64,000 nt of DNA. Origin: Flavobacteriales bacterium. GTDB lineage: Bacteria > Bacteroidota > Bacteroidia > Flavobacteriales_F > PHOS-HE28. Positions within the stretch are counted from its first letter, which is position 1. Each line of letters begins with the position of its first letter. Of this stretch, positions 1 to 64,000 are shown in pieces. The notes under the pieces were generated by a model. It was not told the DNA's origin. It saw nothing but the letters and a program-made list of their open reading frames with translations, and searched no databases. The position numbers were made by a program, and so were the translations under genes. Where the stretch lies: contig JAHCIA010000001.1 of NCBI GenBank assembly GCA_026129465.1, positions 505,964 through 569,963 on the forward strand. The letters run 5' to 3'.

Positions 1-861
1 GCCGACACCGCGGTCACCGTGGCCTCCACGCCCTTTCTCTACCAATTCTTCTTCAACAACAACATCCTCTACCCGGAGCACGCCGCCAACTACGCGGTGA
101 AGGGCATGGGCTTCAGCCTGCAGGGCATCACGCTGGAGAACGTCTTCGAGTACTACAAGATCGGCCCCACCGGATTCCGGAATGTGGGCTTCGGCGCCAC
201 CATCAACGGTCTGCCCGCCTCGGTGCGCCGCATCCCCGTGGATTGGATCCACCGTTTTCCCATGGAATACGGGGATACGGACGACTCCTTCAGCGAATTC
301 CAGATCGACATCCCCACCCTCGGCTTCTTTGGCCAGACGCAACAGCGCGACAACGTGGTGGACGGCTGGGGCACCCTCTACCTGCCGGCGGACACCTTCC
401 AAGTGCTGCGCGTGCGTTCCACGCTGACCCGGCGCGACACCATTTTCGTGGACCAGATCGGCATCGGCTTCGGCTTCGATGAGCCCCTCACCGTGGAGTA
501 CAAGTGGATCGCGCCCGGCATGGACGTGCCCGTGCTGCTGGTGACCACCACAGCCGGTGTGCCCGGAACCGCGCGCTTCCATTACAACCCCGGTGTTACC
601 AGCGTGGAGGAGACCATCAGCGGCACGCTGCCGCAGGTCTTCCCCAACCCCGCTTCGGAAATGGTGCGCGTACGGATCCCCGAAGGATGGCGCGGCCAGC
701 TCTTCCTGCACGATGCCACCGGCCGCGTGGTGCTTGGTGGCCTGGCCGTGACACCCGGCGCGGACATCGCCCTGGACCTTGGCGGCCTGGCCGCCGGCTC
801 CTACCTGCTGCGGATCCAGGGCACCTCCCTGTGGACCACGCGTCTGGTGGTGGCACGCTGA
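1..861 (+). CDS. T9SS type A sorting domain protein, 5' end outside window
   Basis: The reading frame is open from the first base, so the N-terminus lies upstream of the window. A GTG at 19 is probably internal. About the last 75 residues form a T9SS C-terminal sorting domain: a QVFPNPASE motif, then short beta strands, LGGLAAGSYLLRI, and a basic C-terminus. Such domains direct export across the outer membrane by the type IX system, followed by cleavage and often surface attachment. The upstream ~200 residues are beta-rich, with no catalytic motif that I recognise; they could be a cargo or adhesin module. The sorting-domain call is firm. The function of the passenger is unknown. Confidence 0.85.
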   Translation, partial: ADTAVTVASTPFLYQFFFNNNILYPEHAANYAVKGMGFSLQGITLENVFEYYKIGPTGFRNVGFGATINGLPASVRRIPVDWIHRFPMEYGDTDDSFSEFQIDIPTLGFFGQTQQRDNVVDGWGTLYLPADTFQVLRVRSTLTRRDTIFVDQIGIGFGFDEPLTVEYKWIAPGMDVPVLLVTTTAGVPGTARFHYNPGVTSVEETISGTLPQVFPNPASEMVRVRIPEGWRGQLFLHDATGRVVLGGLAVTPGADIALDLGGLAAGSYLLRIQGTSLWTTRLVVAR

Positions 862-921
862 TCCCTGCCAGCCTGACACGTGCACCGTGTTGGAACGATG
901 CTTGATCGCGAGCACCGCCGC

Positions 922-929
922 TACCTTCG
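922..929 (+). promoter_or_regulatory. Candidate -7 promoter element for the lemA operon
   Basis: TACCTTCG matches the Bacteroidota -7 motif TAnnTTTG with C at one position. The same variant recurs upstream of several genes in this window. It lies 28 bases before the lemA start codon. No clear -33 box was seen. Confidence 0.4.
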
Positions 930-957
930 CGGCATTACCTGACACCCCCGACACAAC

Positions 958-1542
958 ATGAAAAGCATCGGTCTCTGGATCTTCGTGGGCGTGATCGCCC
1001 TGCTCGCCTTCTGGGGCATGCGCTTCTACAACGGCACCATCGGCATGGACGAGGACGTGAAGAAGCAGTGGAGCAACGTGGAGAACGCCTACCAGCTGCG
1101 CGCTGACAAGACGCAGAACCTGGTGGCCATCGTGAAGGGCGCCGCCGATTTCGAGCAGGAGACCCTCACCGGCGTGATCGAAGCCCGCGCCAAGGCCACC
1201 AGCGTCAATGTCAGCGCGGACAACCTCACGCCCGAGAACATCCGCGCCTTTGAAGAGGCCCAGCAACAGTTCACCGGTGCCCTCTCGCGCCTGATGGTGA
1301 CCGTGGAGCGCTACCCCGAGCTGAAGGCCGTGCAGGGTTTCCGCGATTTCCAGGCCCAGTACGAGGGCATGGAGAACCGAATCGGCGTGGAGCGCCGCAA
1401 GTACAACGAGGTGGCGCGCGAATTCAACACCCGCATCAAGCGCTTCCCCGGCAACCTGCTCGCCGGCATGTTCGGCTTCTCGGAGAAGGGCTACTTCGAG
1501 GCCCGCGAAGGCACCGACCAGGCACCGCAGATCGCTTTCTGA
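958..1542 (+). CDS. lemA: LemA family protein
   Basis: A 194-residue protein with one N-terminal membrane helix (about residues 5-22), then a long helical region with the LemA-family pattern (KKQWSNVENAYQLRADKTQNL, followed by NRIGVERRKYNEVAREFN). LemA proteins are membrane-anchored helical bundles of unclear biochemical role. They are very often encoded beside TPM-domain proteins, as here. The stop codon is followed after one base by the next gene, so lemA heads a three-gene operon (958-2784). The length is normal for the family. Confidence 0.92.
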   Translation: MKSIGLWIFVGVIALLAFWGMRFYNGTIGMDEDVKKQWSNVENAYQLRADKTQNLVAIVKGAADFEQETLTGVIEARAKATSVNVSADNLTPENIRAFEEAQQQFTGALSRLMVTVERYPELKAVQGFRDFQAQYEGMENRIGVERRKYNEVAREFNTRIKRFPGNLLAGMFGFSEKGYFEAREGTDQAPQIAF

Positions 1543-1543
1543 C

Positions 1544-1987
1544 GTGCTCACCGCCGAGGACTTCCTGACCGACGAGGAGCGTGCCCGCGTGGCGGCGGCC
1601 ATCGGCGAGGCCGAACGCCTCACCAGCGGCGAGATCCGCGTGCATGTCGAGGACCACATCGAGGAGGATGTGCTGGACCATGCCGCCTACATCTTCACCG
1701 AACTCGGCATGCAGCACACGCGCGAACGCAACGGCGTGCTCATCTACGTCTCCGCCGGCGATCGGCTGGTGGCGGTCGTGGGCGACAAGGGCGTGAATGA
1801 AAAGGTGCCCACCGGCTTTTGGGACCAGACCCTCGCCGTATTGAAGCTCCATTTCGCCGCCGAGCGCCGGGCCGATGGCCTGTGCGAAGCGGTGCGCATG
1901 GTGGCCGCCCTGCTCGCCAAGCACTACCCACCGCGTCGCGATGACGTGGACGAGTTGTCCAACGAAGTGAGCATCGGGCGGCGATGA
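1544..1987 (+). CDS. TPM domain protein, soluble
   Basis: A 147-residue protein with a GTG start directly after lemA. It contains a TPM (TLP18.3/Psb32/MOLO-1) domain: an early ERLTSGEIRVHVEDH strand, the core NGVLIYVSAGDRLVAVVGD, and VAALLAKHYP near the end. TPM domains have been linked to phosphatase activity or to membrane-protein quality control, but the function is mostly unsettled. There is no signal peptide or membrane helix, so this copy is probably cytoplasmic. Its last four bases (ATGA) overlap the start of the next TPM gene, which indicates translational coupling. Confidence 0.88.
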   Translation: MLTAEDFLTDEERARVAAAIGEAERLTSGEIRVHVEDHIEEDVLDHAAYIFTELGMQHTRERNGVLIYVSAGDRLVAVVGDKGVNEKVPTGFWDQTLAVLKLHFAAERRADGLCEAVRMVAALLAKHYPPRRDDVDELSNEVSIGRR

Positions 1988-2784
1988 GGACGAAAGGGGT
2001 CCTGCTCTTCCTTCTGCTCACATCCACCGGGTGGGCCGCATCGTTCGATTGCTCACTGAAGCCGCCGCCGGAGCGCCAGCAGGACAAGCTGGTGTGGCAG
2101 TATGGTGAGCCCTGGCTGAAAGCCGCCGAGGTGGAGCGCCTCAATGCCAAACTCGTGGAATTCGCCCGCGAGACCAGCAACCAGATCCTGGTGCTGGTGG
2201 TGGACACCCTCTGCGGCTACCCCGAATCGGACCTCGCCTTCGAAGTGGGGGAGAAGTGGGGCATCGGACAGAAGCGCTTCGACAACGGGATCGTCTTCCT
2301 CGTGAAGCCCTTCGGCAAGCCCGGCGAGCGCGCGCTCTTCATCGCCGTGGGCTACGGCCTCGAAGGCGTGATCCCCGACCTCACCGCCAAACGCATCGTG
2401 GACCGCGAGGCCATTCCGCACTTCCAGGAAGGCCGCTACTTCCAAGGCGTGGACCAGGCCACCGACGTGCTCATGGCACTGGCCAAGGGCGAGTTCGATG
2501 AAAAGAGCTACGGCCGTGATCCGATCCCCTGGGGCGTCCTCGCCTTCATTGTCATCATGATCGTGGTGATGACGCTGTCCTGGCGTGGAGGTGTGAAACG
2601 CTACGCCAAGCGCAACAACATCGATTTCTGGACCGCCATGTGGCTCCTGTCGCAGACCCAGCAGAAGCACGGGCGCCGTGGCGGTGGCGGCTTCGGTGGC
2701 GGTTTTGGCGGTGGCGGTGGCGGCGGATTCGGTGGCTTCGGTGGCGGCGGCTTCGGTGGCGGCGGCGCCGGTGGCCGCTGGTAA
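1984..2784 (+). CDS. TPM domain membrane protein with Gly-rich tail (YgcG-like)
   Basis: A 266-residue protein with a signal peptide (cleavage likely after GWAA) and a TPM domain at about residues 35-160, including an RFDNGIVFLVKP motif. One membrane helix follows at about 180-200. The C-terminus is extremely glycine-rich (GGGGFGGGFG-type repeats) and ends in GGRW, as is typical for the YgcG/Psb32 family. The TPM domain would face the periplasm. It is the third gene of the lemA operon and overlaps the preceding gene by four bases. The Gly-rich tail is low complexity, so its exact length may vary between strains. Confidence 0.9.
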   Translation: MRTKGVLLFLLLTSTGWAASFDCSLKPPPERQQDKLVWQYGEPWLKAAEVERLNAKLVEFARETSNQILVLVVDTLCGYPESDLAFEVGEKWGIGQKRFDNGIVFLVKPFGKPGERALFIAVGYGLEGVIPDLTAKRIVDREAIPHFQEGRYFQGVDQATDVLMALAKGEFDEKSYGRDPIPWGVLAFIVIMIVVMTLSWRGGVKRYAKRNNIDFWTAMWLLSQTQQKHGRRGGGGFGGGFGGGGGGGFGGFGGGGFGGGGAGGRW

Positions 2785-2835
2785 CGCCAACCTCCATCAT
2801 CCAAACCCACACCCTACCAACCTTCCAACCATCCC

Positions 2836-3597
2836 TTGACCTTCAACAAATGGATCGGCGGCGGACTGGGCTGGGCCTTCGGTGGCCCCATCGGTGGCGT
2901 GCTGGGCTTCGCCGTGGGCGCGATGATCGATCGCATGGGCCGTGGGGAATGGATCCCGGGGCCTGAGGAGGGTGCCGGACCTGGTGGGCATACGCAGCAC
3001 ACGGGCCGCACTACCACCGGCGATCTGGCCATGAGCCTGGTGGTGCTCAGCGCCGCGCTGATGAAGGCCGATGGCCGCGTGACACGCAACGAGCTGGACC
3101 ATGTGCGGCGCTTCTTCCTGGCCCAGTTCGGCACCCTGCGCGCCAAGGAAATGTTGCTGGCCCTGCGTGAAGTGCTGCAGCGCGACATCCCCCTGCGCGA
3201 GGTGTGCGAGCAGGTGCGGCGGAACATGCCCCATCCCGTGCGGCTGCAACTGATGCACTACCTCATCGGCCTGGCCAACGCCGATGGCCGCGTGGAACGC
3301 AGCGAACGCGATCTGCTGCACCGCATCGCGCAGGACATCGGCATCAGCGACAAGGACCTCGCCTCGCTCAGCGCCATGTTCCGCATGGCCGACCCCACCG
3401 CCGCCTACGCCGTGCTGGAGATCGATCCCAAGGCCAGCGACGAGGAGGTGAAGAAGGCCTACCGCCGCATGGCCATGAAGTTCCACCCGGACAAAGTGGC
3501 CCAGCTGGGCGAGGAGGTGCAAAAGGCAGCGGCCGAGAAGTTCAAGAAGGTGCAACAGGCCTATGAAAGCATACAAAAGGAGCGGGGGATGAAGTAG
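2836..3597 (+). CDS. TerB-like plus J-domain co-chaperone (DjlA-like)
   Basis: A 253-residue protein. The glycine-rich N-terminus (about residues 5-30, two GxxxG runs) looks like a membrane-interacting helix, as in DjlA. A TerB-like helical domain follows at about 65-180, with the acidic-residue pattern KADGRVTRNE and NADGRVERSE. The C-terminal J domain (about 190-253) carries the HPD motif in KFHPDKVAQ that stimulates Hsp70/DnaK. I chose a TTG start at 2836 because no ATG or GTG lies upstream in frame and the glycine-rich segment begins there. The architecture suggests a DnaK partner at the inner membrane. It is probably a single-gene unit. Confidence 0.85.
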   Translation: MTFNKWIGGGLGWAFGGPIGGVLGFAVGAMIDRMGRGEWIPGPEEGAGPGGHTQHTGRTTTGDLAMSLVVLSAALMKADGRVTRNELDHVRRFFLAQFGTLRAKEMLLALREVLQRDIPLREVCEQVRRNMPHPVRLQLMHYLIGLANADGRVERSERDLLHRIAQDIGISDKDLASLSAMFRMADPTAAYAVLEIDPKASDEEVKKAYRRMAMKFHPDKVAQLGEEVQKAAAEKFKKVQQAYESIQKERGMK

Positions 3598-3693
3598 TCT
3601 CTTGCCGTTGGAGGATGAAGGTCGCGGGAACCTCCTCCAGGGAACAACGCCTTCCACTTTCGACATTCAACCCCAAGCCTTCATCAACCACCC

Positions 3694-4461
3694 ATGCTCA
3701 TCCTGCTCTCCCCGGCCAAAGACCTCAATGAAAGTCCCGTGAGCGGCATCCGGACCACGGTGCCGGTGCTGTTGGAGCATGCCGTGCCGCTGGCGGAGAA
3801 GTTGCGCGGCATGAGCGCGAAGAAGCTCGCCACGCTCATGGACATCAGCCCCAAGCTGGCCGCGCTGAACCACGCGCGTTACCAGGCCTGGTCGGTGCCG
3901 TTCGGGAAGCATGCGCTGCCGGCGGGCTTCGCCTTCAACGGCGAGGCCTATCGGGGGCTGGACATCCGCACGCTTGATGCTGACGACCTCCGTTTCGCGC
4001 AGCGGCATTTGCGGATCCTGTCCGGGTTGTATGGCGTGCTGCGTCCGCTGGACCGCATGCTGCCCTATCGCTTGGAAATGGGCACCCCCTTGGCCATGGG
4101 CCGTGGCTTGAAGGACCTCTATGCCTGGTGGGGCGATCGCATCACCGACGCGTTGCAGGGTGATCTGAAACAGGCGGGGAAGGTGGTGGTGAACCTCGCC
4201 TCGCAGGAATACTTCAAGGCGGTGAGGACCGGACGGCTTGGTGTACCGGTGATCACGCCCGTATTCAAGGACCGCGTGGGGAGCGGTCACAAGGTGGTCA
4301 TGGTCTTCGCCAAACACCAGCGCGGCGCCATGGCGCGGCACATCATCCGGCACCGCATCCTCGATCCGCAGGCGCTGAAGAAGTACGATGGTGATGGTTA
4401 CCGCTTCAGCGCGGAGGAGAGCACGGTGGACCAGTGGGTCTTTCTGCGCGACCGGCGTTAG
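3694..4461 (+). CDS. yaaA: Peroxide stress protein YaaA
   Basis: A 255-residue protein of the YaaA/DUF328 family. It opens with MLILLSPAKDLNE, the family hallmark. Other family blocks are FNGEAYRGLDIRTL, LSGLYGVLRPLDRMLPYRLEMG, YAWWGDRIT and NLASQEYFKAV. In E. coli, YaaA limits free iron and oxidative damage during peroxide stress and binds DNA. The length is normal. Its stop codon overlaps the stop region of the convergent gene on the minus strand by four bases. An oxyR-dps pair lies about 10 kb to the right, but nothing shows co-regulation. Confidence 0.95.
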   Translation: MLILLSPAKDLNESPVSGIRTTVPVLLEHAVPLAEKLRGMSAKKLATLMDISPKLAALNHARYQAWSVPFGKHALPAGFAFNGEAYRGLDIRTLDADDLRFAQRHLRILSGLYGVLRPLDRMLPYRLEMGTPLAMGRGLKDLYAWWGDRITDALQGDLKQAGKVVVNLASQEYFKAVRTGRLGVPVITPVFKDRVGSGHKVVMVFAKHQRGAMARHIIRHRILDPQALKKYDGDGYRFSAEESTVDQWVFLRDRR

Positions 4462-5081
4462 AAGCGCAAGAGCAGTCCGGCCGTGAGCCGCGTGGAGGAC
4501 CACGATACGGAGATCGGCCTGCCGTCCGCGTCGTTCACCGCTTCGCCCTCCAGGGCAAGATCGGCCGTGGCGCTGGCCGCATGATCCGCAGCGACGAAGG
4601 CCCCCAGCGTGCCGGAGACCATGCGCAGCCAGCGGGCGCCCACCTGCACCACACCAGCGTTCGCCCCATAAGGCAACCTGCCGCCCACCGGACGCAAGGC
4701 CAGGATCGAGGTGCCTGCGCCTGCCAGGAGTTCCAGCGCCGCACGTTCACCGATCCATGGACGCCAGCTCGCTTCCAATTGATAGGTGGTGATGCGCAGG
4801 CGTTCCAAGGGCTCCGCATGTTCAGCGCTGCCGATGCGGTCGTAGTGCAGGCCCAGGGACCACCGCTTGCCGAAGCCGTGCGCGAAGGCGAAGCGTACCG
4901 CGCCACAGGGCAGTTCCGGTTGGCCGATCCCCCCGCCCGACCCGTGCAGGTCCAGCAGCCCCGCACCGCCGCCGAGGCTGCTCACCAGGCTGCCCTTGCG
5001 AACCGATTGCGCATTCGCCGTACAAGGCGCCAGCAGCGCCACCACGAGCGCCGCCCATGCGAGATCACGCGGACCGACCAT
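4458..5081 (-). CDS. Predicted outer-membrane beta-barrel protein, unknown function
   Basis: A 207-residue protein with a signal peptide (hydrophobic WAALVVALLAPC, cleavage after NAQ). The rest alternates glycine-rich and aromatic strands and ends in LTAGLLLRF, a typical C-terminal aromatic beta-signal for outer-membrane barrels. I do not recognise a specific family. It is convergent with yaaA, sharing four bases at the stops. Its upstream side abuts a small mobile repeat, whose left flanking duplication (5095-5102) begins only 14 bases beyond the start codon. That insertion may have replaced or altered the native promoter. Confidence 0.6.
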   Translation of the reverse strand: MVGPRDLAWAALVVALLAPCTANAQSVRKGSLVSSLGGGAGLLDLHGSGGGIGQPELPCGAVRFAFAHGFGKRWSLGLHYDRIGSAEHAEPLERLRITTYQLEASWRPWIGERAALELLAGAGTSILALRPVGGRLPYGANAGVVQVGARWLRMVSGTLGAFVAADHAASATADLALEGEAVNDADGRPISVSWSSTRLTAGLLLRF

Positions 5082-5102
5082 GGTGCAAAGGTCGGCAGGG
5101 GG

Positions 5103-5418
5103 GTCAGTGTCTCAGTTCGCTAACAGGTCAGGTCGGCGAACATCGACGTTGACATACCCTTTTCCACCCTTTGCTTCGCCAAAAGGTGGAGCCAAAAGGC
5201 GACCACGATCCGAGCCGCAGCCCGGCTCACACGGGCCCGCAGCACAAGCCCACGAGCCGGGCGCGTCCGCGCGGATCGTGGACGCCCACCGCACGCTGTA
5301 CCTGCACGCTCTGCTGTACACTACGAACTCTTGCTCCTCAACTGTCCGTTGCTGTTGGGCGCCCAGGCCGAAGCATCGGTCATGGAACTGATCAACATGG
5401 GTCGAAGTGAGACACTAC
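5103..5418. mobile_element. MITE-like non-coding element, copy A
   Basis: A 316-bp unit bounded by inverted termini: AGTGTCTC at 5106-5113 and GAGACACT at 5409-5416. It is flanked on both sides by the same 8 bases, GCAGGGGG (5095-5102 and 5419-5426), as expected for a target-site duplication. Inside is a 42-base block (5170-5211) found identically in copy B at 7174-7215. The interior also has a hairpin (CCACCCTTTG, CAAAAGGTGG) and a distant inverted pair CCACGATCC (5203-5211) and GGATCGTGG (5273-5281). No transposase or credible gene lies inside. Mobilisation by a transposase elsewhere is inferred. Confidence 0.65.
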
Positions 5419-5436
5419 GCAGGGGGCCACCACCGG

Positions 5437-5444
5437 TAATTTCG
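5437..5444 (+). promoter_or_regulatory. Candidate -7 element for the alpha/beta hydrolase gene
   Basis: TAATTTCG begins 12 bases before the ATG at 5449. At that spacing transcription would start at or very near the ATG, giving a leaderless or nearly leaderless mRNA. The same spacing is seen at four other genes in this window. Confidence 0.45.
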
Positions 5445-5448
5445 CCCC

Positions 5449-6273
5449 ATGGGTCTGCTGTGGATGTTGGCCGGTGTGCTGCTGGTGGGCTATGCGGCCC
5501 TCTGCCTCTTCTACTGGATCTTCCAGGAGCGCTTCATCTTCATCCGGTTCCGGGTGGGACCGAACTACCGCTGGCGGTTCACCTTCCCATTCGAGGAACG
5601 TTGGCTGGATACCGGGGATGGCGCCCGCCTGCACGCCTTGTACTTCCCGGCGGAGAAGCCGCGCGGCGCGATCCTCTACTTCCATGGCAACACGGGCAGC
5701 TTGCGGCGCTGGGGCAGTTTGGCGCCGCGCTTCACGCGCATGGGCTTCGATGTGCTCATGCCCGACCCACGCGGCTACGGCAAAAGCCGGGGACGCCTCA
5801 GCGAGGCCGCCCTGCTGGATGATGCCGAAGCGTGGTACAAGCACCTTGGTATGCGATGGCGCGAGGAGGACATCGTGCTCTTCGGCCGATCATTGGGCAG
5901 CGCAATGGCCACCCCGCTCGCGGCCGCGCACAGTTCGCGCCTGCTCCTGCTGGAAACGCCCTTCGCCAATCTCTACGATGTGGCCATGTCCTATCTGCCC
6001 ATCCTGCCCTACCGCCTGTTGCTGCGCTATCCCTTCCGCAACGACAAGGCCATCCGCCGGGTGCGCTGCCCGGTGTACATCTTCCACGGCCGCCGCGATA
6101 CGCTGGTGCCCTACAACAGCGCGTTGCGGCTCTATGCCCAGGTGCCCGCGGACCTGCCGCGCGAGATGATCACCTTTCCCCGGGGCCACCACGGCGACCT
6201 GTCGCGCTTCCGGAAGTATGACAAGACCCTGCGCCGGGTGCTGATCGCGGCAGGGGGTGGGGGGGCGCGGTGA
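5449..6273 (+). CDS. Alpha/beta hydrolase, BEM46/ABHD13-like
   Basis: A 274-residue protein. One N-terminal membrane helix (about residues 2-24) anchors an alpha/beta-hydrolase domain. Visible motifs are the oxyanion loop FHGNTGS, DPRGYGKSRG, the nucleophile elbow GRSLGS (Ser in GxSxG), the acid-containing strand YIFHGRRDTLVP, and a late histidine in RGHHGD. The arrangement resembles membrane-anchored BEM46/ABHD13-type hydrolases, whose substrates are not well defined. The stop overlaps a GTG that could begin the next frame, but the FKBP gene more likely starts at 6333. The hydrolase fold is certain; the substrate is unknown. Confidence 0.85.
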   Translation: MGLLWMLAGVLLVGYAALCLFYWIFQERFIFIRFRVGPNYRWRFTFPFEERWLDTGDGARLHALYFPAEKPRGAILYFHGNTGSLRRWGSLAPRFTRMGFDVLMPDPRGYGKSRGRLSEAALLDDAEAWYKHLGMRWREEDIVLFGRSLGSAMATPLAAAHSSRLLLLETPFANLYDVAMSYLPILPYRLLLRYPFRNDKAIRRVRCPVYIFHGRRDTLVPYNSALRLYAQVPADLPREMITFPRGHHGDLSRFRKYDKTLRRVLIAAGGGGAR

Positions 6274-6304
6274 AGCATGAACATCCGCCTCCCTGGCCAC
6301 CGCC

Positions 6305-6312
6305 TAACTTCG
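6305..6312 (+). promoter_or_regulatory. Candidate -7 element for the FKBP lipoprotein gene
   Basis: TAACTTCG lies 28 bases before the ATG at 6333. It sits between the upstream stop codon and that start. This supports beginning the protein at 6333 rather than at the GTG at 6270. Confidence 0.4.
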
Positions 6313-6332
6313 CGCCCTTCAAAACGCCGAAC

Positions 6333-7034
6333 ATGACCATCCGCATCATATCCGCCGCGCTGGCGATGACCGTCCTCAGCGCTTGTTCCCAAGGCCAGAA
6401 AGGCCGCACGCCGCTGAAGACCGAGATGGACTCGGTGAGCTACGCCATCGGGGCCGACATCGGCGCCAACTTCAAGCGCAACAAGCTGGAGGGCGTGAAC
6501 CTCGAAGCCATGCGTGATGGCCTGCGCGATGGGCTGGACAGCAGCGTGACCATGGACGAGATGGTGCTGCAGAGCGTGGTGCAGCGCTACATGATGCGCA
6601 TGCAGGAGGAGCGCCAGGCCGAGGAGCGCAAGCAGGGCGAGGAGAACCGGGTGATCGGCGAGGAATACCTGCTGGCCAACGGCAAGCGCGCGGGGGTGAC
6701 CACCACCGAGAGCGGCCTGCAGTATGAAGTGATCAAGATGGGCACGGGGCCGAAGCCCACGGCGAGCGACCGCGTGAAGGTGCACTACGCCGGCACCTTG
6801 ATCGATGGCACCGAGTTCGACAGCAGCGTGCGCCGCGGCGAACCGGCCGTGTTCGGCGTGACCCAGGTGATCCGCGGCTGGGTGGAGGCCCTGCAACTGA
6901 TGCCCGTGGGCAGCAAGTGGAAACTGCACATCCCCAGCGATCTGGCCTATGGCCCCAGTGGTGGCCCCGGCGGCGCCATCCCGCCCAACAGCGTGCTCAT
7001 CTTCGAGGTGGAGCTGCTGGAGATCGTGAAGTAG
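6333..7034 (+). CDS. FKBP-type peptidyl-prolyl cis-trans isomerase lipoprotein (FkpA/Mip-like)
   Basis: A 233-residue protein from this start. It has a lipoprotein signal with lipobox LSAC (Cys about residue 17). A charged helical Mip/FkpA-type N-terminal dimerisation domain covers about 30-115. The FKBP domain at about 140-233 shows VHYAGTLIDGTEFDSS, VIRGWVEALQLMPVGSKW and the ending VLIFEVELLEIVK. The enzyme speeds proline isomerisation and acts as a folding helper in the periplasm or at the membrane. An in-frame GTG at 6270 would add a proline-rich segment unlike a signal peptide, so I rejected it. Confidence 0.92.
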   Translation: MTIRIISAALAMTVLSACSQGQKGRTPLKTEMDSVSYAIGADIGANFKRNKLEGVNLEAMRDGLRDGLDSSVTMDEMVLQSVVQRYMMRMQEERQAEERKQGEENRVIGEEYLLANGKRAGVTTTESGLQYEVIKMGTGPKPTASDRVKVHYAGTLIDGTEFDSSVRRGEPAVFGVTQVIRGWVEALQLMPVGSKWKLHIPSDLAYGPSGGPGGAIPPNSVLIFEVELLEIVK

Positions 7035-7038
7035 GAGG

Positions 7039-7118
7039 GTGCAAGGGGTGGTAGGTCCCAAGTGGAAAGGTGCGAGCGCGGGTGCGCTTGCACCTTTTCA
7101 CTTTTCCACCCCTTGCAC
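7039..7118. repeat. 80-bp imperfect palindrome after the FKBP gene
   Basis: The outer arms are GTGCAAGGGGTGG (7039-7051) and CCACCCCTTGCAC (7106-7118), a perfect 13-bp match. The inner arms (7060-7078 and 7085-7103) pair at 17 of 19 positions. As RNA this would form a long hairpin just after the FKBP stop and may end or stabilise that transcript. CCACCCCTTGCAC occurs again at 7461-7473, on the far side of the inserted element. Confidence 0.6.
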
Positions 7119-7122
7119 TTTG

Positions 7123-7420
7123 GTAGTGTCCCTGTTCGCCGATGAACAAACGCTCAGACCCTCCTTTCCACCTTTTGCTTCGCCAAAAGGTGGAGCCAAA
7201 AGGCGACCACGATCCAAGCGCAGGGCCACGCACCCACATACCCGCGCACTATCAGCGTTGGCCCGCGCCGCGCGGATCGTGGACACCCACGCACACGGTG
7301 GCCGTGAGGTCTATGCGCTCCGGACCCTTATGCCGGTCCACCACCCGATGGTCCCTGGCATTTGCGGCCCGAGACAATGTTCACAGAGCGTTTGGGGGCG
7401 AGCCAAAGTGGGACACTACC
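7123..7420. mobile_element. MITE-like non-coding element, copy B
   Basis: A 298-bp unit with perfect 10-bp terminal inverted repeats, GTAGTGTCCC (7123-7132) and GGGACACTAC (7411-7420). It shares with copy A the block at 7174-7215 and the segment around GGATCGTGGAC (7274-7284). The internal hairpin CCACCTTTTG/CAAAAGGTGG (7168-7193) is perfect here. No 8-base flanking duplication is seen, unlike copy A. The remaining bases of the 7035-7480 gap are the palindrome before it and short CCTTGCAC-containing repeats after it. No gene is seen in this gap. Confidence 0.6.
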
Positions 7421-7480
7421 TGCAATCTCCACCTTCATGCCCTCTCGCCCTTGCACGTTCCACCCCTTGCACCCTTTCCA

Positions 7481-7753
7481 CTAAGGCGCTTCCGGCAAAG
7501 GCATCCAGTGGGTGACGTCGGCGAAGAAGTGGTTGCTGGAACCCTCGCCCTGCCAGAAGTGGGGCACGCCGCTGTAGCCGGTCTTGCTGGCGTTCTTCAG
7601 GAAATGGTCGCGTAGGAAACGCAGGATCACCACGGGCCGCTCCTCGTGGTCGCCGCTCTTGCCGGGCAGGTACACCCGGTTGGCGGGCAGATGGCAAAGC
7701 ACGCGCTGGCCGTCCTCGGGCAGTTTTTCTTCCACGGATATCCAGGCGCTCAT
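7481..7753 (-). CDS. DUF551 domain small protein
   Basis: A 90-residue protein beginning MSAWISVEEKLPEDGQRVL, the hallmark of the DUF551 family (often seen in phage-related and accessory genes). It ends FFADVTHWMPLPEAP, where DVTHWMPLP is again the family signature. The function is unknown. There is no signal peptide and no membrane helix. It lies 36 bases downstream of the malate synthase-like gene on the same strand, so it could be the third gene of an alkB transcript. The mobile repeat copy B lies just beyond its 3' end. Confidence 0.75.
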   Translation of the reverse strand: MSAWISVEEKLPEDGQRVLCHLPANRVYLPGKSGDHEERPVVILRFLRDHFLKNASKTGYSGVPHFWQGEGSSNHFFADVTHWMPLPEAP

Positions 7754-7789
7754 GCGGTCAAGGTCGATGTGTGGCCAAGATAGGAGCCA

Positions 7790-9343
7790 TCACAGAGGCT
7801 CGTCCGGTACAGCGCCGGCGGTGACCAGGGCCAGCAGCTGGTCCGCTGCGGTGCGCGCGAGTTCCTTGATCTCTTCAGGCTCGTTGGCGAAGAGCTTGCC
7901 GGCCTCCTTGCGGAGCAGATAACCGATCACTTCGGGGCGGATCTCCAGACCGGTGGTGGTGCTCACCGATTTGTCCAGGTGGAGCCAATGCCACAGCATC
8001 CTCAGCGCCAGCCGCAACGAGGAGCGATCGTGCAGGCGCCCGCCCTGCTCCACCCGCCCTTGCCCCGTAGGGTGATAGGTGAGGGCGCAAAGCGCGGTGC
8101 GCGTCATGGCCAGCAGGCTGTCCACGGCGACGGGGCCTTCCGGTGTGCGCAGCAGATCGGCCGCATGGAAGACCTCATGGCGCAGGTAGTTCATCTGGTG
8201 CGCGCGCGGCATGCCCTTGTTGAACTCCATCACGGCGGCGTTCACCTGACCGGCGTGCGTGACCAGGGTGCCATCATGACCATCCACCGCCTGGCGCTCC
8301 TTGTCCGCCAGCATGGACAGGTGGTCGGCTCCGGCACGGAGGGGATCCTTCGGCGGCAGGGTGAAGGAAGGCGGACCGATGGCGTGGCAGCCACGCCGAT
8401 GGCACAGGCCGATGAGATGGAGACTGAGCGCGCGCAGAAACGGGCTGTCCAGCCCGATGGTCTCACGGCCTGGCAAGGGTGCTCCTTGGGGATCGTGGAA
8501 CTGCGCGATGATGTCCGCCACACAGGCCTGCGGGTCGAAGGAGAGTCCGGCGCTGTGCTGTGCCAGAGCGAAGAGGATCTCATCCGCTTCCAGCATCGCG
8601 CGCACGTTGTCGATCATCACCGTGGCGCGGATGGTGCCCGTGGGCAGGTCGGCGCATTCCTCCAGTTCATGGAACAACCGGCCCCACCATCCTGCTTCCT
8701 GCTGGCCCCGCACGTCGCGCAGGTAGAGGTGCACTCCGCCCTGCCTTTCCATCAGGTTAATGGCGCAATTGCCCACCACGCGGGCCAGGTCGATGATGGA
8801 CGCGGCGATGTCGTCGCCCGCGCCTTCGGCCGCATGCGCCGGCACGTGCAAGGGGCGCGGCACCACCATCAACCGCACGGTGCTGGCGGGATTCATGCGG
8901 ATGCGGCCACCTTCGGCGGGTACATAGGCCAGGTCGGCCCTGGAGGCGCGTTCCAGATTGCGGTGCGCGCGAATGATGCGCCAGGGGTCCCCGGCACAGA
9001 GGTCCCACAGATCGGCCACGTAGCTCTTGGCACCGGTGTTCAGGCCATCCACCAGCTCCTGCCGCGTGGCACCGCCGAGCAATTCCACGCGCCGCTCCAA
9101 CAAGCTCTCGGGCGGGGTGGCCACCTGCCATTCCTTCATACGCAGCGCCGCGGTCGCCTCAGGGAATTCCACCGATGAGCGGTCCGTCCAGGGCAGCGGA
9201 TCACGGCGCGCTTCCAGTAGAGCGATCCGCTCCGCACCGAATGTGCCGTGAAGATGCCGCGCGAGGTCCAGCGTCTTCGGGTCCAGGAAGGATCGCTTCA
9301 GGGTATGCGCCAAAGGGTGATGCCCGAGCGCCTGCTGCGCCAT
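7790..9343 (-). CDS. Divergent malate synthase-like protein (AceB-related)
   Basis: A 517-residue protein. Malate synthase condenses glyoxylate with acetyl-CoA. Family blocks seen: RPLHVPAHA near the middle (like RPRGWH), the LYLRDVRG region, PTGTIRATVMID with the active-site Arg, and EADEILFALAQHSAGL with the metal-binding acidic region. A C-terminal HDRSSLRLALRMLWHWLHL segment aligns with the EDAATAEI region that supplies the catalytic Asp. The usual NCGRWDY after HSAGL is replaced (SFDPQAC), so activity or specificity may differ. I start at the ATG at 9343; a longer frame would run into alkB. It lies 31 bases after alkB. No isocitrate lyase is nearby. Confidence 0.72.
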   Translation of the reverse strand: MAQQALGHHPLAHTLKRSFLDPKTLDLARHLHGTFGAERIALLEARRDPLPWTDRSSVEFPEATAALRMKEWQVATPPESLLERRVELLGGATRQELVDGLNTGAKSYVADLWDLCAGDPWRIIRAHRNLERASRADLAYVPAEGGRIRMNPASTVRLMVVPRPLHVPAHAAEGAGDDIAASIIDLARVVGNCAINLMERQGGVHLYLRDVRGQQEAGWWGRLFHELEECADLPTGTIRATVMIDNVRAMLEADEILFALAQHSAGLSFDPQACVADIIAQFHDPQGAPLPGRETIGLDSPFLRALSLHLIGLCHRRGCHAIGPPSFTLPPKDPLRAGADHLSMLADKERQAVDGHDGTLVTHAGQVNAAVMEFNKGMPRAHQMNYLRHEVFHAADLLRTPEGPVAVDSLLAMTRTALCALTYHPTGQGRVEQGGRLHDRSSLRLALRMLWHWLHLDKSVSTTTGLEIRPEVIGYLLRKEAGKLFANEPEEIKELARTAADQLLALVTAGAVPDEPL

Positions 9344-9374
9344 GGCGCCGCGAAAGTAGCCATGGGTGCCGCCC

Positions 9375-10490
9375 TCAGCGCGCCAGCTCCAGATGCTCGC
9401 GTTCGGCCGCGAGGCTCCGCAGGCGGGGATGCAACACGTGGAAGAAGAGCGGTGGCACAAGGCTCAGCACCATCATGCCCGGATAGCCGGTGGGCATCTG
9501 CGGCGCATCGGCGTGGCTTTGCAGGATCTGGTACTTGCGGCTGGCTTTCCAGTGGTGGTCGCTGTGCCGCGTGAGCTCGAAAAGCATCAAACGCCCCGGC
9601 AGGTGGTCGCTGTTCCACGAGTGGTAGTGCATCACACGCACCGGAGCACCTTGCGCGCCGATCGTCCTGCGCAGTCCATAGTGCTCGATGTAGTTCACCG
9701 TTTCCAGCAGGAGGATGCCCATGAGCGCCGCGCCCAGGAACGCCCACACCGCGGCCAGGCCGAAAACCAGCGCTATGGTCGTGACCAGCGCACCCTGCCA
9801 CAGCATCGCCTGGGTCATTTCGTTGGCCGGGCCGTAGGGGGCCTTGCCTGCCTTGCGCAGCCGGTCGGCCTCGATGCGCCAGGAGCTGAGGAAGCTGAAC
9901 ACGATGCTGCGCGCCCAGAAGGCGTAGACGCTTTCGCCGTAGCGCGCCGAGGCGGGGTCATCAGCCGTGGCCACGCGGCGGTGGTGACCGCGGTTGTGCT
10001 CGATGATGAAGTGCATGTAAAGGCTGGTGAGCAGCAGCGCCCGGGCCAGGTCGCGCTCCCAGCGCTTGGCGCGGTGGCCCAACTCATGCGCCACGTTGAT
10101 GCCGTAGATGCCGCACAACATGCCCATGGTGGCGATGCGCCCGGCGATCTCCCAGCCTGCCTGGCCCGGCGCGCCCACCGTGGCCAGGAACCAGATGAGC
10201 ATGCCCCATTGCACCGGCACGATCAGGTAGAGGATCACATCAAAGACCGGATCCTCCAAGGCCGCCCGTTCCTCCTGCTCATTCAGTTTGTAGTGCTTCC
10301 CGCTGAGGAACAATTCGGCGAGCGGGATCACCACGAAGGCATGCACGGGCAACACCCAGGTCCAGATGCCGCCGAGCAGGAAACCCGCCGCCGCGATCAG
10401 CGGTGCGGTGAAGGTGATGGCGTAGCGCAGGGCCCTGAGGCGCATACGGCGGCGCACCTTTGGGGCGATGGCGGAGGCGGTCCCGGACAT
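9375..10490 (-). CDS. alkB: Alkane 1-monooxygenase (AlkB-type membrane di-iron hydroxylase)
   Basis: A 371-residue integral membrane protein with several helices. It carries the histidine boxes of AlkB: HELGHR, EHNRGHHRR and LTRHSDHH. It also has the AlkB signature NYIEHYGLRR and the HSWNSDH block. These enzymes hydroxylate the terminal methyl of medium-chain alkanes or fatty acids, using rubredoxin as electron donor. The ending is GRFxxFELTRHSDHH-type plus about 60 residues. No rubredoxin is fused or adjacent. It is the first gene of a unit with the malate synthase-like gene and perhaps DUF551. It is divergent from the M16 peptidase pair. Confidence 0.9.
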   Translation of the reverse strand: MSGTASAIAPKVRRRMRLRALRYAITFTAPLIAAAGFLLGGIWTWVLPVHAFVVIPLAELFLSGKHYKLNEQEERAALEDPVFDVILYLIVPVQWGMLIWFLATVGAPGQAGWEIAGRIATMGMLCGIYGINVAHELGHRAKRWERDLARALLLTSLYMHFIIEHNRGHHRRVATADDPASARYGESVYAFWARSIVFSFLSSWRIEADRLRKAGKAPYGPANEMTQAMLWQGALVTTIALVFGLAAVWAFLGAALMGILLLETVNYIEHYGLRRTIGAQGAPVRVMHYHSWNSDHLPGRLMLFELTRHSDHHWKASRKYQILQSHADAPQMPTGYPGMMVLSLVPPLFFHVLHPRLRSLAAEREHLELAR

Positions 10491-10494
10491 GCTC

Positions 10495-10502
10495 CAAAGT
10501 TA
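10495..10502 (-). promoter_or_regulatory. Candidate -7 element for alkB
   Basis: Read on the minus strand, TAACTTTG matches the Bacteroidota -7 consensus TAnnTTTG exactly. It begins 12 bases before the alkB ATG, so the mRNA should be almost leaderless. It lies in the short divergent region shared with the M16 genes. Confidence 0.5.
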
Positions 10503-10542
10503 TCGGCGGGCGAAGCGCACCGCGCTAATTTGGCGCCTTCCC

Positions 10543-11826
10543 ATGGTGCACCAGGCAGGTTCTTCCGCTGCGGACCCGGAGATCACATTCACGGAATTCA
10601 CGTTGGACAACGGTCTGCATGTGATCCTGCACGAGGACCACAGCACGCCCATCGTGGCGGTGGGCGTGATGTATCACGTGGGCAGCAAGGACGATGCGCC
10701 CGGCCGCAAGGGCTTCGCGCACTTCTTCGAGCACCTGCTCTTCGAGGGTTCGGCCAACATCCCGCGGGGCGAATTCAGCCGCCATGTGGAGCGTGCCGGG
10801 GGGCAGCTCAACGCCAACACCAGCAGTGACCGCACCTATTACTATGAAGTATTGCCCAGCAATCGGCTGGCCCTGGGGCTGTGGCTGGAGCGTGAACGCA
10901 TGCTGCACGCCCGTGTGGACCGCCAGGGCGTGGACACCCAGCGCGATGTGGTGCGTGAGGAATGGCGGCAGATGTACGAGAACCGCCCCTACGGCAACCT
11001 GCTGCCCGAGGTGCTGCGGCGCGCCTACAGCGATCATCCCTACCAATGGCCGGTGATCGGCCACATGCCCGATCTGGAATCGGCCGGGGAGGGGGACTTC
11101 CGCGATTTCTACCAGCGCTATTATGTGCCGCGTAACGCCGTGCTGGTCCTTGCCGGAGACTTCGATACCGTCCAGGCGCGCGAACTGGTACACCACTATT
11201 TCGATGACATCCCCATGGGCGCAGAGGTCCCTCGGACGCCGTTGCCGGTGGCCGGGCTTGAACACGAGGTGCGTGCCGTGGTGCACGATCGCGTGGAACT
11301 GCCGGCCGTGGTGCAGGCCTACCGCATACCGCCGGTGCGGGATCCCGCCTTCATGCCGGTGGATCTGCTCCTGCATGGCATGTCCTCGGGCCATGCGGCG
11401 CGGCTGAAACGGGCCTTGAAGGACCGCCACCGGCTGGCCGTACAGGTGGGCAGCTTCGCCCTGCCCTTCGAGCAGGGTGGCCTGGCCATGATCTTCGCCA
11501 TCGCCAATACCGGCGTGGATCCCAGCGTGCTGGAACGGGCCATGGACGAGGAACTCCAGCGGCTGCGCGAAACGACCATGGAGCCGGCCGAATTGGACGC
11601 GATCCGCACCCGGGCCCGCATGGAAGCGGTGCAGGGCATGCGGCGCATGGCCGGTGTGGCGCACCGGCTGGCCACGGCCCACATACTACAAGGGGGCGCG
11701 CACGCCGTGCGGGATGAACTGGCCCGCATGGCCGGAGTGACTTTGCAGGACATCAGGCAGGCCGCACTGGACCATTTGGACCCCGCACGCCGCGTGCTGC
11801 TCCACTATCTTCCGGCCCATTCCTGA
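10543..11826 (+). CDS. M16 family zinc metallopeptidase, catalytic subunit
   Basis: A 427-residue protein. It has the inverted zinc motif HxxEH (HFFEH, residues 60-64) in GFAHFFEHLLFEGS, plus the downstream glutamate region of the M16B domain. There is no signal peptide at this start, so the enzyme may be cytoplasmic or may use an export route not visible here. I start at the ATG at 10543; the upstream extension lacks family similarity and overlaps the alkB promoter. The stop is four bases before the next gene, a non-catalytic M16 protein. The two probably form a heterodimer, as known for bacterial M16 pairs. Confidence 0.88.
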   Translation: MVHQAGSSAADPEITFTEFTLDNGLHVILHEDHSTPIVAVGVMYHVGSKDDAPGRKGFAHFFEHLLFEGSANIPRGEFSRHVERAGGQLNANTSSDRTYYYEVLPSNRLALGLWLERERMLHARVDRQGVDTQRDVVREEWRQMYENRPYGNLLPEVLRRAYSDHPYQWPVIGHMPDLESAGEGDFRDFYQRYYVPRNAVLVLAGDFDTVQARELVHHYFDDIPMGAEVPRTPLPVAGLEHEVRAVVHDRVELPAVVQAYRIPPVRDPAFMPVDLLLHGMSSGHAARLKRALKDRHRLAVQVGSFALPFEQGGLAMIFAIANTGVDPSVLERAMDEELQRLRETTMEPAELDAIRTRARMEAVQGMRRMAGVAHRLATAHILQGGAHAVRDELARMAGVTLQDIRQAALDHLDPARRVLLHYLPAHS

Positions 11827-11830
11827 GACC

Positions 11831-14011
11831 ATGACCACACGGTCCACCAGCAGTTCGCCCGTCCGCGCCCTGGCCTTCGCCCATGGCCTATTCGCATCCT
11901 GCATCATGTACGCACAAGCCGATCGCGGCCTGCCGCCTGAACCCGGCCCGCCGCCCGTTGTCCGCGTGGGCGACCATGTCACCTTCGCCTTGCCCAATGG
12001 TTTGCGCGTGATCGTGGTGGAGGACCACAAGCTTCCTTTGGTGGGCGTCCAGTTCCACGCTGACATTCCGCCCATGGTCATCGCGGGCAAGGCGGGTCTG
12101 ACCGATCTGGTGGGCGAGACCATCGCCACGGGGACCAGAACGCGCGACAAGGCCGCCATTGATGAGGCCGTGGACGCCATCGGGGCCACCTTCGAGACCT
12201 CGGCCGATGGCGTTTATGCCGCCTGCCTGAAGGAACATGTGCCGCAACTCATGGGGCTCTTCCGTGATGTGGTCACCGCGCCATCCTTCCCCGATGCGGA
12301 AGTGGACGCCGCCCGGAAGAACCTCGCCTCCCTGCTGCGCCAGCGCACCGCGGATCCCGAGGGCATCGCCGATGCGGTGATACGACGGCAGATCTACGGC
12401 AAGGCGCATCCCTATGGAGATATCGCTGCGGAGCACTCCGTGCTGCGTATCACCGCCGCCGACGCCCGCGCCTGGCATGCGCGCTACTTCCGGCCGGACA
12501 AGGGCTACCTGGTGCTGGTGGGCGCCATCACCGAAAAGGAGGCGCGCAAGCTGGCGAAGGACCATTTCGGCAAGTGGAAAGCCACGGTGCCAGTGCCCAA
12601 GAACCTGGAAAGTGGTGAGGAAAAGGTGCCGGGCCTGGGCGATGTGCGCTACCTGCGCCGTACCGCCACACCGGGCGAGAAGCGCCGCGTCTTCGTGCAC
12701 GACCGGCCTGGCGCCACCCAATCGGTGGTCCGTGTGGGCCACCCGCTCAACCTCAAACCCAATGACCTGCGCGCACTTGATGCCCGGGTGATGAACACCA
12801 TCTTCGGCGGGGGCACCTTCAGCTCGCGCCTCATGGACAACCTGCGCGAGGACAAGGGGTGGGCCTACGGCGCATACTCCGAGATGGACCCCGACCGGTA
12901 CAACACCGCGATGATCGTATCGGTGAGCGTGCGTACCGATGCCACCTCCGCCGCGGTGGGCGAGATCATCGCGGAAATGGAACGAATGCGCGGATCCACG
13001 CCCGGCACCGAGGAATTGGAACTGGCGCGGAGCACCATGGCGGGCGCCTTCAGCCGCGCTTTGGAAGAGCCGCGCACCGTGGCGCGATTCGCCTTGGAGC
13101 AACAGTTGAACGACCTGCCCAAGGACCATTACCGCACCTGGCTGGAGCGCTTGTCCGCCGTGGGCAAGCAACAGGTGCGCTCCGCCGCCGAGGCGTTCCT
13201 GCGGCCGGAAGGCGTGGTCATCCTGGTGGTGGGCGATCTGGAGGCCATCCGCGACGAGCTGGAAAAGTTCAGCGACGACCTCCAGGAACCCATCGTGGTC
13301 ATCAACGCGCAGGGCGAGCCCATGAAAGAGGTGCTGGTCGCAGTGCCGGGCATCACGCCGCAAGGCTTGATCGATGGCCACTTGGAAGCCATCGGTGGCC
13401 GCGCGAAAGCCGAGCGCATCGACGATCTGCGCATCACCTGGTCCGGCACCATGGACGGCGACACCGTGCTGGTGGAGCAATGGATCGGATCGCGCGGGCG
13501 CTACCGTTCGCGGCTGGTGTCCAAAGGCGTGACGGTGGAGGAGGTGGTGCTCGATGGGCAACGTGCCGTGCGCCGCTCACCCGCCGGCGACGAGGAACTC
13601 TTCGACATCGACCTGCGGGACATCCAACTCATCGCCGCGCCGGTGCCGGAGGTGGACATGGACCGCATCGCCGAGCGCATGACCGTGAGCGGCCGGACAC
13701 CACTGGGCCGGGGACAAGCCTACAAGCTGCACATCAAGACCAGGCCCGGACCCACCTGGCAGGACTACTTCGATGTGGAGACCGGCATGCGCCTGCGCCG
13801 GGTGGAGATGAAATTCATGCACGGCCGCGGCCTCACCATCACCACCGATTATCTGGACCACAAGCCCGTTCTGGGCGTGCTGTTCCCGCATCGCATCGAA
13901 CAACGTGGCGGCATCCGGGGCCGAACCATCCTGGAGGTGACCAACATCGAGGCGAACAAGGGTTTCCCGCAGGGCTTCTTCGAGACGGGACTGCCGCCGC
14001 CGGAGGATTGA
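11831..14011 (+). CDS. M16 family protein, non-catalytic partner with C-terminal extension
   Basis: A 726-residue protein. A signal peptide (cleavage near MYAQA) leads into two M16-type halves at about residues 40-470. The zinc motif is absent: where HxxEH is expected the sequence is LTDLVGET. A later YGAYSEMDPDRYNT region matches the second M16 half, which often binds substrate. About 220 residues follow the peptidase fold, with WSGTMDGD, YFDVETGMRLRR and LFPHRIEQRGG. These resemble LolA/LolB-like outer-membrane lipoprotein-type sensors often fused in Bacteroidota. It is co-transcribed with the catalytic gene. Confidence 0.85.
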   Translation: MTTRSTSSSPVRALAFAHGLFASCIMYAQADRGLPPEPGPPPVVRVGDHVTFALPNGLRVIVVEDHKLPLVGVQFHADIPPMVIAGKAGLTDLVGETIATGTRTRDKAAIDEAVDAIGATFETSADGVYAACLKEHVPQLMGLFRDVVTAPSFPDAEVDAARKNLASLLRQRTADPEGIADAVIRRQIYGKAHPYGDIAAEHSVLRITAADARAWHARYFRPDKGYLVLVGAITEKEARKLAKDHFGKWKATVPVPKNLESGEEKVPGLGDVRYLRRTATPGEKRRVFVHDRPGATQSVVRVGHPLNLKPNDLRALDARVMNTIFGGGTFSSRLMDNLREDKGWAYGAYSEMDPDRYNTAMIVSVSVRTDATSAAVGEIIAEMERMRGSTPGTEELELARSTMAGAFSRALEEPRTVARFALEQQLNDLPKDHYRTWLERLSAVGKQQVRSAAEAFLRPEGVVILVVGDLEAIRDELEKFSDDLQEPIVVINAQGEPMKEVLVAVPGITPQGLIDGHLEAIGGRAKAERIDDLRITWSGTMDGDTVLVEQWIGSRGRYRSRLVSKGVTVEEVVLDGQRAVRRSPAGDEELFDIDLRDIQLIAAPVPEVDMDRIAERMTVSGRTPLGRGQAYKLHIKTRPGPTWQDYFDVETGMRLRRVEMKFMHGRGLTITTDYLDHKPVLGVLFPHRIEQRGGIRGRTILEVTNIEANKGFPQGFFETGLPPPED

Positions 14012-14025
14012 TCGGATACCAGCGC

Positions 14026-14517
14026 TCAGCGCAGTTGCGCGATGCGCTGCTCGAAGGTGATCGAGGGGTCGGGCAGGGGTGCTTCCCACGGTCGGAAGCG
14101 CGCGCTCATCGCTTCATTGTGTGGTATGGATCGTCCGCTGCGCAGGTCCACATGCACGAAGGTGCTCCACAACAAAGCCTTCAAGGCGGTCCGCTCCTCG
14201 TCCCACATGCGCATTTCCACCAGCACTTCGCGCTCGCGCCACGCGAGGATGGTGCTGTCGATGCTCACCGTTTCCATCAGCATGGCAGGCTTCAGGTAGG
14301 CGATGCGGTTGATGCCCACCACCCAGCTCGTGCCCGTTTCGCGGGCATACTGGTAGATGTTGAAGCCGAGGCCATGCATCAAGTGGTCCTCCCGCGCGTT
14401 GATGAAATAGTCCAGGTAGCGCGCGTTGTTCAGGTGGTTGAAGGGGTCGCAGTCCGGGAAACGGATCAGCGAGGTGCTCCTGAGGGTCTTTTCCATGTCG
14501 TTCTTCTTTTCGGCCAT
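14026..14517 (-). CDS. Acyl-CoA thioesterase, 4HBT hot-dog fold
   Basis: A 163-residue protein. It has the 4HBT catalytic region FPDCDPFNHLNNARYLDYF (Asp and His-Leu-Asn-Asn) followed by a hot-dog beta sheet (WVVGINRIAYLKPAM, TILAWREREVLVEMRMWDE). This family hydrolyses acyl-CoA thioesters. The substrate is not apparent; a long- or medium-chain acyl-CoA is plausible near alkB, but this is inference. It lies 23 bases downstream of oxyR on the same strand and may share its transcript. It converges with the M16 gene. Confidence 0.85.
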   Translation of the reverse strand: MAEKKNDMEKTLRSTSLIRFPDCDPFNHLNNARYLDYFINAREDHLMHGLGFNIYQYARETGTSWVVGINRIAYLKPAMLMETVSIDSTILAWREREVLVEMRMWDEERTALKALLWSTFVHVDLRSGRSIPHNEAMSARFRPWEAPLPDPSITFEQRIAQLR

Positions 14518-14540
14518 ATGACGGGGCCGGCCGCCGAAAG

Positions 14541-15464
14541 CTACACGGGCACGGCGGCACCGCGCGATGGGGTCGCGAGCATGCGCCTGGGCACCGCCTG
14601 GCGGATGCAGCGCGACAATTCCTCCAGGAGTCTGCGCCGCACGAAGGGCTTGCGTACGACCAGGCTCACCTGCCGCACGGGTTCGGGGTCCATGAAGCGG
14701 CGCACGCGCGGGTCTTCCGGGCGAACACTCAGTTCAGGCACCAGCGTCATGCCGCTGCCGCGACGCACCATGCGTTTGAGCGTTTCAATGCTGCCGCTCT
14801 CATACAGGAGGTTCTCGTTGCCGCCGGCACTCGGTCTGTCGCACAGGCTCAGGGTCTGTTCCCGGAAGCAATGGCCTTCGCCCAGCACCCACAGCGCCTG
14901 GTCGCGGATGTCGGCGCGCTGCAGGCGCTTCTTCCGTGCGAGTTTGTGGCCGGGTGGCAGGTAGGCGAGGAAGGGCTCATTGAAGAGCGGGATCTCCTCG
15001 ATGTCATCGGCATTGACCGGTGTCACCAGGATGCCGACATCCAGCTCGCCGCGCCGCAGGCCTTTGAGGATGCGGCTGGTCTTGCGCTCGTCGATGGTGA
15101 GCCGCACATCGGGATGGCCCTCCGCGAAGCGCGGCAGGAACAGGGGCAGGAGGTAGGGCGCCAGGGTGTGTATGACGCCGATCCTGTATGCGCCGGCGAG
15201 TCCCGCTTCCAACTCGTCCACCAGGTCCATGAGTTGGCCCGCCTCGCGCAGCACCACGCGCGCCTGGGCGATGAAATGCCCGCCCATGTCCGTGGGTCGC
15301 ACCGGTTGTGTTCGCCGGTCGAAGAGCTCCGCGCCGATCTCCTCCTCCAGCTTGCGCACCTGCATGGTGAGGGTGGGCTGGGTCACATGGCAGGCTTCTG
15401 CGGCATGCGTGAAGTGGCGGTGCGTGTCCAAGGCCACGATGTACTCCAGTTGTTGCAGGGTCAT
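14541..15464 (-). CDS. oxyR: Hydrogen-peroxide-sensing LysR-type regulator OxyR
   Basis: A 307-residue LysR-type regulator. The N-terminal winged helix-turn-helix opens MTLQQLEYIVALDTHRHFTHA. The effector domain carries Cys199 and Cys208 (GHCFREQTLSLC), the same C-x8-C spacing and numbering as the redox switch of E. coli OxyR, where peroxide forms a disulfide. It is divergent from dps, a classic OxyR target, with 57 bases between the start codons. This strongly supports OxyR rather than another LysR regulator. Autoregulation from the shared spacer is likely. Confidence 0.95.
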   Translation of the reverse strand: MTLQQLEYIVALDTHRHFTHAAEACHVTQPTLTMQVRKLEEEIGAELFDRRTQPVRPTDMGGHFIAQARVVLREAGQLMDLVDELEAGLAGAYRIGVIHTLAPYLLPLFLPRFAEGHPDVRLTIDERKTSRILKGLRRGELDVGILVTPVNADDIEEIPLFNEPFLAYLPPGHKLARKKRLQRADIRDQALWVLGEGHCFREQTLSLCDRPSAGGNENLLYESGSIETLKRMVRRGSGMTLVPELSVRPEDPRVRRFMDPEPVRQVSLVVRKPFVRRRLLEELSRCIRQAVPRRMLATPSRGAAVPV

Positions 15465-15482
15465 AATGTGAAACTATTGGAA

Positions 15483-15499
15483 CATCGAATGTATCGATG
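15483..15499. promoter_or_regulatory. Inverted repeat between oxyR and dps, candidate operator
   Basis: CATCGA at 15483-15488 and TCGATG at 15494-15499 form a perfect 6-bp inverted repeat with a 5-base spacer. It sits in the middle of the divergent region, just upstream of the dps -7 element. It is placed where OxyR would act, but it does not match the E. coli OxyR consensus well. Confidence 0.4.
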
Positions 15500-15509
15500 A
15501 TCCCTATGG

Positions 15510-15517
15510 TACCTTCG
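15510..15517 (+). promoter_or_regulatory. Candidate -7 element for dps
   Basis: TACCTTCG begins 12 bases before the dps ATG at 15522. This is the same sequence and spacing as at paaI. Confidence 0.45.
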
Positions 15518-15521
15518 CGGC

Positions 15522-16040
15522 ATGGGAATTAGAATGCCGAATGGGACGAAGGGGAAGCGCGCCAGGTCCGTCACCAACAGTCTCGGTCTGGACAGGGATC
15601 GAAGCGCGTCTCAGGTGGAAGGCTTGAACACCATGTTGGCCACCTACCAGGTGCATTACCAGAACCTTCGGGGATGCCATTGGAACATCACCGGCCCCGC
15701 ATTCTTCGAGTTGCACGCCAAGTTCGAGGAGTTGTACACCAAGGCGCAGACTTTCATCGATGAACTCGCCGAACGCATCCTGACCTTGGAAGGACGACCC
15801 TTGCACACTTTCAGCGCCTACCTGCGTGAAAGCCGCGTGAAGGAGCACCGCGACCTGACCGGTGCGAAGGAGACCGTGGCCTATGTGATGTCGGACATGA
15901 CGACGCTCATCTCGCTGCAACGCGAAGCCCTGCATCTTGCCGGCGCCGCTGGGGATGAGGCCACCTCCACGCTCGTGGGCGACAACATCACGGCCATGGA
16001 AAAGGACCTTTGGATGCTGCGCGCATACAGCGCCGCGTAA
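15522..16040 (+). CDS. dps: Dps ferritin-like DNA-protection protein
   Basis: A 172-residue protein. The four-helix ferritin-like fold carries the Dps ferroxidase motif HWNITGPAFFELHAKFEELY (about residues 51-70) and the ENITAMEKDLWML-type last helix (here DNITAMEKDLWML). Dps dodecamers oxidise and store iron with peroxide and coat DNA. The N-terminus has a basic tail (KGKRARS), which in other Dps proteins binds DNA. It is divergent from oxyR and probably peroxide-induced. A terminator follows at 16210. Confidence 0.94.
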   Translation: MGIRMPNGTKGKRARSVTNSLGLDRDRSASQVEGLNTMLATYQVHYQNLRGCHWNITGPAFFELHAKFEELYTKAQTFIDELAERILTLEGRPLHTFSAYLRESRVKEHRDLTGAKETVAYVMSDMTTLISLQREALHLAGAAGDEATSTLVGDNITAMEKDLWMLRAYSAA

Positions 16041-16209
16041 CGGAAAGTACATGCGTATCCGAACCAAGGGAGCCGAAGGATTGTTCAGCACCCAGAGGGC
16101 CGACAGGTCCACTGGTAAATGGGTGTGGGAGCGTACGATGGATAGGAAACCTGCAAAGTGTGGTGCCGCCGGTCCAGCGATAGGGTAAAGGCCGGCGCGT
16201 GTCACTCCG

Positions 16210-16242
16210 GGAGCCGTCTCGAAAGGGGCGGCTCCTTTGTTT
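16210..16242 (+). terminator. Rho-independent terminator downstream of dps
   Basis: GGAGCCG (16210-16216) pairs with CGGCTCC (16229-16235) and is followed by TTTGTTT. The 170 bases between the dps stop and this hairpin contain no gene that I can see. Confidence 0.65.
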
Positions 16243-16301
16243 CCAGAGGTTGCTGGTGTGGCATGGTGGTCCATCGACTGGAAGTTCTTCGGTTCAACAC
16301 C

Positions 16302-16397
16302 ATGCGGCAACTCGATGGCGTGGCCGCTGGCACCTACGTGGTGGCCGTGACGGCAGGGGAGGAGTGCCACGTGCAGAGGCTGGTGGTGCAGCCCTGA
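16302..16397 (+). pseudogene. Remnant of a T9SS sorting domain
   Basis: The frame reads LDGVAAGTYVVAVTAGEECH and then QRLVVQP before the stop. This is the last ~28 residues of a T9SS type A C-terminal domain. Upstream, the frame shows no PNP motif, passenger or signal peptide. It is probably the tail of a deleted cargo gene. A hairpin follows at 16424. Confidence 0.5.
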
Positions 16398-16423
16398 GGG
16401 AGAGTTGTGAAGTTGCGACCAGG

Positions 16424-16457
16424 AAGGCCGGGCCCAGTTGGTGCCTGGCCTTCTTCC
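16424..16457 (+). terminator. Hairpin downstream of the T9SS remnant
   Basis: AAGGCCGGGC (16424-16433) pairs with GCCTGGCCTT (16443-16452) at nine of ten positions, followed by CTTCC. The T run is weak. It is likely the old terminator of the decayed gene. Confidence 0.4.
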
Positions 16458-16527
16458 ATGAATCACGTGCCTTCACGAGGCCCGGCCTGGTCTACGCATT
16501 CTTGGGTGGCGGACCGGCTTCGCTGTT

Positions 16528-17058
16528 TCAGGCCACGCCCAGCCTTTGCTCCAGCAGCACGGCCATGTCGCGCAGCATAGTGGCCTTGTAGCTGTCCGGT
16601 TCGGCGCCTTCCGCGTCGCGCAAGAGCTTCAACGCGCGGCGGGCGGCCTTCTCCGGCCAGACCTCCTGATGCTCCACCACCGTGAGTACCTCGAAGGCGA
16701 GCGGTGCATCGCCAGTGATGGCCAGTGCCACCAAGCGTTCCAAGTGGTCGCGCACGTCGAGGCCCGCGTTCCACAGCACGGCCACCACCTCCGCCCTGAT
16801 GTCGAACAGGGTGGGGTCGTCCAATGCGGCGATCAACTCCAAGGTGGCGCCTTCGGCTTTCACCTCGTGCAGCAGCGCGTTGATGCGGTGTCGGCGCGTT
16901 TCGTCCGTGGTGCGGGCCAGGGCTTGGAGCAGCGGGGGAATGGCACGGGCATCGCCATGCGCCCGGATACGGGTGATCGCCTCCAAGGCCTGGGCATCAT
17001 CCTCGCTGAGCAATGCCGCGAAGGCCAGGTCCATTCGCTTGCGTTGGTCCTTGGACAT
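16528..17058 (-). CDS. HEAT-repeat-like helical protein
   Basis: A 176-residue all-helical protein with repeating ~35-residue units of HEAT type (ARAIPPLLQALARTTDE, TLELIAALDDPTLFDIRAEVVAVLW, DAPLAFEVLTVVEHQEVW). There is no signal peptide, so it is likely cytoplasmic and a protein-interaction scaffold. The partner is unknown. A TAGATTCG -7 element lies at 17065-17072 on the minus strand, 14 bases before the ATG. It is downstream of the carboxypeptidase gene but probably has its own promoter. Confidence 0.7.
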   Translation of the reverse strand: MSKDQRKRMDLAFAALLSEDDAQALEAITRIRAHGDARAIPPLLQALARTTDETRRHRINALLHEVKAEGATLELIAALDDPTLFDIRAEVVAVLWNAGLDVRDHLERLVALAITGDAPLAFEVLTVVEHQEVWPEKAARRALKLLRDAEGAEPDSYKATMLRDMAVLLEQRLGVA

Positions 17059-17089
17059 GAGGCGCGAATCTACTCGGCCTTGTGCGGTC

Positions 17090-19450
17090 TCAGGGCCGCA
17101 CCACCACCAGCCGTTGCGCGGTAACGGGCCTGTCGCCGAACAAGCCTTGCAGGAGATACACGCCAGCCGGGAGGTCGGAAACGTGCAGCCGCATGCTGCC
17201 TTGTGGGCCGCTCAACATCCAACGCTTCACCACGGCGCCCAACGCATCGCGGAGCACCAGCGCATGCCCGCCCTGTGTCGCTCCGGTCCAGGTGGCCCAG
17301 CAATGGTCCATGGCCGGGTTGGGCATCACGGCGATCGTGACCTCCTCAGGCACGTCGACCCCGGTATTCAGCGCGATGGTCTTCATCACCCTCAGGTCGT
17401 CGAAGTAGAATCCATCGCGGCGGCCCTGCGCATCGGAGATCATGCGGAAGCGAAGCTGCACCTCCTCGCCCAGGAAGTCGTCCAAAGCGATCTCCTCTCG
17501 CACCCAGGTGTAGCGCTGGCCATCGTAAACGGGCTGGCCTTCATCCTGTGCTTCGCCACCTGGCCGTGTAAAGCGCCCACAGAGCGGGACCCATGTGCTG
17601 CCATCGGATGAGGCATAGACCTGCGCGTGGTCGAAGCGGGCCTCGATGTCCCAGCGTGCCATGAAAGTGAGCACCGCCGAGGTGGCGTCCGTTAGATCGA
17701 AAGGTTGCGCCAGCGTGATGGTGCGCACGTTGTTGTTCGGGTAGTCGCCGTTGGGCGAATCGGTGATGGAAGTGGGTGGGGAATGCCAGTACGCGGCGCT
17801 CAGGCCCCAGGTGTTAGTTTGCCATTGGGCCATGGAGGAACCGTTCTCCACCAGCACGGTGAGTGGTGTGCCGAAGTGTTTGATGAGCGTATCGCGCAGG
17901 GTGTAGGCACCGTTGCTGACCGCGAGAACGAAGCGCATCACCTCGCCTTGAAGCATTGCCGGGGCGGGTGTGAAGGCGATGGAGTCGATACGGGTCTCCA
18001 AAAGGGCCATATCGCCGAAGACGATCGGTGCGCCTGTGGTGGAGACGTTCTCCAAGGGTTCGAGGGAGACGATCAGGTCTCCGGCTTCCTGGCCGAGACG
18101 TGTGAGGTGGAACACGATGTGCCCTTCGGGACCATCCAGGATCCCGGGCGATCGGTCGGCGGCCATGCCGTATACCCCGGCGAGGTGGGCGGTGCGCAGG
18201 TTCCCGGCCATCATGTCCTGGCAGATGGGTACGATGCGCGTGCTGGGTGGCCAGAAGCCGTCGCTGCCGAAGCCCGCCTCGGGGGTCATGGAGAGGATGT
18301 CCTGTTCGGCGTACATCCAGTCGTCACTGCCGCCGTTCACCACGTAGTTCACCGTCTGGTCGCCCGTGCCATAGAGGTAACGGTTGTGCTCCGCGATGTG
18401 CGCGCCGTATTCGGCGAACACGGCCGAATCGGGCGTGAAGAAGGAGGGGAGGTAACCCCAGGGATGGATCAGCAGGCCGCCGAAGGTGTGGTTGTTCATG
18501 GCCAGGCGGAAGTTCCTGCTGGCGCTGAAGTCGCGGATGACCTGGGTTTCCGGCTCGGAGAAGGGCTCCGTGCCCCGGTAAACCTGCGACTCCGGGTTGC
18601 CCGAGGAGCCGCTGTTGTCGTAGCCCCAGGCATGGCCGTAGTTGCGGTTGAGGTCCACGCCGAAGGAACCGCCGGCATTGGGCCTGCGGTTCTTGCGCCA
18701 CATGCCGCCACCATCCGGCGCCAGATCGTGGTTGTACACATAGCCATCCGGGTTCACGCAGGGCACGAAGTAGAACTCGAAATGGTCCAGCAGGTAGGTG
18801 GCCTCGGGATCGCTGCCGTAGTTCTCCAGCAGGTGCCACATGAAGAAGATCAGTTGCGAGAGCGACCCCGGTTCGCGCGCGTGGTGCAGCGCGTTGTAGA
18901 AGACCTCGGGCTTGCCTTGTTCCACATCGGGGTCGTTGGACATGCGCACCATGTGGATGGGCCTTCCTTCCAGGCTCAGGCCGATCTCTTGTTTCGCGGA
19001 GACCAACCCCGGGAACTCGGCGTGCATCAGGTCCAGGACGTCGAGCATCTCCTCCCAGATGTAGTAGCCGCCCATGCTGCCCAGGGTGAAGTGCGCCGGC
19101 ACGGGAAACGCAGGAGGACCACCACAAGCATTTCCATCGCCCGCCTTCTCCGATGCGCCCGAGTTGTTGCGCGCGACATACCAGGTGGTCACATCGGCGA
19201 TGAGCACCTCACAGCGGAAGCCGTGTGACCTTGCTCGAGCGATCTCCGACAGGGAAAGATCCGTTTCGATCCAGGCACCGGGCCGCACATCACCGTGGTC
19301 CACCGCCAGGCCCAGCGCGCCCAACCGTTCCATGGCGCGGGGGTCGTCATCGAACCAGATGCGCACGCGGTCGTGTTGTTCGATGCCTTGGCCATGCAGG
19401 GCGGGCAAGGTCAACAACAGCAGGAGGGAAGCGAGCAGTGTTCGGCGCAT
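17090..19450 (-). CDS. Secreted M14 zinc carboxypeptidase with T9SS sorting domain
   Basis: A 786-residue protein. The signal peptide is MRRTLLASLLLLLTLPALHGQ. The M14 domain (about residues 115-420) has the zinc motif HAREPGS (H..E), the substrate-binding NPDGYVYNHD, GVDLNRNYGHAWG, a second His region in NNHTFGGLLIHPWGY, and a catalytic-Glu segment MTPEAGFGSDGFWPP. A beta-rich region at about 570-690 resembles MAM/jelly-roll domains. The end is a T9SS C-terminal domain (VAVMPNPAMDH; ending LPAGVYLLQGLF). It probably digests external peptides at the surface. I start at the ATG at 19450, which gives a normal signal peptide. Confidence 0.92.
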   Translation of the reverse strand: MRRTLLASLLLLLTLPALHGQGIEQHDRVRIWFDDDPRAMERLGALGLAVDHGDVRPGAWIETDLSLSEIARARSHGFRCEVLIADVTTWYVARNNSGASEKAGDGNACGGPPAFPVPAHFTLGSMGGYYIWEEMLDVLDLMHAEFPGLVSAKQEIGLSLEGRPIHMVRMSNDPDVEQGKPEVFYNALHHAREPGSLSQLIFFMWHLLENYGSDPEATYLLDHFEFYFVPCVNPDGYVYNHDLAPDGGGMWRKNRRPNAGGSFGVDLNRNYGHAWGYDNSGSSGNPESQVYRGTEPFSEPETQVIRDFSASRNFRLAMNNHTFGGLLIHPWGYLPSFFTPDSAVFAEYGAHIAEHNRYLYGTGDQTVNYVVNGGSDDWMYAEQDILSMTPEAGFGSDGFWPPSTRIVPICQDMMAGNLRTAHLAGVYGMAADRSPGILDGPEGHIVFHLTRLGQEAGDLIVSLEPLENVSTTGAPIVFGDMALLETRIDSIAFTPAPAMLQGEVMRFVLAVSNGAYTLRDTLIKHFGTPLTVLVENGSSMAQWQTNTWGLSAAYWHSPPTSITDSPNGDYPNNNVRTITLAQPFDLTDATSAVLTFMARWDIEARFDHAQVYASSDGSTWVPLCGRFTRPGGEAQDEGQPVYDGQRYTWVREEIALDDFLGEEVQLRFRMISDAQGRRDGFYFDDLRVMKTIALNTGVDVPEEVTIAVMPNPAMDHCWATWTGATQGGHALVLRDALGAVVKRWMLSGPQGSMRLHVSDLPAGVYLLQGLFGDRPVTAQRLVVVRP

Positions 19451-19567
19451 GGTGTTGGTGCCTGGGATCGGCACCACAAGGTAGACCTTGGCCATGGGAG
19501 CGGTCCGTCCGTTCATGACAACGGACCCCGAAGGGTCCGCGTCATGGGTCTTGGCAAGGAAGCGGTC

Positions 19568-20578
19568 TCAGAGGTTGACGAAGCTGCGGCGGGCGGGCTT
19601 GCGCTTGAACTTGTAGCTCACCTCGAAGCTCAGGAAGCTGATGGTGTCCAGCAAGCCCGGATTGCCACGTCGGCTGGTGAAGATGCCCTCTTCGCCGTTG
19701 GTGCCCAGGCCGGTGGGGTCGCTGATGTAGCGCGCCAGTTCCTGCTTCACGGGGTCATTGGCATAGGTGGCATCGATCTCCGCCCAGGTGGCGTAGCGGT
19801 CGCTCACATCGTCGATGCGGTCATTGGTGAACATGAGGTACTGGTACTCCACGCCGAGGCTGATCTCCTTGGTGATCATGTAGCGCACACCGGCGCCCAT
19901 GGGCACGGCCACATGCCAGGGGGAATCGCGTGAGGCGCGTGTGTTCTCGCCGTAGCCCTTCGGCGCCTGGGTCAGCCAGTCGTACAGGTCGGTCTCGTAC
20001 TCTCCGTCCTTCTCGATCACCTGCGCGTCGGGTGTTCCGGGCGCCGCGTCGCGGATGGTGCCGTCGTTCCAGAACCAGTAGCGGTTGGCCGGGTCGATGT
20101 CGCCGCGGAAGAGATCGGCCTTCGGACGGCCGTGGTAGACGCCCAGGCCGATGTGGAAGTACATGAAGAAACGCTGCTGGAACAGGGGCTGGTAGGGCTC
20201 ACGGTAGGCATTCAGAACCAGGTGTCCCGAGGCGCCCACCAGATCGTTGCGGAAGCTGAGGCCACGGCGCAGGTTCTTCATTTCGGAGAGTTCCATCCCC
20301 GGTATCAGGGCGCGTTCGTCGTAGCCCACGCGGAACCAGCTCAGCCGGGCCTCGGTGGTGAGCGAGCGCGTCACATAGCGCTTCGGGTTGTTCAGGAAAT
20401 CGCGGAAGGTGAGCGTCATGCCCGGCCTGGCGCTGTTCCACTGCACGGGGCCGTCGTAGTTGCCCAGGTCGCCATAGTACTGGACCGCGCCAGTGGCCAC
20501 ACCCACCTCCAAACTGCGTTGGGCCATGGTGGCGGGTGCTGCGGAGACGAGCAGGAACGGAAGGAGAAGGCGGCGCAT
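19568..20578 (-). CDS. DUF6089-type outer-membrane beta-barrel protein
   Basis: A 336-residue protein. The signal peptide is MRRLLLPFLLVSAAPATMA, cleaved before QRSLEVGV. Then GAVQYYGDLGNYDG, the hallmark opening of the DUF6089 family in Bacteroidota, followed by barrel strands and LGVEYQYLMFTND. It ends FLSFEVSYKFKRKPARRSFVNL. Family members are thought to be outer-membrane proteins, some tied to gliding or T9SS. I start at the ATG at 20578; a TAAGTTTG -7 element lies just upstream, which rules out the longer frame. Confidence 0.8.
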   Translation of the reverse strand: MRRLLLPFLLVSAAPATMAQRSLEVGVATGAVQYYGDLGNYDGPVQWNSARPGMTLTFRDFLNNPKRYVTRSLTTEARLSWFRVGYDERALIPGMELSEMKNLRRGLSFRNDLVGASGHLVLNAYREPYQPLFQQRFFMYFHIGLGVYHGRPKADLFRGDIDPANRYWFWNDGTIRDAAPGTPDAQVIEKDGEYETDLYDWLTQAPKGYGENTRASRDSPWHVAVPMGAGVRYMITKEISLGVEYQYLMFTNDRIDDVSDRYATWAEIDATYANDPVKQELARYISDPTGLGTNGEEGIFTSRRGNPGLLDTISFLSFEVSYKFKRKPARRSFVNL

Positions 20579-20596
20579 GGTGGTCGTTGGGCACAT

Positions 20597-20604
20597 CAAA
20601 CTTA
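20597..20604 (-). promoter_or_regulatory. Candidate -7 element for the DUF6089 gene
   Basis: Minus-strand TAAGTTTG is an exact TAnnTTTG match, beginning 26 bases before the start codon at 20578. Confidence 0.45.
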
Positions 20605-20642
20605 CAGTGGAAAGACGCCGGCGACCCGGCCGGTTGCCTGGT

Positions 20643-21317
20643 TCATCCTCGCGGGCCGAAGAGGGCCGTGCCGATGCGCACCATGGTGGAACCTTCCGCG
20701 ATGGCCAGGTCCGCATCGTCGCTCATGCCCATGCTCAGGGTGTCGAAGGTGGCATGGTCCACGCTGTTCTCCGCGTGCAACGAGCGGTACAGGGCGCCCA
20801 GCCGGGCGAACTCCCGGCGCACCTGCTCCCGGTCCCTGGTAAGGGTGGCCATGCCCATCAGTCCGCGCGCACGGAGTCCGGGCCATCGGCCCGCCCCGAA
20901 GGCTTTCAACAGTGCGCGCAGATCGTGCTCCTGCGAACCGTGTTTCGTGTCCTCCGCTGCGATGCGCAGTTGCAGCAGCACATCGATGGTCCGGCCGGTG
21001 GCGGCGGCGCGCTTGTCCAGTTCATCCAGCAGCCGCTCACTGTCCACGGCATGCACCAGATGTACGAATGGCGCCAAGTACTTCACCTTGTTGGTCTGCA
21101 GGTGGCCGATGAAGTGCCAGCGGATGTCGGCCGGGAGAAGCGGCTGCTTGTCACGCAATTCCTGCGGGTAGTTCTCGCCGAAGTCCCGGTGGCCCAGGTC
21201 GTACAGCGCGCGGATCTCCTCCACAGTCCGCGTCTTGCTTACGGCCACCAGGGTCACATTCGGCGGAAGGGCGGCCTTCACCCGATCGTATCGTTCCTTC
21301 AGCGCGGTGGTGTCCAT
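20643..21317 (-). CDS. YggS/PROSC-type PLP homeostasis protein
   Basis: A 224-residue single-domain PLP-binding protein of the YggS/PROSC family. The PLP lysine lies in LVAVSKTRTVEEIR. Family blocks are HRDFGENYPQEL, WHFIGHLQTNKVKYL, LMGMATLTRD and LSMGMSDDADLAIAEGSTMVRIGTALFG. It handles and buffers pyridoxal phosphate rather than catalysing a reaction. It is the last gene of a likely SerC-SerA-DUF1015-YggS transcript, 18 bases after DUF1015. SerC itself uses PLP, which makes the link sensible. Confidence 0.93.
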   Translation of the reverse strand: MDTTALKERYDRVKAALPPNVTLVAVSKTRTVEEIRALYDLGHRDFGENYPQELRDKQPLLPADIRWHFIGHLQTNKVKYLAPFVHLVHAVDSERLLDELDKRAAATGRTIDVLLQLRIAAEDTKHGSQEHDLRALLKAFGAGRWPGLRARGLMGMATLTRDREQVRREFARLGALYRSLHAENSVDHATFDTLSMGMSDDADLAIAEGSTMVRIGTALFGPRG

Positions 21318-21335
21318 GGGTGTGCCGCGATGTTC

Positions 21336-22550
21336 TCAGCCTTTGGGGTCCAGGTCGTACACGAGCAGGCCGCTGCGAAGCTTGGGTTCTATCCAGGTGC
21401 TCTTGGGGGGCATGGTGCCTCCGTGGTCGGCCACGGCCTGCAGTTCCGCGAAGCTCACCGCGTGCAGGTGGAAGGCCACGGCGGCCTCACCGGCTTCCAC
21501 CATATGTTCCAATGCGGAGGTGCCCTGCGTGCCAGGCACAAAACCAACGCGCGGGTCGGTGCGCAGGTCCTGGATGCCGAGGATCGGTCCCAGCACCAGT
21601 TCGCTCAGCCGCGCGGCATCCAGGCGGGCATCGGGCGCGGCATCGGCAGGCGGTGGCGTCAGTCTCAATCCATGCCAGCCGCCCGGCGTGCGCACGGCCA
21701 CCAGGCCTGGTTCGGTCCACGGAGCGGCCATGGGAATGGGATCGCCGGCCTGCCTCAAGCGATCCAGGAAGTCAGCTTCCGACAGCCCGCCCAGATCGGC
21801 CACGGTGCGGTCGAAGTTGTAGATGTACAGTTGGGGCTTGGGTACGATGAAGGCCAGGCACCAGGCGCGGGGATCGTTCTCATCGGCATCATGCGCCTCT
21901 GAGAGTCGAGCGCTCGAGGCCATGCGGTGGTGGCCATCGGCGATGTAGAGGGCGGGGACCTCCGCGAAGGTCTTGTGCAGGGCCTGCTCCAATGCGGGAT
22001 CGTGGACGGTCCAGAGGCGGTGCCGTACGCGATCGGTGGTGCTGAAGTCCACATCGGGACGGATGTTGAGGAGCGGATCGAGCAGGGCTTCCCAGGCGAT
22101 GCCCGCCGGCGTGCAGAGCAGCACGGGCTCGGCGTTGATGCCGGTGCTGGCGAGATACTCGGCGAAGAGGTACTCGCGCGCAGTGAGCGTCTGCTCATGC
22201 ACCCTGATGCGGCCTTCTCGGTAGTCACGCACCGACACGCCCGCGATGATGCCACGGGACACGTTGCCGCGATGCTGTTGCTCATACACGTACAACGTGG
22301 GCTTGGCATCCCGCACCATCACGCCCCTGTGCACGAAGTCGTGGAAGGCGGCACGCACGGCGGCGAAGCGTTCAGCGCGGGTGGCGTCGCCAAGCCCCGG
22401 AGGGTGGATCACGTGCAGGAAGGTCCAGGGGTTGCCGGCGAGCCGGTCGGCGAGTTCCGCCTCGCTGTACGAAACGTAGGTGCGCGAACCCACCAGGTGG
22501 GCCTTGTCCGGCGCGGGGCGCCAGGCGCGGAAGGGCCGCAGCGCGATCAT
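21336..22550 (-). CDS. DUF1015 family protein
   Basis: A 404-residue protein. Family blocks are IALRPFRAWRP at the start, NPWTFLHVIHP, YVYEQQH.GNVSRGIIAGVSV, LYIADGHHRMASS and ENDPRAWCLAFIVP. The biochemical role is not established; the family is commonly encoded with SerA and SerC in Bacteroidota and other phyla. It overlaps serA by four bases (ATGA), so it is translationally coupled to it. A link to serine metabolism is inferred from context only. Confidence 0.9.
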   Translation of the reverse strand: MIALRPFRAWRPAPDKAHLVGSRTYVSYSEAELADRLAGNPWTFLHVIHPPGLGDATRAERFAAVRAAFHDFVHRGVMVRDAKPTLYVYEQQHRGNVSRGIIAGVSVRDYREGRIRVHEQTLTAREYLFAEYLASTGINAEPVLLCTPAGIAWEALLDPLLNIRPDVDFSTTDRVRHRLWTVHDPALEQALHKTFAEVPALYIADGHHRMASSARLSEAHDADENDPRAWCLAFIVPKPQLYIYNFDRTVADLGGLSEADFLDRLRQAGDPIPMAAPWTEPGLVAVRTPGGWHGLRLTPPPADAAPDARLDAARLSELVLGPILGIQDLRTDPRVGFVPGTQGTSALEHMVEAGEAAVAFHLHAVSFAELQAVADHGGTMPPKSTWIEPKLRSGLLVYDLDPKG

Positions 22551-23518
22551 CCGCTCACCTGCACGGAGGAGCGCCAGGCCACCAGGCGGTCCACCAGCTC
22601 CTGGCCCACGCGGTCCTGCGCCTCGGCGGTGGCGGCGCCGATGTGGGGACTCAGCGAGATGGCCTCGTGGGCGAGCAGGTCGGCGCGCGGCTCGGGCTCA
22701 TTGGTGAAGACATCCAGAGCGGCGCCCTTCACCCGGCCTTCGTTCAGGGCCTTCAGCAGGGCGTCCTCATCCACGCTGCCGCCGCGTGCGGTGTTCACGA
22801 TGACCACACCGGGCTTCACCAGCGCCAATTCGGCCGCGCCCAGCACGGGGGCGCCATCTTTCTGTGCGGGCACGTGCAGGCTGATCGCGTCGCTTTGCGC
22901 GAGGAGTTCGGCCATGGAGACCATCTTCACCGGTACGCGCACGGTGTGTCCACCCACCTCCATTTCGATGGCCTCCGCCACGGCATGGTTGTCCACGTAG
23001 ATCACGCGCATGCCGGCGCCCAGCGCATAGCGGGCGGTCCATTGACCGATGCGTCCGAAGCCGACCACACCCAGCGTCCTGCCACGCACTTCGCCGCCCT
23101 TCTCGTACTCCTTCTTCAGTTCCTTGAAGCGCGCGCGTCCCTCGCCGGGCATGCGCCGGTTGCTCTTGTGCAGGCTGCGCATCAGGCCGAAAAGGTGGGC
23201 CATCACCAGCTCGGCCACACTGATGCTCGATGCCGATGGGGTGTTGATCACCTCGATGCCCCTGGCGTGCGCATGGGCCACATCAATGTTGTCCAGGCCC
23301 ACACCGCCGCGCCCGATGACCTTCAGGCCCGGGCAGGCGTCGATGAGGTCCTTGCGCACCTTGGTGGCACTGCGTACCAGCAGCACTTCCACACGTTCCC
23401 TGGCGATGAACTCCGCCAGCTGGTCCTGTGGCACGGCCTGCGTGCTCACCTGGAATCCCTCTTCCTGCAAAGCGGCCTTGGCGCTCGCTGCGATACCGTC
23501 GTTGGCGTGTACACGCAT
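22547..23518 (-). CDS. serA: D-3-phosphoglycerate dehydrogenase, short form
   Basis: A 323-residue D-2-hydroxyacid dehydrogenase. It has the NAD-binding LGVVGFGRIGQ, the catalytic Arg region NTARGGSVDEDAL, and the catalytic His in LSPHIGAATAEAQ. GRGGVGLDNIDVAHA is typical of SerA. It oxidises 3-phosphoglycerate to 3-phosphohydroxypyruvate, the first step of serine synthesis. It lacks the C-terminal ACT regulatory domain, so serine feedback by that route is not expected. It lies three bases after serC, the next enzyme of the pathway, and overlaps DUF1015. Confidence 0.93.
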   Translation of the reverse strand: MRVHANDGIAASAKAALQEEGFQVSTQAVPQDQLAEFIARERVEVLLVRSATKVRKDLIDACPGLKVIGRGGVGLDNIDVAHAHARGIEVINTPSASSISVAELVMAHLFGLMRSLHKSNRRMPGEGRARFKELKKEYEKGGEVRGRTLGVVGFGRIGQWTARYALGAGMRVIYVDNHAVAEAIEMEVGGHTVRVPVKMVSMAELLAQSDAISLHVPAQKDGAPVLGAAELALVKPGVVIVNTARGGSVDEDALLKALNEGRVKGAALDVFTNEPEPRADLLAHEAISLSPHIGAATAEAQDRVGQELVDRLVAWRSSVQVSG

Positions 23519-23521
23519 GGT

Positions 23522-24610
23522 CTATCCGTTCTTTTTGGCGAAGTCCTTCATCACATCCACCAACACCCGCACGCTCTCGATGGGCAGGGCGTTGTACATG
23601 CTGGCGCGGTAGCCGCCCACGCTGCGGTGGCCACGCAGGCCGCTGATGCCGGCCTCTTTCCACAACGCGTCGAACGCGGGTTCCAGCGCCTTGTCCTTCA
23701 GTACGAAGGTGGCGTTCATGTTGGAGCGGTCCTCCCGGGCGGTGGTGCCTTCGAAGAGTGGCAGCGCATCGATGGCACCGTACAGCAGCGCGGCACGCGC
23801 CTCGGCGCGACGCTCGGCCTCGGCGACCCCACCGATGTCCTTCAGCCATTGCAAGGTGAGCATGCTCACGTACACGGCATAGACCGGCGGCGTGTTGTAC
23901 ATGCTCTCCTTGGCCGCGTGGTTCTTCAGGTCCATCATGGGGCTCAGCTTGCGGCCGGTGTTGCCGGTGCGCTCGGGGTCGAAGAGGTAGACGGTGGTTC
24001 CGGCGGGTCCCATGTTCTTCTGCGCTCCTGCGTAGATCAGCGCGAAGTCCTTCACCGCCACCGGCCGGCTGAAGATGTCGCTGCTCATGTCGCAGACCAC
24101 CGGCACGGGACTTTTCGGGAAGGCCTTGTATTGTGTGCCGAAGATGGTGTTGTTGCTGGTGAGGTGGAAGTAGTCGGCGTCGGCGGGGATCTCGTAGCCC
24201 TTGGGGATGTAGTTGAAGTTGCGGTCCTCGCTGCTGGCCACCACCACGCAGTCGCCCGCGAGCCTGGCTTCCTTGATGGCGCGTGCGCTCCATTCGCCGG
24301 TGTTGGCATAGGCGCTGCGGCCACCGGGGCGCAGGTAGTTCTGCGGCACCATGTGGAAGCCCATGCTGGCGCCGCCACCGAGGAAGACCACCTGGTAATG
24401 GTCGGGTGCGCCCAGCAGTTCCTTCACCAGCGCCTGCGCCCTGGCCATCACCTCCTCGATGGGCTTGCTGCGGTGGCTCATCTCCAGAATGGAGAGGCCG
24501 GTGCCTTGGAAGTCGATCACCGCTTGGGCGGCCTGCTGGAAGACCTCCTGGGGGAGAATGCAGGGGCCGGCGCTGTAGTTGTGGACCTTGGGTCTGGTGA
24601 GGGTGCTCAT
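23522..24610 (-). CDS. serC: Phosphoserine aminotransferase
   Basis: A 362-residue class V aminotransferase. It opens HNYSAGPCILP, the SerC hallmark. Other blocks are GTGLSILEMSHRSK, FLGGGASMGFHMVPQN, and the PLP lysine in YAGAQKNMGPAG, ending with GLRGHRSVGGYRASMYNALP. It converts 3-phosphohydroxypyruvate to phosphoserine using glutamate. I use the ATG at 24610, which lies 22 bases after a good -7 motif. It is the first gene of the serC-serA-DUF1015-yggS unit. Confidence 0.95.
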   Translation of the reverse strand: MSTLTRPKVHNYSAGPCILPQEVFQQAAQAVIDFQGTGLSILEMSHRSKPIEEVMARAQALVKELLGAPDHYQVVFLGGGASMGFHMVPQNYLRPGGRSAYANTGEWSARAIKEARLAGDCVVVASSEDRNFNYIPKGYEIPADADYFHLTSNNTIFGTQYKAFPKSPVPVVCDMSSDIFSRPVAVKDFALIYAGAQKNMGPAGTTVYLFDPERTGNTGRKLSPMMDLKNHAAKESMYNTPPVYAVYVSMLTLQWLKDIGGVAEAERRAEARAALLYGAIDALPLFEGTTAREDRSNMNATFVLKDKALEPAFDALWKEAGISGLRGHRSVGGYRASMYNALPIESVRVLVDVMKDFAKKNG

Positions 24611-24631
24611 CCGCTGTGGGCGATAGGTCGG

Positions 24632-24639
24632 CAAAGGTA
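24632..24639 (-). promoter_or_regulatory. Candidate -7 element for the serC operon
   Basis: Minus-strand TACCTTTG matches TAnnTTTG exactly. It lies in the 63-base spacer between serC and the formyltransferase gene, so serC has its own promoter. Confidence 0.5.
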
Positions 24640-24673
24640 TGCCCCTGCCTGAACCAGCCCGGGATGACCGCGA

Positions 24674-25453
24674 TCAGGCGCGTGCCGCGAGCCTTTTGTG
24701 CTGCCGCATGATGCGCAGATACTGCCCGAAGGTGGGCGTGGTGCGCTTGTGCCCTGCACCTTGGGGCTTCGCATCCGCCAGGTGCTTCGGCAGATCATCC
24801 AGCACGCGGCGGAGGCCGGCGGCACTGGCTTCCAACAGCGCGGCCATGGTGTGCGCCACAGTGGCGCGCAGGGTGGGCATGAAGTGTATGGCCACCACTT
24901 CGCGCAGCAGTATGGCGCCGGTGTCGATGCCCCGGTCGATGCGGTGGATGGTGTAGCCGGTGTTCGGGGATCCATCGTGGATGGCCCAGACCACGGCTTG
25001 TGCGTTCTGGCGCTCGGGCAGCAATTCGTGGTGGATGTTGAGCATGCCCAGGCGCGGTACGGTGAACACCCGCGACGGGATGTAGCCGTTGCCCAGGCTG
25101 ATGGCGATGTCGGCGCCGGAGGCACGCAAGAGCTCCACCGTTCGCGCATGGCCGATCGCGGGGGTGACGGCGAACGCGATCCCGTACTGTTGGCAAAGGA
25201 TCTCCAGGTCCTCCATGGGGAGGATCGCCCGCACGTCCGCATCATACCAGCGCCGCATGCGAAGGCCCATCCAGGCGCCCAATGGTCCGATGCGCAGGAT
25301 CTTCCCCAGCTTCTTTCGCCATGCCCGATCGCTCGGAGGACCACCTTCCACCAGGATCACCTGCGCCACTTGAAAACGCCCACTGCCGATCAGGGCGGGC
25401 AGATGATGGGCGGCCGTGCCCCGGCGCGCGCTGGTCAGCAGGGCCACCTTCAT
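24674..25453 (-). CDS. Formyltransferase family protein
   Basis: A 259-residue protein of the Fmt/PurN-like formyltransferase fold. The catalytic triad is visible: Asn and His in LNIHHELLPER, and Asp in RIDRGIDTGAILLRE. The protein opens MKVALLTSARRGTAAHHLPA. Its substrate is probably an amino sugar or another cell-envelope amine, since the overlapping upstream gene is a polysaccharide deacetylase. It is not methionyl-tRNA formyltransferase, because the C-terminal OB domain is missing. The start at 25453 overlaps the deacetylase stop by four bases. The longer frame before it is antisense or shadow sequence. Confidence 0.82.
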   Translation of the reverse strand: MKVALLTSARRGTAAHHLPALIGSGRFQVAQVILVEGGPPSDRAWRKKLGKILRIGPLGAWMGLRMRRWYDADVRAILPMEDLEILCQQYGIAFAVTPAIGHARTVELLRASGADIAISLGNGYIPSRVFTVPRLGMLNIHHELLPERQNAQAVVWAIHDGSPNTGYTIHRIDRGIDTGAILLREVVAIHFMPTLRATVAHTMAALLEASAAGLRRVLDDLPKHLADAKPQGAGHKRTTPTFGQYLRIMRQHKRLAARA

Positions 25454-26331
25454 GTCCGCGCGGGATAGCGGTTGTTCGCGGGATCGGCCTTCAGCGCGTT
25501 GGCGGCGAGGAAGTAGCGCACGTGGTCCAGCGGCCAGTCGAGGACCACATGATCGCGTCGGATGAGCAACTGGTCGTGTGGTACGGGCGTGTCGACCACA
25601 TGGCAGCCACGTTCCGCACTGGCACAACTGCGGTGGCCGGCGGCGAACACGGCGCGGAAGCCTTCCACCGGCAGGTCCGTGAAACGACCATAGGGGTAGG
25701 CGAAATGTGGTGCTTCGCCCAGATGGGAGACGATCGTTCCGCGACTCCTGGCGATGTCCTCGGCAAGGGCTTCGGTCCCCAGGCGGGCCAATCTGTGGTG
25801 CTCCCAACTGTGCGAGCCTATCTCGTGGCCCATGGCCTTCAGCGCCGACACTTCGTCCCAGCCGAGGAAGGCCACCGGCGGAAAGTGCAAGCGCTCACCG
25901 CAGATCTCCCGGATGCGCTTTTCGTCCCGCAGGGCGATCAGGCCGGGGTTGATGAAGAAGCAGGCGCTGATGCCGTGGTCGCGCAGGATGCGGCCGCCAT
26001 CCAGATTGTTGCGGAAGCCGTCGTCGGAACTGATGCACAGGTAGGGCTTGTCGATCCGCGCCTCCAGCACGCGGTCCACCGCTTCACTGTAAGGGATGAA
26101 GGTGTGCGTGCGGCCCAGCTCCGCGATCAGGCGTTCCAGCGCGGGCAGTTCGTCGCTGAAGGTGTGGTGGATGTAGAGGAATTGCACGCGCGGTCTTTCC
26201 AGCGCGTCGGCCATGCGTCCGCTCCAGCGGTAGAAGGAACTCATTCCCGTGAGGGCGGCATGCCGCAATCGGCCACGCATGCCGGCTGGCGCGTATTCCT
26301 TGATCTCGGCGTAACGTTCGGCGAAGGGCAT
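25450..26331 (-). CDS. Polysaccharide deacetylase (NodB/CE4 fold)
   Basis: A 293-residue protein. NodB motifs visible are ISSDDGFRNN (Asp-Asp metal/base motif), GHEIGSHSWEHHRLARLG (HSxEH) and FAYPYGRF. CE4 enzymes remove N-acetyl groups from sugar polymers or intermediates. There is no obvious signal peptide, so it may act in the cytoplasm on a nucleotide-linked or lipid-linked sugar. The gene is coupled to the formyltransferase by a four-base overlap. Together they could deacetylate and then N-formylate one amino sugar; this is inference. Confidence 0.85.
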   Translation of the reverse strand: MPFAERYAEIKEYAPAGMRGRLRHAALTGMSSFYRWSGRMADALERPRVQFLYIHHTFSDELPALERLIAELGRTHTFIPYSEAVDRVLEARIDKPYLCISSDDGFRNNLDGGRILRDHGISACFFINPGLIALRDEKRIREICGERLHFPPVAFLGWDEVSALKAMGHEIGSHSWEHHRLARLGTEALAEDIARSRGTIVSHLGEAPHFAYPYGRFTDLPVEGFRAVFAAGHRSCASAERGCHVVDTPVPHDQLLIRRDHVVLDWPLDHVRYFLAANALKADPANNRYPART

Positions 26332-26353
26332 CGGTGGCGCGGTGCGCGGCGGC

Positions 26354-26361
26354 CGAAGTTA
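26354..26361 (-). promoter_or_regulatory. Candidate -7 element for the deacetylase-formyltransferase pair
   Basis: Minus-strand TAACTTCG, identical to the element before the FKBP gene. It begins 30 bases before the deacetylase ATG. Confidence 0.4.
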
Positions 26362-26372
26362 GCGGGCCGGCA

Positions 26373-27230
26373 TCAGCGGCGCGGCTCGGGCGGTGGTGTG
26401 TTGAAGGGCCGGTCCGGCTTGCGCATGTCACGCGCGTCGATGTCGCGCTCGAAGCGCCAATGGTCCTTGTCCCACACATAGGCGTCGTAGCTCAGGTCCG
26501 GGCCGTAGAAGGCACGCTGTCCTTCCAGGTCGCCACGTGTTGGGGAGAGGTGGTCCAGCACGATGCGGCCAAGTTGGGGTTCGTGCCGCAGCATCATGGT
26601 GGCCTGGAAGGAGAAGCCGAAGACCTGGCGCGTGCGACGGATCCGGCCCTCGCCGAAGAGCGGCGCCCCGAAGCGCGGCTGCCCGCCCTTGAAGTGGAGC
26701 ACGTCGATCACTTTGCGCGTCTCCACCTTACTGTGGCCCTTCCAGCCCAGCAGCGTGTACCACACCTTGCCGCCCTTGCGCACGGGGACCACCTCGTAGT
26801 ACAGTGCGCCGTACCAGCGCTCGGGTCCCAGTTCAGGCACCTCGGGAGCTGTGATCGCCGCTGTGCCATCCTTCAGCTCCGTCAGGATCGTACGCGATCC
26901 CTGCCGGTGCAGCAACAGACCCTCGTAGCGGTGCGTGCCGTCCGTGCGTGGCACGTTCCAGGTGATGAGCCGGAAGCTGCCGTCGGGTGCCTCCACGCGG
27001 CTCAGCGGAAGGTCCGTCAATGGTATCGTCAGCGCATCTGGCCGGGACAACACTTCCCGCAGTGTGGCCTTGAGCGCGGCGCTGATGCTGTCGCGCACCG
27101 CATCTCCGTTGGCCTGTTGCAGGGCCTTGGCCTCGGCGATCGCCTTGGGCAGTGCATTCTGCTCCTGCGCGTTCCCGGGAGAAGCGAAAAGCGTGAGGAG
27201 ATAGACCGGAAGGACAAGCCGCATGTGCAT
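26373..27230 (-). CDS. Secreted protein of unknown function
   Basis: A 286-residue protein with a clear signal peptide (MRLVLPVYLLTLFASPGNA, cleavage before QEQNA). The mature part has a helical stretch, then beta-rich sequence with ITWNVPRTDGTHRYEGLLL, WYTLLGWKGHSKVETRKVIDVL and FQATMMLRHEPQLGRIVLDHLSP. The end is proline-rich (RPFNTPPPEPRR). I do not recognise a named family, but the pattern occurs in Bacteroidota periplasmic proteins. Three ATGs overlap at 27224-27233; I chose 27230. It is downstream of the ferredoxin gene on the same strand. Confidence 0.7.
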   Translation of the reverse strand: MHMRLVLPVYLLTLFASPGNAQEQNALPKAIAEAKALQQANGDAVRDSISAALKATLREVLSRPDALTIPLTDLPLSRVEAPDGSFRLITWNVPRTDGTHRYEGLLLHRQGSRTILTELKDGTAAITAPEVPELGPERWYGALYYEVVPVRKGGKVWYTLLGWKGHSKVETRKVIDVLHFKGGQPRFGAPLFGEGRIRRTRQVFGFSFQATMMLRHEPQLGRIVLDHLSPTRGDLEGQRAFYGPDLSYDAYVWDKDHWRFERDIDARDMRKPDRPFNTPPPEPRR

Positions 27231-27280
27231 CATCAACGGCGAAGATCGGGCCGGTCGTGTCCCAACCCCTCGACCTCCAG

Positions 27281-27628
27281 CTACAAGTGCATGAACTCCT
27301 TCTTCGCCATCAACTGCTCCTTGGTCTCGCGGTGGTCGGGGTCGTCCACGCAGCAATCCACGGGGCAAACGGCGGCGCACTGCGGCTCATCGTGGAAGCC
27401 GGTGCATTCGGTGCATTTGTCGGAAACGATGTAGTAGACGTCCATGGCCACGGGCTTCTGGGCGGCGTCCGCATCGTAGCTGTTCCCCGTGGGGGTGGTC
27501 TGCGCACCATGCAACGCCGTGCCGTCGCCAAGCCGCCATTCCACGCCACCCTCGTAGATGGCGTTGTTGGGACATTCGGGTTCACATGCACCGCAGTTGA
27601 TGCATTCGTCGGTGATCATGATCGCCAT
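27281..27628 (-). CDS. 4Fe-4S dicluster ferredoxin
   Basis: A 115-residue ferredoxin with two iron-sulfur binding sets. The first is CINCGACEPECP (Cx2Cx2Cx3C). The second is CTECTGFHDEPQCAAVCPVDC, with a longer loop, as in the Allochromatium-type 2[4Fe-4S] family. An insertion of about 40 residues separates the clusters. It is likely an electron carrier. It is divergent from the acyl-CoA reductase gene across 99 bases. The start ATG MAIMITDE fits the family exactly. Confidence 0.93.
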   Translation of the reverse strand: MAIMITDECINCGACEPECPNNAIYEGGVEWRLGDGTALHGAQTTPTGNSYDADAAQKPVAMDVYYIVSDKCTECTGFHDEPQCAAVCPVDCCVDDPDHRETKEQLMAKKEFMHL

Positions 27629-27640
27629 GGCGGGGAGGTC

Positions 27641-27648
27641 TACTTTTG
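27641..27648 (+). promoter_or_regulatory. Candidate -7 element for the acyl-CoA reductase gene
   Basis: TACTTTTG matches TAnnTTTG exactly on the plus strand. It lies 87 bases upstream of the start at 27728, which would give a leader of about 75 bases. Confidence 0.4.
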
Positions 27649-27727
27649 TGCGCCCGCCGCGCGGTACAGCGTACCAGGCGTTCCAGGCGGCGGCAAAGAT
27701 AGGATCCGCAACAGGGTGGTGAAGGGC

Positions 27728-28804
27728 ATGGTCCGGAGCACTGGGAACACGGTCACCGATCGCTTGGTCGCACTGGCGCAACTGGGCCGCGTGATGGGCG
27801 CCATCGGCCGCAGGGAACCCTGGCAGGGAGATGCCCTCGGGCTGGCGGAGATCGAATACGACGCGTTGGATGCCGCCGTGCGCCGCGCTGCACAGGCCAA
27901 CGGCTGGGCCACCGAGGAGAACGTACGACACGCTTTCGTGGCGTGGTCCCAAGCGCTTGATGGGGATGCGCCCGCGCGTTGGCTGGCGGCCTATCCGGAA
28001 CTGGCGCATGATGGACGACCGCAGCGCACCGTGGGCCTGGTGCTCCCGGGCAATGTGCCGTTGGTGGGCCTGCACGATCTGCTGTGCGTATGGCTCAGCG
28101 GACACCGCGCCGTGGCAAAGAACTCCACGCAGGAACCGGAGCTGCTGCCCCTGCTGGCCGGGGTGTTGGAACGATTCGTGCCCAGCACCGAGGAACAAGT
28201 GTCTTTCACAGCGGGCCGCCTGGGCACGGTGGATGCCGTGATCGCCACGGGCAGCGACAACACCGCACGCTATTTCGAGCACTACTTCGGCCACCTGCCG
28301 CGCATCGTGCGGAAAAGCCGGGTGAGCGTGGCCGTGCTGGATGGCACCGAGACCGACGCCGAACTGGCCGCGCTGGGCGAGGATGTGTTCCGCTACTTCG
28401 GCCTGGGTTGCCGCAACGTGTCCAAGCTCTATCTGCCGCAGGACTTCGACCTGGACCGTCTCTTCGGGGCCTTCTTCGCGTGGAAGGACATCGTGCACCA
28501 CAAGAAGTACGGCAACAACTACGACTACACCCGCGCGCTCTGGTTGTTGGATCGCGTTCCTTTCCTGGAGAACGGATTTCTCCTGCTCCGCGAAGTGGAG
28601 GCCCTGCCCAGCGCCGTGGCCACTTTGCATTACACACGCTACACCGATCGCGAAGCGGTAAATACCGACCTGAGGTCACACGTGGACAAGATCCAATGCA
28701 TCGTGGGCCATGGGCGAATTCCATTCGGCCAGGCGCAACACCCGGCCCTGTGGGACTATGCTGACGACGTGGATACCATGCGGTTCCTGATGGAGCTGCG
28801 ATGA
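27728..28804 (+). CDS. Acyl-CoA reductase, LuxC-like
   Basis: A 358-residue aldehyde-dehydrogenase-superfamily protein of the acyl-CoA reductase family. It has the nucleotide-binding region VGLVLPGNVPLVGLHDLLC, GTVDAVIATGSDNTARYFEHYF, and the catalytic Cys in YFGLGCRNVSKLYLP. It reduces acyl-CoA to the aldehyde with NADPH. In Bacteroidota it is often beside a ferredoxin, as here; its substrate is not known. I start at the ATG at 27728. The end is followed at once by the duplicated fragment at 28810. Confidence 0.88.
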   Translation: MVRSTGNTVTDRLVALAQLGRVMGAIGRREPWQGDALGLAEIEYDALDAAVRRAAQANGWATEENVRHAFVAWSQALDGDAPARWLAAYPELAHDGRPQRTVGLVLPGNVPLVGLHDLLCVWLSGHRAVAKNSTQEPELLPLLAGVLERFVPSTEEQVSFTAGRLGTVDAVIATGSDNTARYFEHYFGHLPRIVRKSRVSVAVLDGTETDAELAALGEDVFRYFGLGCRNVSKLYLPQDFDLDRLFGAFFAWKDIVHHKKYGNNYDYTRALWLLDRVPFLENGFLLLREVEALPSAVATLHYTRYTDREAVNTDLRSHVDKIQCIVGHGRIPFGQAQHPALWDYADDVDTMRFLMELR

Positions 28805-28809
28805 CCTAC

Positions 28810-28969
28810 GGGCACTACTCGTAGCAACCCAGGTCGAAGCCTTCGCCGTCGCAGTTGCGCATGTCGCCATTGATATCCTGGATGGCCTCGATGGTGCTGG
28901 AGGTGCCCCGGTTGCGGGCGAAGGCGCCCTGCGTGAGCCGGAAGTTGCGTTCCACGCTGCTGACGAAAC
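28810..28969 (-). pseudogene. Truncated duplicate of the beta-helix lipoprotein gene 3' end
   Basis: 160 bases match 32888-33047 with about six differences (~96%), in the same orientation. They encode the last ~50 residues of that protein ([20 protein letters not shown] onward). One difference turns the final Trp codon into a stop. The match ends abruptly at 28969, next to a hairpin. It is a dead copy unless translated as a short peptide. Confidence 0.85.
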
Positions 28970-28971
28970 TG

Positions 28972-29008
28972 AAAAAACTCTGCAGGGTCTCTCGCAGAGG
29001 ACCCTGCA
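28972..29008 (-). terminator. Rho-independent terminator-like hairpin, minus strand
   Basis: TGCAGGGTC (28981-28989) pairs with GACCCTGCA (29000-29008), with a further CTC/GAG pairing inside the loop. On the minus strand it is followed by a T-rich run (GAGTTTTTTC, 28972-28980). No intact minus-strand gene lies upstream of it, so it may have arrived with the duplicated fragment. Confidence 0.5.
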
Positions 29009-29612
<604 letters not shown>

Positions 29613-30632
29613 ATGACCTCTCGCGCGATGGACAATAGGTGGCCGGGCAATAGCCTTGGCTGCATGCTCGGTTGCCTGTTGTTCATGGCCGCTTTGCCCT
29701 GTATGGCCCAGAACCTGGTGCCCAACCCCTCCTTCGAGGAGTTCACGGATTGCCTGGAGGTGAACACCGCCTATACCGTGGAAACCGGCCCCTTGGGTTG
29801 GTTCTCGGCTGGAGGTACTGGCGATTACTACTTGAGTTGCCTGCCATACGGGGCGTTCAATGGGGTACCCCTCAGTTCCGCGGCTTTCCAATATCCACAG
29901 GATGGGGAGTGCTACGCAGGTGTGGTTACTTACCAACAGAGCCCAGAGGTTCGCGAATTCTTCATGATCGAGCTTTTGCAACCTTTGATGGTAGGTCAAA
30001 CCTACTTTGCCAGCTTCTTTGCGAACGCGGCTTGGAACGGGAGTTTACCCTACCCGCCAGTTTACCTTGCATCGAGCCACGTGGGCATGAAGTTCACCAC
30101 ACAACCAAGTCCATGGGTGAACGGAGACCCCTGGCCGACCGGTGACAATGAGGCGCACGTGTACCACCCTTGGATCATTGCGGACACCGTGGGTTGGACC
30201 TTGGTGAGCGGCAGCTTCGTGGCCGACAGTGCCTACCAGTACGTGATGATCGGGAACCACTTCGACAATGCCAACACGGATACACTCCACTTTGCCACAT
30301 TTGCTTGGACGCCGAGAGCGTACACGTTGATAGATAACGTGTGCGTTTCACCGGATCCCAAGGGGTGTCCTTTGGCGCTGGGAGTATCCGAGCCAGAATT
30401 GAATGCGGTGGTGTTGTTCCCCAACCCGGCGAGTGCGGAGATCGCGTTGGGCGGAGTGCCAGTTGGTAGCAACATCAGCATCCATGACGCGCTGGGGCGG
30501 TTGGTGTGGCGTGAAGAGAAGATGGGCGGCAGTTGGCGTAAGAACGTGCGGGCATGGGCCAGAGGCACCTATGTGCTGCGCTTGGAGCAAGAGGGGAGGA
30601 TTCGTTCGTTCAAGTTCGTGTTGATCGAGTAG
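29613..30632 (+). CDS. T9SS-exported protein with carbohydrate-binding-like module
   Basis: A 339-residue protein. A signal peptide (GCLLFMAALPCMA) is followed by QNLVPNPSFEEFTDCLE, the standard opening of a Bacteroidota beta-sandwich module often joined to OmpA or T9SS domains. The body is a jelly-roll-like fold to about residue 240. The end is a T9SS sorting domain (VVLFPNPASAEIALG, IHDALGRLVW, GTYVLRLEQEGRIRSFKFVL). It may be a surface adhesin. Base composition is lower in G+C than the neighbours. The initiating ATG could be 29613 or 29628. Confidence 0.8.
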   Translation: MTSRAMDNRWPGNSLGCMLGCLLFMAALPCMAQNLVPNPSFEEFTDCLEVNTAYTVETGPLGWFSAGGTGDYYLSCLPYGAFNGVPLSSAAFQYPQDGECYAGVVTYQQSPEVREFFMIELLQPLMVGQTYFASFFANAAWNGSLPYPPVYLASSHVGMKFTTQPSPWVNGDPWPTGDNEAHVYHPWIIADTVGWTLVSGSFVADSAYQYVMIGNHFDNANTDTLHFATFAWTPRAYTLIDNVCVSPDPKGCPLALGVSEPELNAVVLFPNPASAEIALGGVPVGSNISIHDALGRLVWREEKMGGSWRKNVRAWARGTYVLRLEQEGRIRSFKFVLIE

Positions 30633-30641
30633 CGGAGATCC

Positions 30642-30679
30642 GGTCTTCGGAAGAGAATGAACTCAAACAACCGAAGACC
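30642..30679 (+). promoter_or_regulatory. Inverted repeat abutting the start codon of the next gene
   Basis: GGTCTTCGG (30642-30650) and CCGAAGACC (30671-30679) are perfect 9-bp complements separated by 20 bases. The right arm ends at the base before the ATG at 30680. As RNA it could hide or frame the start; as DNA it could be an operator. There is no T run, so it is not a normal terminator. Confidence 0.5.
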
Positions 30680-32782
30680 ATGAAACATACAATTCAAAGG
30701 CCGTGGACCTTGGCCGCTTGCGTGCTGACCATGTGGCCGCTGAATGCACAAGTCACCACGCCAGCTAATTCAGGCTTTTCTGGCGATTTCGTCGGCTGGG
30801 ACAATACGGTGACGAACGACCCGCTGATGATCCGGCACGATGCGAACCAGCCGATCGAGTTCTACACACATGGCCTGCAACGGATGCGGCTTTATCCCAC
30901 CGGAACCATCAATGTGAACACCTACCCTGGCATTCCGCAGAACGGCTATTTGGGCATCAGCAACCAGCCCCTGTTCTTCACCAATACCCAGGGGCCATTC
31001 ACCAGGTTGCATCTGGCCGATAGCACCACCAATTCACCGGGTGTCTATGCGCAGCAGCGCGGCTTCCGGCCCTGGCAGCGCAATGGTGTCACCTTCACCG
31101 GCAATGGGGACCATGGATACGTGGGCCAGAAGTACCACTTCAACAGCGGAGGCGGACTGATCAACGACCGCACGGACATGGTGGTGCAGTGGAGCAATGA
31201 CCTGGATGGTTCGTTCGGGCCAGACATCCTCACCTTCCGGTTCACCACATCGCCGCTGGCAGGAACGAACACCGGAGCGCGCAGCTATGAAGGACTGGAA
31301 GGCATGCGGCTGTTCCCGGAAAGCCACCACAGCATACTCGTGGGAATTGGTGATTACCAGGCGGAAAGCTTTGTGCAAGGGGTGGACATTCAGCCTGAGG
31401 AGCGCCTCGACATCCTGGACCGTACCATCCGCCTGCGGGATTTCGTGCATCCTACGCTCTACCGGAATGATTCGCTGTACCGTGTTCTGGTGGCCGACTC
31501 CACCGATGGACGGGTCTATTGGCGGCCGATCGACAACTTCAACGGTTCCGACTGCACCTGGACGCTGCAAGGCCCGCCGGGTTCCAACAGTTCCATCTCC
31601 ACGGCCTACCCGGCCAATCCCGGCTGCCCGCAGATGCCGCAGGGCGTGGGCATCGGCCTGCAGTTGCCCAAGGCCAAGTTGGACGTGCATCATGAGGTCT
31701 TCTCCGAGTTGGACCGTATCGCGATCCGCGGCACAGTGGTGCCGAATGTCCAACAGGATCATTTCGGGATGTATGGGTTCTGCCTACCCACCGGCGCAGC
31801 AGTGGGCCTGAACAGCTACGGTGTGCGCGGCCTGTCCCGCAATGGCCGCGGTACATACGGCGTATCCGGCCGTGGAGAGTTGACCACCACGCAAGCGGCT
31901 TTGGGTGGGTCAGTCTATGGTGTGCATGGCGTGGCAGTGAAGTCCTTCAATTTGGGCACTGGGTTAGTTGCAAGCGTGTATGGCCAGGCCATTGTCCCCG
32001 ACACTTCCATGGCCAACTGGTGGGGCGGCTACTTCGAGGGCCGCGGTTTTCTGGGCGCCTCGGCATGGACCTATTCCGACGCGAACCTGAAGACCGGCAT
32101 CGAGGAGCTGGCCTTGGAGGAGGCGCTGGACCTGGTGCTGCAACTGAAGCCCAAGCGCTACGCCTTCGCCGCTGCCGAGATGCCTTACCTCTCCCTGCCC
32201 ACGGGCGGGCAGATCGGTCTGCTCTCGCAAGAGGTGGAAGCCATCCTGCCGGAACTGGTCATGGACGTGGAACGCCCTGCGGCGATCGACAGCACGGGCA
32301 CGGAGACCGAGCCGGCACTGACCTTCAAGGCCATGAACTATGATGGGCTGATCCCCGTGCTGGTGGGCGCCGTGCAAGCGCAACAGCAGGTCATCGCCCA
32401 GCTACAGGAACAGATGGCCGCCATGCAAGAGCAAGTGGCCGCCTGCTGCGCCCAGGACACGGACAAGGCCTACCAGCCCGGGCCGATGGACGGCCACGGC
32501 GAGGTGAAGAAGGACCCCACCTTGGAGCGCCTGCTGCGCATCGACCCCAACCCCTTCACCGACGCCACCACCGTACGATACACGCTGGAACGTGCGGGCC
32601 GCATGCAACTGCTGGTGAACAGCGGCGACGGCAAGCAATTGCAGGTGCTGCATGAGGGTCTGGCCTCGGCGGGAGACCACAGCTATGATTGGAATACCGC
32701 GCAGCTGGCACCGGGCGTGTACTACGTGACGCTGTTGCTGGATGGCGAGCCGCTGGTGAAGCGGGCGGTGAAGGTGCGGTAG
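30680..32782 (+). CDS. T9SS protein with S74-like intramolecular chaperone domain
   Basis: A 700-residue protein. A signal peptide ([15 protein letters not shown]) precedes a long beta-rich passenger with many aromatic and Gly residues. At about residues 465-560 lies the endosialidase-chaperone/S74 pattern ([63 protein letters not shown]). A short coiled coil ([20 protein letters not shown]) follows. The end is a T9SS domain ([28 protein letters not shown]). In phage fibres this chaperone trimerises the shaft and then cleaves itself. I start at the ATG at 30680. Confidence 0.82.
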
Positions 32783-32810
32783 GCGGGGCGCATGAACGTA
32801 CGAAAGCTGG

Positions 32811-32852
32811 GAAGCCCCGTGTGTTGGATCACCCACATGCGGGGCTTCTGCT
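32811..32852 (+). terminator. Terminator-like hairpin after the S74/T9SS gene
   Basis: GAAGCCCC (32811-32818) pairs with GGGGCTTC (32841-32848), with additional partial GTG/CAC pairing in the loop, followed by TGCTTG. It may serve both this gene and the convergent minus-strand gene. Confidence 0.5.
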
Positions 32853-32880
32853 TGAACAGGGTGATCGACAAAGCGCCCCC

Positions 32881-34386
32881 TCAATCCGGGCACCACTCGT
32901 AGCAGCCCAGGTCGAAGCCTTCGCCATCGCAGTTGCGCATGTCGCCATTGATGTCCTGGATGGCCTCGATGGTGCTGGAGGTGCCCCGGTTGCGGGCGAA
33001 GGCGCCCTGTGTGAGGCGGAAGTTGCGTTCCACGCTGCTGACGAAACCGGGCTCGATATTGCGCCAGATACGGTCCTGGAAGGGGAACCAGTCCAGGTTG
33101 GAGGTGGCCTGGTCGGTGCGCAGGATGAAGCGGTCGAAGGTGAATTGCGGTGCCACGGCGTCATTGAACTCCAGCAGGAATTCGTTGGGATTGCCGCCGT
33201 AGATGATGCCGTTGAGGAACTGGCTGTTCAGGATCTCGCGTACCTGCACATTGCCGGTGATGTCGGCGTAGGTGTTGGTCATCACGAAGGCGGGCGTCTG
33301 CCGGATGCCGTAGTTCCAGTAATTGGCGATGGTGCTGTGGTTGAAGAAGTACTCGCCGCCGCCGGTGAGGGCCACGGCGTACTGGCCGCAGTCGCCCACG
33401 AGCAGGTTGTTGCTGGTGATGCGGAAGTTGCGGCTGAGGATGCCCGCCGCGCTGCAGTTGCGGATGCGCACGTTGTTGAGCACCACCTTGGCGGCGCTGG
33501 TGGGCGCGTCGGGCACCAGCGGCCAGTTCTCGCATTGTATGCCGATCAAAGCGTTCTTGATGAGCACATGCTCGAACACGTTGTCCTGCCCGGCCGGTCC
33601 GTCGTTGATCCAGATGCGGTCCCACTGTCCGGGCAGTTCGCTGTAAAAGGGCTCCAGCCGGTCGCTCTGGAAGGTGATCAGCTGTTCCAAGCTCCCCTGT
33701 GCCAGGATCCGTCCCCAGCGGTAGATCCACAGGCCGCCGCCGCCGTGCACATGCACACGCACCCCGGGCTGGATCTGCAGGGTGCTGCACGAATCCACTG
33801 CCGCGTAGCCGTAGATCACGTAGGGCTTGTCGTTGGGCCAGGTGACGGTCTCGCAGATTGTGTTGCCGTTCTGGTCCGTGCCCCCGGCGATGATGCTGAA
33901 GGGCGGGAAGCCCTGGATGAAGCGGTCCGGGAAGAAGAAGTGGGCGTCCTGCCCCCAGGCCACCAGCAGCACCTTCTGCTCGTTGCCGTTGGTGAGGAAA
34001 ACGATGTGGTCCTCGTGGATCAGGGGGCTGTTCTGGCCGGTCTGGTCCAGGCTGGCCTCCACAAAAACGTACACGCTGTCGCCTCCCAGGATCTCCACCC
34101 CCTCGAAGCTGGTGCCGGACACGCCGTCCACATTGATGCGGAAGGGGGAGGGGCCGCCGCCCTCCAGCACGATGTTCACCCGCACAGCGCGGTTCTCCAG
34201 GTTGCGGGCCACGAAGCGCTTGGTGACCGAGAAAGGCACCGTGGTGAAAATGGTGTCGAAGAGCATCGTGTCCAAGCTGAACTCCAGCCGCACGCCGGGG
34301 TCGTCAGTAAAGAGGCGGTCCCGGCGACAGGCCCCCAGCAGCAGGGCGGCCAGGAAAAGGAAAAGGAGGGGGCGCAGGGTGTTCAA
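32881..34386 (-). CDS. Lipoprotein with right-handed beta-helix fold
   Basis: A 501-residue protein. The signal sequence has a lipobox LLGAC, giving a lipid-anchored protein. A beta-sandwich region (about residues 25-150) precedes a parallel beta-helix-like region ([57 protein letters not shown]). The end is the segment duplicated at 28810. This family is common in Bacteroidota, with unknown binding partners. Both possible starts are TTG. I chose 34386, because the earlier TTG at 34395 overlaps a CATCTTTG element that looks like the promoter. Confidence 0.75.
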
Positions 34387-34474
34387 TGCTGGCAAAGATG
34401 GCCCGTGGGTGCGCTTCCTACGCTCGCAGAGGGGCGATCATTGCCCAGGGCTTCGCTGGAAAGGGGGATAAGCT

Positions 34475-34482
34475 TACATTTG
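34475..34482 (+). promoter_or_regulatory. Candidate -7 element for the L31 gene
   Basis: TACATTTG matches TAnnTTTG exactly. It begins 41 bases before the ATG of the L31 gene at 34516. Confidence 0.5.
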
Positions 34483-34515
34483 CGGCCCGCTGGCCAGCAG
34501 GCCGGCACGCAGACC

Positions 34516-34782
34516 ATGAAAAAGGACATCCACCCCACAAGCTACCGCCTCGTGGTGTTCAAGGACATGAGCAACGACTACATGTTCGTAGGCAAGAGTT
34601 GCGCCTCCACCAAGGACACCATCACCTGGGAGGACGGCAACGAATACCCGCTGGTGAAGCTCGACATCAGCCACACCTCGCACCCCTTCTACACCGGCAA
34701 GATGATGCTGGTGGATACCGCGGGCCGCGTGGACAAGTTCAAGAAGCGCTTCGCCAAGCACCAGGAGAAGAAAGCCGGCTGA
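34516..34782 (+). CDS. rpmE2: 50S ribosomal protein L31, type B
   Basis: An 88-residue protein opening [20 protein letters not shown], typical of type B L31. It has the conserved [19 protein letters not shown] and [13 protein letters not shown]. It lacks the four-Cys zinc motif of type A L31, so this is the zinc-independent form. It is a component of the large ribosomal subunit. It stands alone with its own promoter and terminator. The ATG is obvious from the family's fixed N-terminus. Confidence 0.97.
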
Positions 34783-34811
34783 GGCCGTTCCCTTCATCCC
34801 CAAGCACAATG

Positions 34812-34840
34812 AAGCCCCTGCTGAAGAGCGGGGGCTTTTT
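34812..34840 (+). terminator. Rho-independent terminator of rpmE2
   Basis: AAGCCCC (34812-34818) pairs with GGGGCTT (34831-34837), followed by TTT and a further TTT after GC. This is a strong textbook terminator. Confidence 0.85.
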
Positions 34841-34874
34841 GCTTTGGGAGCGAGGAAGTTGTGGTGTTGAAGCT

Positions 34875-34980
34875 GGTTCCTTCGCTTCGCTGGGAATGAC
34901 CGGTTGAAGGTTGCTGGCCTGTTGGTTGGGGCCAAGCTCCAACTCCTCAACCTGTCAACCTCCAACAGCCTTTTCAACCC
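34875..34980. repeat. Repetitive spacer with an imperfect palindrome
   Basis: The left part reads on the minus strand GTCATTCCCAGCGAAGCGAA, which resembles a repeat (peptide reading VIPSEAKEP) widespread in environmental genomes. From 34902 to 34979 an imperfect inverted repeat follows: GGTTGAAGG arms and GTTGG units on one side, CCTTTTCAACC and CCAAC units on the other. It overlaps the last bases of the DUF1801 gene. Confidence 0.5.
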
Positions 34981-35579
34981 ACCTTGTGCGCATCCCCCTT
35001 CGCCTGCCCCTCGCGGATCATTTCCAAGGCTTTGGCGATGCGGCGTTTGCGGGTCTCCTCCTTGGCGGCGTCGGCGATCCACTCGATGTACTCGCGCTTG
35101 TGGCCAGGTGGCATGGCGGCCCAACGCTCCAGGGCCAGGTCATCCTTGGTGAGCACGTCCTCCAGGTCGGGCAGCATGTCCATGGAGCGCTTGCCTGATG
35201 CCGCTTCACCGTGTTGTCCACGCACCTGTTTGATGGCGCGTTTCACCAGGTCGGTGAAGCCTTTCTCGTGGAGGCTGTCACCCTCGTCCACCTTGTACTT
35301 GCGCACCAAACGCTCCTCATCCTTGTCGGTGAGCTTGAAGAGCCCGTGAGTGTCCTTGAGCAGGGCCCCCTTGTGGAACCACGCGCTGGCGCAGGTCTTC
35401 AGCCCATGCAGGGCGATGATCGGCTCGCCGTTCACCTCGAAGCTGGGCGCGTGGCCACGCCACGCCTCCTTCACAGTGGCGTCCGCACCATGGATCAACT
35501 GGCGCATGCGCACCAGCAGCTTGCGTTGCCATTCGGGTTGTTCGGCGATGTAGAGATTGATCTGTTCCTGCGGTTGCAT
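34974..35579 (-). CDS. YdeI/DUF1801 family protein
   Basis: A 201-residue protein. The N-terminal DUF1801 fold (about residues 10-120) has VRMRQLIHGADATVKEAW and CASAWFHKGALLKD. The C-terminal part (about 140-195) is the helical YdeI/OmpD-associated domain, with LTKDDLALERWAAMPPGHKREYIEWI and EETRKRRIAKALEMI. The exact function is unknown; it is cytoplasmic. Its 3' end runs into a palindromic repeat. It is separated from paaJ by about 70 bases on the same strand and is not part of the paa pathway by its sequence. Confidence 0.85.
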   Translation of the reverse strand: MQPQEQINLYIAEQPEWQRKLLVRMRQLIHGADATVKEAWRGHAPSFEVNGEPIIALHGLKTCASAWFHKGALLKDTHGLFKLTDKDEERLVRKYKVDEGDSLHEKGFTDLVKRAIKQVRGQHGEAASGKRSMDMLPDLEDVLTKDDLALERWAAMPPGHKREYIEWIADAAKEETRKRRIAKALEMIREGQAKGDAHKVG

Positions 35580-35652
35580 GGCGGTCGATCGCTAAGGGGG
35601 GACCAAGCTAATACCGGGAATTTGGCACGTGGGCCGTGGGCCAGGACGCCGC

Positions 35653-36858
35653 TCAGCAGCCTTCCAGGATCGTGGCATAGCCCTGGCCCACCCCGATGCA
35701 CATGGTACACAGGGCGTAGCGCTTGCCGGAGTCGTGCAACTGGATGGCCGCCGTCTGCAAAAGCCGGGCGCCGCTCATGCCCAAGGGGTGGCCCAGGGCG
35801 ATGGCCCCACCGTTCGGGTTGATCCGGGGGTCGTCATCGGCCAGCCCCAGTGCCCGGGTGCAGCTGAGCACCTGGGCGGCGAAGGCCTCGTTCAGTTCGA
35901 TCACATCCATCTGGTCCAAGGTCAGTCCGGCCCGCTCCAAGGCTTTGCGGGTCGCGTTCACCGGCCCGATGCCCATGATGCGCGGTTCCACCCCCGTGAC
36001 GGCGCTGCTGATGATCCGTGCCAGGGGCTTCAACCCGTGCCGCTTCAGTCCCACATCACTGGCCACCAGCACGGCGGCGGCACCGTCGTTCAAACCGCTC
36101 GCATTTCCGGCCGTCACTGTTCCATCCTTCCGGAAGGCGGGCCGCAGTCTGGCCAGGCCGTCCTGGGTGGTGCCAGGCTTCACGAATTCGTCCAATGCGA
36201 ACAGGATCGGGTCACCTTTGCGCTGGGGCACCGGTACCGCCACGATCTCCTTGGCCAAGCGGCCATTCTGTTGCGCCTTCGCCGCCTTTTGCTGGCTCCA
36301 CAGGGCGAAGCGGTCCTGGTCCTCGCGGGTGATGGGGTTCATTTCCAAGAGATTCTCGGCGGTTTCGCCCATGGCGTCCACGCCGTACCTCTCCTTCATG
36401 GTGGGGTTGATGAAGCGCCAGCCGAAGCTGCTGTCGAACATCTGCGCATCCCGGCCATAAGGCGTGCTGGTCTTGCCGATCACCCAGGGGCCGCGTGTCA
36501 TGTGCTCCACACCACCGGCGATGAAGAGGTCGCCATGGCCTGCCGTAATGGCCCTCCCGGCCTGCACCACGGCGCTCATGCCACTGGCACAAAGGCGGTT
36601 CACCGTTTCGCCCGGCACGCTCACCGGGAGGCCGGCCAGCAGCACGGCCATGCGGGCCACGTTGCGGTTGTCCTCACCGGCCTGGTTGGCGCAGCCCATG
36701 ACCACGTCGTCGATGGCCGCAGGGTCCAGGTCCGCGTGCCGGTCCATGAGGGCCTTGATCACATGGGCGGCCAGATCATCGGCACGCACGGGTGCAAGGC
36801 TGCCGGTGAAGCTGCCGATGGGGGTGCGGATGGCGTCGACGATATGGGCGGCGTTCAT
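35653..36858 (-). CDS. paaJ: Thiolase, beta-ketoadipyl-CoA/3-oxo-5,6-dehydrosuberyl-CoA type
   Basis: A 401-residue thiolase. Catalytic residues are visible: the nucleophile Cys in NRLCASGMSAV, the His in NPNGGAIALGHPLGMSGAR, and the second Cys in CTMCIGVGQG. The family's IVDAIRTPIGSFTGSLAPVRADDLAA opening is close to PaaJ/PcaF. It cleaves the 3-oxoacyl-CoA products of ring opening to acetyl-CoA and succinyl-CoA. It lies one base after paaI on the same strand, which supports assignment to phenylacetate breakdown. I start at the ATG at 36858. Confidence 0.88.
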   Translation of the reverse strand: MNAAHIVDAIRTPIGSFTGSLAPVRADDLAAHVIKALMDRHADLDPAAIDDVVMGCANQAGEDNRNVARMAVLLAGLPVSVPGETVNRLCASGMSAVVQAGRAITAGHGDLFIAGGVEHMTRGPWVIGKTSTPYGRDAQMFDSSFGWRFINPTMKERYGVDAMGETAENLLEMNPITREDQDRFALWSQQKAAKAQQNGRLAKEIVAVPVPQRKGDPILFALDEFVKPGTTQDGLARLRPAFRKDGTVTAGNASGLNDGAAAVLVASDVGLKRHGLKPLARIISSAVTGVEPRIMGIGPVNATRKALERAGLTLDQMDVIELNEAFAAQVLSCTRALGLADDDPRINPNGGAIALGHPLGMSGARLLQTAAIQLHDSGKRYALCTMCIGVGQGYATILEGC

Positions 36859-36859
36859 A

Positions 36860-37300
36860 TCAGGTGTTCGGTTGATCTTCCGGAAACCAAGGCTTGCCCA
36901 AGCGGTACACGGTTCCCTTGAAGAAGGCGACCCGCTCGTTGCGTTGGTTCGTGATGGTGATGTGGTACAGGCCAATGCCCCGTGTCAAACTCATTTCCTC
37001 ACTGGTGGCGGTCAGCACATCACCCTCTTTCACGGGCTTGGTATGGCTGATGGAGGTCTCCACGCTCACGCTTTGGATGCCATGGCTGTTGGAGGCGAAG
37101 GCCAGGCAGCTGTCGGCCAGGCTGTAGGTGATGCCGCCATGGGCGATCGCGAAGCCATTGAGCATCTCTTTCCTTACGGTCATGCGCAACACGCAATGGC
37201 CGGGCTCCACCACCACACGTTCGATCCCCAGCCAAATGCTGAATGGGTCATGGTCGTACATGCGGGCCACAACGCGCCTGGCGAGTTCCTCAGGTGCCAT
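36860..37300 (-). CDS. paaI: PaaI-type hydroxyphenylacetyl-CoA thioesterase
   Basis: A 146-residue hot-dog-fold thioesterase of the PaaI family. The active-site segment is NGFAIAHGGITYSLADSCLAFASNSHG (first part shows HGG, then AD). It is thought to hydrolyse dead-end CoA esters formed during phenylacetate breakdown, freeing CoA. It is the first gene of a paaI-paaJ pair, with a TACCTTCG -7 element starting 12 bases before the ATG. The pair lies about 2 kb from paaH. Confidence 0.9.
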   Translation of the reverse strand: MAPEELARRVVARMYDHDPFSIWLGIERVVVEPGHCVLRMTVRKEMLNGFAIAHGGITYSLADSCLAFASNSHGIQSVSVETSISHTKPVKEGDVLTATSEEMSLTRGIGLYHITITNQRNERVAFFKGTVYRLGKPWFPEDQPNT

Positions 37301-37304
37301 GGGC

Positions 37305-37312
37305 CGAAGGTA
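37305..37312 (-). promoter_or_regulatory. Candidate -7 element for paaIJ
   Basis: Minus-strand TACCTTCG begins 12 bases before the paaI ATG, with GCCC between. The same motif and spacing occur before dps. Confidence 0.45.
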
Positions 37313-37366
37313 TCGGCTCGATCACAACCACCCCTCAACACACCAACTTCCAACGCCCCCGGCGCC

Positions 37367-37888
37367 TCAGAAAAGTTCCCTCGTCAACACCCCCTCATGC
37401 TCCAGCAGCCACTTCTTGCGCCAGATACCGCCCACGTATCCGGTGAGCAGGCCATCGCTGGCGATCACCCGGTGGCAGGGCACGATGATGGGCAGGGGGT
37501 TGGCGCCGGTGGCATTGCCCACGGTGCGCGCGATGGCCTTGCCGCCGATGCGGTCCGCGATCTCCTGATAGGTGCGCGTATCACCGAATCGGATGTCGTC
37601 GATGGAGGCCCAGACCAACTGCTGGAAGCGCGTGCCTTGGCGCTGCAACGGCAGTTCGAAGTGTTTGCGCCGGCGCTTGAAAAAGGTCTCCAATTGCTTG
37701 CGCGCCTCCACCAGCACCTTGGGCGGCTTGGCGTGCCGCACCTTCAGCGGCTCGAAGGAAACACGCGTGATGAGCTCCCCGTCGCTTTCCACCCATACCT
37801 TCCCAAGCGGACCATCCACCACCACCACATGGTAGTGCAGGAAGAGCTCCGGGCCGCTCGCGATGGGCTTGGGGCGTTGGGTGGCCAT
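37367..37888 (-). CDS. ogt: Methylated-DNA--protein-cysteine methyltransferase
   Basis: A 173-residue protein. The alkyl-acceptor Cys lies in the signature IVPCHRVI. The helix-turn-helix TYQEIADRIGGKAIARTVGNA that binds DNA comes just before it. The N-terminal ribonuclease-like domain is present, as in Ogt (171 residues in E. coli). It removes O6-methylguanine damage in a suicide reaction. I start at the ATG at 37888; the longer frame overlaps the divergent DUF2461 gene. The starts of the two genes are 28 bases apart. Confidence 0.93.
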   Translation of the reverse strand: MATQRPKPIASGPELFLHYHVVVVDGPLGKVWVESDGELITRVSFEPLKVRHAKPPKVLVEARKQLETFFKRRRKHFELPLQRQGTRFQQLVWASIDDIRFGDTRTYQEIADRIGGKAIARTVGNATGANPLPIIVPCHRVIASDGLLTGYVGGIWRKKWLLEHEGVLTRELF

Positions 37889-37916
37889 GGCGCTAACTTG
37901 CCGCAAAGTAGCAACG

Positions 37917-38600
37917 ATGGCCTGGTTCACCGCTGACTTCAACGGCTTCTTCAAGGATCTGGCGAAGAACAACCACCGGGAATGGTTCGAGGCCAACCGC
38001 AAGCGCTACGAGGCCAGCGTGAAGCAGCCCTTCGAGGCCTTCGTCACGGAGGCGATCCAGCGCATCGCGAAGCATGACAAGGCCGTGGCGATCACGCCAC
38101 GCGAGGCGATCTTCCGGCTGCATCGTGACATCCGCTTCAGCAAGGACAAGACGCCCTACAAGCTGGAGTCATCCGCCATCATTTCGCCTGCTGGCCGCAA
38201 GGACCACAGTGTGCCCGGCATCTACTTCGCCCTGGGCCCTGAGAGCGTGAAGTTCTACGGCGGGGCCTATGCGCCGGACAAGGAGCAGGTGGAGCGCATC
38301 CGCACGGCCATCATGCGTGACATGGCCACGTTCCACAAGGTGGTCCATGCCAAGACCTTCAAGGAGGTCTTCGGCACCGTGCAGGGCGAGGCGAACAAGG
38401 TGCTCCCGGCACCCTTCAAGGAAGCCGCGAAGCAGGAGCCGCTCATCGCCAACAAGCAGTTCTACGTGGGGGGCGAGCGCAAGGCCTCCCTGGTGACCGA
38501 CCCCAAGCTGCTGGACGTGCTCATGGAACACTACCTCGCCATGCGTCCCTTCAATGCCTGGCTGGCCCAGGCCATGCGGTGGACCGATCCAGGCCGGTAA
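37917..38600 (+). CDS. DUF2461 family protein
   Basis: A 227-residue protein of the DUF2461 (TIGR02453) family. Blocks visible are FFKDLAKNNHREWFEANRKRYE at the start, FRLHRDIRFSKDKTPYK in the middle, and GPESVKFYGGAYAPDKEQVERIR. The function is unknown; no catalytic motif is evident. It is cytoplasmic. It is divergent from ogt and followed by a terminator. A TAACTTGC sequence, a weaker form of the -7 element, begins 23 bases upstream. Confidence 0.9.
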   Translation: MAWFTADFNGFFKDLAKNNHREWFEANRKRYEASVKQPFEAFVTEAIQRIAKHDKAVAITPREAIFRLHRDIRFSKDKTPYKLESSAIISPAGRKDHSVPGIYFALGPESVKFYGGAYAPDKEQVERIRTAIMRDMATFHKVVHAKTFKEVFGTVQGEANKVLPAPFKEAAKQEPLIANKQFYVGGERKASLVTDPKLLDVLMEHYLAMRPFNAWLAQAMRWTDPGR

Positions 38601-38606
38601 CGAAGA

Positions 38607-38640
38607 ACGCCCACCTTTCGGCGGGCGTCCCTCCCTTTCA
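38607..38640 (+). terminator. Terminator hairpin after DUF2461
   Basis: ACGCCC (38607-38612) pairs with GGGCGT (38623-38628), with nested ACC/GGC pairing, followed by CCCTCCCTTTC. It may also serve the convergent yceI gene. Confidence 0.55.
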
Positions 38641-38657
38641 CCAAAACCTGGCGGTCC

Positions 38658-39317
38658 TTAGCTGACCTTGCCAGAAAGCTTGATCGAGAGGTTGATGTCG
38701 TCGCTCAGCACCGCATCCTTGGCGCCGGTGCCCCAGGCCACCCCGTATTTCTGGCGGTTGAAGGTGAGGTTGCCGGTGGCCGTGACGCTGCCACCTTCCT
38801 CGCTCACATTGATGTCAGTGACCTTCTCCTCATGGGTCTGGCCGCGCACGGTGAGGTTGCCGTAGGCCGTATTCCCTTCCACGCGGGTGATCTCGAAGCT
38901 GGCCGTGGGATGGTTGGCCACATCGAAGAAATCGCCTGACTTCAGGTGGCCGGTCAGCATGCTCTTCGTGTTCTTTTCGGAGCCTTCTGGGCTGTACTGG
39001 TAGTTGGCATCATCCTGGGGCGCGATGGTGTTGAGGTCCACTGCGAAGGAACCGCCGGTGACCAAGGGCCCCTTGAAGGCCAGCTTGCCTTCGGTGATCC
39101 TCACGATACCGTAGTGCTTCTTGATGCCGAGCATGGTGCCGGTCCAGTTCACGTTGCTGGCATCGCTGTCGATGTGGGCGATGCGCTCGGTGGCGGCCAA
39201 GGAGGCCAGGCTGTCAGCGGTGGCCTTCGCCTTCGCCGCTTGGATCTCGGCTTCGGTCGGGCCACAGGCCACCAGCAGCATGGCGCTGGCGGCAAGGGTG
39301 ATGAGTTGGGTCTTCAT
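38658..39317 (-). CDS. YceI family lipoprotein
   Basis: A 219-residue protein. The signal has a lipobox LVAC (Cys about residue 18). A charged helical linker (TEAEIQAAKAKATADSLASL) precedes the YceI lipocalin-like barrel (SNVNWTGTMLGIKKHYGIVR, FAVDLNTIAPQD, LTGHLKSGDFFDVANHPTASF, GNLTFNRQKYGVAW). YceI barrels bind isoprenoid or amphiphilic lipids. It would be anchored in an envelope membrane. I start at the ATG at 39317. It lies downstream of paaH but is separated by 89 bases. Confidence 0.92.
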   Translation of the reverse strand: MKTQLITLAASAMLLVACGPTEAEIQAAKAKATADSLASLAATERIAHIDSDASNVNWTGTMLGIKKHYGIVRITEGKLAFKGPLVTGGSFAVDLNTIAPQDDANYQYSPEGSEKNTKSMLTGHLKSGDFFDVANHPTASFEITRVEGNTAYGNLTVRGQTHEEKVTDINVSEEGGSVTATGNLTFNRQKYGVAWGTGAKDAVLSDDINLSIKLSGKVS

Positions 39318-39406
39318 GGTGATGAGGGTTTTATGGGAGCAAAGGTCGCTCTTATTCTCCATGGTGAATAAATGAGCTTGTTAAAGTTCCTCAACAGGGC
39401 AGCGCC

Positions 39407-40573
39407 TTATGCGTGAAAGCGGCCGCCGGTGCCGGCCAACCGCTGGAAAAGCGGTGATGGCCGGTAACGGTCCTCGCCATACTTGGCTTGGAGGCTTTCC
39501 AGCACGTTCAGCCAGTGCGCGGCGCCTTGCTCATCGGCCCAAGCCAGCAATCCCTTGGGGTAGTTCACGCCCTTGGTCATGGCCAGGTCGATGTCCTTCG
39601 CACTGGCCACCTGCCAGAATAGCGCATCGGCCGCTTCATTGATCAGCATGGCGAGGATCCGCTCCACGATGGGTGCTGCCTCCGAGGGTGCGACATTCGG
39701 GAATGCCGGTGTAGAGCCGTCGGCGTAGCTGTAGTAGCCCCGCCCGCTCTTCCTGCCCAACCTTCCGCTCTCCACCTGCCGCTGCTGCGTGAAGCTCGGT
39801 TTGTAACGCGGGTCGAAGAAGAAAGCCTCCCATACGGTCTTGGTCACCGTGAAGTTGATGTCGTTGCCGATCAGGTCCATCAGCTCGAAGGGACCCATGC
39901 GGAACCCGACGCTCTTCATTGCGGCATCGATGGTGGGCATGTCGGCGATGCCTTCCTCGTAGATGCGGATGGCCTCGCCGTAGAACGGCCGTGCCACCCG
40001 GTTCACGATGAAGCCGGGGGTGTCCTTGCAGATCACCGGCACCTTGCCCCAAGCTGTCATCAGCGTGGCGCTTCGGCTGGCGAGGGCGTCATCGCTGGCC
40101 AGTCCGGGCACCACTTCCACCAACGGCAGCAGGGGAGCGGGGTTGAAGAAGTGCAGGCCCACCATGCGTTCCGGATGCTTCAAGCCACCGGCGATGGCCG
40201 TCACGGACAGGGAAGAGGTGTTGGTGGCAAGGATCGCGTCCGTGGCCATGATGCCTTCCAACTCAGCGAAGAGCTTCTGCTTGATACCAAGGTCCTCTAC
40301 GATCGCTTCGATGACCAGTCCTCTGCCCGCAAGGTCCTTCAGGTCACTGGCCGGGGTGATGCGGCTGTGGATGCCATCGGCCTGCTCGGCGGTGAACTTG
40401 CCTTTTTCCACCAGCTTGTCCAGCGTCTTCCGCAGACCGGCCAATGCTTTGTCCACCGCTTCTCTCCGCGTATCGAACAGGACCACCTTGTGGCCGGCTT
40501 GTGCAGCGACCTGGGCGATGCCGCTGCCCATCGTCCCGGCGCCGATCACGGCGACTTTCATCGAGGTATCCAT
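39407..40573 (-). CDS. paaH: 3-hydroxyacyl-CoA dehydrogenase
   Basis: A 388-residue protein. The N-terminal Rossmann domain has VAVIGAGTMGSGIAQVAAQAG. The catalytic His-Glu pair is in GLHFFNPAPLLPLVEVV. It has NRVARPFYGEAIRIYEEG and the C-terminal helical domain with MGPFELMDLIGNDIN, followed by a second half-domain (MLINEAADALFWQVASAKDIDLAM), as in PaaH. It oxidises 3-hydroxyadipyl-CoA to 3-oxoadipyl-CoA, the step before PaaJ. It lies among the paa genes on the same strand as paaA-D. Confidence 0.88.
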   Translation of the reverse strand: MDTSMKVAVIGAGTMGSGIAQVAAQAGHKVVLFDTRREAVDKALAGLRKTLDKLVEKGKFTAEQADGIHSRITPASDLKDLAGRGLVIEAIVEDLGIKQKLFAELEGIMATDAILATNTSSLSVTAIAGGLKHPERMVGLHFFNPAPLLPLVEVVPGLASDDALASRSATLMTAWGKVPVICKDTPGFIVNRVARPFYGEAIRIYEEGIADMPTIDAAMKSVGFRMGPFELMDLIGNDINFTVTKTVWEAFFFDPRYKPSFTQQRQVESGRLGRKSGRGYYSYADGSTPAFPNVAPSEAAPIVERILAMLINEAADALFWQVASAKDIDLAMTKGVNYPKGLLAWADEQGAAHWLNVLESLQAKYGEDRYRPSPLFQRLAGTGGRFHA

Positions 40574-40646
40574 GCGTCGTGCCCCAAGGCTAGGATGAGG
40601 TCCAGGGGGCTAAGATCGCTTCATTGGACGATCGATCTCTGGTGCA

Positions 40647-41327
40647 ATGGCCATTACTAACCTCCAGGGGATTAGCTTTCGCCGAAATAGTGCATCGATC
40701 ATGATCATCTCACGAACCAGCTTCCGCCTCAAGTTCGGGCAGACCAAACCCGCCGTGGCCATCTGGAAAGAGATCATGGACCATACGAGGGGCAAGGAGT
40801 ATGCACGGCCCATGCAGCTGATGACGGACCTCAGCGGTCCGAACTACACGCTGGTCTGTGATTTCCATCTGCGTGGATTCACCGAGCTTGGCACGAGCAT
40901 GCATCTCTGGCTGTCCGATCCGCTCATCCGGGAACTCTACCCGAAGTTCGTCCTCCTGTGCGAGTCGTCCACAAGCGAATTGTACCATGTGGAGCATCAG
41001 GTGGGCACCACCCCCGTCGCGGCTGGCAATGTGGTGGAGTTGATGACCTTCCGGCTACGCTTCGGACAGGCGCGTGAGGCCTGTGCCATCTGGAAGGAGA
41101 TCATCACCGCTGGTGGTAAGGCGGGATTGAACATGCGGATGTACACGGACATCACCGGCGAGAGCTATACGCTGCTGATGGACCAGCACTACCACAGCAT
41201 GCTGGAATACGGCCCGCGCAAGTACCTCTGGATGACCGATCCGGACCTGAAGGAGGCCTACAAGCGATTCGTGCCCCTGTGCGAGTCGGCCAACCGCACG
41301 CTCTTCACGATGGTGCACCACGTTTGA
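40647..41327 (+). CDS. Tandem-duplicated alpha/beta domain protein, unknown function
   Basis: A 226-residue protein built from two repeats of about 105 residues. Repeat 1 has FRLKFGQTKPAVAIWKEIM and YPKFVLLCESSTSELYHVEH. Repeat 2 has FRLRFGQAREACAIWKEI and YKRFVPLCESANRTLFTMVH. Each looks like a ferredoxin-like (dimeric alpha-beta barrel/NIPSNAP-like) fold, so the two halves may form one internal barrel. No catalytic residue can be named. It is on the opposite strand between paaH and paaG. The start could also be the ATG at 40701, which begins closer to repeat 1. Confidence 0.72.
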   Translation: MAITNLQGISFRRNSASIMIISRTSFRLKFGQTKPAVAIWKEIMDHTRGKEYARPMQLMTDLSGPNYTLVCDFHLRGFTELGTSMHLWLSDPLIRELYPKFVLLCESSTSELYHVEHQVGTTPVAAGNVVELMTFRLRFGQAREACAIWKEIITAGGKAGLNMRMYTDITGESYTLLMDQHYHSMLEYGPRKYLWMTDPDLKEAYKRFVPLCESANRTLFTMVHHV

Positions 41328-41337
41328 TCCCCGGGGA

Positions 41338-42117
41338 TCATTCCCCCTTGTACACCGGCTTCCGCTTCTCCAGGAACGCCTTCACCCCCTCGTTGTAGTC
41401 GTGGCTGCGGCCGGCGATGCTCTGCAGCTCGTTCTCGATGTCCAGCTGCTGGTCGAGGTTGCTGTGGCTGCTGCGGTTCAGGGCATCTTTGGTGAGGGCG
41501 ATGGCCTTGGTGGGCATGGTGGCCAGCTTCTTCGCCAGGGCGGTGGCCTCGTTCATCAGCTCGGCATCGGGTACGGCCTTCCAGATCATGCCTTGGGCCT
41601 CGGCCTCCTTCGCGCTCACCTTCGGCGCCAGGATCATCTGCCCAAAGGCGCGCTGCATGCCCACCAAGCGTGGCAGGGTGAACGTGCCGCCGCTGTCGGG
41701 GATCAGGCCGATGTTGATGAAGCTCTGGATGAAGTTGGCGCTTTCGGCCGCCAGCGTGAGGTCGCAGGCGTAGGCGATGTTGGCACCGGCACCAGCCGCC
41801 ACACCGTTCACCGCGGCCACCACGGGCTTCGGTAAGGCCCGCAGGCGACGCACGATAGGGTTGTACTGCGTGGTGATGATCTCCTCGATGAGCGTGCCAG
41901 GAGCAATGGCCTCGGCCAGGTCCTGACCCGCGCAAAAGGCGCGCCCTTCGCCGGTGAGCAGCACGGCCCGGACGTTCGCATCGTCCTTGCAGTTTTCCAG
42001 CGCATCAATGGTCTCCAGCGACATCTCTCGGTCGAAGCTGTTGAGCTTGTCCGGACGGTTCAGGGAAATGGTGGCCACGCCGTCGGCGATGGTGAGGAGG
42101 ATCTTGGTGTAGGGCAT
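41338..42117 (-). CDS. paaG: Enoyl-CoA hydratase/isomerase, PaaG type
   Basis: A 259-residue crotonase-fold protein. It has AFCAGQDLAEA, AAVNGVAAGAGANIAYACD (oxyanion hole), and NIGLIPDSGGTFTLPRLVG, where Asp in PDSGG is the PaaG active-site acid. It ends with AGRSHDYNEGVKAFLEKRKP, a PaaG hallmark. PaaG isomerises ring-1,2-epoxyphenylacetyl-CoA to the oxepin. It is on the minus strand, downstream of the paaABCD genes, after a small lipoprotein gene and a 183-base gap. That gap holds a tandem 8-mer repeat and no gene. Confidence 0.9.
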   Translation of the reverse strand: MPYTKILLTIADGVATISLNRPDKLNSFDREMSLETIDALENCKDDANVRAVLLTGEGRAFCAGQDLAEAIAPGTLIEEIITTQYNPIVRRLRALPKPVVAAVNGVAAGAGANIAYACDLTLAAESANFIQSFINIGLIPDSGGTFTLPRLVGMQRAFGQMILAPKVSAKEAEAQGMIWKAVPDAELMNEATALAKKLATMPTKAIALTKDALNRSSHSNLDQQLDIENELQSIAGRSHDYNEGVKAFLEKRKPVYKGE

Positions 42118-42125
42118 GGGGTAAA

Positions 42126-42157
42126 GATCAGAAGATCAGACGATCAGAAGATCAGAT
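42126..42157. repeat. Four tandem copies of an 8-bp unit just upstream of paaG
   Basis: GATCAGAA, GATCAGAC, GATCAGAA and GATCAGAT lie head to tail, starting nine bases upstream of the paaG start codon. Changes in copy number would alter the paaG leader. Confidence 0.75.
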
Positions 42158-42300
42158 GAACGGTTGGTGCGTTCCGGAAGGTTGCTGCTTCGCTGACATG
42201 AGCAGATCAATGAGTGTCCATGCAACTGGAAGTGAATGGAAGCGCCAATGGTAGACTTGAGATAAGGAAGCCATTTCAGCTGGTGTGGTGTCCGGAGACA

Positions 42301-42726
42301 TCAATAAAGGGCCTTTCGGCACTCCATCCGCACTCGCTCCGATTCAAGTGTCATTTCAGCGAGCACCCCTAGACTTTCCGGATCTCTGTACTTCCGATAG
42401 CCGGTTATCTTGTAAACACCAGCGAATTCTTCGCTGTCCGTTATGATCTCCAAGTACTGTTGCTTGTCCTTGATGAACCACCTCCAGGTACCTGTCTCTT
42501 TCGTCGTATGACGGTCCTCGAACCGGACCACTGGTAAAAAGCAGGTGTGGTCGTCGTTCAGGGCGAATGCATTGTTGAGGATCAAGAAATCTGCTTGTAA
42601 CCGCTCTATCGACCATGAACCTTGGATATCGGCTTCGCGCCAGTCGCATCCGGCCAATAACAATGGCGTTATCACCAGTAACAAGGAACGGCGACTACAC
42701 CACTTGGTTACTCCGAATATCGCCAT
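42301..42726 (-). CDS. Small lipoprotein of unknown function inside the paa cluster
   Basis: A 141-residue protein. The signal is SLLLVITPLLLAGC with a clear lipobox LAGC. The mature part is beta-rich and lipocalin-like (IQGSWSIERLQADF, DHTCFLPVVRFEDRHTTKETGTWRWF, MTLESERVRME), as in short DUF4488/lipocalin-type lipoproteins. The start ATG lies four bases after the paaD stop. Its base composition is visibly richer in A+T than the genes around it, which suggests recent arrival. No link to aromatic breakdown can be seen. Confidence 0.65.
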   Translation of the reverse strand: MAIFGVTKWCSRRSLLLVITPLLLAGCDWREADIQGSWSIERLQADFLILNNAFALNDDHTCFLPVVRFEDRHTTKETGTWRWFIKDKQQYLEIITDSEEFAGVYKITGYRKYRDPESLGVLAEMTLESERVRMECRKALY

Positions 42727-42730
42727 CTGT

Positions 42731-43216
42731 TCATAAACATTTGAACTGATCGAACGGCTCCAAACAATCCTCACACTTCCACAGCGCCTTGCAGGCCGTG
42801 CTGCCGAAGAGCGATAGCATCACCGTGTTCTTCGAATTGCACTGCGGGCACTGCACCACGGGTTGTTCGCCTTTCAGTGCGCGGATGTCGGCGCTCTTTT
42901 CCGGCGGAGCGATGCCGTATTCCTTCAGTTTGCGTTTGCCCTCGTCGGTTATCCAGTCAGTGGTCCAGGCGGGGGCGAGGCTCATTTTCACTTCCACCTC
43001 GGGCACGCCGGCCTCCAGAAGTTCTTTCTTGATGTCCGCCGCCATCACGTCCATGGCCGGGCAACCGGTGTAGGTGGGGGTGATGGTGATGATGGCCTTG
43101 CCGCTCTCTTCCACCTCCACGCCGCGCACCACGCCCAACTCCAGCACGTTGATCACCGGGATCTCCGGGTCCTTCACGTAGTCGAGGAGCTCGAGGATGC
43201 GGTGTTTGGTGATCAT
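42731..43216 (-). CDS. paaD: Phenylacetyl-CoA epoxidase assembly protein PaaD
   Basis: A 161-residue protein of the PaaD/MIP18 (DUF59) family. The N-terminal DUF59 region has LDYVKDPEIPVINVLELGVVR and ITPTYTGCPAMDVMAADI. The C-terminal zinc ribbon is VQCPQCNSKNT and WKCEDCLEPFDQFKC. It helps mature the di-iron epoxidase formed by PaaA and PaaC. It sits after paaC, separated by a palindromic repeat of about 100 bases. Confidence 0.95.
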   Translation of the reverse strand: MITKHRILELLDYVKDPEIPVINVLELGVVRGVEVEESGKAIITITPTYTGCPAMDVMAADIKKELLEAGVPEVEVKMSLAPAWTTDWITDEGKRKLKEYGIAPPEKSADIRALKGEQPVVQCPQCNSKNTVMLSLFGSTACKALWKCEDCLEPFDQFKCL

Positions 43217-43230
43217 GGGTCAATTGCATT

Positions 43231-43319
43231 CACCGCAGAGACGCGGAGGCGCAGGGTACGCGGAGAGCATTGTCACACTCACTTGGCGCCCTTTGCGTCT
43301 TTGCGCCTTTGCTGTGCGC
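43231..43319. repeat. Palindromic repeat between paaC and paaD
   Basis: The left arm (43231-43264, CACCGCAGAGACGCGGAGGC onward) is roughly complementary to the right arm (43286-43319, with TTTGCGTCTTTGCGCCTTTG). Each arm is made of short CGCAGAG/GCGTCTTTGCG-like units. It fills the spacer between two genes of one operon and holds no gene. Confidence 0.65.
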
Positions 43320-43324
43320 ATTCC

Positions 43325-44077
43325 TCACCACTCCACCCCCGGATACGCCCGTGTCACATGCTGCATCTCCGCCAGGATGAAGCCCATGTGCTCGCTGTGC
43401 AGGCCCTTGCGGCCGCCGGTCATCATGAAGGCGTCGGTAGGACGTTTCAGCGTGGCTTCCGCCAGCACCTGGTCCACGGTCTTGCTCCACGCTTCCTTGA
43501 TGGCGGTGATGTCCGGTGCGATGCCCGCTTTGGTCATCTCTGCCAGCACGGCATCGCTCTCGAATAGCTCGCCGGTGTAGGTCCACAGGTCGTCGAGGGC
43601 GGCTTGAGCACGCTGGTGGCTCTCTTCGGTGCCATCCCCGAAGCGGGTCAACCATTCGCTGCTGTGGCGCAGGTGGTAGGTGGCCTCCTTCACGCTCTTG
43701 CCCGCGATGGCGGCGAGTTGCGCATCGGAGCTCTTGGTCAGCGCCTGCATCAGCGGCAGGTGGTAGGCATCGAAGAGGAAACTGCGGACGATGGTGTGGG
43801 CGTAGTCGCCGTTGGGCTGCTCCACCAGTTTCACGTTGGTGTACTGCCGCTCCATGCGCAGGTAGGCGAGGTCATCCTCCGTGCGACCCTTGCCTTCCAC
43901 CTGTCCGGCGTAGGTCAGCAGGTTGCGGGCTTCGCCGAGGTGGTCCAGCGCGCGATTGGTGAGGGCGATGTCCTCCTCCAGCACGGGGCCGTGGCCGCAC
44001 CACTCAACCAGGCGTTGGCTCAGGATGAGGAGGTCGTCCGCCAACCTCAATGTGTATGTGAAAAGGGATGGGCTCAT
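43325..44077 (-). CDS. paaC: Phenylacetyl-CoA epoxidase structural subunit PaaC
   Basis: A 250-residue ferritin-like helical protein. It has DDLLILSQRLVEWCGHGPVLEEDIALTNRALDHLGEARNLL (start of that stretch), SVKEATYHLRHSSEW, and DAFMMTGGRKGLHSEHMGF. PaaC resembles the catalytic subunit PaaA but lacks a working metal site and is a structural partner. PaaA-PaaC form the core of the ring epoxidase. I start at the ATG at 44077; a longer frame would run through the repeat. Confidence 0.94.
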   Translation of the reverse strand: MSPSLFTYTLRLADDLLILSQRLVEWCGHGPVLEEDIALTNRALDHLGEARNLLTYAGQVEGKGRTEDDLAYLRMERQYTNVKLVEQPNGDYAHTIVRSFLFDAYHLPLMQALTKSSDAQLAAIAGKSVKEATYHLRHSSEWLTRFGDGTEESHQRAQAALDDLWTYTGELFESDAVLAEMTKAGIAPDITAIKEAWSKTVDQVLAEATLKRPTDAFMMTGGRKGLHSEHMGFILAEMQHVTRAYPGVEW

Positions 44078-44079
44078 TC

Positions 44080-44176
44080 GTTGTCCGTTGTCCGATGTCA
44101 GTTGCCTGGCTGCCGACCTGGTGGGTGCAGAGTCATCGCCCAAGCGAAGAACAACTGACAACCAACAACTGACAAC
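44080..44176. repeat. Palindromic repeat between paaB and paaC
   Basis: The left arm 44080-44105 and right arm 44151-44176 pair at 21 of 26 positions. Each arm is a near direct repeat of a GTTGTCAGTTG-type unit (right arm ACAACTGACAAC, CAACAACTGACAAC). A different repeat lies in the neighbouring spacers. No gene is seen here. Confidence 0.7.
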
Positions 44177-44181
44177 CGCAT

Positions 44182-44475
44182 TCAGATGTATTTCGCGCCC
44201 TCGGGCACCGTGTAGAAGGTGGGGTGCCGGTACACCTTGTCATCGGCGGGGTCAAAGAAGCTTTCGGCGTCCTCGGGTCGGCTGGCGTGGATGTGCTCGG
44301 CCTTCACCACCCAGATGCTGTTGCCTTCCTGGCGGCGGGTGTACACATCACGGGCGTTCTCGATGGCCATCGCGGCATCGGCGGCGTGCAGGCTGCCCAC
44401 GTGCTTGTGGTCCAGCCCGCGCTTGCTCTGGATGAACACTTCCCAGAGGGGCCAGTTGTTGGGGTTGTCGCTCAT
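44182..44475 (-). CDS. paaB: Phenylacetyl-CoA epoxidase subunit PaaB
   Basis: A 97-residue protein of the PaaB family. It has WPLWEVFIQSKRGLDHKHVGSLHAADAAMAIENARDVYTRR (start of that stretch) and the ending AESFFDPADDKVYRHPTFYTVP, both hallmark blocks. PaaB bridges two PaaAC dimers in the epoxidase. I start at the ATG at 44475; upstream the frame crosses the palindromic repeat and has no family similarity. The length is normal. Confidence 0.95.
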   Translation of the reverse strand: MSDNPNNWPLWEVFIQSKRGLDHKHVGSLHAADAAMAIENARDVYTRRQEGNSIWVVKAEHIHASRPEDAESFFDPADDKVYRHPTFYTVPEGAKYI

Positions 44476-44489
44476 GTTCTTTTGAATGG

Positions 44490-44557
44490 CGAGTGGCGAG
44501 TGATGAGTGGCGAGTGGTGCTGCCGGGGCAGACTCGCCACTCGCTACTCGCCACTCC
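44490..44557. repeat. Palindromic repeat between paaA and paaB
   Basis: Each arm holds two copies of the 11-mer GAGTGGCGAGT separated by three bases. The left arm is 44490-44517; the right arm is 44531-44557, which carries the complement. The 22 repeat bases match perfectly between arms; the three bases between copies differ. The loop is about 13 bases. No gene is seen here. Confidence 0.75.
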
Positions 44558-44560
44558 GTA

Positions 44561-45502
44561 TCATGCTGCTTTTCGTTTGGCTTTCTTCGTCGCGTAAGCA
44601 ACGGCCGCATCGCGTACCCATGCCCCATCATTGTGGGCCTTGTTGCGGGCGGCCAGGCGTTCCTTGTTGCAGGGGCCGTTGCCGGCCACCACGTTGTTGA
44701 ACTCCGTCCAGTCGATGGTGCCCCAGTCGTAGTGCTGGGTCTCCTCGTTCCACTTCAGATCGGGATCGGGGATGGTGAGGCCGATCACCTCCGCCTGCTG
44801 CACGGTGCGGTCGATGAAGATCTGGCGCAGCTCGTCGTTGCTCTGGCGCTTGATCTTCCACTTCATGCTCTGCGCGCTGTGCGGGCTGTTGGCATCGGTG
44901 GGACCGAACATCATCAAACTGGGCCACCACCAGCGGTTCAGGGCATCCTGGGCCATTTCCTTTTGTGCGGGGCTGCCCTTTGCCAGCACGGCCATGATCT
45001 CGTAGCCCTGGCGCTGGTGGAAGCTCTCCTCCTTGCAGATGCGCACCATGGCGCGGGCATAGGGGCCGTAACTCGTGCGGCAGAGCATCACCTGGTTCAT
45101 GATGGCGGCACCGTCCACCAGCCAGCCGATGGCGCCGATGTCCGCCCAGGTGAGGGTGGGGTAGTTGAAGATGCTGCTGTACTTGGCCTTGCCGCTCAGC
45201 AGGTCGTCGATGGTCTGCTCGCGACTGGTGCCCATGGTCTCCACAGCGCTGTAGAGGTAAAGGCCGTGTCCGGCTTCGTCCTGCACTTTGGCCAGCAGGA
45301 TGGCCTTGCGCTTCAAGCTGGGCGCGCGAGTGATCCAGTTCCCTTCGGGCAGCATGCCCACCACCTCACTGTGCGCGTGCTGGCTGATCTGGCGCACGAG
45401 TGTCTTGCGGTAGGCATCGGGCATCCAGTCCTTGGGTTCGATCTTCTGCTCCGCGTCGATCTTGGCTTGGAACAGGTCCTCGAGGTTCTTCACTTCCGTC
45501 AT
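44561..45502 (-). CDS. paaA: Phenylacetyl-CoA 1,2-epoxidase catalytic subunit PaaA
   Basis: A 313-residue di-iron protein. The metal ligands appear in [17 protein letters not shown] (ExxH) and [14 protein letters not shown] (ExxH). Other family blocks are [40 protein letters not shown] and [19 protein letters not shown]. It oxidises phenylacetyl-CoA to the ring 1,2-epoxide with oxygen and electrons from PaaE. It is the first gene of the paaABCD run and is divergent from paaE. A palindrome and candidate promoter elements fill the spacer. Confidence 0.96.
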
Positions 45503-45557
45503 GAGGGCACGTCTGTTTTACGGTCAGCTAAGGTAGGACCGGGGCGCTATGCGAGGT

Positions 45558-45569
45558 TGACCGCGGTCA
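45558..45569. promoter_or_regulatory. Perfect 12-bp palindrome between paaA and paaE
   Basis: TGACCGCGGTCA reads the same on both strands. It lies in the divergent promoter region, about 22 bases upstream of a weak minus-strand -7 match (TACCTTAG, 45528-45535) for paaA. A TetR-type paa repressor is the usual user of such sites. No regulator gene for it lies in the window. Confidence 0.45.
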
Positions 45570-45629
45570 GTCAGCGAACGATCGCGGCACGCCATGGGTT
45601 CATTGCCCATGACGCTGGAGCCCAGCGGC

Positions 45630-45637
45630 TATTTTCG
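45630..45637 (+). promoter_or_regulatory. Candidate -7 element for paaE
   Basis: TATTTTCG begins 18 bases before the ATG at 45648. It supports that start over the ATG at 45594 further upstream. Confidence 0.4.
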
Positions 45638-45647
45638 CGCCCTCATC

Positions 45648-46745
45648 ATGAGCAGCACCCGGATGGCCCGTTTCCATACCCTTCCCGTCGCAGACGTCCA
45701 CCAGGAGACCGCGGACAGCATCGTGGTCACCTTCCGGATCCCTCCGGAACAGCGCGAGGACTTCCGCTTCGTACACGGTCAGTACCTCACGCTGAAGCTC
45801 ACGGTGAACGGGGAGGAGTTGCGCCGCAGCTACAGCATCTGCAGCAGCCCGCTGGATCCGGAGGAGATCCGCATCGCGGTGAAAAAAGTACCGGGTGGCC
45901 GGGCATCCACCGTGCTGGTGGACAAGTTGAAGCCGGGCATGACCATCGAGGTGATGACACCGATGGGCAACTTCACCAGCGCCCTGGACCCCGCGCATGT
46001 GAAGCATTATGTGGCCTTCGCGGCCGGCAGCGGCATCACGCCCATCCTCAGCATCCTGAAGACCGTATTGCGCGGCGAGCCGAAGAGCCGTTTCACTTTG
46101 TTCTATGGCAACACCGATGTGGACCGGATCATCTTCCGCGGCAAGCTGGAGGAGTTGAAGGCACAGTATGGCGAGCGGCTGGGGGTACACCATATCCTGA
46201 CCCAGGGCCAGGACGAGGACACGCTCTTCAACGGCAGGATCACCACGGAGAAGGCCAGCCAATTGCTCGGCCGTTTCGTCACCGACAGTCTGGACAAGGA
46301 GTATTTCATCTGTGGCCCGGAACAGATGATGGTGAACGTGAGCGAGGCACTGGAGATGCTTGGGGTGGAGAAGAAGCGCATCCATATCGAGCTCTTCACC
46401 ACGCCCGTGACGGCCGAGGCCAAAGCACCACCCCAGGCCGTGGGCGATGGGGCCTTCTCCGGCATGGCGAAGGTGACCGTGATCCTCGATGGGCGTGAGA
46501 CGGTCCTGGATGTCCGCGCCAGCGGCGATGCCGTGCTGGATGTGGCCTTGGATGCCGGACTGGACGTGCCATTCGCCTGCAAGGGCGCGGTGTGCTGCAC
46601 GTGCAAGGCCCGCGTGGTGAAAGGCCAGGTGGAGATGGCGATGAACTACGCCCTGACGGACGAGGAGGTGGAGGATGGCTACGTGCTCACCTGCCAGACG
46701 CATCCGCGAAGCGCGGAGGTGACCATCGACTACGACCAGCACTGA
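45648..46745 (+). CDS. paaE: Phenylacetyl-CoA epoxidase reductase subunit PaaE
   Basis: A 365-residue flavin and iron-sulfur reductase. The FAD-binding domain has RSYSICSSP. The NAD(P) domain has FAAGSGITPILSILKT and EYFICGPEQMM. The C-terminal 2Fe-2S domain has CKGAVCCTCKARVVKG and YVLTCQTHP (C-x4-C-x2-C...C pattern). It passes electrons from NADPH to the PaaA di-iron site. Placing it divergent from paaABCD is unusual; in most genomes it follows paaD. A strong hairpin follows the gene. Confidence 0.93.
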   Translation: MSSTRMARFHTLPVADVHQETADSIVVTFRIPPEQREDFRFVHGQYLTLKLTVNGEELRRSYSICSSPLDPEEIRIAVKKVPGGRASTVLVDKLKPGMTIEVMTPMGNFTSALDPAHVKHYVAFAAGSGITPILSILKTVLRGEPKSRFTLFYGNTDVDRIIFRGKLEELKAQYGERLGVHHILTQGQDEDTLFNGRITTEKASQLLGRFVTDSLDKEYFICGPEQMMVNVSEALEMLGVEKKRIHIELFTTPVTAEAKAPPQAVGDGAFSGMAKVTVILDGRETVLDVRASGDAVLDVALDAGLDVPFACKGAVCCTCKARVVKGQVEMAMNYALTDEEVEDGYVLTCQTHPRSAEVTIDYDQH

Positions 46746-46761
46746 ACGACCGGAAAATGAA

Positions 46762-46790
46762 GCGAGGCGGACATCGATCGTCCGCCTCGC
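46762..46790 (+). terminator. Strong hairpin after paaE
   Basis: GCGAGGCGGAC (46762-46772) and GTCCGCCTCGC (46780-46790) form a perfect 11-bp stem with a 7-base loop. There is no immediate T run, so it may serve as a transcript end or stabiliser for both convergent genes. Confidence 0.55.
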
Positions 46791-46850
46791 CTGGTCCGGT
46801 GCCTCTTTCCTTGGTTTGTTTGTCGAGGTCCGGAGGATGGTGGTTCCGCG

Positions 46851-47405
46851 TCAGAAGGCCGCGCTGGCGATCCCGGTAAGCCTGGTCTGGATGTGCGAGA
46901 GGTAGTTCTCGCTGTGGTAGAATCCGCTCATATCATCACTCCAACGGATGATCGCCGATGGGAAGTCGGTGTAGAAGGGGTCGATGTTCTTCGCGTTCGG
47001 GGGCATCAGGTTCACGAAGAGCTCATAGTCGGGGTAGGTCACCAGATCGGGCGGGAGATGGGTGTCGATGTAGATCATTTTTTCCTGGTAGCCCTCCTTG
47101 GTGATGCGCACGGTATAGAAGCCATCGATGTCGAGCTGAAGCTCGAAACCGCCTTTCTTGTGGATGGGTATGGCGCCCATGGGCTTGTTGTCGCGATAGA
47201 GCACCAACGTGTAGTCGTTGCTGCGCTTGCCTTCCACCAGCACCTGGCCTTGCACGGGCAGGTACCAGCCTTCGGCCTGGCCTCGCTCATCCACCAGACG
47301 GCGTTGGCCGAAGGCGAGCGTGGCGGTGCACATGGAGGCCAATAGCAGGGCATAGGGCATCCAGGCGGCGTTGTGCTTCAGGGCAATGGTTCGGGTGCGT
47401 GCCAT
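46851..47405 (-). CDS. Secreted protein of unknown function with beta-sandwich region
   Basis: A 184-residue protein. The signal peptide is near MPYALLLASMCTATLAFG, cleaved before QRRLVDE. The mature part begins with a carboxypeptidase-regulatory-like beta sandwich (VQGQVLVEGKRSNDYTLVLYRDNKPMGAI, GGFELQLDIDGFYTVRITKEGY). It ends with an aromatic stretch (NIDPFYTDFPSAIIRWSDD). This pattern occurs in Bacteroidota lineages with unknown role. It stands between paaE and the signalling operon and is transcribed toward paaE. Confidence 0.7.
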   Translation of the reverse strand: MARTRTIALKHNAAWMPYALLLASMCTATLAFGQRRLVDERGQAEGWYLPVQGQVLVEGKRSNDYTLVLYRDNKPMGAIPIHKKGGFELQLDIDGFYTVRITKEGYQEKMIYIDTHLPPDLVTYPDYELFVNLMPPNAKNIDPFYTDFPSAIIRWSDDMSGFYHSENYLSHIQTRLTGIASAAF

Positions 47406-47466
47406 GGGTATGGATCTGTTTCCAATTGCGGCCCTTAACGCCTGTGGGTGCCACCGGGTTACGTGA

Positions 47467-49011
47467 TCAGGCGACTTTCACGAAGGGGATCGCTTCCTGG
47501 GCCGAGGAGGAGGAGGGCAATGACACGCGGATGATGGTACCCTGGCCGACGGCGCTCTGTGCCGAGACCTCCCCGCCGTGCTTGGCCACGATGCGTTGCA
47601 CGATGGCCAAACCCACGCCGGAGCCCTCGAACTGATCGGCGGTGTGCAGCCGCTTGAACACGCCAAAAGCATGGTCCTTGTGCTTGGGGTCGAAACCCAC
47701 CCCATTGTCTCGCACTTCGATGATGTGCCGGTCTCCTTGCGTCGTATGCGCGATCACGATCTCGGGCCGCTCCTCCGTGCGCGTGAACTTCAGCGCGTTG
47801 GAGAGGAGGTTCTGCAAGAGGACCAGCAGCATGGGCGGGTCGGCCAGCAGGGTGGTGCCTGGGGCTATGTCGATCCGCACCTCGGCGCGCCGATGCTCGG
47901 GTACATGCTGCCGCACCAGATCCTCCACCAGGGCATGGAGTTCCACGTCCCGGCGTTCCAGGTCGCGCGTGTTGGTCTGGCTGAAGCGCAACAGGTCGTC
48001 CACCAGCTCGATCATGCGCTGGGAGGCCTTGCTGATGCGTTCGGTGAAGGCGAGGACGTCCCCGTCGCCGTTGTCCTCGGCATGGCTGTGCAGATGACCG
48101 CTCAAGGCCAGGATGTTCTTCAATGGCGAACGCAGGTCATGCGCCACGGTGTAGGAGAATGAGCCGAGGTCTTCCAAGGCTTCGAGCAGTTGTGCGGTGC
48201 GCACGGACACGCGACGGTCCAGGTCCGCGTTGAGCTTCAACAGGCGCTTCTCCTCCTGGCGGCGGTCGCTGATGTCCTTCAGGATGGCCTGGAACACGTC
48301 CCGCTGTTGACCATGCTTGTCCAGGTAGGTGGCGGTCATCAGGCAGTCCAGCAGATCGCCCTTGCGGTCGCGCACCGTGATGTCCACGTTGATGAACTCG
48401 CGCCCCTTGCGCCGCGCTTTCAGCGACCGGACCAATGAGGAGGCGTTCTCCAGGTGATCGGTGAAGCGAGTTCTCATCAATTCCTCGAGCGGCATGCCGA
48501 TGAGGCGTCCACAGGCGGCGTTGGCGTCCAGGATGCGGCCACGGTGGTCCACGATCACGATGGGATCCGCGGCGTTGTCGAACACCTGCTGGTATTGCTG
48601 CAACAGGCGGTCCTTCTGCGCACGCAGCTGGTGGATCTCGAAGGCCTGTTCGATGCGCAGCTTCAGATCGTTGGCATCCCAGGGCTTGGTGGCGTAGGCG
48701 TAGATACCGCCCTTGTTCACCGCCGCCACCACGGCCTCCAGATCGGCGTATCCGGTGAGCAGCATGCGCATGGCGCGCGGATGTCGCTCCCTGGCCACGG
48801 CCAGGAACTCCGAGCCGGTCATGCCCGGCATCCGCTGGTCGGACACGATCACGTGCACCTCTTCCTGTTCCAGGATCTCCAGTGCTTCAACGCCGGATGA
48901 GGCCACGAGCACCTCCATGTCGCGGCGGAATGTGGTTCGGAAGGCCTTGAGGTTGCCTTCCTCGTCGTCCACGAAGAGCACCTTGATCCGTTCGTCCTTG
49001 TGCTGGTTCAT
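47467..49011 (-). CDS. Hybrid regulator: REC-PAS-histidine kinase
   Basis: A 514-residue protein with three parts. A receiver domain at residues 10-125 carries the phospho-acceptor Asp58 (VIVSDQRMPG) and Lys109. A PAS domain at about 140-255 has VFDNAADPIVIVDHRGRILDANAA. A histidine kinase has His291 (YTVAHDLRSPLKNIL), the N box NLLSNALKFT, DNGVGFDPKH and GSGVGLAIV. No membrane helix is present. Its receiver is very similar to that of the divergent response regulator at 54402. It overlaps the upstream 7TM kinase by four bases, so the two are made together. Confidence 0.92.
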   Translation of the reverse strand: MNQHKDERIKVLFVDDEEGNLKAFRTTFRRDMEVLVASSGVEALEILEQEEVHVIVSDQRMPGMTGSEFLAVARERHPRAMRMLLTGYADLEAVVAAVNKGGIYAYATKPWDANDLKLRIEQAFEIHQLRAQKDRLLQQYQQVFDNAADPIVIVDHRGRILDANAACGRLIGMPLEELMRTRFTDHLENASSLVRSLKARRKGREFINVDITVRDRKGDLLDCLMTATYLDKHGQQRDVFQAILKDISDRRQEEKRLLKLNADLDRRVSVRTAQLLEALEDLGSFSYTVAHDLRSPLKNILALSGHLHSHAEDNGDGDVLAFTERISKASQRMIELVDDLLRFSQTNTRDLERRDVELHALVEDLVRQHVPEHRRAEVRIDIAPGTTLLADPPMLLVLLQNLLSNALKFTRTEERPEIVIAHTTQGDRHIIEVRDNGVGFDPKHKDHAFGVFKRLHTADQFEGSGVGLAIVQRIVAKHGGEVSAQSAVGQGTIIRVSLPSSSSAQEAIPFVKVA

Positions 49012-51140
49012 GCGCGTTTCTCTTTCAAGCTGGAATGACGTAGCGGTAGTGTGACCTTGAATTCGGACCCCAGTTCCGGTGTGCTCTCGATCTCCATGGC
49101 ACCATGGTGTTCCTCCACGATGCTGTACACGATGGCCATGCCCAGTCCCGTGCCTTCGCCTACGGGCTTGGTGGTGAAGAAGGGCTCGAACACACGGGCC
49201 TTAACGGCCTCGTCCATGCCGGTGCCATTGTCGCTGATGCTGATGGTCACCGTGTCGCCATCACAGGTCGTCCTCGCCGTCACCAGACGTTCGTGATCGC
49301 CCGGCTTGGCGATGGTGGCCTGCGCGGCGTTGGTGAGGATGTTCATGAAGACCTGGTTGACCTTGCCCGGGAAGCACTCCACCTTGGGGATGTCGCTCAG
49401 CTCCAGCCGGAAGGTCACCCGGTCGCGGTACTGGGGGGCGAGCACGGAGAGTGTGCTGCGGATGCCCTCATTCAGGTCGGACTCCTTCAGGTCGTCCTCG
49501 TCGAGGCGGGAGAAGTTGCGCAGTCCGCGCACGATCTCCGCTGTTCTGGACGAGCCCTCGGCGATGCTGCCGATGATGTCATCCAGTTCCTCGATGGAGG
49601 TGGCGATGTCCAGCCGGCGTTCCAGGTCCTTCAACTCGCGCAGGCGGTCTGCGGCGCCTCCTTCCTCCAGGGACCGGTAACCCTTCATCACTTCGAGGAT
49701 CTCCTGGATGTTGCGCCGCAGTGGCCCGATGTTGCTGGTGATGAAGTTGATGGGGTTGTTGATCTCGTGCGCGATACCGGCCGTGAGTTGACCGATGGAA
49801 GCCATCTTCTCGGCGTTCACCAGCTGGGCCTGGGTGCGTTTGAGGTGCTCGTTGGATTCCCGCAGGGCGCGCGTGCGTTCCTGCACTTTCGATTCCAGGA
49901 TCACGTTCTGCTCGCGGATGATGCGTTCATTCTCCCGGGAGGCCTCGAGCGCAGCGGCCTGCGAACGTTCCTTTTCGCGCCGCAGTTCATTGATGCGATC
50001 CGCTAGACCGAAGGAGAGGAGCACCACCTCCACTGCGGAACCCACCACCATGGTGCTCTTCGTCAATGAGGTATAGGGCAGCACATCCAGGTCCTTCAGC
50101 ACGAATAGCATCACGCCCAAGAGGAATATGGTCCAGGCGATGAGGAAGAAGCGTGCGCTGCGCGATCCATTGCGCAAGGCGATGATGCCCACGATGAGCT
50201 GGTAGAGCGCGATGCCGCCCGTGGCCCCCTGCAGCAGGTTGTAGGAGACGATGTCCATCCCCATGGCTTTCATGGAAAGACCCACGATGAAGAGCGCATA
50301 GAAGAACCAGGCGAAGCGTCGCGTGCCCGGGGCATGTACCTCGGTATTCAGGAAACGGTGCATGAACCGGTTGGCCGCCACCGCCGTGATGATGGTGAGC
50401 ACGAAGGCGGCGCCGTGGCCCAGCCATGGACTTTCGGGCCAGAGGTAGTGCTTGTTGATCCCCAGGAAATCGGCCTGGGTGATGCCCACCAGCGTGATGT
50501 AGAGGACGTAGTGCAGGTAGCTCCTGTCCCGGGTGGAAAGGAAGATGAACAGGTTGTACAGGAGCATCACCAGGATCACCCCGACGTAGGCCCCTCCGAA
50601 ACCGTCGCGCCAACTGCGCACTTCGGCCAGCGCCACGCCGGTGCCCACGTGGATGGGCAGCCGCAGCAGCTTGTCGCTGGATACGCGCAGGTAGATGGTC
50701 GCCTCCCCATCTGCGGGAACGGGAATGCGCGTCCACATGTCAATGTCCTTGTTGCCCCATTGTGAAAGGGGTATGGACTGGCCCATGCGCTGCTCCAGGA
50801 TGGAGGTGCCGTCTCGCGCGATCGCATGGATGTCCATGCTGCCGATGTCCGGCTGCGGGATGTGGAGAAAGAGTCCTTCCTGGTTGCCGGTATTGCGCAG
50901 GCCGAAGCGCACCCAGAATGTTGAACGGGATACGTGGAAGTTGGGGACCGCCTGCTGAGACCGCTCGTAACCGTCCGTGGCGATCGCGTCTTCGAGGGTA
51001 AGTACGCCATTCGGATCTTCCAGGATCTCCACCAAATGGCCGATGGATCGCATCTCATGCCGGTCGCCCGCCTCGATCAGCGGCTGGGCGGCGAGCAGGG
51101 CGGGCAGGAAAGGCCAGAGGGCGATGCAGGGCGCACGCAT
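49008..51140 (-). CDS. 7TMR-DISM membrane sensor histidine kinase
   Basis: A 710-residue protein. A signal peptide (LWPFLPALLAAQ) leads to a 7TMR-DISMED2 extracellular domain (about residues 25-175), with FWVRFGLRNTGNQEGLFLHI. Seven membrane helices follow at about 183-385. Then comes a coiled coil, His458 in a HisKA domain (GQLTAGIAHEINNPINF), and an ATPase domain with NILTNAAQATIA, DNGTGMDE and GTGLGMAIV. The DISMED2 fold usually binds carbohydrates or other small ligands. It is the third gene of the operon with the E1/nitroreductase and GNAT genes. Confidence 0.92.
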   Translation of the reverse strand: MRAPCIALWPFLPALLAAQPLIEAGDRHEMRSIGHLVEILEDPNGVLTLEDAIATDGYERSQQAVPNFHVSRSTFWVRFGLRNTGNQEGLFLHIPQPDIGSMDIHAIARDGTSILEQRMGQSIPLSQWGNKDIDMWTRIPVPADGEATIYLRVSSDKLLRLPIHVGTGVALAEVRSWRDGFGGAYVGVILVMLLYNLFIFLSTRDRSYLHYVLYITLVGITQADFLGINKHYLWPESPWLGHGAAFVLTIITAVAANRFMHRFLNTEVHAPGTRRFAWFFYALFIVGLSMKAMGMDIVSYNLLQGATGGIALYQLIVGIIALRNGSRSARFFLIAWTIFLLGVMLFVLKDLDVLPYTSLTKSTMVVGSAVEVVLLSFGLADRINELRREKERSQAAALEASRENERIIREQNVILESKVQERTRALRESNEHLKRTQAQLVNAEKMASIGQLTAGIAHEINNPINFITSNIGPLRRNIQEILEVMKGYRSLEEGGAADRLRELKDLERRLDIATSIEELDDIIGSIAEGSSRTAEIVRGLRNFSRLDEDDLKESDLNEGIRSTLSVLAPQYRDRVTFRLELSDIPKVECFPGKVNQVFMNILTNAAQATIAKPGDHERLVTARTTCDGDTVTISISDNGTGMDEAVKARVFEPFFTTKPVGEGTGLGMAIVYSIVEEHHGAMEIESTPELGSEFKVTLPLRHSSLKEKRA

Positions 51141-51188
51141 GCGCGGCTTCTACGCCACACAACGTGCAGGGGTTCCTCCCGGAAGGGA

Positions 51189-51944
51189 TCAGGCGATGTA
51201 GCGCAAACGATCCTCCCGGATGCTATCGTAGGTGGCCAGATCGTGGATGCCATTGTCCAGCCGCATCCGATAGTGGATGAAAAGATCCGTGCGGGTGGTT
51301 CGTTCCACGCGCTTCTGGTCCGGTGCCATCCGCAGGCTCAGGATCCTTTCGCGCAATGGCGCGATGGCGTGCTCCAGGGTCAAAAGGTCGTCAATGCCCA
51401 CCACTATGCCTTGGAAGCCCCGGCGCGGGTAGGCATGGAACACCCCTTGGTCCCCGATGCTCAGCACGGGTCGGAAGCCGAAGTCCAGGCTGTGGTCCAG
51501 GGTGTAACGTGCCGCCAGTCCAAGCAGGGTCTTGATCCCCAACTGGCTGGCCAATGAAATGGCGGAGAGGCCGAATAGCGTGGGCATGCCCTTGCCGTGG
51601 TAGCGCACCGCGTTCCACATGCCGCAGAGTTCACCAACGCCATCCTTGGCGCGTTCACGGACCAGTTCGTGGATCGAAGGGTCCAACTTGCCTATGGCCA
51701 GTTCAATGGGCAAGTGGTTGTCGGCGGAGGTCCGCACATGCACGCGTGCGCCACCGACCATGCCCAGTTCGGCGTGTTCCACGGTGATCACATGAACATC
51801 CGGGTCGGTTATCCAATCGGCGTTGTTGGTGTTCACATGGGTGATCCCATAGTCGGTGAGCACCCGCACATGTTCCCGAAGGAATTCGGCACAGGAGGCG
51901 GGGTCGTCGGTGGCCCGGAAGGCACGGATGGTGAGAATGTCCAT
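51189..51944 (-). CDS. GNAT-like acyltransferase, possible signal synthase
   Basis: A 251-residue protein. It has an N-terminal MDILTIRAFRATDDPASCAEF helix, a core strand HVITVEHAELGMVGGARVHVR, a VGELCGMWNAVRYHGKGM motif, and LSIGDQGVFHAYPRRGFQG near the end. The layout resembles GNAT and LuxI-like/N-acyl amino acid synthase folds. A VGGARVH and GELCGMW pattern is often seen in acyltransferases paired with Rv1355c-like genes; this is recollection, not a search. The start lies four bases after the upstream stop. A possible role is making or modifying a signal molecule. Confidence 0.6.
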   Translation of the reverse strand: MDILTIRAFRATDDPASCAEFLREHVRVLTDYGITHVNTNNADWITDPDVHVITVEHAELGMVGGARVHVRTSADNHLPIELAIGKLDPSIHELVRERAKDGVGELCGMWNAVRYHGKGMPTLFGLSAISLASQLGIKTLLGLAARYTLDHSLDFGFRPVLSIGDQGVFHAYPRRGFQGIVVGIDDLLTLEHAIAPLRERILSLRMAPDQKRVERTTRTDLFIHYRMRLDNGIHDLATYDSIREDRLRYIA

Positions 51945-51948
51945 GGGT

Positions 51949-54258
51949 TCAGGTCGTTACGGTCTCGTGTTGGGTGAACAGAGCCGAAAGGGGTCGCCGG
52001 AGCGAACGGGCGCTGGGTGGTGGTGCGTAGGAAAGGCGGACCATGAACAAGGGTTCGCGGTCGTTGATGCGGAAGAGTTGGACCAGTTGTTCCCAGAGGT
52101 CCAGGGCCTCCTGGCGCTCCTGTGGTTTGAACCCCGAGCCATCGCGGCGGGCATGCTGGCCCAGGAAGATGGGAGCGGAAAGGGGATGCACCGCCAGCCC
52201 CAATGCCGTGGCGCACAACCACAGACGCTGGGCGGCACGTCCTCCATCGATCCGCTGCGCGAAATCGAGGGAAGGCATGGAGAGCAGCACCACGGCCGAG
52301 GAGGTGCGCACGGTATCGGCGGACAGTTTCTCCAAGGCGCCGCCGCCGCCCATGGCGCCCAGCGTGCGGATGGCCATGGGCGCCGCCGCCATGCGCATGC
52401 CCACACGCCCCGCTGCCCCAAGCTCCAGTGTCGCGATATCCAACCCGTCCCGGTGACGTTCGGCCTCCTGGGTGTTCCAGCGCAACTGGTGTTGGAAGAA
52501 CTCGCGGTGCCCATGCTCGTTCATGATGCGCAGCCTGTCCGCGGCACCCTGCAACACGGCCAACGTGTCGATCGCCGCTCCATCCGTGATGGTGTGGAGC
52601 TCGGCCCCGTCGACCGACCGGACTTCCCGGACCAATCGTTCCAACTGCAACGTGGGAATGGGGCGCCCGTCTCCCTTCTGGCGATTGGTGTGCCTTGCAG
52701 CCAGGAACCGGCCCAATGCGGGGTCTACGGTCGAATTGGCCCCATTGCGGCTGAAAACGGCGACCAGGTCGTGGTCTTCCGACAGGGGCAGGGTGTCGCA
52801 ATGCAGGTCCATGCCGCGCTCGGCAGCACGCAGCAGGATGTTCTCCACGCACATGCCCAAGCCGATGTGGGGTATCAGCCGGTCCGGGTCGAGCACCGAT
52901 GTTGATCGTGCCGGATCATGCCACAGCAGCAGGCGACCCTCCACGAGTTCGAACCGCCACGGCTGCATGTTGTCCGCCGATGGTGCCATGGCACCGGCTT
53001 CGGCCAGATCCCGGGCCTCTTGAGTAGACAATCCGCCATGGCCCCGTCCTGCCAGGGATGTGGGTTCGCTTGGTAGGGTCACCACCACTTCCTGGGCCGG
53101 AGCATCAGGCTCCAAGGGTGGGGCGGGCGAAGGAGCCTGAGCGCCGGCACCACCGATCAACGCTTCCATGTCCACATACCAGCGGCCGGAAACACGGAAC
53201 TCGTCCAGCGCTATTCTCCGGCAGACATCCCCGGTGAGCGCACCGCCGAGCACGGTGCTTGTGGCCAGTTGGGGCCAGGATGTGATGGTATGTCCCACCT
53301 CGATCATGCTCGCCTTCATGCGCGGACTCAGGTGGTCCAGCCCCGCCATGGGCGCCAGGTAGGGTATCTTCTCCTCCATGGTGCGGGCGTGGGTCGCGGC
53401 CTCCAGGTCCAGATGGTCGATCAGGCCATGGAGGATGGGCCGATCGGGTTCCAGGTCGAAGCGCTCCACATCGATCATGCCGCGGTCATTGGTGTCCATT
53501 ACCACCGCGATCCGATGGGCCTTGGCTCGCTGCCGGGCCAGGATCTTCATCTCCACACTGTCACATTCCTCCACCAGGATGTCGAGCTTGCCTCCGTCGG
53601 TGAGGAAGCGGTCGATATTCCCACGTGTGATCCCCTCGGTGAAGCAGGTCACCCGAAGGAAGGGGTCCATCTCGGCGATCTCGCGGGCCGCCAGAACGGC
53701 TTTGTTGATGCCCAGTTGGTGCACCCCACCCCGGATCCGGTTCAGGTTGCTCAACTCCAGTTGGTCGAAGTCGGCCAATCGCAACTCACCGAAGCCGCGC
53801 TCCAAAGCCAGTGTCAGGGCCACGCTCTGGCCCACGCTCAGTCCGATGACCCCGATGCGCTTGGTCGACAAGAGGGCCTGTTCCTGCCGGGTGATCTTGT
53901 TCCGGTTGCGATCGGTGCGGACCAGGGCGAATTCCGGCTCATCCAGAAGATGAACCAGGCGGCCGGACCATGGGTAATGGGCCCACACGCCGTACTCCTC
54001 ACCGGGGACCATGCCCAAGTGTGCCTGGGCGGCGGCGTCAAGTTCTTGTCGGTTGAACTGCCGGGATGGGTTCAGCGACCGCACCAATTCGGTGAGTTGA
54101 CCGTGCAACGCGTCGTGCGTCACGATCCGTGGGTCGCGCTTCAGCAGTTCCTCCAGCCTTTCCCGGTCCCCCGGTAAGGCCAAGCGGAAGAACTCCGGCC
54201 TGTACGTGTCCAAGCCGGTCGCCGAAGCGCCCCTGAGGGCGTCGGTCAGAAAGGTCAT
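51949..54258 (-). CDS. Rv1355c-like fusion: E1-like ThiF domain plus nitroreductase
   Basis: A 769-residue protein. An N-terminal region (about residues 1-120) precedes an E1/ThiF-like domain with RIGVIGLSVGQSVALTLA (nucleotide loop), LRLADFDQLELSNLNRIR (catalytic Asp and Arg), and GINKAVLAAREI (Lys). The family's Cys in the adenylation loop is not evident (VEECDSVEMK). After a Pro/Ala linker, a nitroreductase-like FMN domain begins at about 405 with EAGAMAPSADNMQPWRFEL. The same pairing is known in Mycobacterium Rv1355c, of unknown function. I use the ATG at 54258; TTG at 54261 is also possible. Confidence 0.82.
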   Translation of the reverse strand: MTFLTDALRGASATGLDTYRPEFFRLALPGDRERLEELLKRDPRIVTHDALHGQLTELVRSLNPSRQFNRQELDAAAQAHLGMVPGEEYGVWAHYPWSGRLVHLLDEPEFALVRTDRNRNKITRQEQALLSTKRIGVIGLSVGQSVALTLALERGFGELRLADFDQLELSNLNRIRGGVHQLGINKAVLAAREIAEMDPFLRVTCFTEGITRGNIDRFLTDGGKLDILVEECDSVEMKILARQRAKAHRIAVVMDTNDRGMIDVERFDLEPDRPILHGLIDHLDLEAATHARTMEEKIPYLAPMAGLDHLSPRMKASMIEVGHTITSWPQLATSTVLGGALTGDVCRRIALDEFRVSGRWYVDMEALIGGAGAQAPSPAPPLEPDAPAQEVVVTLPSEPTSLAGRGHGGLSTQEARDLAEAGAMAPSADNMQPWRFELVEGRLLLWHDPARSTSVLDPDRLIPHIGLGMCVENILLRAAERGMDLHCDTLPLSEDHDLVAVFSRNGANSTVDPALGRFLAARHTNRQKGDGRPIPTLQLERLVREVRSVDGAELHTITDGAAIDTLAVLQGAADRLRIMNEHGHREFFQHQLRWNTQEAERHRDGLDIATLELGAAGRVGMRMAAAPMAIRTLGAMGGGGALEKLSADTVRTSSAVVLLSMPSLDFAQRIDGGRAAQRLWLCATALGLAVHPLSAPIFLGQHARRDGSGFKPQERQEALDLWEQLVQLFRINDREPLFMVRLSYAPPPSARSLRRPLSALFTQHETVTT

Positions 54259-54300
54259 CAAAAGGTCAGACGAGAGCGGTCCAAGGTTCTCTTGCGCAGA

Positions 54301-54308
54301 CGAAGGTA
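54301..54308 (-). promoter_or_regulatory. Candidate -7 element for the E1/nitroreductase operon
   Basis: Minus-strand TACCTTCG, 50 bases upstream of the ATG at 54258. It would drive four genes through 47467. Confidence 0.4.
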
Positions 54309-54318
54309 ATCAAGGCCG

Positions 54319-54355
54319 GGTTATCAACAAGTTTTGAACATGTTGTTCAATAACC
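54319..54355. promoter_or_regulatory. Two overlapping inverted repeats in the divergent spacer
   Basis: TTGAACA (54334-54340) and TGTTCAA (54344-54350) form a 7-bp inverted repeat with a 3-base spacer. Around it, GGTTAT (54319-54324) and ATAACC (54350-54355) form another. The region is much richer in A+T than the rest. It may bind a regulator that controls both the operon and the response regulator gene. Confidence 0.5.
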
Positions 54356-54401
54356 TGCTGATACACACTTCCGTAGCAGGGGGCCAAACAACGCCATACC
54401 C

Positions 54402-54890
54402 ATGTCCAATGCCATGCCCCTGCGCCATGTGGAACCGAAGCCCGTGGTGGTCTTCGTGGACGATGATGCGGGCAATAGACAGGCCTTCAAGGCGGCCTTC
54501 CGCCATGCCATGGAAGTGCTCACCGCCGCTGACCTCGCTGAGGTTTGGCAGCACCTGGCCCAGCATCGGGTGCATGTGGTGATCACCGATCAGCGCATGC
54601 CGGGTACCCGGGGCAGCGAGTTGCTCTCCCTGGTGCGCGACCGGTATCCTCATGTCCGCCGCATGCTGGTGACCGCCTATTCGGACCTGGAGGCCATCAT
54701 CGATGCCGTGAACAACGGTGGTGTGACGAAGTACTTCGCGAAGCCCTGGGTGAACGACCAGATCCAGCAGGCCGTGAAGCAGGCCTTCCAGGAGATCCGT
54801 ACCGAGGAGGAACGGGTCGAACGTTTGGAGCGGCTGGAGGAGACCAACAGGCAACTCGAGTTCGCCCTGCGCCAAAGGCTTCTGTCCTAG
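54402..54890 (+). CDS. Single-domain response regulator
   Basis: A 162-residue protein. A receiver domain at about residues 15-130 has the acidic pocket VVFVDDDAGN, phospho-acceptor Asp63 (VVITDQRMPG) and Lys114 (YFAKPWVND). A short helical tail (EEERVERLERLEETNRQLEF) follows with no output domain. Its receiver resembles that of the REC-PAS kinase at 47467 along its whole length, including the VxITDQRMPG and YADLEAVVxAVNxGG patterns, so they are paralogues. It is divergent from the operon and may be the partner of its two kinases. Confidence 0.9.
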   Translation: MSNAMPLRHVEPKPVVVFVDDDAGNRQAFKAAFRHAMEVLTAADLAEVWQHLAQHRVHVVITDQRMPGTRGSELLSLVRDRYPHVRRMLVTAYSDLEAIIDAVNNGGVTKYFAKPWVNDQIQQAVKQAFQEIRTEEERVERLERLEETNRQLEFALRQRLLS

Positions 54891-54954
54891 TCACTGAACG
54901 CACTGTTCGTGCCATGCGCCGCATCGCTCCGATCGCGGCGCCTTTCTTTGCGGC

Positions 54955-56820
54955 ATGGGTCTTCTCTTGATCCGGTCCATGGTGGCCGCCGGCATCTGCG
55001 CATCCACGGTGCATGTCAGTGCCCAATGCGACCGTTGGCAGCAACGTGTGAGGTACAGCATGGATGTGGCCTTCGATGTCCGATCGCATCGCTACAACGC
55101 GGAGGCCTCCCTGCAGCTCGTCAACAACAGCCCCGACACGTTGCGCGAATTGTGGTTCCATCTGTACAACAATGCCTTCAGGCCGGGCAGCGAGATGGAT
55201 GTGCGGTCGCGTACCATCGAGGATCCGGACAACAGGGTGGCGGCACGCATCGCCGAATTGCAGCCCCATGAGCTGGGCGAACTCGTGGTGGAGCGCATGT
55301 CACAAGGAGGGAAGCCCGTGGCACTTGAACCGATGGGCACCGTGTTGCGCGCCACCTTGTCCCAGCCGCTGCTTCCCGGACGCAGCACCACGGTCAACTA
55401 CGCGTTCCGGGGCCAGGTGCCCGTGCAGATACGCCGCAGCGGCCGCAACAGCAGCGAGGGTGTGGCCTACAGCATGTCGCAATGGTATCCCAAGCTCGCC
55501 CATTACGACCACCGGGGTTGGCACGCGTATCCCTACGTTGGGCGCGAATTCCATGGTGTGTGGGGCGACTTCGATGTCAAACTCACCCTGGACAGCGCCT
55601 TCACCGTGGCCGCCACCGGTGTGCTGCAGAACCCGGAGCAGATCGGGCATGGCTACCCCGCGAAAAAGCCATTGAAGCGTCCTGCCGGTGACCAACTCAC
55701 CTGGCGTTTCGTGGCCAAGGATGTGCATGACTTCGCCTGGGCGGCGGATCCTGACTATGTGCACTTCATCGAGGAGGTACCCGGCGGACCGGTGATGCAC
55801 TTCTTCCACAAGAACGACCCCGAGCTGGCCGCCGTGTGGAAGGACCTGCCCGGCCACATGGTGAAGGCGCTGCACTACCTGAACGAGCATTTCGGGAGAT
55901 ACCCCTGGCCGCAATACAGCTTTGTGCAGGGTGGCGATGGGGGCATGGAATACCCAATGCTGACGCTGATCACGGGCAGGCGCCGTCTAGGCAGCCTGGT
56001 GGGTGTGAGCGTGCATGAATTCGTGCACAGCTGGTTCCACGGCATGCTGGCGAGCAACGAGGGCCGTTACGCCTGGATGGACGAGGGCATGACCCAATAT
56101 GCCAGCAGCAAGGTGATGCGACATCTCTTCCCACGGCCGGAGGATCCGCACGCGAGCGCCTTCGCGGGCTACAAGGCCCTGGTGGAAAGCCCCAAGCACG
56201 AGCCGGCCAGCATCCACGCGGACCACTTCCTCAGCAATTTCGGATATGGCGTCACGGCCTACAATTTCGGGGAGGTGTTCGTCCATCAACTCGGCGCGGT
56301 GATCGGTGAGAGGACCCTCGCGGCCGGCATGCTGCGCTACACCAGGACCTGCGGCTTCAAGCACCCGGAACCCATCGACTTCGAGCGCGTGATGGAGAAG
56401 CAGAGCGGTCTGGAACTGGACTGGTACTTCGACCAGTGGATCAACACCACGCGCCAGTTGGACTACGGCATACACAGCATCCTGGAAGTGGATGGCCAGC
56501 TGCGCATCACACTTGAACGCAAGGGCGAGATGCTGATGCCGGTGGACCTGGCGGTGGAGGAGCGGGATGGCCGCATCACCATGTACCACATCCCCTTGTC
56601 GTTGATGCGAGGCCCCAAGCCGGATGGCAGCGAAGAATGGCCCAGCACAACGCTGCCCGCCTGGCAGTGGACCGACCCCACCTACAGCTTCACGATACCA
56701 GGCCGCATCACGCGATTGGCCACCGTCACCATCGACCCCCTGGATCGCACCGCCGACATGGACCGCAGCAACGACCGGGTGGAACTGCCGGAAGGGGCCG
56801 GGGGCTACGTGAAACCGTAA
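54955..56820 (+). CDS. M1 family zinc metallopeptidase
   Basis: A 621-residue protein. The signal peptide ends near VHVSAQ. The M1 catalytic domain has the GxMEN-like motif DGGMEYPMLTL, the zinc motif HEFVHSWFHGM (His354, Glu355, His358), and the third ligand Glu in AWMDEGMTQYAS about 19 residues later. An N-terminal beta domain (about 25-210) is typical of the family. It probably trims peptides outside the cytoplasm. It has no T9SS domain. A near -7 match (TTTCTTTG at 54943-54950) precedes the ATG by 12 bases. Confidence 0.92.
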   Translation: MGLLLIRSMVAAGICASTVHVSAQCDRWQQRVRYSMDVAFDVRSHRYNAEASLQLVNNSPDTLRELWFHLYNNAFRPGSEMDVRSRTIEDPDNRVAARIAELQPHELGELVVERMSQGGKPVALEPMGTVLRATLSQPLLPGRSTTVNYAFRGQVPVQIRRSGRNSSEGVAYSMSQWYPKLAHYDHRGWHAYPYVGREFHGVWGDFDVKLTLDSAFTVAATGVLQNPEQIGHGYPAKKPLKRPAGDQLTWRFVAKDVHDFAWAADPDYVHFIEEVPGGPVMHFFHKNDPELAAVWKDLPGHMVKALHYLNEHFGRYPWPQYSFVQGGDGGMEYPMLTLITGRRRLGSLVGVSVHEFVHSWFHGMLASNEGRYAWMDEGMTQYASSKVMRHLFPRPEDPHASAFAGYKALVESPKHEPASIHADHFLSNFGYGVTAYNFGEVFVHQLGAVIGERTLAAGMLRYTRTCGFKHPEPIDFERVMEKQSGLELDWYFDQWINTTRQLDYGIHSILEVDGQLRITLERKGEMLMPVDLAVEERDGRITMYHIPLSLMRGPKPDGSEEWPSTTLPAWQWTDPTYSFTIPGRITRLATVTIDPLDRTADMDRSNDRVELPEGAGGYVKP

Positions 56821-56883
56821 GCCGGCAGATAGGGGAGCGCCATCCGTACACCACGGGTCCCAGGGTCGATCGGAAGTGCCGGT

Positions 56884-56891
56884 TAGATTTG
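56884..56891 (+). promoter_or_regulatory. Candidate -7 element for the glycan cassette
   Basis: TAGATTTG matches TAnnTTTG exactly. It is 88 bases upstream of the GT2 start at 56972, leaving a leader of about 75 bases. Confidence 0.45.
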
Positions 56892-56971
56892 CCCATACCC
56901 CGTTGGGACAAGGCCGTGGGGGTTGTGGATACCACCGAGGCCCCAGCGAAGATCCGAAGGATCACAGAACG

Positions 56972-57940
56972 ATGACGACCGGACCACGGATGGAGATGGA
57001 AGCAGGCGAACGGCCGTACTTGTCCATCGTCAGTCCGGTGTACATGGCGGAAGAACTGGTTGCCCCCCTGGTGAAGCGGGTATCCGCCGCAGCTGAAGGG
57101 ATCGGCCGTCCTTTCGAGATCGTGTTGGTGGAGGACGGAAGCCCCGATGGCAGTTGGGAAGCCATTCGATCGGCCTGCGCGAAGCACCCGCATGTGGTGG
57201 GCGCCAAGCTGAGCCGCAATTTCGGTCAGCATCATGCGATCTCCGCCGGCCTCGCCATCGCGCGTGGCGAATGGGTGGTGGTGATGGATTGCGACCTGCA
57301 GGATCGGCCCGAGGAGATCAAGGCCCTGCTGGACAAGGCGCATACCGGATACGATGCGGTGCTGGCGCGCAGGGCGGTCCGTCAGGACGGGCCGCTCAAG
57401 CGGCTCTCCTCATCGGTCTTCTACAGCATCCTGGGCTGGCTCACCGGTGTACCCCAGGATCCGGCCATCGCCAATTTCGGGGTCTATCACCGCAAGCTGG
57501 TGGACGCCATCGTGGCCATGCCCGAGAGCATACGCTATTTCCCCACCATGGTGCGCTGGGTGGGATTCCGTCGCACCACGGTCGATGTGGAACACGCCAC
57601 CAGACCATCGGGCCGGACCTCCTACGGCCTGCGCAAGCTCATCCATCTCGCCTTGGACATCTGCCTGGCGTACTCCGACAAACCATTGCGGCTGGTCGTA
57701 CTCACCGGGATGCTCGTCTCATTCGTGGGCTTCGGCTTCGCCGTGTACACCATCCTCATGGCGCTCCGTGGGGAGATCGCGGTGCTGGGCTATGCCAGTC
57801 TCATCGTGTCCATCTGGATCCTTTCCGGGCTGGTCATCCTCATTCTGGGCGTGGTGGGCCTTTACGTGGGCAAGACCTTCGAAGGCGTGAAGCAGCGCCC
57901 CGCTTTCATCATCGACACCATCCTGCGCGATGCCCACTGA
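56972..57940 (+). CDS. Family 2 glycosyltransferase with two membrane helices (GtrB/DPM1-like)
   Basis: A 322-residue protein. The GT-A domain begins LSIVSPVYMAEELVAP and has EIVLVEDGSPDGSW, SRNFGQHHAISAGL and VVMDCDLQDRPEEI (the DxD region). Two C-terminal helices (about 245-270 and 280-305) anchor it to the membrane. This fits polyisoprenyl-phosphate sugar transferases of the GtrB type. It overlaps the next gene by 11 bases, so the cassette is translationally linked. The ATG at 56972 was chosen because the first beta strand follows soon after it. Confidence 0.9.
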   Translation: MTTGPRMEMEAGERPYLSIVSPVYMAEELVAPLVKRVSAAAEGIGRPFEIVLVEDGSPDGSWEAIRSACAKHPHVVGAKLSRNFGQHHAISAGLAIARGEWVVVMDCDLQDRPEEIKALLDKAHTGYDAVLARRAVRQDGPLKRLSSSVFYSILGWLTGVPQDPAIANFGVYHRKLVDAIVAMPESIRYFPTMVRWVGFRRTTVDVEHATRPSGRTSYGLRKLIHLALDICLAYSDKPLRLVVLTGMLVSFVGFGFAVYTILMALRGEIAVLGYASLIVSIWILSGLVILILGVVGLYVGKTFEGVKQRPAFIIDTILRDAH

Positions 57941-58835
57941 GCACCTGCTTGGCCTTCATCTCATGTCCAGCCGAGGTGAAGCGGTGCTGCGACGCATCGT
58001 GGAGGACCATGGCGCGGCCGTGGTCGCCCATGTGGTGACCGCACGCGACAAGGCGACCATGGACGACGGGTACGAAGCCATCGTGCGGTTGGCACGCTCC
58101 GCCGGCATCCCCGTTGTGGATCGTGGACAGCCGCCGCCCGATGACTCCCAGGCAAGGTTCCTTTTCGCTGTTGGATGGCGATGGCTCATCAGCCCCCGGC
58201 CCGGTCAGCAGCTGGTGGTGTTCCATGACGCGCTTCTTCCTCGTTACCGCGGTTTCGCGCCGTTGGTGAGCGCCCTGGTGAACGGTGAGCCGCAAGTAGG
58301 CGTGACCGCGCTTTTTGGGGCCGCGGAGTACGACCGTGGGCCCATCATCGCACAGCGCGCCATGCCGCTGCACTATCCGGTCACCATCGCCCAAGTGTTC
58401 CGTGACATCGCGCCGGTTTACGCTGAACTCGCATCGGAGGTGGTGTCGCTGGCCATGCGCGGCGAACTGCGTGGGGTGGACCAGAACGAAAGCCGCGCCA
58501 CCTACAGCTTGTGGCGCGATGACATGGACTATCTCGTGGATCTCCGCTGGGACGCGGCGCGCATCCGGCGATTCGTGGACGCCGTTGGGCCACCCTACAA
58601 GGGCGCGCTCGTACAGCTGGAGGGTGTGCCATGCCGCATCAGGGCCTGCGCCGAACTGCCGGATGTGGTGATCGAGAACCGTACCCCCGGCAAGGTCATC
58701 TTCATGCAGGACGGCAAGCCCGTGGTGGTCTGTGGAACTGGAACCCTGCGGATAGATGCCTTGAACGATAAGCAGGGGCGGGACCTGCTCCCGCTACCGC
58801 GATTCCGGATGCGGTTCACTGGCCGGACCGATTAG
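57930..58835 (+). CDS. Formyltransferase-like protein lacking the usual catalytic Asn
   Basis: A 301-residue protein with a formyltransferase N-terminal fold (about residues 5-190) and a C-terminal OB-like fold. The active-site loop reads VVFHDALLPRYRGFAPLV: the His is present, but the usual Asn two positions before it is Val. A later Asp is present in EYDRGPIIAQ. It ends with LPDVVIENRTPGKVI, typical of the Fmt C-terminal domain. Beside a sugar aminotransferase it is probably a sugar N-formyltransferase, like VioF or ArnA domains. It is not the housekeeping tRNA enzyme by context. Confidence 0.78.
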   Translation: MPTEHLLGLHLMSSRGEAVLRRIVEDHGAAVVAHVVTARDKATMDDGYEAIVRLARSAGIPVVDRGQPPPDDSQARFLFAVGWRWLISPRPGQQLVVFHDALLPRYRGFAPLVSALVNGEPQVGVTALFGAAEYDRGPIIAQRAMPLHYPVTIAQVFRDIAPVYAELASEVVSLAMRGELRGVDQNESRATYSLWRDDMDYLVDLRWDAARIRRFVDAVGPPYKGALVQLEGVPCRIRACAELPDVVIENRTPGKVIFMQDGKPVVVCGTGTLRIDALNDKQGRDLLPLPRFRMRFTGRTD

Positions 58836-58847
58836 CCGCCACCACAC

Positions 58848-60008
58848 ATGCCAGCGCCGATCCCCTTCAATCGATCCTCCATCATCGGGGATGAGATGCG
58901 CCACATCCACGATGCGTTGGCGATCGGCCAGGTGGCCGGCGACCAGACCTTCTCCCGTCGTTGCCAGGGTGTGCTGGAAGCGGTGACCGGCAGTGGCAAG
59001 GCGTTGCTCACCACCTCCTGCACCCACGCGTTGGAGATGACGGCCCTGCTTCTGCGGATAGGTGAAGGGGATGAGGTGATCATACCGGACTTCACCTTCG
59101 TTTCCACGGCGAACGCCTTCGCCCTGCGCGGTGCGAAACCCGTGTTCTGCGATGTGCGGCCCGATACGTTCAACATCGATGAGCGGCTCATCGAGGCGCT
59201 CATTACACCTCGCACCAAGGCCATCGTGCCGGTGCACTACGCGGGCGTGGGTTGCGAGATGGAGGCCATCCTGGATATCGCGGCGCGTCACGGCCTGGCG
59301 GTGGTGGAGGACAATGCGCACGGCCTGTTCGGGCGATACAAGGGCCGGCCGCTGGGATCCTTCGGCGCACTCGCCACGCAGAGCTTCCACGAGACCAAGA
59401 ACATCACCTGCGGAGAGGGTGGGGCTTTGCTCGTGAACGACATGTCGCTGGTGGCAAGGGCCGAGATCCTACGCGAGAAGGGCACGGACCGCGCGCGCTT
59501 CTTCCGGGGCGAAGTGGACAAGTACTCCTGGGTGGATCTCGGCTCCAGTTATGTGATGAGCGACGTGCTCGCGGCATTTCTCTTCGGCCAGCTGGAGCGT
59601 TGGGAGGAGGTGCAGGCCAGAAGACGCACCATCTGGGAGCGGTATGACCAAGCCCTGGGAGAATGGGCGGATCTTGCAGGCATCCGTCGTCCCATCGTAC
59701 CCGGGCATTGCGATCAGGCCTGGCACATGTACCATCTGCTGATGCCCTCGCTCCAGGACCGCACGGACTTCATCGCGCACCTGGCCGCGCAGGACATCAA
59801 GGCGGTGTTCCACTACCTGCCGCTTCATCTCAGCGAGTACGCCGCACGCTGGGGAGGTCGCCCGGGCGATCATCCGGTGAGCGAGGACGTGAGCGATCGT
59901 TTGGTGCGCCTGCCTTTCTACACCAGCCTTTCAGAGGAGGACCAGGGGCGGGTGATCGACGCGGTGGTCCGCTTCAGGCCCGGGCTTGCTGGCAGTGCCC
60001 ACCGTTGA
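58848..60008 (+). CDS. Sugar-nucleotide aminotransferase, WecE/RffA-like
   Basis: A 386-residue PLP-dependent protein of the DegT/WecE family. The PLP lysine is Lys184 in SFHETKNITCGEGG. Family blocks are IPFNRSSIIGDEM, TTSCTHALEMTALLL, DEVIIPDFTFVSTANAF and HGLAVVEDNAHGLFGRYKGRPLG. It matches the WecE type (dTDP-4-dehydro-6-deoxyglucose to 4-amino sugar). The product would be the natural substrate of the formyltransferase just upstream. It lies 12 bases after that gene. Confidence 0.9.
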   Translation: MPAPIPFNRSSIIGDEMRHIHDALAIGQVAGDQTFSRRCQGVLEAVTGSGKALLTTSCTHALEMTALLLRIGEGDEVIIPDFTFVSTANAFALRGAKPVFCDVRPDTFNIDERLIEALITPRTKAIVPVHYAGVGCEMEAILDIAARHGLAVVEDNAHGLFGRYKGRPLGSFGALATQSFHETKNITCGEGGALLVNDMSLVARAEILREKGTDRARFFRGEVDKYSWVDLGSSYVMSDVLAAFLFGQLERWEEVQARRRTIWERYDQALGEWADLAGIRRPIVPGHCDQAWHMYHLLMPSLQDRTDFIAHLAAQDIKAVFHYLPLHLSEYAARWGGRPGDHPVSEDVSDRLVRLPFYTSLSEEDQGRVIDAVVRFRPGLAGSAHR

Positions 60009-60009
60009 C

Positions 60010-61833
60010 ATGGAAAGAAGACAGGTGTCCGCCAAGGCCGCACAGGTTCCCATACGGGCGGTGGCCGCGCTGGACACCGCGCTGTATCTGGCGCCGTTCG
60101 CCGCGGCCTGCTTCGTGGTCGCCCACATGCTCCGATACGCGGGGCATGGTCTGGATATCACCGATGAAGGATTCTACCTGAACTGGCTGGCGGATCCCTT
60201 CCTGTATCGCTCTTCCGCCACGCAGTTCGGCTTCGTCTACCATCCGCTGCATCTGCTGCTGGGTGGCGACATCGCACTGTTGCGGGCCGCCAACGTGCTG
60301 CTCACGTGGGGGCTCGCCTGGGCCATGACACATGTGCTCTTGCGCGGCGTGGTGGCCGGGGAGGGGCCGGGCCGATGGCGCCGGGCCTCCATCGCGGCGG
60401 GCATGGCCACGACCGCGCTCGCCGTGTTCAATGTTTGGCTGGTCACGCCCAGCTACAATTCACTCGCCGTGCAGGGCATGCTCGTAATGGTGACGGGTGT
60501 GGCGCTCGTCCATCATGGACCAGGAGGCCGATCGGCCCAAGGCTGGATACTCCTCGGCGCGGGCGCATGGGTGCTCTTCATGGCGAAGCCCACCACGCTG
60601 GTCACCACGTCGGTATTGCTGGGCGCGCACCTGATGCTCTCTCGGCGGCTCCATCCCGCATCCGTCCTGCTCGCGGCAGGGGTCATGTTGCTGCTCACCC
60701 TGGTCTCCGCCCTGGCCATCGATGGATCGGCCACCTTGTTCATGGAGCGGTTGCGAGCGGGTGCCGCCGAACTCCAGTTGCTGGATCCACAGTACGAGCC
60801 GGCCCGACTTTTCAAGCGTTTCAGGATCTTCATGCCCGACCGTGCCTTGGCCTTCTGGTCCTTGGTATTGCTGGCCCTGTTGTTCATCACCTCCCGGGGA
60901 ACTGGCCGCTGGTCCGCCCAGCGTTCCTTCGTCGGTACCCTGCCGGTCGCGGTGCTGCTGTTGCTGGTGATCGCTTTGGTGGCCGGTGGTCTGACCATTC
61001 CCAAGTTGACCGGACGCTTCCAGGGCATGCTGTTGTCGGTGTTCCCCATGGTGATGCTGTTCGGTGCGGATCGGTTTGCACTACGCAACGAAGGCGTCGG
61101 CCGGATATCGCTTGCCTTCGCGCTCCTGTTGCTGCCACTGGCCTTCGCGTTCGGCTCCAACACGGATTACTGGCGCACGGGGATCTACGCCGGCATTTTC
61201 TGGGCCTTGGCCGGTGTACCACTCCTGCCACGCGACGGTGGTTCGCGCCTGCCCCTGGCCTCGGCACTGGCCATGTCACTGGTCGCGGCCGTTCTGGTGT
61301 CCCATGCCACGCGCACGCCCTACCGGCAACCTGGGCCGCTGGGCGACAATGCGGTGGTCATGGAAGTGGGATCGGCACGCAGCGTCCTGCGTTTGCATCC
61401 AGAGATCGCCGCTCAATTGCGGGCCGCCATGTCCGCTGGAAAGGCTGCGGGCCTGGTGGCCGGTACACCGGTGATCGATCTGAGTGGCAGATCACCGACC
61501 CTCCTGTATGCCATGGAGGCGAAACCCATTGGACAGCCTTGGATCCTTGGGAGCTATCCCGGAAGCTGTGATTGGGCCGGGATCGCCATGGCCAGGGTCT
61601 CCTGTGATGACCTCGCGCGCGCCTGGCTCATCGATGGGCCCGGCGATCCCAAGCGCATTTGCCCGGAGCTGCTGCACAGCTTCGGCGCGGACCTGGACAG
61701 GGACTATGCCGTGGTGGGCGAATGGCCGGCCCGCGACCCCGATGCGCATGAGCCGGTCTTCCATGTCCAGCGCCTCTTGAAGCCGCTCAGACCGATCGCC
61801 ATAGCGACCGCGGCGTGTGCGGACCAACGTTGA
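60010..61833 (+). CDS. Multi-pass membrane glycosyltransferase (GT39/ArnT-like)
   Basis: A 607-residue protein with about ten to twelve membrane helices. The first outer loop has DITDEGFYLNWLADP, the acidic catalytic motif found in GT39/ArnT-type enzymes that use lipid-linked sugars. The last 150 residues form an external domain ending IATAACADQR. It would move a sugar from a polyprenyl phosphate onto a lipid or protein outside. The ATG at 60010 follows the aminotransferase stop by one base. It closes the four-gene cassette. Confidence 0.8.
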   Translation: MERRQVSAKAAQVPIRAVAALDTALYLAPFAAACFVVAHMLRYAGHGLDITDEGFYLNWLADPFLYRSSATQFGFVYHPLHLLLGGDIALLRAANVLLTWGLAWAMTHVLLRGVVAGEGPGRWRRASIAAGMATTALAVFNVWLVTPSYNSLAVQGMLVMVTGVALVHHGPGGRSAQGWILLGAGAWVLFMAKPTTLVTTSVLLGAHLMLSRRLHPASVLLAAGVMLLLTLVSALAIDGSATLFMERLRAGAAELQLLDPQYEPARLFKRFRIFMPDRALAFWSLVLLALLFITSRGTGRWSAQRSFVGTLPVAVLLLLVIALVAGGLTIPKLTGRFQGMLLSVFPMVMLFGADRFALRNEGVGRISLAFALLLLPLAFAFGSNTDYWRTGIYAGIFWALAGVPLLPRDGGSRLPLASALAMSLVAAVLVSHATRTPYRQPGPLGDNAVVMEVGSARSVLRLHPEIAAQLRAAMSAGKAAGLVAGTPVIDLSGRSPTLLYAMEAKPIGQPWILGSYPGSCDWAGIAMARVSCDDLARAWLIDGPGDPKRICPELLHSFGADLDRDYAVVGEWPARDPDAHEPVFHVQRLLKPLRPIAIATAACADQR

Positions 61834-61858
61834 CCCGGTCCCGGTCCTGGCAAAGCGA

Positions 61859-61890
61859 CGCCCCCCACGGCCGATAGGCCGTGGGGGGCG
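61859..61890. terminator. Perfect 14-bp stem between convergent genes
   Basis: CGCCCCCCACGGCC (61859-61872), loop GATA, GGCCGTGGGGGGCG (61877-61890). A very strong, G+C-rich stem between the stops of the GT39-like gene and the EF-G paralogue. It lacks a T run and could serve both strands. Confidence 0.65.
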
Positions 61891-61910
61891 CCTGCACGAG
61901 GTAATGCGTC

Positions 61911-64000
61911 TCAAGCGGGCACGCCTTCCTCCTTGTGCTCGCTCACCAGCCTGTGCTGCAGTTCCGGCGGCACCTGCTGGTAGGCATGGAAGCGCTCCGT
62001 ATAGGTGCCCCGGCCTTGGGTGAGGCTGCGCAGCGTGGTGCTGTAGCGGTCCAGCTCGGCCAACGGGGTGTGGGCCTTGATCATCTGGTAGCGGCCACTG
62101 CCCTCCATGCCCATCACGATGCTGCGGCGCCCCTGCAGGTCGGTCATCACATCGCCCATCAGGTCGGTGGGCACGCGCACCTCGACCTCCTGGATGGGCT
62201 CCATCAGCTGCGGATCGGCGTTCTGGAATGCCTCCTTGAAGGCCATCATGCCCGCGATCTTGAAGCTGATGTCGTTGCTGTCCACCGTGTGCATCTTGCC
62301 GTCGTACACCATCACCCGGATGTCCCGCGCGGGCGAACCGGTCAGCGGGCCGCGTTCCATCTTCTCCATGATGCCCTTGAGGATGCTGGGCATGAACTTG
62401 TTGTCGATCACACCGCCCACGATGCAGTTGTAGAACACCAGCTTGCCGCCGGTGGGCAGGTCGTGCTCCTCCTTGCCACGCAAGCTCATGCCTTCAGGTT
62501 CGGGGATGCCTTCGTACCAGGGCTCGATCTTCATGTGCACCTCGGCGAACTGGCCGCTGCCGCCCGTCTGCTTCTTGTGGCGGTAGCTGGCCTGCGCTGG
62601 CTTGCGGATGGTCTCCCGGTAGGGGATCCTTGGACTGCCGAACACCGGCTCCACCTTGTAGTGGTGGTCCAGCTTCCACTTCAGCAGGTTCAGGTGCAAC
62701 TCGCCCTGCGACCCGATCAGTTGCTCTCCCGTTTCGCGGTTGTATTTCAGCACGATGGTCGGGTCCTCCTTTTGGATCTCCACCAACGCGGCATGCAGCT
62801 TCTCCTCCATCTTCTGGTCCGTGGCCTTCACCGTAAGCCACAAGCGAGGGCCGGGGAAGTCGATGGGACGCAGTTTCACCGACACGCCCGGTGAGTGGAG
62901 GGTGTGCGCCGTGGCGGTGTCCTTCAACTTGATGGTGCCGCCGATGTCACCCGCGGCCAGCTGCTTCACCGGCTTGCGTTCCTTGCCGTCCACGATGAAG
63001 AGTTGATTGATGCGCTCGGTGGTGCCGGTGTTGTCGTTCACCAGGTCCTGGCCTTCTTTCAGTTGGCCGCTCATCACCTTGAAGAGCGTGATGTGGCCGG
63101 CGCGCGGCTCGATCACGGTCTTGAAGGTGAACAGTACGGTGGGTCCATCCGCCTTGCGTTCCAGGGTGCCACCGTCGGCCAGACGGGCGGGTGGCATGTC
63201 GATGGAGCAGGGGGCCACATTGTCGATGAAGCCCATGAGGCGGCCGCTGCCCATGTTGCGCAACGCGCTGAGGCAGAACACCGGGAAGCAGGTGCGGGCC
63301 ATCATGCCTTTGCGCAGGCCGAGGCGCATGTCGTTCTCATCCAGTTCGCCGTGCTCGAAGTATTTCTCCATGAGGGCCTCATCGTTCTCGGCGGCCTTCT
63401 CCACCAGTTCCTTGTGCAGGGTCTCGGCGCGCTCCTTCTCGTTCTCCGGGATATCCTGTTTCTCGGGCTTGCCGCCATCATCCTTGAAGACGTACATCTT
63501 CATCTTCAGCAGGTCGATGATGCGGTGGAAGCCCTCGCCCTGCTCCACGGGGTATTGCATCACGGTAACGGCGGGGCCGAAGATCTCCTTCGCCTGGGCC
63601 ACCGTACCGTCGAAGTCGGCGTTCGGGTGGTCCAGCGCGTTCACGCCCAGGATCACCGGGCGGTCGTATTGTGCGATGTGATCCCAGACGAGTTCGCTGC
63701 CCACCTCCACGCCGTGGTGCGCGCCCAGCAGCAGAACGCAGGTGTCGGCGGTACGCAGGGCGGGGATGGTCTCGCCCACAAGGTCGTCCAGCCCGGGGGT
63801 GTCGATGATATTGATCTTGTAGTTGCGCCACTCGGTGTGCAGCACGGTGCTGTAAACGCTGCTGCCGCGTTCGTGCTCCAGCGGGTGGTGGTCGCTTACG
63901 GTGTTCTTGTCCTCGATACGGCCGCGGCGTGTGATAAGACCCGCTTCGAAGAGCATGGTTTCGGCCAGCGTGGTCTTGCCGCTTCCGTGGGATCCCAGGA
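61911..64000 (-). CDS. Elongation factor G paralogue (EF-G2/FusA2-like), 5' end outside window
   Basis: The frame runs off the right edge; about 696 residues are visible. It opens in the P-loop GSHGSGKTTLAETM and has IIDTPGLDDLVG. Its NKxD motif is changed to NALDHPNADF. Domains II to V follow, with ETIRKPAQASYRHKKQTGGSGQFAEV (domain III-IV boundary) and a domain IV-V end with RRSIVMGMEGSGRYQMI. The SGSGKTTL P-loop and altered motif fit the EF-G-like paralogue rather than the main EF-G, which has AGKTT. Its role in this group is not known. Confidence 0.88.
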   Translation of the reverse strand, partial: LGSHGSGKTTLAETMLFEAGLITRRGRIEDKNTVSDHHPLEHERGSSVYSTVLHTEWRNYKINIIDTPGLDDLVGETIPALRTADTCVLLLGAHHGVEVGSELVWDHIAQYDRPVILGVNALDHPNADFDGTVAQAKEIFGPAVTVMQYPVEQGEGFHRIIDLLKMKMYVFKDDGGKPEKQDIPENEKERAETLHKELVEKAAENDEALMEKYFEHGELDENDMRLGLRKGMMARTCFPVFCLSALRNMGSGRLMGFIDNVAPCSIDMPPARLADGGTLERKADGPTVLFTFKTVIEPRAGHITLFKVMSGQLKEGQDLVNDNTGTTERINQLFIVDGKERKPVKQLAAGDIGGTIKLKDTATAHTLHSPGVSVKLRPIDFPGPRLWLTVKATDQKMEEKLHAALVEIQKEDPTIVLKYNRETGEQLIGSQGELHLNLLKWKLDHHYKVEPVFGSPRIPYRETIRKPAQASYRHKKQTGGSGQFAEVHMKIEPWYEGIPEPEGMSLRGKEEHDLPTGGKLVFYNCIVGGVIDNKFMPSILKGIMEKMERGPLTGSPARDIRVMVYDGKMHTVDSNDISFKIAGMMAFKEAFQNADPQLMEPIQEVEVRVPTDLMGDVMTDLQGRRSIVMGMEGSGRYQMIKAHTPLAELDRYSTTLRSLTQGRGTYTERFHAYQQVPPELQHRLVSEHKEEGVPA

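Follow-up and report, generated by a model that had tools for sequence, protein, structure and literature searches.

The window, a stretch of 64,000 nucleotides of DNA from a Flavobacteriales bacterium, carries a compact set of five genes. Four of these lie on the minus strand, with intergenic spacings of 4 and then 48 bases and a final 4-base overlap, and the fifth is divergent. The positions of all five genes, the two gaps and the overlap are as given in the initial annotation of this DNA. The genes and the parts of their products that enter the analysis are:

51949-54261, minus strand: ThiF-nitroreductase (E1/nitroreductase) fusion, 770 aa; TrzS-like ThiF cyclase joined to a flavin-dependent oxidase (FDO)
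53152-54261, minus strand: ThiF cyclase half of the fusion, residues 1-370, from alignment with stand-alone ThiF homologues
51952-53064, minus strand: FDO (nitroreductase-superfamily oxidase) half of the fusion, residues 400-770, from matches to the NF047509 Acg family and PF00881
51189-51944, minus strand: FeeM/LuxI-fold acyltransferase, 251 aa, predicted signal synthase, from an AlphaFold2 model and structure matches
49008-51140, minus strand: 7TMR-DISM histidine kinase, 710 aa (DISMED2 ectodomain, 7TM, HisKA, HATPase), predicted receptor
49995-51035, minus strand: sensor half of the DISM kinase (DISMED2 ectodomain and 7TM), residues 36-382
49011-49943, minus strand: kinase half of the DISM kinase, residues 400-710, conserved across tailoring types
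47467-49011, minus strand: REC-PAS-HisKA-HATPase protein, 514 aa, PhcR-like architecture, predicted intracellular relay
54402-54890, plus strand: divergent stand-alone REC protein, 162 aa, without DNA-binding domain, PhcQ-like role predicted
54262-54401, no strand: intergenic region that separates the divergent REC gene from the synthesis/sensor operon, from sequence

Both promoters likely lie in the intergenic region at 54262-54401. The fusion opens with a TTG at 54261, and the ATG at 54258 is the likelier start. Beyond the REC-PAS-kinase gene, on the same strand, follows a gene for a 184-aa protein without Pfam matches (46851-47405, minus strand), which is kept in nearly all same-genus loci (33–68% identity), not in other families, and is possibly an additional operon gene confined to the genus. 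Homologues of PaaA and PaaE (phenylacetate degradation, 44561-46745) adjoin the operon throughout the genus, again not in other families, and make a link to aromatic metabolism possible.

Predicted enzymes and relay proteins of the operon

The fusion protein matches the NF005901 Rv1355c family over residues 18–763 (E = 2.1e-225; 750 bits against a cut-off of 476) and PF00899 (ThiF) with an E value of 3e-18. When aligned with Rhodococcus TrzS and stand-alone ThiF homologues, it retains the ThiF motifs GLSVG, ADFD..SNLNR and ECD, and the residues of adenylation (nucleotide loop, SNLNR and the ECD aspartate) are present. Rv1355c has been renamed TrzS (Kleetz et al. 2025, PMC12856293). For M. smegmatis TrzS, ATP-dependent cyclisation of N-acyl-tryptophan was assigned to the ThiF half and desaturation of the ring, with O2, to the FDO half, which together give N-acyl tryptazolones; the partner of TrzS, TrzA, is an N-acyltransferase, and the product of mycobacterial TrzAS is an N-acyl-tryptophan oxazolone (PMC12856293). 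The related OxzAB and TyzACB make the tyrosine/phenylalanine analogues (PMC10404671). The initial annotation held that the E1/nitroreductase pairing of Rv1355c was without an assigned function; these two papers supply one, that of a ThiF-FDO cyclase/desaturase in oxazolone biosynthesis (PMC12856293, PMC10404671). Sequence homology predicts that the fusion turns an N-acyl amino acid into an oxazolone by cyclisation and desaturation.

The acyltransferase is the exception among the locus proteins, whose domains otherwise match Pfam or NCBIfam, in that it has no family match in either collection. Its AlphaFold2 model (mean pLDDT 83, pTM 0.82, from a 40-sequence alignment) is best matched by FeeM (VIA-align Z = 16.1, rmsd 2.8 over 173 residues), followed closely by the AHL synthases LasI (Z = 15.3), BjaI (15.2), TofI (15.0) and RpaI (14.3); general GNATs score nearly as high over a shorter stretch (ElaA, 15.6). 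The top Foldseek matches are RpaI, BjaI and FeeM. The suspicion that this protein is LuxI-like was borne out by a model with the FeeM/LuxI fold, rather than one unrelated to acyl transfer, and the model supports its prediction as a TrzA/OxzA-like N-acyl amino acid synthase that would serve as signal synthase. Since a full-length TrzS-family fusion adjoins a FeeM-fold neighbour, the first two genes form a TrzAS/OxzAB-like pair of a known kind.

The DISM kinase matches PF07696 (E = 1.4e-20) and PF07695 (E = 2e-44) as well as HisKA and HATPase_c. It is the only 7TMR-DISM protein encoded in the window's genome, and the location of this sole representative in the operon argues that the association is not due to chance. 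Sugars have been regarded as ligands of DISMED2 domains, which weighs against an acylated amino acid as the ligand of this kinase; to our knowledge, few 7TMR-DISM sensors have a known ligand.

The REC-PAS-kinase matches PF00072 (E = 5.6e-19), PF00989, PF00512 and PF02518, and the stand-alone REC protein matches PF00072 (E = 4e-20). Within the genome, the closest paralogue of the latter is encoded in the same cluster: it is the REC domain of the REC-PAS-kinase (45% identity, E = 7e-36; next best 3e-10). In the Phc relay, PhcR combines REC and kinase domains and PhcQ consists of REC only, neither with a DNA-binding domain (PMC8578825); the likeness of the two proteins described here to PhcR and PhcQ is one of domain architecture. 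No LuxR-type receptor or transcription factor is encoded in the window's operon, where the candidates are the kinase and the REC proteins, and the homologous loci yielded neither a conserved transcription factor nor an output gene. The C-terminal QLEFxLRQKLLS tail of the stand-alone REC protein is strongly conserved in 111 homologues. This tail may dock an output partner.

Conservation of the set and variation of its tailoring enzyme

We gathered homologous loci by the acyltransferase alone, so that the kinases were not selected for, and called their genes as tblastn-anchored ORFs. Three sources were used: 31 loci with flanks from a sample of 58 relatives (28 from the window's genus and 3 from other families), 13 loci from a phylum sample of 392 genomes, and 80 named loci, one of them a duplicate, for a total of 123 distinct Bacteroidota loci. 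The named loci are mostly from Pedobacter, Mucilaginibacter, Sphingobacterium, Daejeonella, Arcticibacter, Taibaiella and others, and are centred on Sphingobacteriales because of the query used. In the phylum sample, the acyltransferase occurs in 14 of 392 genomes (the window's own included) and 12 of 174 genera.

A DISM kinase lies downstream of the acyltransferase on the same strand in 120 of the 123 loci, and in the other three the contig ends 131, 684 or 2447 bases past the acyltransferase. The REC-kinase is present in 113 loci and the stand-alone REC protein in 111, on the opposite strand in 107; the REC-kinase is apparently missing from four loci with room for it (L058, L146, L148 and L164). 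Among the 58 relatives, 31 have both the acyltransferase and a full-length DISM orthologue (at least 509 bits; next best 275) and 25 have neither. The two exceptions are a contig that ends after the acyltransferase (G012) and one that starts within the kinase (G030). Spacing in the homologous loci is operon-like, with medians of 11, 36 and 32 bases, and outside the genus conservation extends to the operon set and not to the adjoining paa and M1-peptidase genes. The genes thus co-occur in many Bacteroidota genera, as expected if the five-gene grouping proposed from the single sequence is real. A second small REC protein of a different subtype (~130–140 aa) often follows the REC-kinase (L077, L081, L088, L076 and most Sphingobacteriales loci).

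Outside Bacteroidota, where sampling covered plasmids only, the one Streptomyces ThiF+GNAT locus and the one Rhodococcus TrzS locus that were read have no annotated DISM kinase within 6–7 kb, and a search of the plasmids for the REC-kinase returned generic kinases only. In the Streptomyces locus (L169:6938-8736) a stand-alone ThiF gene overlaps the GNAT gene, again with no DISM kinase annotated nearby, and this ThiF is 49% identical to the ThiF half of the window's fusion, nearer to it than the mycobacterial and rhodococcal TrzS matches on plasmids. The Rhodococcus TrzS gene has a GGDEF-domain gene upstream (L170:3863-4798), which echoes the c-di-GMP genes reported to neighbour trzAS in M. tuberculosis.

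Beside the constant acyltransferase and DISM kinase, four variants of the tailoring enzyme were found: ThiF-FDO, ThiF alone, a class I SAM methyltransferase (MT) and an ICMT-family methyltransferase. The MT occurs in 31 loci and the ICMT-family enzyme in 2 (PF04140, E = 3.5e-18 and 1.5e-19), and the remainder are ThiF-bearing; an FDO part alone was seen in two loci, where the contig end cuts the fusion. Different types can coexist within a genus, namely ThiF, ThiF-FDO and MT in Mucilaginibacter, ThiF and MT in Sphingobacterium, and ThiF-FDO and MT in Pedobacter. The ThiF half occurs alone in many homologous loci and the FDO half has been gained or lost among homologues. Within the window's own genus, the FDO half is missing and ThiF alone is left in L034, L041, L060 and L061.

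The model of the MT is that of a class I methyltransferase, with structural matches compatible with O-, N- or C-methyltransferases and mixed NCBIfam matches (UbiE, ArsM, the fatty-acid O-MT Mtf2 and BioC). As these matches are mixed and silent on the acceptor atom, carboxyl methylation by the MT is what we infer rather than read from them. One chemistry would nevertheless fit all the variants: masking of the carboxylate of an N-acyl amino acid, either by ring closure or, as proposed for the methyltransferases, as a methyl ester. The predicted product of the MT and ICMT variants would be a NAME, a class of structural analogues of AHLs; because the genes of NAME synthesis are not assigned (PMC11580390), this link is put forward as a hypothesis.

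Covariation of the tailoring enzyme and the sensor half

Joint change of the tailoring enzyme and the sensor half is apparent when loci with kinase domains 80–90% identical are compared in pairs. Identity of the 7TM region in such pairs is 76.5% between loci of one tailoring type and 37.0% between loci of different types, compared to 64% and 28% for the ectodomain and 86% and 72% for the acyltransferase. The identity profiles jump from 20–40% to 80–95% near residue 390, which is the boundary between sensor and kinase.

Trees give the same picture. We counted the changes of tailoring type that each IQ-TREE tree of 90 loci requires, first with four states and then with cyclase versus methyltransferase; these trees come from rapid searches and include some long branches. 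The sensor tree requires 8 and 2 changes, compared to 23 and 15 for the kinase half and 19 and 12 for the acyltransferase, and the REC-kinase (22 and 13, 83 loci) and stand-alone REC protein (21 and 10, 82 loci) resemble the latter two. Taken separately, the 7TM region requires 6 and 2 changes and the ectodomain 10 and 3, while shuffled two-state labels require ~26. FastTree yields similar counts (sensor 7 and 2, kinase half 23 and 14, acyltransferase 21 and 13). The MT-type sensors, 30 in all, group in a single clade (SH-aLRT 99) that takes in the one from L058, a locus of a distant family.

Partial Mantel correlations between tailoring enzyme and sensor, which control for relatedness through the kinase, REC-kinase and REC identities, are 0.58 in ThiF loci and 0.94 in MT loci (p = 0.002, 499 permutations), and within the window's genus r is 0.51 between acyltransferase and ectodomain (p = 0.001) and 0.59 between the FDO half and the 7TM region (p = 0.001); the p values are guides only because related loci are treated as exchangeable. 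The corresponding control, acyltransferase against REC protein, gives an r of −0.03. Together, these sequence comparisons suggest that the tailoring enzyme and the sensor half constitute an exchangeable specificity cassette, whereas the kinase half, the REC proteins and the acyltransferase stay. Most simply, the sensor half would recognise the product of the tailoring enzyme.

Alternatively, the kinases may regulate production of the metabolite on another cue, such as envelope or redox stress, with the oxazolone acting as an effector (an antimicrobial or membrane lipid) and not as a ligand. Such an arrangement would agree with the proposed link of oxazolones to stress and their induction by subinhibitory antibiotics in proteobacteria (PMC12856293), as well as with the frequent presence of regulators in biosynthetic clusters. 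We consider it unlikely, since nothing would make a generic stress sensor follow the tailoring chemistry when its kinase half and relay remain constant.

The coupling could also be inflated by linkage, because the tailoring gene adjoins the sensor in most loci (83 of 118 scored). Recombination between the conserved acyltransferase and kinase-domain flanks would then move both without any functional tie, and non-homologous tailoring genes offer no homology for crossovers between tailoring gene and sensor. The gene order in the window's genus (fusion, acyltransferase, sensor) speaks against linkage alone, in that the correlation of the 7TM region with the FDO half exceeds that with the intervening acyltransferase (r = 0.35). 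The MT-type sensor from a distant family also falls in the same clade as the others, and strict co-inheritance of the set would be left unexplained, making linkage as the sole cause a very improbable explanation. Finally, a protein substrate for the E1 domain, as in E1-E2 defence operons, whether for ubiquitin-like conjugation or to activate a sulfur carrier, is hardly credible: the weak PADLOC E1-E2 matches (E = 4e-9 at best) stem from the E1 fold, no E2 or JAB partner was recognised adjoining the fusion, and we rejected the conjugation or defence reading because the fusion is a full-length member of the Rv1355c/TrzS family, its partner is a FeeM-fold acyltransferase and methyltransferases substitute for ThiF elsewhere.

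A candidate signalling system and its relatives

The proposed recognition of the tailored product by the sensor half leads to a model in which the operon is, in our judgement quite probably, a synthase/receptor system for cell-cell or self-sensing that uses carboxylate-capped N-acyl amino acids and an agr-like specificity cassette. Computation shows that the genes are inherited together, which folds and families the proteins belong to, and that tailoring enzyme and sensor are exchanged jointly; the exact product, ligand binding, phosphotransfer and output are what we infer. The FeeM/LuxI-fold enzyme would join an acyl chain to an amino acid, probably an aromatic one. ThiF-FDO would activate the carboxylate with ATP, close the oxazolone ring and desaturate it, yielding a neutral AHL-like molecule; in sister loci, capping would be achieved by ThiF alone or possibly as a methyl ester by a class I or ICMT-like methyltransferase. 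The 7TMR-DISM kinase would sense the product through its ectodomain and 7TM bundle, and phosphate would pass to two proteins that do not bind DNA, the REC-PAS-kinase and the stand-alone REC protein, in the manner of PhcS-PhcR-PhcQ, and from there to the output.

Sensing may be intercellular, intracellular or located at the envelope, all three being possible. In mycobacteria, oxazolones are mainly cell-associated and N-acyl amino acids are mainly in the supernatant (PMC12856293). By analogy, the former would fit an extracellular signal poorly, a difficulty that the latter soften.

Conservation of the set and the FeeM/LuxI fold both lend good support to the initial proposal of a small molecule made and sensed by the cell. 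The proposal of a new signalling system stands in part: the biosynthetic pair is already known, as is the relay architecture from Phc, and the novelty lies in the coupling of the pair to a PhcSRQ-like relay and in tailoring enzyme and sensor being exchanged jointly, the latter not visible from a single genome. We know of no N-acyl-based quorum-sensing system established for Bacteroidota. Our literature search, which covered subscription journals and preprints thinly, likewise found no 7TMR-DISM or N-acyl quorum-sensing system in this phylum, nor, within the same incomplete coverage, the operon combination, its spread in Bacteroidota or the exchangeable tailoring/sensor cassette. On balance, we lean towards a Bacteroidota-wide quorum-sensing family whose signals would be N-acyl amino acids capped exchangeably at the carboxyl group, as an oxazolone, a dehydro-oxazolone or a methyl ester, and in which joint swaps of tailoring enzyme and 7TMR-DISM sensor create specificity groups. 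If true, it would provide the first receptor for oxazolone lipids and a small-molecule autoinducer for 7TMR-DISM kinases. The 2025 TrzAS paper names the physiological role of N-acyl oxazolones as a major unresolved question (PMC12856293); for these molecules, the operon provides candidates for the receptor, the relay and the specificity code, testable in harmless environmental genera such as Pedobacter, Mucilaginibacter and Daejeonella. The joint exchange of the enzyme that finishes the synthase product and the sensor half suggests a previously undescribed bacterial communication system.

Several known systems resemble the operon in part. TrzAS, OxzAB and TyzACB (M. tuberculosis, Rhodococcus, Pseudoalteromonas) share the FeeM/LuxI-fold acyltransferase adjoining a ThiF-FDO fusion. 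However, no sensor kinase has been described for them, whereas a DISM kinase and relay accompany the pair here, and in the Bacteroidota loci methyltransferases can replace the FDO or the whole ThiF. LuxI/LuxR (AHL) shares the synthase fold and, as predicted here, a neutral N-acyl product with a masked carboxylate; it differs in that detection here would be by a membrane kinase, and capping by a separate, exchangeable enzyme instead of lactonisation on the synthase. PhcBSRQ of Ralstonia pseudosolanacearum, as here, combines at one locus a synthesis/tailoring enzyme with a kinase in the membrane, a REC-kinase and a stand-alone REC protein devoid of a DNA-binding domain. Its signal, however, is the methyl ester of a fatty acid, produced by the methyltransferase PhcB, whereas the window's operon has a FeeM-like acyltransferase as the predicted signal synthase and a 7TMR-DISM protein as the sensor; with an acyltransferase and ThiF-FDO and no methyltransferase, we do not file it as a Phc system despite its predicted Phc-like working. 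The agr specificity groups of staphylococci are the basis of the last comparison. In agr (agrBDCA), as here, a signal-processing gene and the sensor half of a kinase covary between conserved flanks, although agr uses a peptide, a small molecule is predicted here, and the proteins are unrelated.
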